From Deltaproteobacteria bacterium (GTDB lineage: Bacteria > Desulfobacterota_C > Deferrisomatia > Deferrisomatales > JACRMM01): a DNA stretch of 13,195 nt. The translations under genes and the position numbers were made by a program. Positions 1-13,195 of this stretch are shown here, in pieces (position 1 is the first letter of the stretch; every line of letters begins with the position of its first letter). The DNA lies in NCBI GenBank assembly GCA_016218905.1, contig JACRCS010000117.1, positions 1 through 13,195 of the forward strand. The letters run 5' to 3'. The notes beneath the pieces are model-generated. The model worked only from the letters and a program-made list of their open reading frames with translations. It had not been told where the DNA came from and searched no databases.

Positions 1-474
1 CTCCTCCCTGCGCGCGGGGCCGAAGTAGAGCGCGCCGGCGACGAAGTTCTGTCGCATCCGCACGTGGCGGGCGGCCATGATGTTGTCTTCGGTGCTGAGC
101 CCGGCGTAGAGCGCGATGTTCTGGAAGGACCGGGCGATCCCGAGCTGGGCCAGCCGGTCGGGACGCTCCCGGGTGATCGGGCGGCCCTCGAAGGTGATCT
201 CACCCTTCTGGGGCTTGTAGAACCCGCTGATGCAGTTTAGGAGGGCGGTCTTGCCGGCACCGTTCGGGCCGATGACGGCGAGGATCTCGTTCTCGCGGAG
301 GTCCACGCTCACCTCCGAGAGGGCCGTGACGCCTCCGAAGGAGAGGGAGAGGTTATCGATACGCAGCCGGACCTCTCCGCGGGCCCGGGTGCCCCCGCCG
401 GCGGACGCTGAGGAAGCCCCAGGAAGCGGTCCGGCCGAAGCCGGGGGCGGGGAGCGGGTCAGGGGAGCGTCCAC
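1..474 (-). CDS. livG: Branched-chain amino-acid ABC transporter ATP-binding protein LivG, 5' part only
   Basis: This is the ATPase subunit of a high-affinity branched-chain amino-acid (HAAT/Liv) importer; it would sit on the cytoplasmic face and power uptake. The 158 visible residues read on the minus strand and show Walker A GPNGAGKT at about 69-76, the Q-loop glutamine in ARSFQNI at about 118, and the LivG-type stretch that follows (LYAGLSTEDNIMAARH). The signature motif and Walker B lie beyond the window edge. The GTG at 474 is the only reasonable in-frame start seen. It gives an unusual Pro/Ala/Ser/Gly-rich extension of about 35 residues before the usual family start (VRLRIDNLSLSFGG), and it lacks a good Shine-Dalgarno. 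A strong SD-ATG lies just upstream in another frame (see 459-513), so the true start is uncertain. No permease gene lies directly upstream, so livG probably begins its own transcript. LivG and LptB-type ATPases look alike; the post-Q-loop sequence favours LivG. Confidence 0.88.
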   Translation of the reverse strand, partial: MDAPLTRSPPPASAGPLPGASSASAGGGTRARGEVRLRIDNLSLSFGGVTALSEVSVDLRENEILAVIGPNGAGKTALLNCISGFYKPQKGEITFEGRPITRERPDRLAQLGIARSFQNIALYAGLSTEDNIMAARHVRMRQNFVAGALYFGPARREE

Positions 475-513
475 GGGACGACCGGAGCGGTGGCGAGGCT
501 CATTCTCCCTCCT
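459..513 (-). other. Strong SD-ATG with a 14-codon reading frame overlapping the livG start
   Basis: On the minus strand AGGAGGG (513-507) sits three bases before ATG (503-501). That frame reads MSLATAPVVPWTLP and stops at TGA (461-459), 13 bases beyond the first base of the livG GTG. It is the best translation-initiation signal in this gap, but it is one frame off from livG. It could be a leader peptide coupled to livG, or the real livG start separated from its gene by a one-base indel in the G/C-rich stretch. I cannot tell which. Confidence 0.4.
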
Positions 514-953
514 GGAGCGTTGGACGTCCCTTCCTACGTCACCTCGTCGGAAGAAAGCAAGCAGTATCGAGAGTTCGTTTGTAAGGTTCCCTAGTGAGGC
601 GGGGAAGCGCTCGCCGGTTGCCACCGTTCCGACCGAAAGCCTGCACTTCGGCTGGGGTTTTTCCGCGTCGGCGGCTTGTTCAGTCGCAACGAACGCTTTT
701 TCGAATTCGTGGATTCGTAGGCGAGCCGCGGGGGAGGGGCACCCTGCGGCGACAAGGGCACGGCGGGAGGACGACCGATCGGCGCCGGTACGACGGCGCC
801 ACCGGGAAGGCACCGTGAGGGCGTGTCCTTCGCCGCCGGGCGGCACGGGAGGCGGTTCGCCGGCCCGGGGCGAGGCCGAAGCCTTCTGGGGCCGGCGAGC
901 CCGGAGCTGAAAGACCCGGGACGGGTCCTTTCAGCTCCGGGCCGAGCGTGCGG
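475..953. other. Intergenic gap between the secreted propeller gene and livG
   Basis: About 480 bases without a supportable gene. Open frames crossing it on either strand have low-complexity Arg/Pro/Gly-rich translations and no recognisable motif. The part next to the propeller gene holds two large hairpins (858-897 and 899-942); the part next to livG holds the AGGAGGG-ATG signal. I found no convincing -35/-10 pair for livG. Confidence 0.5.
858..942 (-). terminator. Tandem hairpins after the propeller gene, probable transcript end
   Basis: Starting 12 bases past the stop codon of the minus-strand gene is a 20-bp stem (899-918 with 922-942, loop GGA, one bulged C at 928). Directly after it comes a second dyad, CGCCGGCCC (858-866) with GGGCCGGCG (889-897). 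Neither is followed by a T tract on the minus strand, so this is not a classical intrinsic terminator. It may be a 3'-end-stabilising structure, or aid factor-dependent termination. Confidence 0.5.
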
Positions 954-3900
954 CTAGGGCAGACTCGAGTCGTACCGCTGCCCGTCGTCCGCGCAGTCGT
1001 CCTTCCGGTCATGGGGCACGCAGACCGTTACCGCGCCCGTGCAGCCCTCGCCGAAGCTGTCGACGGCCGTGAAGCTCACCCGGTAGACCCGGCCGTTGCC
1101 CAGGCCGGCGCGCTCGGCCCTTAGGAGGGTCTGCGCACCTTGGAGGACCGCGTCGGGGCTCGTGTCCCCGTCTCCGAGGCCGTCGGTCGGCTCATCCTGA
1201 GTCACGGCCGTGACTTCGACGGTGACCTGGCCGTTCTCCGGATCCGCGATCTCGGCGATGCTCATCGGCAGCAGTTTGTGATTGGGCGGCCAGAGCGAAG
1301 CCACGCTCGACTGGGCGAGATCACAGCGGGGCGGATCGTTGACGTTGAGCACGGTTACCGCCACCTCGTCGGAGTCGGAGGCGCCCAGTGTGTCCGTGAC
1401 CGTAAGCTCGAACACCAGCACGGCCCCGCCGGCACCGACCAGCGGCGCGGAGAAGGTCGGAGTCTGTGCCGACTCGTCGGAGAGCGGCACCGCCGGTCCG
1501 GAGACTTGTCTCCACGAGAAGGCGAGCGCGTCGCCGTCCGGATCCGAGCTCCTCGACCCGTTCAGGGTGACGAGGCTCCCTTCGTTCTTCGTCTGATCGC
1601 GGCCCGCCTTCGCCACCGGAGGATGATTGACGTTCTCGACGAAGATGCTCACCTCGTCCGGGCGGACCGAGTTCTCGATCCCGTCGCTGACGGTCAGGGC
1701 GAACACGAGGGTCTCGCCCGCCGGCCCCTCCGCGGGAGCGCTAAAGGAAGGGCTCGCTGAGGTGGGATCCGAGAGCGTCACGGGGGTGCCCGAGAGCTGG
1801 AGCCAGGAGTAGTAGGCGATCGGCTCGTCGTCGAGGTCATAGCTGTGTGTTCCGTCCAGAGTGACGAGCGTCCCTTCCTGGACCCTCTCGGGCCCATCGG
1901 CATCCGCGACGGGAGCGTGGTTCACGTTCTTCACCGTCACGTCGACGGTATCGGTCGCCGTGGCCGAACCGTCGCTCACCGTGAGCTGGAACGTCAGCGT
2001 CTCACCGCCGGCCGGAACGGCAGGGGCGGTGAAGGACGGCCGGGCGGTATCACTGGCCTGCAGAGTGACCGAAGTTCCCGCGAGTTGGATCCAGGAGTAC
2101 GTCAGCGTGTCGCCGTCCGGGTCCACGGAAGCCGAGCCGTTCAGGGGGACCCAGGTTCCCTCGTCGACGCTCTGGTCGGCGCCTGCAACGGCGACGGGCG
2201 GCTCGTTGACGTTGAGGTGCAGGACCTGCAGGCCCATCATGCCCGTACCGGCAAAGATCGTCTTGCCGGATACCCCAACTCCCCAACCGAACTGTCCGTT
2301 CATCCTCGCCGGGTACGCCGGCGCGACCTGGATCGGAGCGGACGGGTCGGAGACGTCGAGCACGAGCAGGCTCGAGTTGTCCGCCACGTAGGCGTACGTC
2401 CCCGAAATCGTCACCCCTTGGGCGTCTCCCGGAGTATCGAAGGACCCAGCCGAGGAGGGCGCCGCCGGGTCGGTGACGTCGATGATCCGGAGCCCGGCGC
2501 TCCCGTCCGCCACGTAGGCGTAATGCCCGGACAGTTTCACGGCCTTCGCGATGCCCGGGGTGTCGAGCGAGCCGACGATCCTCAAGTTCGCGGCGTCCGT
2601 GAGGTCGATCACCTGCAGCCCGCTCGCCCCGTCGGCTACGTAGGCGTACGGCCACAGGACCTCGACGGCGTAGGCGGAAGCGGGGGTGTCGAGCGAGCTC
2701 ACGTAGACCGGGCTCGCCGGAGCGGTTACGTCGAGGACCACGAGGCCGTTGTCTCCGTCCGCGACGTAGGCGTAGTTGCCGGCGAACGCGATCCCCCGCG
2801 CCGCTCCCGAAGGAGAAGAGCGCGGCCAGCTGTAGGCCGCTACCCGCACGAGGCTGGCGGGATCGGAGAGGTCGAAGACCTCCAGGCCCCGATAGTCGTG
2901 CGGCGCATAGAGGAGCGTGCCCCTGACGGCGAGGTTGTAGTAGTTGGCGACTTCCCCACCCCAGACGATCTCGTACGTGCTGGTCCAGCGGGGTGCCGCG
3001 GGGTCGCTGACGTCGATGGCCCGCAGGCCCCCGTTCCCCTCCGCCCCGTAGACGTAACCGCCCGAGAGGACGAGGGTCTCCAGAACGCCGACGGGCGGAG
3101 CGTAGACCGCGACGCCGGGCGACCCGGGCTCGCCCAGCAGGATGTGCCCGTACCACTGGCCGGGCTCCTTAGGCTGGGCGACGAGGTTCGGGATGTTCAT
3201 GACCTGGAGGGAGTGTCCGCCCATCGCGACGAAGGCGTAGTCCCCGACGAGCCGCACGTCGCTGCCGGAGCCCAGCGGGTGAAAGGCACCGAGGACGACG
3301 GGCTGGGCCGGCGTCTTGACGTCTATGATCCACAAACCCTGCGTGTCCGGCCACCGCGGGTCCCAGACGCCCTCGGTGCCGCCTCCCACCGCGACGTAGG
3401 CCCATCCGTCCCGGACGACGACGTTTCTGGCCCAGGCGATATTGGTCGGGAGAGGGACGGGCGCCCCGAACACCATGGACTGGAAGGCGACGTAAGAAGG
3501 ATGGGTCGGGTCGGAGACGTCGAGGATCAGGAGGCCCGAATTCGCTGCGACGTAGGCGTAACCGCCCGCGACGGCGACACCTCGAAACAACCGCCCCGAC
3601 GACGGCAGCACGCTGTACGCCCCCTTCTGAACCGGGTGGGTCGGATCGGTCACGTCGACGATGACGAGGTTGAACCGCGCGGCCAGGTAGGCGTAGTCCC
3701 CTTCCACGACGACGTTGTAGACCGAGTAGCGGTTGCCCGAAGAGTTCCGAAACTCCATGGAGCTCAAGAGCTCGGGGGCGCTCGGGTTGGAGACGTCCAG
3801 GATGTGGAGGCTCCCGTTGCCGGTGAGATACACGCGCGAGCCCACGACCGCGACTCCATACGAGTCTATGTCGGGCGGGCAGAAGGAGCCCACTTCGTGC

Positions 3901-4289
3901 GGATTGCCGGGGTCCAAAACGTCGAGGATCCGCAAGCCCCCCGTCGCGGCCGCGGCGTACGCGTAGTTGCCGGAGACGACGACGTCCCGGACGAAGTCCG
4001 GCAGGAGCCCGCTCCTCGCGACCGTCTGGATGTTCAAGGGATCGGCGATATCGATCACCGCCAGCCGCGGCCCTTCGCCGGCATAGGCGTACCGGCCCTG
4101 AATGTCCACTCCCATGGTGGCCCCGCCCAACTGGCCGACCGGATCGATCCCGGTCTCCGTCGCGGACACCGGGAAGACGACGACGCCGGAGGAGAAGAGT
4201 AAGACCAGGGCACAGAGCAGGACGGGGGCCCATCCGCTCCTCGGCCGGGACGGCCCATCCGATACGGGCTTGTGCGGGGACGTTTCCAT
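954..4289 (-). CDS. Secreted LVIVD-repeat beta-propeller protein with three PKD-type domains and a WPPNHK C-terminal domain
   Basis: A 1111-residue exported protein. An ATG at 4289 is preceded by GGGAGGAG at good spacing. The next 43 residues look like a signal peptide (Arg at 15 and 17, hydrophobic core about 21-42, cleavage after VSA). Residues about 55-692 hold 14 repeats of roughly 40-50 residues of the LVIVD type, with the pattern YAYVADG..GL.VIDVTDP; the strand motif recurs near 76, 119, 161, 208, 253, 319, 361, 422, 469, 516, 558, 600, 641 and 687. Fourteen blades would fit two seven-bladed propellers (inference). Three PKD/cadherin-like domains follow (about 695-789, 790-888, 889-984), each with an NxPPVA-type start and a (D/N)GSxSxDPDGD-type acidic loop that could bind calcium. 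The C-terminus has the LWPPNHK motif (999-1005) common in extracellular multidomain proteins, and four cysteines (989, 1083, 1090, 1099). No membrane anchor or sorting signal is visible, so it is probably secreted or surface-associated. The ligand is unknown. The frame stays open upstream to an ATG at 4457, but that would bury the signal peptide. Confidence 0.85.
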   Translation of the reverse strand: METSPHKPVSDGPSRPRSGWAPVLLCALVLLFSSGVVVFPVSATETGIDPVGQLGGATMGVDIQGRYAYAGEGPRLAVIDIADPLNIQTVARSGLLPDFVRDVVVSGNYAYAAAATGGLRILDVLDPGNPHEVGSFCPPDIDSYGVAVVGSRVYLTGNGSLHILDVSNPSAPELLSSMEFRNSSGNRYSVYNVVVEGDYAYLAARFNLVIVDVTDPTHPVQKGAYSVLPSSGRLFRGVAVAGGYAYVAANSGLLILDVSDPTHPSYVAFQSMVFGAPVPLPTNIAWARNVVVRDGWAYVAVGGGTEGVWDPRWPDTQGLWIIDVKTPAQPVVLGAFHPLGSGSDVRLVGDYAFVAMGGHSLQVMNIPNLVAQPKEPGQWYGHILLGEPGSPGVAVYAPPVGVLETLVLSGGYVYGAEGNGGLRAIDVSDPAAPRWTSTYEIVWGGEVANYYNLAVRGTLLYAPHDYRGLEVFDLSDPASLVRVAAYSWPRSSPSGAARGIAFAGNYAYVADGDNGLVVLDVTAPASPVYVSSLDTPASAYAVEVLWPYAYVADGASGLQVIDLTDAANLRIVGSLDTPGIAKAVKLSGHYAYVADGSAGLRIIDVTDPAAPSSAGSFDTPGDAQGVTISGTYAYVADNSSLLVLDVSDPSAPIQVAPAYPARMNGQFGWGVGVSGKTIFAGTGMMGLQVLHLNVNEPPVAVAGADQSVDEGTWVPLNGSASVDPDGDTLTYSWIQLAGTSVTLQASDTARPSFTAPAVPAGGETLTFQLTVSDGSATATDTVDVTVKNVNHAPVADADGPERVQEGTLVTLDGTHSYDLDDEPIAYYSWLQLSGTPVTLSDPTSASPSFSAPAEGPAGETLVFALTVSDGIENSVRPDEVSIFVENVNHPPVAKAGRDQTKNEGSLVTLNGSRSSDPDGDALAFSWRQVSGPAVPLSDESAQTPTFSAPLVGAGGAVLVFELTVTDTLGASDSDEVAVTVLNVNDPPRCDLAQSSVASLWPPNHKLLPMSIAEIADPENGQVTVEVTAVTQDEPTDGLGDGDTSPDAVLQGAQTLLRAERAGLGNGRVYRVSFTAVDSFGEGCTGAVTVCVPHDRKDDCADDGQRYDSSLP

Positions 4290-4477
4290 CGTTCTCCTCC
4301 CGTTCTTGCCATCCGTGGCGTTTGCGGCGAAAAAAGCGGGAAAGAGCCCGGACGGCGGTCCAGGCTCCCGATTCGGAAGCTCACGCGGGCAGAGAGGATT
4401 GGTTCGAAGAGTTCCGGAGAGACCTGAGGGATCGAGGCGCGCGCGTCCCGCTTGCATGGGGCCCCTCTCCTACGAAC

Positions 4478-4501
4478 TGCAAAGCTGCAAAAGGATGCAA
4501 A
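4478..4501. repeat. Three TGCAAA direct repeats
   Basis: TGCAAA occurs at 4478-4483, 4486-4491 and 4496-4501, with start-to-start steps of 8 and 10 bases. A cluster this tight in a 68%-GC-like background, in a divergent intergenic region, could be a protein-binding array. It could also be chance; no known regulator site is recognised. Confidence 0.35.
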
Positions 4502-4577
4502 TGAAAGCAGGGCGATCGGTCAGGCCGTCCTCGAATGCGAGAGCACGGGGACCTTCGGGGCGCTAACTTCCAGCGTG

Positions 4578-4600
4578 GTTGTGCCGGACGGGCGCACAAC
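4578..4600. promoter_or_regulatory. Inverted repeat GTTGTGC-N9-GCACAAC
   Basis: A perfect 7-bp dyad (4578-4584 with 4594-4600) around a 9-base GC-rich centre, about 180 bases before the LuxR-type gene. It shares the GTGC...GCAC core with the palindrome at 4679-4693, but with a different spacer. Its role as an operator is inferred from position and symmetry only. Confidence 0.4.
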
Positions 4601-4675
4601 TGTCGAGTCGTCCGGGTGTCGACCGCCGCAACTTCCTGTCATCCATCCTGTCGACCCCTACTTCGACGACGGCTG

Positions 4676-4705
4676 TTTACGTGCAGGGCACGTTTGCCGT
4701 AAAAG
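4676..4705 (+). promoter_or_regulatory. Candidate promoter with a palindromic operator in the spacer
   Basis: TTTACG (4676-4681), 18 bases, then TAAAAG (4700-4705): four of six matches to each sigma-70 hexamer. The spacer overlaps a perfect palindrome, ACGTGC-AGG-GCACGT (4679-4693), a classical place for a repressor to sit. It lies 73 bases before the LuxR-type start codon, so it could drive that gene under feedback control. There is no experimental support. Confidence 0.4.
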
Positions 4706-4778
4706 GTAGGGGAATCGGCCGGCGAACCGACGCAGGGGGGCGTCCGGAGCGCATTACCGCCGCATCGAAGGCGCTTGA

Positions 4779-6056
4779 ATGGCTTTTCCCGCCGCGGCCC
4801 TCGCGGGCTACACCCTGTGGCTCCTCTCTCTTCCGATGGAGGGGTTTCTGCTGGGCTGCGCCGGCGGCGCAACTTCCCTTCTCTTCTTCCTTTTCCCGCA
4901 CGTCGCCTCGCTCTTCCTCTCGTCGCGGCTGCCGCGGCAAGCCTTTGCGGGCATCTCGCGCCTCGCCGGTCTGACGGCCGTGGCGGGGACGCTCCTCTTC
5001 CCCCTCTGGCCCGAGTGCTCGAAGGCTCTCCTCGTGGCCCTAGGGGTCCTCTCCGGCCCCGTCGCCCTTCGCGCCGGAGCCATCGTCAAGGCGGACCGGG
5101 ATCCCCAGTACTGTGCGGCCTCGTCCCTGATCGCCGCGAACCTGCTCCTGGCCGCGCTCGTCCCGGCCCCCGTTCCGTTCTGGCACAAGCTGGTTCTGGT
5201 GGGTCTCGCCCTCTCCGTCCCGGTCCTGACGGAGCTTCCGGGGCAGCCGATCGCCGCGCTTCCGGGCGCCTCGCCACCTCCTCGCCGGGAACCCCTCAGC
5301 AGCTATCTTCCGCTGATCTTCGTCTTTCACCTCGTCAGCGGAATCTTCTACGGGAGCCTCATGCCGGCCTACGAGCGCGTCCGCCTGCTTCCGGCCGTCG
5401 AGCTCGTCTTCTACGTGGCCGCGGTCCTGCTCGCGCTGAAACCGTTCGCCCGCGAAATGGAAAGGGCACTCACGGGCGCCGTCCTCCTCAGTATGAGCTC
5501 GCTCGGCCTGTTTCTCGCGCAGACGGTCGAGTCGATCCACCTGAGCATGTTCGCCATGCAGGCCGCCGCCGGTTTCATGGACGTGTTCGTGCTCTTCCTG
5601 CTGCTGGGCCAGGACGACCCGATCGACGCCTTCGGCGTCGGCCTGGGCACGCTCTGCTCCGGGATCCTCGCCGGGAACCTGGTGTCCCTCTTCCTGGGCA
5701 ATCTGCCGGGGGCGATCCCCCTAATCGGCAACATGGCCCTGAACCTCGCGCTGCTGGCCCTCTACTGGCTGGGCAGGAGGACCCCGGCCCAAGCGCCGGT
5801 GCCGCTCCCGGTCGAGCCGGAGGAGCGCCCCGCCGCGGCCCATCGGCTGCCGCCGGGCCTGCACGCCCGCCTATCCGCCATGGAGCGGTCCGTGCTGAGC
5901 GCGATCCTGAACGGGTCGACCTTCAGGGAAGCGGCGGCGGAGTTGGCGGTCTCGGAGTCGTCGATCAAGACCTACATGAGAAGGATCTACGAGAAGGCGG
6001 GGGTTCGAGGGAAAGACGCGCTCCTCGCCCTGCTCTCACCCGAGGGCGAGGCCTGA
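4779..6056 (+). CDS. Polytopic membrane protein with a C-terminal LuxR-type helix-turn-helix
   Basis: A 425-residue protein. Residues about 8-335 are a run of hydrophobic segments (roughly ten to twelve, resembling an MFS-like sensor module), with a proline-rich loop near 160-172 between the two halves. After a Pro/Glu linker (335-360), residues 363-420 form a LuxR/GerE HTH: LSAMERSVLSAILNGSTFREAAAELAVS leads into the recognition helix SESSIKTYMRRIYEKAGV and then the usual DALL end. This architecture is a membrane-anchored one-component regulator that would bind DNA from the membrane; no receiver domain or autoinducer domain is present. The start chosen is the ATG at 4779 with GAAGG about seven bases ahead. 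The DUF1786 gene starts 50 bases after the stop, so the two are probably co-transcribed. The ligand and target genes are unknown; the dyads upstream are the natural first candidates. The HTH assignment is firm; calling the membrane part MFS-like is less so. Confidence 0.85.
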   Translation: MAFPAAALAGYTLWLLSLPMEGFLLGCAGGATSLLFFLFPHVASLFLSSRLPRQAFAGISRLAGLTAVAGTLLFPLWPECSKALLVALGVLSGPVALRAGAIVKADRDPQYCAASSLIAANLLLAALVPAPVPFWHKLVLVGLALSVPVLTELPGQPIAALPGASPPPRREPLSSYLPLIFVFHLVSGIFYGSLMPAYERVRLLPAVELVFYVAAVLLALKPFAREMERALTGAVLLSMSSLGLFLAQTVESIHLSMFAMQAAAGFMDVFVLFLLLGQDDPIDAFGVGLGTLCSGILAGNLVSLFLGNLPGAIPLIGNMALNLALLALYWLGRRTPAQAPVPLPVEPEERPAAAHRLPPGLHARLSAMERSVLSAILNGSTFREAAAELAVSESSIKTYMRRIYEKAGVRGKDALLALLSPEGEA

Positions 6057-6106
6057 AAAGGGCGGTCGGCCGCGAGGCGCACGAGAGCTACGAAACAGGT
6101 GAGCCA

Positions 6107-7180
6107 ATGACCTTTCTGATGATCGACATCGGCGCCGGGACCATGGATCTGCTCTGGTACGAGAGCGCCACGGGGGAGCACTACAAGGCGGTGGCTCCTT
6201 CGCCGGTGCGGGACGTCGCCCGCCGGCTCGCCGAGACCACCGGCTCCCTCGTCGTGACCGGAGTGGAGATGGGCGGCGGCCCGGTCAGCGAACTCCTGCG
6301 GGCGCGCGCGCGCTCGGCCGACGTGGTCATGTCGGCCGCAGCCGCGGCCACGCTCCACCACGATCCGGAGCGCGTTCGCGGCTGGGGAATCCGCGTCGAG
6401 GACCCGCCGGCCCTAGGGCGCTGCCTGGCCGATCCGACCTACACTCCGGTAACCCTCGGGGACGTCCAGTCTCGGCGGATCACCGAGCTCCTCGCCGGGC
6501 TCGGTCTACCTCCCGAGGTCGACGTCGTTGCCCTCTGCGCGCAGGACCACGGCGTGGCGCCGGAGGGGACGTCGCACCTCGACTTCCGCCAGAGCCAGTT
6601 CCGGTCGCGGCTCGACGAGAACCCCTCGCCGCGCGCGCTCCTCTTCCGCGGGGACGAAGTGCCCGCGAGCTTCAACCGGCTGCGAAGCATCGCCCAGACC
6701 GCGGCCGAGCTGAGACCGGCGGAGGTCTACGTACTGGACAGCGGCATGGCCGCAATCCTCGGCGCGACCCAGGACGTGCAACTCGCGGGAAAGCGCGCCG
6801 CGATCGTGCTCGACATCGCGACCTCCCACACGGTGGCCGCCGTGGTCGCCGAGGGCGACCTTGCCGGCTACTTCGAGTACCACACGCGAGACGTCACGCT
6901 CGAACGGCTGGAGACCCTGCTGCCCGCGCTCGCCGACGGTCGGATCGACCACGCCACCCTCCTCGCCGAAGGCGGCCACGGCGCCTACCTGCGCCGGGCC
7001 GTAGGCTTCGACCGGATCGAGACGATCCTCGCCACGGGCCCCAAGCGCCGCCTGGTGGCCGGGTCGAGCTTTCCGATCACCTGGGGCGCTCCGTGGGGAG
7101 ACAACATGATGACCGGGACCGTCGGGCTGCTGGAGGCCGTCCGCCGCCGGAAGGGGTTGGCGCCGATTCAATACCTCTAA
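6107..7180 (+). CDS. DUF1786 family protein, ASKHA (actin/Hsp70/hexokinase-like) fold
   Basis: A 357-residue soluble protein of unknown function, recognised as DUF1786. It opens with a phosphate-1-like loop, MIDIGAGTMDLL (5-16), and has a second one, VLDIATSHTVAAV (234-246), as in the ASKHA ATPase superfamily. Other family-like landmarks are MGGGPV (55-60), CAQDHG (144-149), EGGHGAY (288-294) and the C-terminal WGAPWGDNMMTGTVGLL (326-342). Some database entries for this family carry a pyruvate formate-lyase activating label; nothing here supports that, since there is no radical-SAM CxxxCxxC motif. The ATG at 6107 has AGGTGA seven bases or so upstream. The same frame stays open far upstream through the regulator gene, but that part is an out-of-frame shadow. 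Its place directly after the membrane LuxR gene suggests that they work together or answer the same signal. Confidence 0.8.
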   Translation: MTFLMIDIGAGTMDLLWYESATGEHYKAVAPSPVRDVARRLAETTGSLVVTGVEMGGGPVSELLRARARSADVVMSAAAAATLHHDPERVRGWGIRVEDPPALGRCLADPTYTPVTLGDVQSRRITELLAGLGLPPEVDVVALCAQDHGVAPEGTSHLDFRQSQFRSRLDENPSPRALLFRGDEVPASFNRLRSIAQTAAELRPAEVYVLDSGMAAILGATQDVQLAGKRAAIVLDIATSHTVAAVVAEGDLAGYFEYHTRDVTLERLETLLPALADGRIDHATLLAEGGHGAYLRRAVGFDRIETILATGPKRRLVAGSSFPITWGAPWGDNMMTGTVGLLEAVRRRKGLAPIQYL

Positions 7181-7314
7181 GCAGGACGGGCGGTCGCGCT
7201 TCAGGTATGGTCTCTGCCGGTACTCAGCCGGGACGCAGTGAGAGCTTTCGAGCTTCTGGAACAGACGGTTTGCCCGTAGAGTCGCTCGAAATCTCTCGCG
7301 AAAAAGAGAGAGAC

Positions 7315-7344
7315 TTGGTAGCTCTCGGGCAAGCGTGCTATTTT
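7315..7344 (+). promoter_or_regulatory. Candidate sigma-70 promoter for the EamA transporter
   Basis: TTGGTA (7315-7320), an 18-base spacer, then TATTTT (7339-7344), about 30 bases before the start codon. It lies in a relatively AT-rich patch of the 194-base gap after the DUF1786 gene. A TCTCTC/GAGAGA dyad (about 7292-7313) precedes it. Position and hexamers are the only evidence. Confidence 0.5.
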
Positions 7345-7374
7345 CGGGTCCTCTCCTAACCAGGTCGGTCTCCG

Positions 7375-8289
7375 ATGTCATCCGAGAACGCGCTCGCCTC
7401 CAGCTCGAGACTTCACCTCGCCGCCGCAACGCTCTGCGTCTTGTTCTGGGGCGGTTCGTTTGCCGTCACCCGTTCGGCGGTGACGGAAGTACCGCCCATG
7501 ACCCTCGCGCTCCTCCGGTTCGCGCTCGCTTCTCTCATCCTCTGGCCCGTCTCCCGTCGCCTGCACGGCAGGATTCGACTCGCGCGTCGAGATCGATGGG
7601 ACGTGCTGGGCCTCGCGCTGTGCGGAGTCACGCTCTACCACGCCTTCGAGAACCTCGCATTGAGGCACACCTCTGCTTCCGTAGGCTCCCTCATCATCTC
7701 CACCGTCCCCCTCGCGACGGCCGTCGCCGAGTCCATCACGGCGCGCTCGTTTCCGAGTCGTCCCGCGATGGTCGGGCTCTGCGCCGGCTTCGCGGGAGTC
7801 CTGTTCCTGATGGACGGCGCGGAATCGGGGCACGCGAGCTTTCTCGGGAACGTCCTCATGGGGGCGGCGGTCATCTGCTGGGTCGGCTATACCGGGTTGG
7901 TGCGGCGCCTCGGCGGACGCTACCCGGACCTGTGGCTGGCCGCCATGATCACAGGAGTGGGGGCGGCTGGGCTGGTCCCGTTTGCCGCGGCAGAGTGGCT
8001 GAGAGGGACGGTCCGACTGCCCAGCGCGGCCGGTTGGGCATCTCTCCTCTACCTCGGTGCCCTCTGTTCCGCGCTGGCGTACGTGCTCTGGAGCGCGGCC
8101 GTGCGGGTGCTGGGTACGGTCCCGACCAATAGTCTCATCTATGGAATGCCTCTAGTGGGGGTTCTCTCCGGCGCGCTCTTCCTCGGAGAGCCGCTGTCGG
8201 TGCGACTGCTGTGCGGCGGAGTGCTCATCGTGGCGGGGGTCGCGGTCGCCTCATGGTCAACCCTGGGGGCCGGGCAAGATCCAGCGTAA
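7375..8289 (+). CDS. EamA/DMT-superfamily membrane transporter
   Basis: A 304-residue inner-membrane protein of the drug/metabolite transporter superfamily with two EamA repeats of five helices each (about 14-147 and 156-294). Family landmarks are LFWGGSFAVTRSAV (23-36), RFALASLIL (48-56), the NLALRHTSASVGSLI stretch (93-107), and in the second repeat SALAYVLWSAAVRVLG (232-247) followed by LFLGEPLSVRLLCGGVLIVAGV (268-289). Family members mostly export amino acids or other small metabolites; the substrate cannot be read from sequence. The ATG at 7375 has AGGT about nine bases upstream, a somewhat long spacing. It has its own candidate promoter and converges on the Mut7-C gene with 63 bases between the stop codons. 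Confidence 0.88.
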   Translation: MSSENALASSSRLHLAAATLCVLFWGGSFAVTRSAVTEVPPMTLALLRFALASLILWPVSRRLHGRIRLARRDRWDVLGLALCGVTLYHAFENLALRHTSASVGSLIISTVPLATAVAESITARSFPSRPAMVGLCAGFAGVLFLMDGAESGHASFLGNVLMGAAVICWVGYTGLVRRLGGRYPDLWLAAMITGVGAAGLVPFAAAEWLRGTVRLPSAAGWASLLYLGALCSALAYVLWSAAVRVLGTVPTNSLIYGMPLVGVLSGALFLGEPLSVRLLCGGVLIVAGVAVASWSTLGAGQDPA

Positions 8290-8352
8290 GACGCGTCGCG
8301 GGCCCGAGTGAGGCGGGGTCTTCCCCTCCTTGCGCCTTCCGGCCGGATTCGG

Positions 8353-8859
8353 TCACGAACGAGGCAAAGCTTCGAGCAGGCGGCGCAGCCGGCGCTGGAG
8401 GCTCTCGCCGTGACTTCCGTGCCAGTAGACGCGGCCGCAGCCGGGGCAGTGGAGGTAGGAGCGGATCGTGTTCGCCACGTGGTCGGGCACCCGGTCCCGC
8501 GCCTCCTCGGGGGTGAGCGCCTTGAGCCGGGTGTTGCACTGCGTGCAGCGCGAGAGGACGCCGGGCGGTCTCCAGGCGCCGAGCGCGGCGAGGACCTCGA
8601 CCGTCTGCTCGGCCGGCTCGCCCGACCGGACGAGGCTGCAGAGAACACCCCGGGCGCGGAGCGCGAGGGCACGGTCGCGCGTGACCAGGACCCGGCCTTC
8701 CGCCTGGGCGCGGCGCAGCAGGACCGCGTCGTCCACCTCCGGGGCGAACTCGGCGTCATAGCCCAGAAGCCTCAGGTCTCTGGCGACGTTGCCCAGCATG
8801 GCATCCACGAGGAAACGGGGAGCCTTCGAGCTCTCCTCTTCTGAGACGCCGTTCCCCAA
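8353..8859 (-). CDS. Mut7-C PIN-like RNase domain protein with C-terminal zinc ribbon
   Basis: About 168 residues if it starts at the TTG at 8859 (GGAG nine bases ahead). Residues 13-75 match the Mut7-C domain, a PIN-like nuclease fold: RFLVDAMLGNVARDLRLLGYD gives the first acidic residue (Asp19), VDDAVLL the middle acids (43-44), and VLVTRDRALALRARG the third (Asp62). Residues 105-141 hold two CxxC pairs, CTQC (105-108) and CPGC (138-141), spaced like a zinc ribbon, followed by VYWHGSHG typical of the family. It is presumed to be an RNase; its biological role is unsettled. No ATG start fits: the in-frame ATG at 9099 would add 80 residues of non-family sequence and run antisense through the panC leader. 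The start is therefore the weak point; the domain call is firm. Confidence 0.8.
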   Translation of the reverse strand: MGNGVSEEESSKAPRFLVDAMLGNVARDLRLLGYDAEFAPEVDDAVLLRRAQAEGRVLVTRDRALALRARGVLCSLVRSGEPAEQTVEVLAALGAWRPPGVLSRCTQCNTRLKALTPEEARDRVPDHVANTIRSYLHCPGCGRVYWHGSHGESLQRRLRRLLEALPRS

Positions 8860-8958
8860 GTTTCCGGCTCCCGGCAGGTCGAGGACCAGATCTCCCTCAA
8901 CCCGCCATTCACTCTTCCGCCCGCCGTTCGTAAGCAGTGAACCGACCGCGCTGACGGC

Positions 8959-8988
8959 TTGACAGCGGTCGCCGTCGGATGGTAGAAA
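8959..8988 (+). promoter_or_regulatory. Strong candidate promoter for the panC leader RNA
   Basis: A consensus -35 TTGACA (8959-8964), an 18-base spacer, and TAGAAA (8983-8988), which would start RNA near 8995. It points at panC, whose start codon is about 185 bases further on, and it lies in the divergent gap between the Mut7-C gene and panC. Confidence 0.6.
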
Positions 8989-8995
8989 TCCGCTC

Positions 8996-9142
8996 ACCGC
9001 TTGGATCCAGTTTTGGACCGGGACGGGGACGAAACAGCTTCTCGCGGCACTCGGTTGCCGCCCTGTTGCGAACGTGCCACGCAATCGGCGTCGGCACAAG
9101 ATTTCGTCTTCGAACGCCCCCGGTCAGCCGGCGGGCGTTTTT
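8996..9142 (+). ncRNA. Structured leader RNA upstream of panC: candidate attenuator, riboswitch or small RNA
   Basis: Folded by eye from the predicted start site. (1) Hairpin 9003-9019 with one bulged A at 9005 and loop GTTT. (2) A long closing helix pairing 9024-9034 with 9102-9112, 11 bp including two G-U pairs. (3) Inside it, hairpin GCGGCA (9044-9049) with TGCCGC (9056-9061), with CAG/CTG pairing below. (4) Also inside, hairpin GTGCCACGC (9074-9082) with GCGT-C-GGCAC (9088-9097), loop AATCG. (5) Immediately after the closing helix, an intrinsic terminator (9113-9142). This layout of aptamer-like multi-helix body plus terminator before a biosynthesis gene resembles a riboswitch or attenuator, but I do not recognise a known class. 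A motif called pan is described upstream of pantothenate genes in other bacteria; similarity to it is unproven here. An independent small RNA is the alternative. Confidence 0.5.
9113..9142 (+). terminator. Intrinsic terminator 39 nt before panC
   Basis: AACGCCCCCGG (9113-9123), loop TCAG, then CCGG-C-GGGCGTT (9128-9139) with one bulged C, running into TTTTT (9138-9142) and a second TTTT at 9147-9150. No protein gene on the plus strand ends just before it, and the 39 bases to panC hold no promoter. A transcript from the 8959-8988 promoter must therefore read through it to express panC. Confidence 0.65.
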
Positions 9143-9181
9143 CGCGTTTTGGAGCCGAAATTCCGGCCTCGGGACAGAGCG

Positions 9182-10030
9182 ATGGACGTATTCCAGACGA
9201 TCGCGGAGATGAAGTCCGCCTCCCGAGGGGCCCGGCGAAAGGGGCTGCGGGTCGGCTTAGTCCCGACCATGGGCTACCTCCACGAGGGCCACCTCGCCCT
9301 GGTGCGCAAGGCGCGAGAGCTCTCGGATTGGGTAGCGGTCTCGATCTTCGTCAACCCCACCCAATTCGGACCGTCGGAGGACCTCGCCTCCTACCCGCGA
9401 GACCTCGCCCGGGACACCGAGCTCTGCCGGGGGGCCGGCGCCGACGCCCTCTTCGTGCCGGCGGTCGAGGAGATCTATCCCGCCGGCTTCCAGACCTACG
9501 TGACCGTGGAGAGGCTCTCGGAGCCGCTCTGCGGCGCCGCCCGTCCGGGCCACTTCCGGGGCGTCGCGACCGTCGTGGCGAAGCTCTTCAACATCGTCGC
9601 GCCCGACGTCGCCGTCTTCGGAGAAAAGGACTACCAGCAGCTCCAGGTCATCCGCCGGATGGCACGAGACCTCGCCATGGACGTGGAGGTGGTCGGACTC
9701 CCCACGGTCCGCGAGGCGGACGGCCTCGCCATGTCGAGCCGGAACACGTACCTCTCCGCCGAGGAGCGGGAGAGAGCGGCGAGTCTCTCCCAGTCGCTCG
9801 CCCTCGCCCAGGAACTCGTCACGTCCGGAACTCGCGGCACTCCGGAGATCCTCGAGAGGGTCGGCGCTCTCCTCGAGAGGGCCGGGGGCCGCGTGGAGTA
9901 TGCCGAACTCCGCGACGCCGAGACCCTCGAAACGCTGGAGGAGGTCCGTTCCAGCGCCGTCCTGGCGCTCGCCGTCCGGATCGGGCGGACGCGCCTCATC
10001 GACAACCGAGTCCTTTCCGTTCCCGTTTGA
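9182..10030 (+). CDS. panC: Pantothenate synthetase (pantoate--beta-alanine ligase)
   Basis: A 282-residue cytoplasmic enzyme that joins pantoate and beta-alanine using ATP (via pantoyl-adenylate) to form pantothenate, the CoA precursor. All family motifs are present in order: VPTMGYLHEGHLAL with the HIGH-like HEGH (34-37), IFVNPTQFGPSEDL (55-68), RPGHFRGVATVVAKLFNIV (121-139), FGEKDYQQLQVIRRM (146-160) and the KMSKS-like READGLAMSSRNTYLS (177-192). The length is normal. The ATG at 9182 is chosen because the family begins at MDVFQTIAEM; a longer frame from 9074 would add 36 residues that overlap the leader terminator. The SD is weak (GGGACAGAG). panD follows after 30 bases, and its substrate link (PanD makes the beta-alanine) supports an operon. 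panB is not in this window. Confidence 0.97.
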   Translation: MDVFQTIAEMKSASRGARRKGLRVGLVPTMGYLHEGHLALVRKARELSDWVAVSIFVNPTQFGPSEDLASYPRDLARDTELCRGAGADALFVPAVEEIYPAGFQTYVTVERLSEPLCGAARPGHFRGVATVVAKLFNIVAPDVAVFGEKDYQQLQVIRRMARDLAMDVEVVGLPTVREADGLAMSSRNTYLSAEERERAASLSQSLALAQELVTSGTRGTPEILERVGALLERAGGRVEYAELRDAETLETLEEVRSSAVLALAVRIGRTRLIDNRVLSVPV

Positions 10031-10040
10031 CAGTTTGACA
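10025..10040 (+). repeat. Tandem GTTTGACA duplication at the panC stop codon
   Basis: GTTTGACA occurs twice back to back (10025-10032, 10033-10040). The first copy contains the panC TGA. It looks like a small slippage duplication. The contained TTGACA has no -10 partner before panD, so it is not called a promoter. Confidence 0.6.
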
Positions 10041-10060
10041 CACAGCGGAGGAGAGCTCCC

Positions 10061-10423
10061 ATGACGCGCAGCATGTTGAAGGGGAAGATCCATCGAGCCA
10101 CGGTCACGGGGGCCGACCTGCACTACGAGGGAAGCATCACCATCGACCAGGACCTCATGGACGCGGCGGACATCCTGCCGTACGAGGAGGTGCGGATCTA
10201 CAACGTCAACAACGGCGAACGCTTCGAGACGTACGCGATCCCCGGCCCCTCGGGCTCCGGCGTCATCTGCATCAACGGAGCGGCCGCGCACAAGGCGAGC
10301 CCGGGCGACGTGGTGATCATCGCGTGCTTCGGCCTGGCGGAAGCCCACGAGCTCGAGAAGTGGCAGCCGAGCCTCGTCTACGTCGACGGCGCCAACCGGA
10401 TCGCCTACCGGAAGGCGGCCTGA
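10061..10423 (+). CDS. panD: Aspartate 1-decarboxylase proenzyme
   Basis: A 120-residue proenzyme that cleaves itself to create a pyruvoyl cofactor and then decarboxylates L-aspartate to beta-alanine, the substrate PanC needs. The self-cleavage site is Gly24-Ser25 in HYEGSITID. Lys8 in [12 protein letters not shown], Arg54, Thr57 and Tyr58 (ERFETYAI) and [12 protein letters not shown] (72-83) match the pyruvoyl family, with the cleavage site and 54-58 landmarks at the positions known from E. coli. The length is close to the usual 120-130 residues. GGAGGAG lies seven bases ahead of the ATG, a strong ribosome site and much better than that of panC. Thirty bases separate it from panC. Confidence 0.97.
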
Positions 10424-10458
10424 GGCTGCCGCCCCGGCGGCCCTCGCACCGAGGCGAC

Positions 10459-10491
10459 AAAAAAGCCCGCGTTCCGGAACGGACGCGGGCT
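10459..10491 (-). terminator. Intrinsic terminator for the PxxKW gene, in the convergent gap with panD
   Basis: Perfect 9-bp stem AGCCCGCGT (10464-10472) with ACGCGGGCT (10483-10491) and a 10-base loop. On the minus strand it is followed by six Ts (10464-10459), so it terminates the leftward PxxKW transcript 23 bases past its stop. For panD the hairpin lacks a good T tract but may still serve. Confidence 0.75.
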
Positions 10492-10513
10492 CTCCAATCG
10501 CAGCGGGGAAGGC

Positions 10514-10795
10514 CTAGCGGCCGACCTTTCTCTTGCTCGCCTTGAGGGGGTTGAGCATCTTCTGGGTCTTCTCTTCCTCGACCTTGATATGCGTGGCCAT
10601 GCTGCACAGGCCGATGGACCAGTGCTTGTCGGGAGCAGGATAGGATTGGCAGTACCGTCCCTGGGGCCACTCCTCCACGCGAGAGCACCCTTCGCACTTC
10701 TCGACGACGGGACGGCACTGGCCGCCGCCAAAGCTGCAACCCTCCGCGCCCCAGAAGAAACATTCTTTGTCCTGCTTGACGGTCTGACACTGCAT
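10514..10795 (-). CDS. PxxKW family cysteine-rich protein
   Basis: A 93-residue small protein of the PxxKW cysteine-rich family (recognised from the MQCQTV start, VVEKCEGC, GRYCQSYP, SMATHIK and NPLKASK end). Nine-tenths of the family landmarks are in place; the name motif itself reads PAPDKHW here, one residue longer than PxxKW. Cysteines at 3, 12, 20, 27, 34, 37, 49 and 64 (eight in all) could bind zinc or an iron-sulfur cluster, or form disulfides; the role is unknown. There is no signal peptide, so it is probably cytoplasmic. The start has AGGAGGT seven bases ahead of the ATG. It has its own promoter (10855-10884) and terminator (10459-10491), so it is a monocistronic unit between panD and tilS. 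Confidence 0.82.
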   Translation of the reverse strand: MQCQTVKQDKECFFWGAEGCSFGGGQCRPVVEKCEGCSRVEEWPQGRYCQSYPAPDKHWSIGLCSMATHIKVEEEKTQKMLNPLKASKRKVGR

Positions 10796-10818
10796 GGGAA
10801 CTACCTCCTCTATGGTTC

Positions 10819-10834
10819 ACGGCCCCTCGGCCGT
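10819..10834 (-). promoter_or_regulatory. 5' UTR hairpin before the PxxKW ribosome site
   Basis: A perfect 6-bp dyad, ACGGCC-CCTC-GGCCGT on the plus strand, lying in the predicted minus-strand leader eight bases upstream of the AGGAGGT ribosome site. It could influence translation or RNA stability; there is no further support. Confidence 0.35.
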
Positions 10835-10854
10835 CGAAAACCGGAAAGTCCCCA

Positions 10855-10884
10855 ATCCTAGCTTGTCTGCATCAGGAGTGTCAA
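10855..10884 (-). promoter_or_regulatory. Strong candidate promoter for the PxxKW gene, -35 running into the tilS start codon
   Basis: On the minus strand TTGACA (10884-10879), an 18-base spacer and TAGGAT (10860-10855): six of six and four of six matches. Transcription would begin near 10848, giving a leader of about 50 bases. The -35 includes the A of the tilS ATG at 10884, and the spacer includes the tilS ribosome site, so the two genes share sequence. Confidence 0.6.
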
Positions 10885-12287
10885 TGATTCCTTTGGGTTC
10901 CCACCGAGCAGCGCGCGTGGAGCGACCCGCGCCTTCGCCCTTCGACCGTGCCGAGGCTGCCTTGACCCGCTCCGGCCTTCGGGGGGGGAACCTGCTCGTC
11001 TCCGTGTCCGGAGGCTGCGACTCGGTGTGTCTGCTGCGGATCCTCGCCGAGGTGGCCGGAGTGCGGGGCGGCAGCCTCCGCGTCGCCCACGTGGACCACG
11101 GCCTGCGGCCCGATTCCGGGGAAGACGCTCGCTTCTGCCGCGACCTGGCCGAGGAGCTCGGGGTCCCCTTTCACCTCGTCAACCTGGAGCCCCGGGACTT
11201 CCGCCGGGGAGAGAGCGTCCAGGCCGAGGCGCGCCGGCTCCGCCGGGCAGCCCTGGAGGCGTGCGCGAGACGGGAGGGAGCCGGCGCCGTCGCACTCGGC
11301 CACCACCGGGACGACCAGGCCGAGACCGTGCTCTTTCGACTGCTGCGCGGGACTGCGGCCAGGGGAGCGGCGGGCATGGCCGTCTGGGATCCTCCCTACG
11401 TCCGCCCTCTCCTCCAGGTGACTGGGAGCGAGCTGCGGGAGCTGGCCCGCTCCCGGGGCTGGGACTTCCGGGAGGACCCGACGAACGCCTCGGACCGCTA
11501 CGTCCGCAACCGGCTCCGGCACCGGGTGCTGCCGCTGCTGAGGAGCTTCAATCCCGGAGCCGTGGAGGCGCTCGCACGCTTCGCCGAGCGGATGGCGGAA
11601 GACGACGACGCCCTCTCCGCGCTCGCCCGGGCGGAGCTCGAGCGCTCTGCGGTGCGGGAGCCCGAGGGCCTGCGGCTCTCCGCCCCGGCGGTGGGAGCCC
11701 TCCCTCCGGCCATCCGGAGGCGGCTCTACCTGGCCGCCTGGACCGAGCTCGGGTACGATCCTCGCCGGCTCGAGACGCAGCACCTGGAGGCGGTCGACGC
11801 GCTTCTCGCGCCCGGGAAGGCGCACCGTCGCGCCCCCGTGCCGGGACCCGCCGCCTTCTTCCGGAGCTACGGGGACCTCTGGGCACTTCGACCCGAGGCG
11901 CTCGCGGGAGTCACGGTCGCGGCATCGCTGGCGCGACGCGGAGCCCGGCCGCTCGCGGACGGCGCGCTTCTCGTCTGGGGAACGCAGGCCCCGGAGGGCG
12001 CGCCGGCGGTCGGCGTCCCTCCCGGCAGGCCCGCCGGAGAGCACCGCGCCAGGACCTGGCGCTCCGGCGACCGCCTCGCAGGACCGGCCGCGGCCAAACT
12101 GAAGGACCTCCTGATGGAAGCGCGCCTGCCGGTCTGGAGGCGCCGCCGCGCGCTGGTCGTGGAAGACGACCGCGGCGCCTTCGGAGTGCTCGCGCCGGAC
12201 TTCGCCTGGCCCCCGGGCGGGGGCGGTGACGGCGCCGTGTGGGTTGAAGGGACGTGGTTTACGGGCGAGAGCGCCAGCGTGGACTGA
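10884..12287 (+). CDS. tilS: tRNA(Ile)-lysidine synthetase
   Basis: A 467-residue cytoplasmic enzyme that ligates lysine to C34 of the CAU-anticodon tRNA-Ile using ATP, so that it decodes AUA. The PP-loop is VSVSGGCDSVCLL (39-51, motif SGGxDS). Next come VAHVDHGLRPDSGEDA (67-82), the family stretch GESVQAEARRLR (109-120), GHHRDDQAETVLFRLLRG (139-156) and the FREDPTNASDRYVRNRLRHRVLP core (195-217). The C-terminal TilS domain is at about 390-440 (RTWRSGDRL...KLKDLLMEARLPVWRRRR), so it is a full-length, two-domain form. The ATG at 10884 with AGGAG five bases ahead is preferred; the frame stays open to 10794, but that extra part overlaps the divergent PxxKW start. ftsH follows after 249 bases, a widely conserved neighbourhood. 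Confidence 0.95.
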   Translation: MIPLGSHRAARVERPAPSPFDRAEAALTRSGLRGGNLLVSVSGGCDSVCLLRILAEVAGVRGGSLRVAHVDHGLRPDSGEDARFCRDLAEELGVPFHLVNLEPRDFRRGESVQAEARRLRRAALEACARREGAGAVALGHHRDDQAETVLFRLLRGTAARGAAGMAVWDPPYVRPLLQVTGSELRELARSRGWDFREDPTNASDRYVRNRLRHRVLPLLRSFNPGAVEALARFAERMAEDDDALSALARAELERSAVREPEGLRLSAPAVGALPPAIRRRLYLAAWTELGYDPRRLETQHLEAVDALLAPGKAHRRAPVPGPAAFFRSYGDLWALRPEALAGVTVAASLARRGARPLADGALLVWGTQAPEGAPAVGVPPGRPAGEHRARTWRSGDRLAGPAAAKLKDLLMEARLPVWRRRRALVVEDDRGAFGVLAPDFAWPPGGGGDGAVWVEGTWFTGESASVD

Positions 12288-12309
12288 GTGGACCCGGTGG
12301 AGCGCCCGC

Positions 12310-12363
12310 GTCGTCCACGTCGTCCACATCGTCCACGTCGTCCACATCGTCCACTTCGTCGAT
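12310..12363. repeat. 9-bp tandem repeat array between tilS and ftsH
   Basis: Five copies of (G/A)TCGTCCAC in a row (12310-12354), with the first base alternating between G and A in the last four copies, plus a degenerate sixth (TTCGTCGAT). GTGGAC, the reverse complement of the unit core, also occurs at 12279-12284 (the end of tilS) and 12288-12293, so the RNA could fold GTGGAC against any of several GTCCAC copies. A polymorphic minisatellite is likely; a structural role is possible. Confidence 0.8.
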
Positions 12364-12475
12364 TCCGCGGCAACGTTCCCGGAGTAGAGGTCCTCCGCCC
12401 ACCCTCCCTTGCCGCCGGATCACGGGGGTGAAAACGGGTGGTAGCCCCGGGATGTTTATGTTATCTAAGAACGTT

Positions 12476-12504
12476 GGCTCCTTTCCCTTCCCTTTTGTGG
12501 AGCC
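12476..12504 (+). promoter_or_regulatory. Inverted repeat in the ftsH leader
   Basis: GGCTCC (12476-12481) pairs with GGAGCC (12499-12504) around a 17-base pyrimidine-rich loop (CCCTTCCC core), ending 32 bases before the ftsH ATG. An AT-rich patch (about 12454-12470) just upstream may hold the ftsH -10, but no good -35 is visible. A heat-shock promoter was looked for and not found. Confidence 0.35.
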
Positions 12505-12536
12505 GGCGCACACCTTCTGGGGAGGTACTCATCCGA

Positions 12537-13195
12537 ATGGCTTTAGCTTCCAGGCCCATGAGGCCGTTTTTTCGAAATCTTGCGCTCTGGCTCCTGATTC
12601 TGCTGATCCTCCTCCTCGTCTTTCAGCTCTTTCCCGGAAGCGAGCCGTCCCGGCAGGTCATCACGTACTCCGACTTCCTCGAGTCGGTCCAGAAGGGCCG
12701 CGTGAGCGACGTGACGCTCCAGGGCCGCGAGATCTTCGGCCAGTACACGGACAAGACCGCGTTCAAGACCTTCAGCCCTGAGGATCCGGACCTCGTTCGG
12801 GCGCTGCGGGAGGCGGGCGTGGCCATCCAGGCGAAGCCCGAAAAGGATTCGCCGTGGTACATGACCATTCTCATCTCCTGGTTCCCGATGCTGCTCCTCA
12901 TCGGCGTCTGGATCTTCTTCATGCGCCAGATGCAGGGGGGCGGCGGCAAGGCGATGAGCTTCGGCAAAAGCCGGGCGCGCCTCTTGAGCTCGGATGACAA
13001 GAAGGTCTCCTTCGCCGACGTCGCCGGCATCGAGGAGGCGAAGGAGGAGGTCGGCGAGATCGTCGAGTTCCTCAAGAATCCCAAGAAGTTCACGCGCCTC
13101 GGCGGCCGGATCCCGAAGGGTGTCCTCCTCATGGGTCCTCCGGGCACGGGCAAGACGCTGCTCGCGCGTGCCATTGCCGGGGAAGCCGGCGTGCC
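12537..13195 (+). CDS. ftsH: ATP-dependent zinc metalloprotease FtsH, 5' part only
   Basis: The first 219 residues of the membrane-anchored AAA+ protease that degrades misfolded membrane proteins and regulators. Visible parts are a short basic N-terminus, membrane segment 1 (about 15-32), a periplasmic domain with [22 protein letters not shown] (42-63), membrane segment 2 (about 109-128), the [21 protein letters not shown] linker (129-149), [23 protein letters not shown] (157-179) and Walker A GPPGTGKT (200-207). Walker B, the SRH and the HEXXH protease site lie beyond the window. The start at 12537 has GGGGAGGT ten bases ahead; an ATG eight codons on (12558) is a possible alternative. The neighbour tilS supports the call. 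Confidence 0.97.

What the first reader, a model, noticed from the sequence alone, without database searches (positions are those of the whole stretch)
8959..9181. Structured, terminator-ended leader RNA upstream of panC
A consensus TTGACA promoter (8959-8988) is followed by a 145-nt stretch that folds by eye into an 11-bp closing helix (9024-9034/9102-9112) around two perfect or near-perfect hairpins. A small bulged-A hairpin stands in front and an intrinsic terminator (9113-9142) directly behind. panC begins only 39 nt later with no promoter in between, so the terminator must be leaky or regulated. This is the layout of a riboswitch or attenuator for pantothenate/CoA metabolism. A free-standing small RNA is the alternative. 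I do not recognise the class. A possible competing pairing is CCGGG (9018-9022) with CCCGG (9119-9123), which would break the terminator.
Basis: partly seen in the sequence, partly recalled or inferred. Interest (0 to 1): 0.72.

Follow-up and report, generated by a model that had tools for sequence, protein, structure and literature searches.

The report
Single-hairpin pan-motif attenuator before panC
The leader of this vitamin B5 operon starts with a single copy of the poorly understood "pan motif" RNA hairpin, and comparison with related leaders suggests that one strand of this hairpin can instead pair with the terminator behind it, so that the hairpin would decide whether transcription stops or runs on into the genes.

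Summary
The structure is real. Rfam scores it below cut-off (20.6 vs 36.2 bits; its model spans two hairpins), but near-identical units precede panC or panB in relatives; a one-unit model matches 181 of 395 genomes of the nearest phylum sample at E <= 0.1.

New here: the hairpin's 3' strand is complementary to the terminator (GACCGGG 9016-9022 / CCCGGUC 9119-9125). Over 118 leaders such complementarity exceeds swapped terminators (z -7.3) and stem-preserving shuffles (z -13); the 5' strand shows none. A pan C/U change tracks a terminator G/A change. The signal recurs, weaker, in 27 leaders of a second phylum. In the nascent window RNA both states are nearly equal in energy until the terminator completes; the nearest relative, L089, lacks this balance.

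Best reading: a co-transcriptional strand-exchange attenuator; whatever stabilises the pan hairpin stops transcription. Effector and direction are inferred. The two-hairpin middle domain is not conserved.

The parts
8959..8989 (+). promoter: TTGACA (8959-8964), 18-nt spacer, TAGAAA (8983-8988) preceded by TG; predicted start about 8995
   Evidence: sequence; exact TTGACA 34-40 nt before the pan unit in 30 of 118 leaders; not listed by the consensus scan or the pattern
8997..9026 (+). single pan-motif unit: 11-bp hairpin with bulged A9005 and A9023 (proposed sensor)
   Evidence: Rfam RF01749 sub-threshold match; structural scan; alignment A1 with relatives; model R1, of which the window is itself a training row, 39.6 bits
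9016..9022 (+). switching strand GACCGGG (3' strand of the pan unit), predicted to pair with 9119-9125
   Evidence: complementarity statistics
9024..9112 (+). middle domain: closing helix 9024-9034/9102-9112 around hairpins 9044-9061 and 9074-9097; lineage-specific spacer
   Evidence: z -2.7 against 300 shuffles; not conserved as a structure in relatives
9112..9142 (+). intrinsic terminator: stem 9112-9140, bulged C9132, U run
   Evidence: z -3.6 for 9113-9140
9119..9125 (+). CCCGGUC, terminator 5' arm and loop, partner of 9016-9022 in the antiterminator
   Evidence: the same CCCGGUC stands in the terminators of L089, L094 and L095
9182..10030 (+). panC, pantoate-beta-alanine ligase
   Evidence: Pfam PF02569, E 4.6e-108
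10061..10423 (+). panD, aspartate decarboxylase
   Evidence: Pfam PF02261, E 2.1e-51

Best explanation
The leader is a transcription attenuator whose sensor is one pan-motif hairpin at the 5' end of the RNA. If the hairpin is held closed by its effector, its 3' strand is hidden, the terminator at 9112-9140 forms and transcription stops before panC-panD. If it is not held, then while polymerase is inside the terminator the 3' strand GACCGGG (9016-9022) swaps partners to CCCGGUC (9119-9125); the CGG base of the pan hairpin joins the closing helix of the middle domain (8 to 11 bp), and this antiterminator blocks the terminator. Shown by computation: pan-unit homology, terminator, complementarity beyond controls, near-equal energies in the window. 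Inferred: the promoter's activity, the effector (a protein, or a product of the pathway), the direction (bound = OFF, end-product feedback) and any effect in the cell.
For: Pan unit: Rfam sub-threshold match and near-identical units before panC or panB in relatives. Complementarity of the pan 3' strand to the own terminator, 118 leaders: -13.41 kcal/mol against -12.01 swapped (z -7.3, 0 of 5000) and -10.28 stem-preserving shuffles (z -13); 5' strand no signal. Thinned to 100, 75 and 45 terminators: z -6.4, -5.8, -3.7. Covariation: pan GACCG has CGGTC in 17 of 71 terminators and CAGTC in 0; pan GACTG has CAGTC in 7 of 42 and CGGTC in 2; 8 and 4 matched, 0 crossed among 75 thinned leaders, Fisher p 0.002. 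Second phylum, 27 leaders: swap p 0.017, shuffle z -3.4, 5' strand none. Smallest nascent energy gap between states: mean 2.2 kcal/mol against 6.5 shuffled and 4.7 swapped. Window: antiterminator -52.0 against pan state -50.1 at 9128, and -60.1 against -70.5 at 9142.
Against: No experiment. The exact 5-nt complement (CGGTC or CAGTC matched to the pan core) is in only 24 of 113 leaders, and 32 of 118 leaders are individually in the top 5% of their shuffles. The overall signal lies mainly in the 3' half of the terminators (z -6.2; 5' half z -2.1), whereas the window's partner is the 5' arm and loop. L089, nearest by panC, has the same CCCGGUC but a gap of 5.9 kcal/mol; L090 (3.2) and L100 (7.2) also fail. 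Permutations ignore the phylogeny apart from the thinning. The closed pan hairpin forms first (-14.2 kcal/mol alone), so exchange needs strand displacement or a pause. Weak signal also appears after the terminator tail (z -2.1).
Confidence: 0.68

Rival explanations
1. The pan hairpin binds a protein (a pathway enzyme or a dedicated regulator) that acts on polymerase or the terminator directly; the 3'-strand/terminator complementarity is a by-product and no strand exchange occurs.
For: [quoted passage not shown] In L089, L090 and L100 of the window's nearest order the alternative state is not close in energy.
Against: Complementarity and covariation specific to the 3' strand and to the terminator.
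Confidence: 0.17
2. The terminator is constitutive and leaky, and the pan unit acts on RNA stability or translation of panC.
For: A terminator lies between promoter and panC, so some read-through is needed in any case; in 15 of 138 leaders my finder saw no terminator.
Against: 118 of 138 leaders have a terminator of -9 kcal/mol or better within 190 nt of the pan unit, with complementarity to it.
Confidence: 0.08
3. The two-hairpin middle domain (9024-9112) is the sensor, a separate riboswitch aptamer.
For: In the window it folds better than shuffles (9024-9112, z -2.7, 2 of 300).
Against: Over 51 leaders with long middles mean z is -0.63, 8 below -2, and end-to-end pairing equals shuffles; 37 of 118 leaders have 25 nt or less there. 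In that script the window itself scored -0.7, because its terminator call cut off the last 8 nt of the domain.
Confidence: 0.04
4. A free-standing small RNA that ends at the terminator.
For: Own promoter-like site and terminator give an RNA of about 150 nt.
Against: The unit precedes a panC or panB motif in 110 of 138 leaders; no Rfam sRNA match at gathering score.
Confidence: 0.03

Closest known systems
pan motif (Rfam RF01749; Weinberg et al. 2010, PMC2864571)
   Same: Stem interrupted by two bulged A's, same core sequence, 5' of panC-panD
   Different: One unit, not two; scores below Rfam's cut-off; here joined to a terminator by a predicted strand exchange that the passage read does not describe
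Transcription-attenuating leaders with mutually exclusive antiterminator and terminator (for example trp/TRAP of B. subtilis; recalled, and abstract seen)
   Same: Sensor ahead of competing antiterminator and terminator, on a biosynthetic operon
   Different: The sensor hairpin's own 3' strand is the antiterminator strand; effector unknown; no transcription data
Metabolite riboswitches acting by termination (recalled as a class)
   Same: 5' leader, near-balanced alternative folds, end-product logic
   Different: No ligand known; a hairpin of 30 nt is small for an aptamer (recalled); a review says a CoA class is absent (PMC9971707, passage read)

Membership tests
[quoted passage not shown]
   A9005 and A9023 in an 11-bp stem; published definition from the passage
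[quoted passage not shown]
   panC and panD follow
pan motif RF01749 | Rfam gathering score (36.2 bits) | tested here: not met
   20.6 bits, second hairpin only (model 60-88 of 92); of 20 fetched relatives 7 reach the cut-off. Filed here as a single-unit variant, not as a full RF01749 match
pan motif RF01749 | tandem arrangement (most members, not all) | tested here: not met
   one unit found in the window; the stretch upstream is promoter sequence
pan motif RF01749 | core sequence shared with relatives | tested here: met
   CCGCTTGGATCC...GGACCGGGACGG in alignment A1; rows were chosen with a scanner that requires pairing and bulged A's
transcription attenuator | mutually exclusive terminator and antiterminator | tested here: met
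   by energy computation and complementarity only
transcription attenuator | premature termination that responds to a signal | not testable with these tools
   needs transcription assays or RNA-seq
riboswitch | direct binding of a metabolite without protein | not testable with these tools
   needs in-line probing or a binding assay
6S RNA or another known small RNA | match to an Rfam model at gathering score | tested here: not met
   no match in the whole window

The most novel reading that the evidence does not exclude
The pan motif is a direct metabolite riboswitch for the pantothenate/CoA pathway in which one 30-nt hairpin is both aptamer and antiterminator strand: a minimal strand-exchange riboswitch that would fill the gap reviews describe for CoA-related ligands.
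Probability: 0.27. Interest if true: 0.82.

Novelty: new variant of a known kind. Interest (0 to 1): 0.55.

Why it matters
The pan motif was described in 2010 without a known effector and is widespread: the one-unit model matches 181 of 395 genomes in one phylum sample (E <= 0.1), and the Rfam model 116 of 299 in another (E <= 0.001). A review states that a riboswitch class for CoA is notably absent (PMC9971707, passage read). A recurring antiterminator complementarity gives a base-by-base testable model of how the pan hairpin could control its genes, and a read-through assay with which to look for the effector. A one-unit model also finds units that Rfam's two-unit model scores below cut-off (13 of 20).

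Tried and rejected
6S or another known RNA: no Rfam match at gathering score in the whole window. At E up to 10 four families are listed for 8900-9200; besides pan these are a Neisseria frameshift element (16.4 bits, cut-off 50) and two sRNAs near 11.7 bits, taken as chance.

Middle domain as conserved aptamer: not supported. Pan 5' strand as terminator partner: no signal. Pan 3' strand against the last 30 nt of the middle (n 57, z -1.1) and 30 nt upstream of pan (z 0.4): no signal; against 30 nt after the tail a weak one (z -2.1); pan 5' strand against 30 nt upstream also weak (z -2.1).

Other copies in the window's own genome could not be sought; no whole genome is held. Effector or mechanism in print: ten paper searches, open-access papers only. 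From the listings, Weinberg 2010 was the only paper that treats the pan motif as its subject; three RNA-seq papers mention it (passages). The attenuation survey PMC2965389 has no occurrence of panB, panC, pantothenate or pan in its main text. PMC13236596 (attenuation in Mycobacterium, listed) was not read.

Rows dropped and choices. Of 73 rows, 60 were used; 13 were second fetches of the same genomic place. With 18 rows and 60 this made 138 leaders; some genomes give two, and L091/L120 are near-identical. 20 were dropped before the tests: 15 without a terminator call, 5 with one weaker than -9 kcal/mol; 118 remained, window included. The finder had no shuffle control and some calls may be wrong (L137, 154 nt away). 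L090 was among the dropped, yet is shown with a hand-picked terminator. For L131 and L137 I widened the model's coordinates by two bases on each side. Of the places listed, 30 came as loci and 60 more were fetched; weaker or already held ones were not. In one search, 27 of 30 loci had a usable terminator; the 30 were the best-scoring places. A1 was chosen with a scanner that requires pairing and bulged A's, so its pair counts are partly by construction, and the window is one of its 27 rows.

Full report
What is there. The stretch 8995-9142 folds far better than shuffles (z -3.71, 0 of 200). In order it holds a TTGACA promoter-like site, a small hairpin with two bulged A's (8997-9026), a closing helix around two hairpins (9024-9112) and an intrinsic terminator (stem 9112-9140 plus U run). 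panC (9182) and panD (10061) follow.

What the front hairpin is. Rfam at permissive settings aligns 8997-9026 with the second hairpin of the pan motif RF01749 (20.6 bits, cut-off 36.2, E 0.24 for 301 bases and 4227 families). Relatives support it: near-identical CCGCTTGGATCC...GGACCGGGACGG units stand before panC or panB in many genomes. A one-unit covariance model built from 27 units, the window among them (R1), matches 181 of 395 genomes at E <= 0.1 in a sample of the phylum of the closest named panC relative. That relative is a MAG titled Deltaproteobacteria (L001), and the sample includes the genome of a MAG titled Desulfobacterales (G004), so the window most likely comes from the Desulfobacterota (inference; best panC identity 66%). 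In the 27 units 97.3% of cells pair and 5 of 11 pairs change on both sides; the rows were picked with a scanner that requires pairing, so this only supports.

Why Rfam misses it. The Rfam model spans two hairpins; the window has one unit and promoter sequence upstream. Of 20 fetched relatives, 7 reach Rfam's cut-off.

How it is wired to the terminator. Of 138 collected leaders, 118 have a terminator of -9 kcal/mol or better behind the pan unit. The last 15 nt of the unit (its 3' strand with three loop bases) are complementary to the leader's own terminator: mean duplex energy -13.41 kcal/mol against -12.01 for terminators swapped among leaders (z -7.3, 0 of 5000 permutations) and -10.28 for terminators shuffled with their stems kept (z -13). 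The 5' strand gives -8.48 against -8.49 swapped. With terminators thinned to under 90, 80 and 70% identity (n 100, 75, 45) the 3'-strand signal stays at z -6.4, -5.8 and -3.7. It is specific: the last 30 nt of the middle z -1.1, 30 nt after the tail z -2.1, 30 nt upstream z 0.4. Within the terminator it is mainly in the 3' half (z -6.2) and less in the 5' half (z -2.1); the window, L089, L094 and L095 use the 5' arm and loop (CCCGGUC). The variable pan base covaries with the terminator: pan GACCG has CGGTC in 17 of 71 terminators and CAGTC in 0; pan GACTG has CAGTC in 7 of 42 and CGGTC, a wobble partner, in 2. Among 75 thinned leaders there are 8 and 4 matched cases and no crossed ones (Fisher p 0.002). 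So an exact 5-nt match is present in a minority (24 of 113), and 32 of 118 leaders are individually in the top 5% of their shuffles. L109 carries a further change on both sides (GGACCAA with UUGGUCC). The same test on 27 of 30 leaders with full Rfam pan matches from a second phylum sample (that of Sporosalibacterium, Bacillota by inference) gives swap z -2.2, p 0.017, and shuffle z -3.4 for the 3' strand, and nothing for the 5' strand.

Energy balance. For each leader I compared, along the growing terminator, the pan state with the best state in which the pan 5' strand is unpaired. The smallest gap has median 1.6 and mean 2.2 kcal/mol, against a mean of 6.5 for stem-preserving shuffles and 4.7 for swapped terminators; 61 of 118 lie at 2 or less, against 14.8% of shuffled and 24.4% of swapped cases. 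Over the whole terminator the pan state wins in 117 of 118 (mean 8.7). In the window the antiterminator (GACCGGG 9016-9022 with CCCGGUC 9119-9125, next to the now 11-bp closing helix) stands at -52.0 against -50.1 kcal/mol when the RNA ends at 9128, at -53.3 against -54.8 at 9132, and loses by 10.4 at 9142. Among 11 leaders (the window and the ten panC-bearing genomes of its nearest order) 8 come within 0.5 kcal/mol or below; L089 (5.9), L090 (3.2) and L100 (7.2) do not. L089 is the nearest by panC and carries the same CCCGGUC, so this counts against a simple energy argument.

The middle domain. In the window 9024-9112 folds better than shuffles (z -2.7, 2 of 300). Over 51 leaders with long middles mean z is -0.63, 8 are below -2, and end-to-end pairing equals shuffles (2.31 against 2.34 pairs); middle lengths run from 12 to 154 nt. 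The window's own value in that script is -0.7, because its terminator call swallowed the last 8 nt of the domain. I read the domain as a spacer that in the window has become a stalk for the antiterminator.

Mechanism. Most likely pan closed = terminator = OFF and pan open = antiterminator = ON, giving end-product feedback. [quoted passage not shown] a metabolite is possible. Reviews note the absence of a CoA riboswitch class (PMC9971707 and PMC10043782, passages read). RNA-seq papers of Paenibacillus and two Bacillus species list the pan element (PMC5670726, PMC4342826, PMC4634765; passages read) and give no mechanism in those passages.

Novelty. The element is a single-unit variant of a known RNA without a known effector. 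The exchange between 3' strand and terminator was not found in what my ten searches reached, all open access; Weinberg's additional files and subscription papers were not read.

Noticed in passing
L091 and L092, just upstream of the pan unit: CCAAGC stands shortly before the unit and could pair with GCUUGG of the pan 5' strand, a possible anti-pan hairpin that would free the 3' strand. Over 118 leaders the 5' strand has a weak complementarity to the 30 nt upstream (z -2.1, p 0.018).
   Followed up: partly
window 6200-7180 (+), P0001: DUF1786 protein (PF08735, E 9.3e-61), of unclear function, between a LuxR-type regulator gene (4779-6056) and an EamA transporter gene (7375-8289).
   Followed up: no
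window 954-4457 (-): Protein of 1167 aa with nine LVIVD repeat stretches and PKD/cadherin-like domains; looks like a surface protein (inference).
   Followed up: no
window 8353-8841 (-): Mut7-C RNase-domain protein (PF01927), transcribed away from the pan leader.
   Followed up: no
window about 12300-12345: Run of short repeats coding Ser-Thr-Ser in one frame, between tilS and a gene that by its sequence looks like the start of ftsH (ftsH is recalled, not tested).
   Followed up: no
L243-L272, for example L248, L249, L257: In the second phylum sample many second pan units read GGAGCC where the Desulfobacterota units read GGATCC, opposite GGACC; not explained.
   Followed up: no
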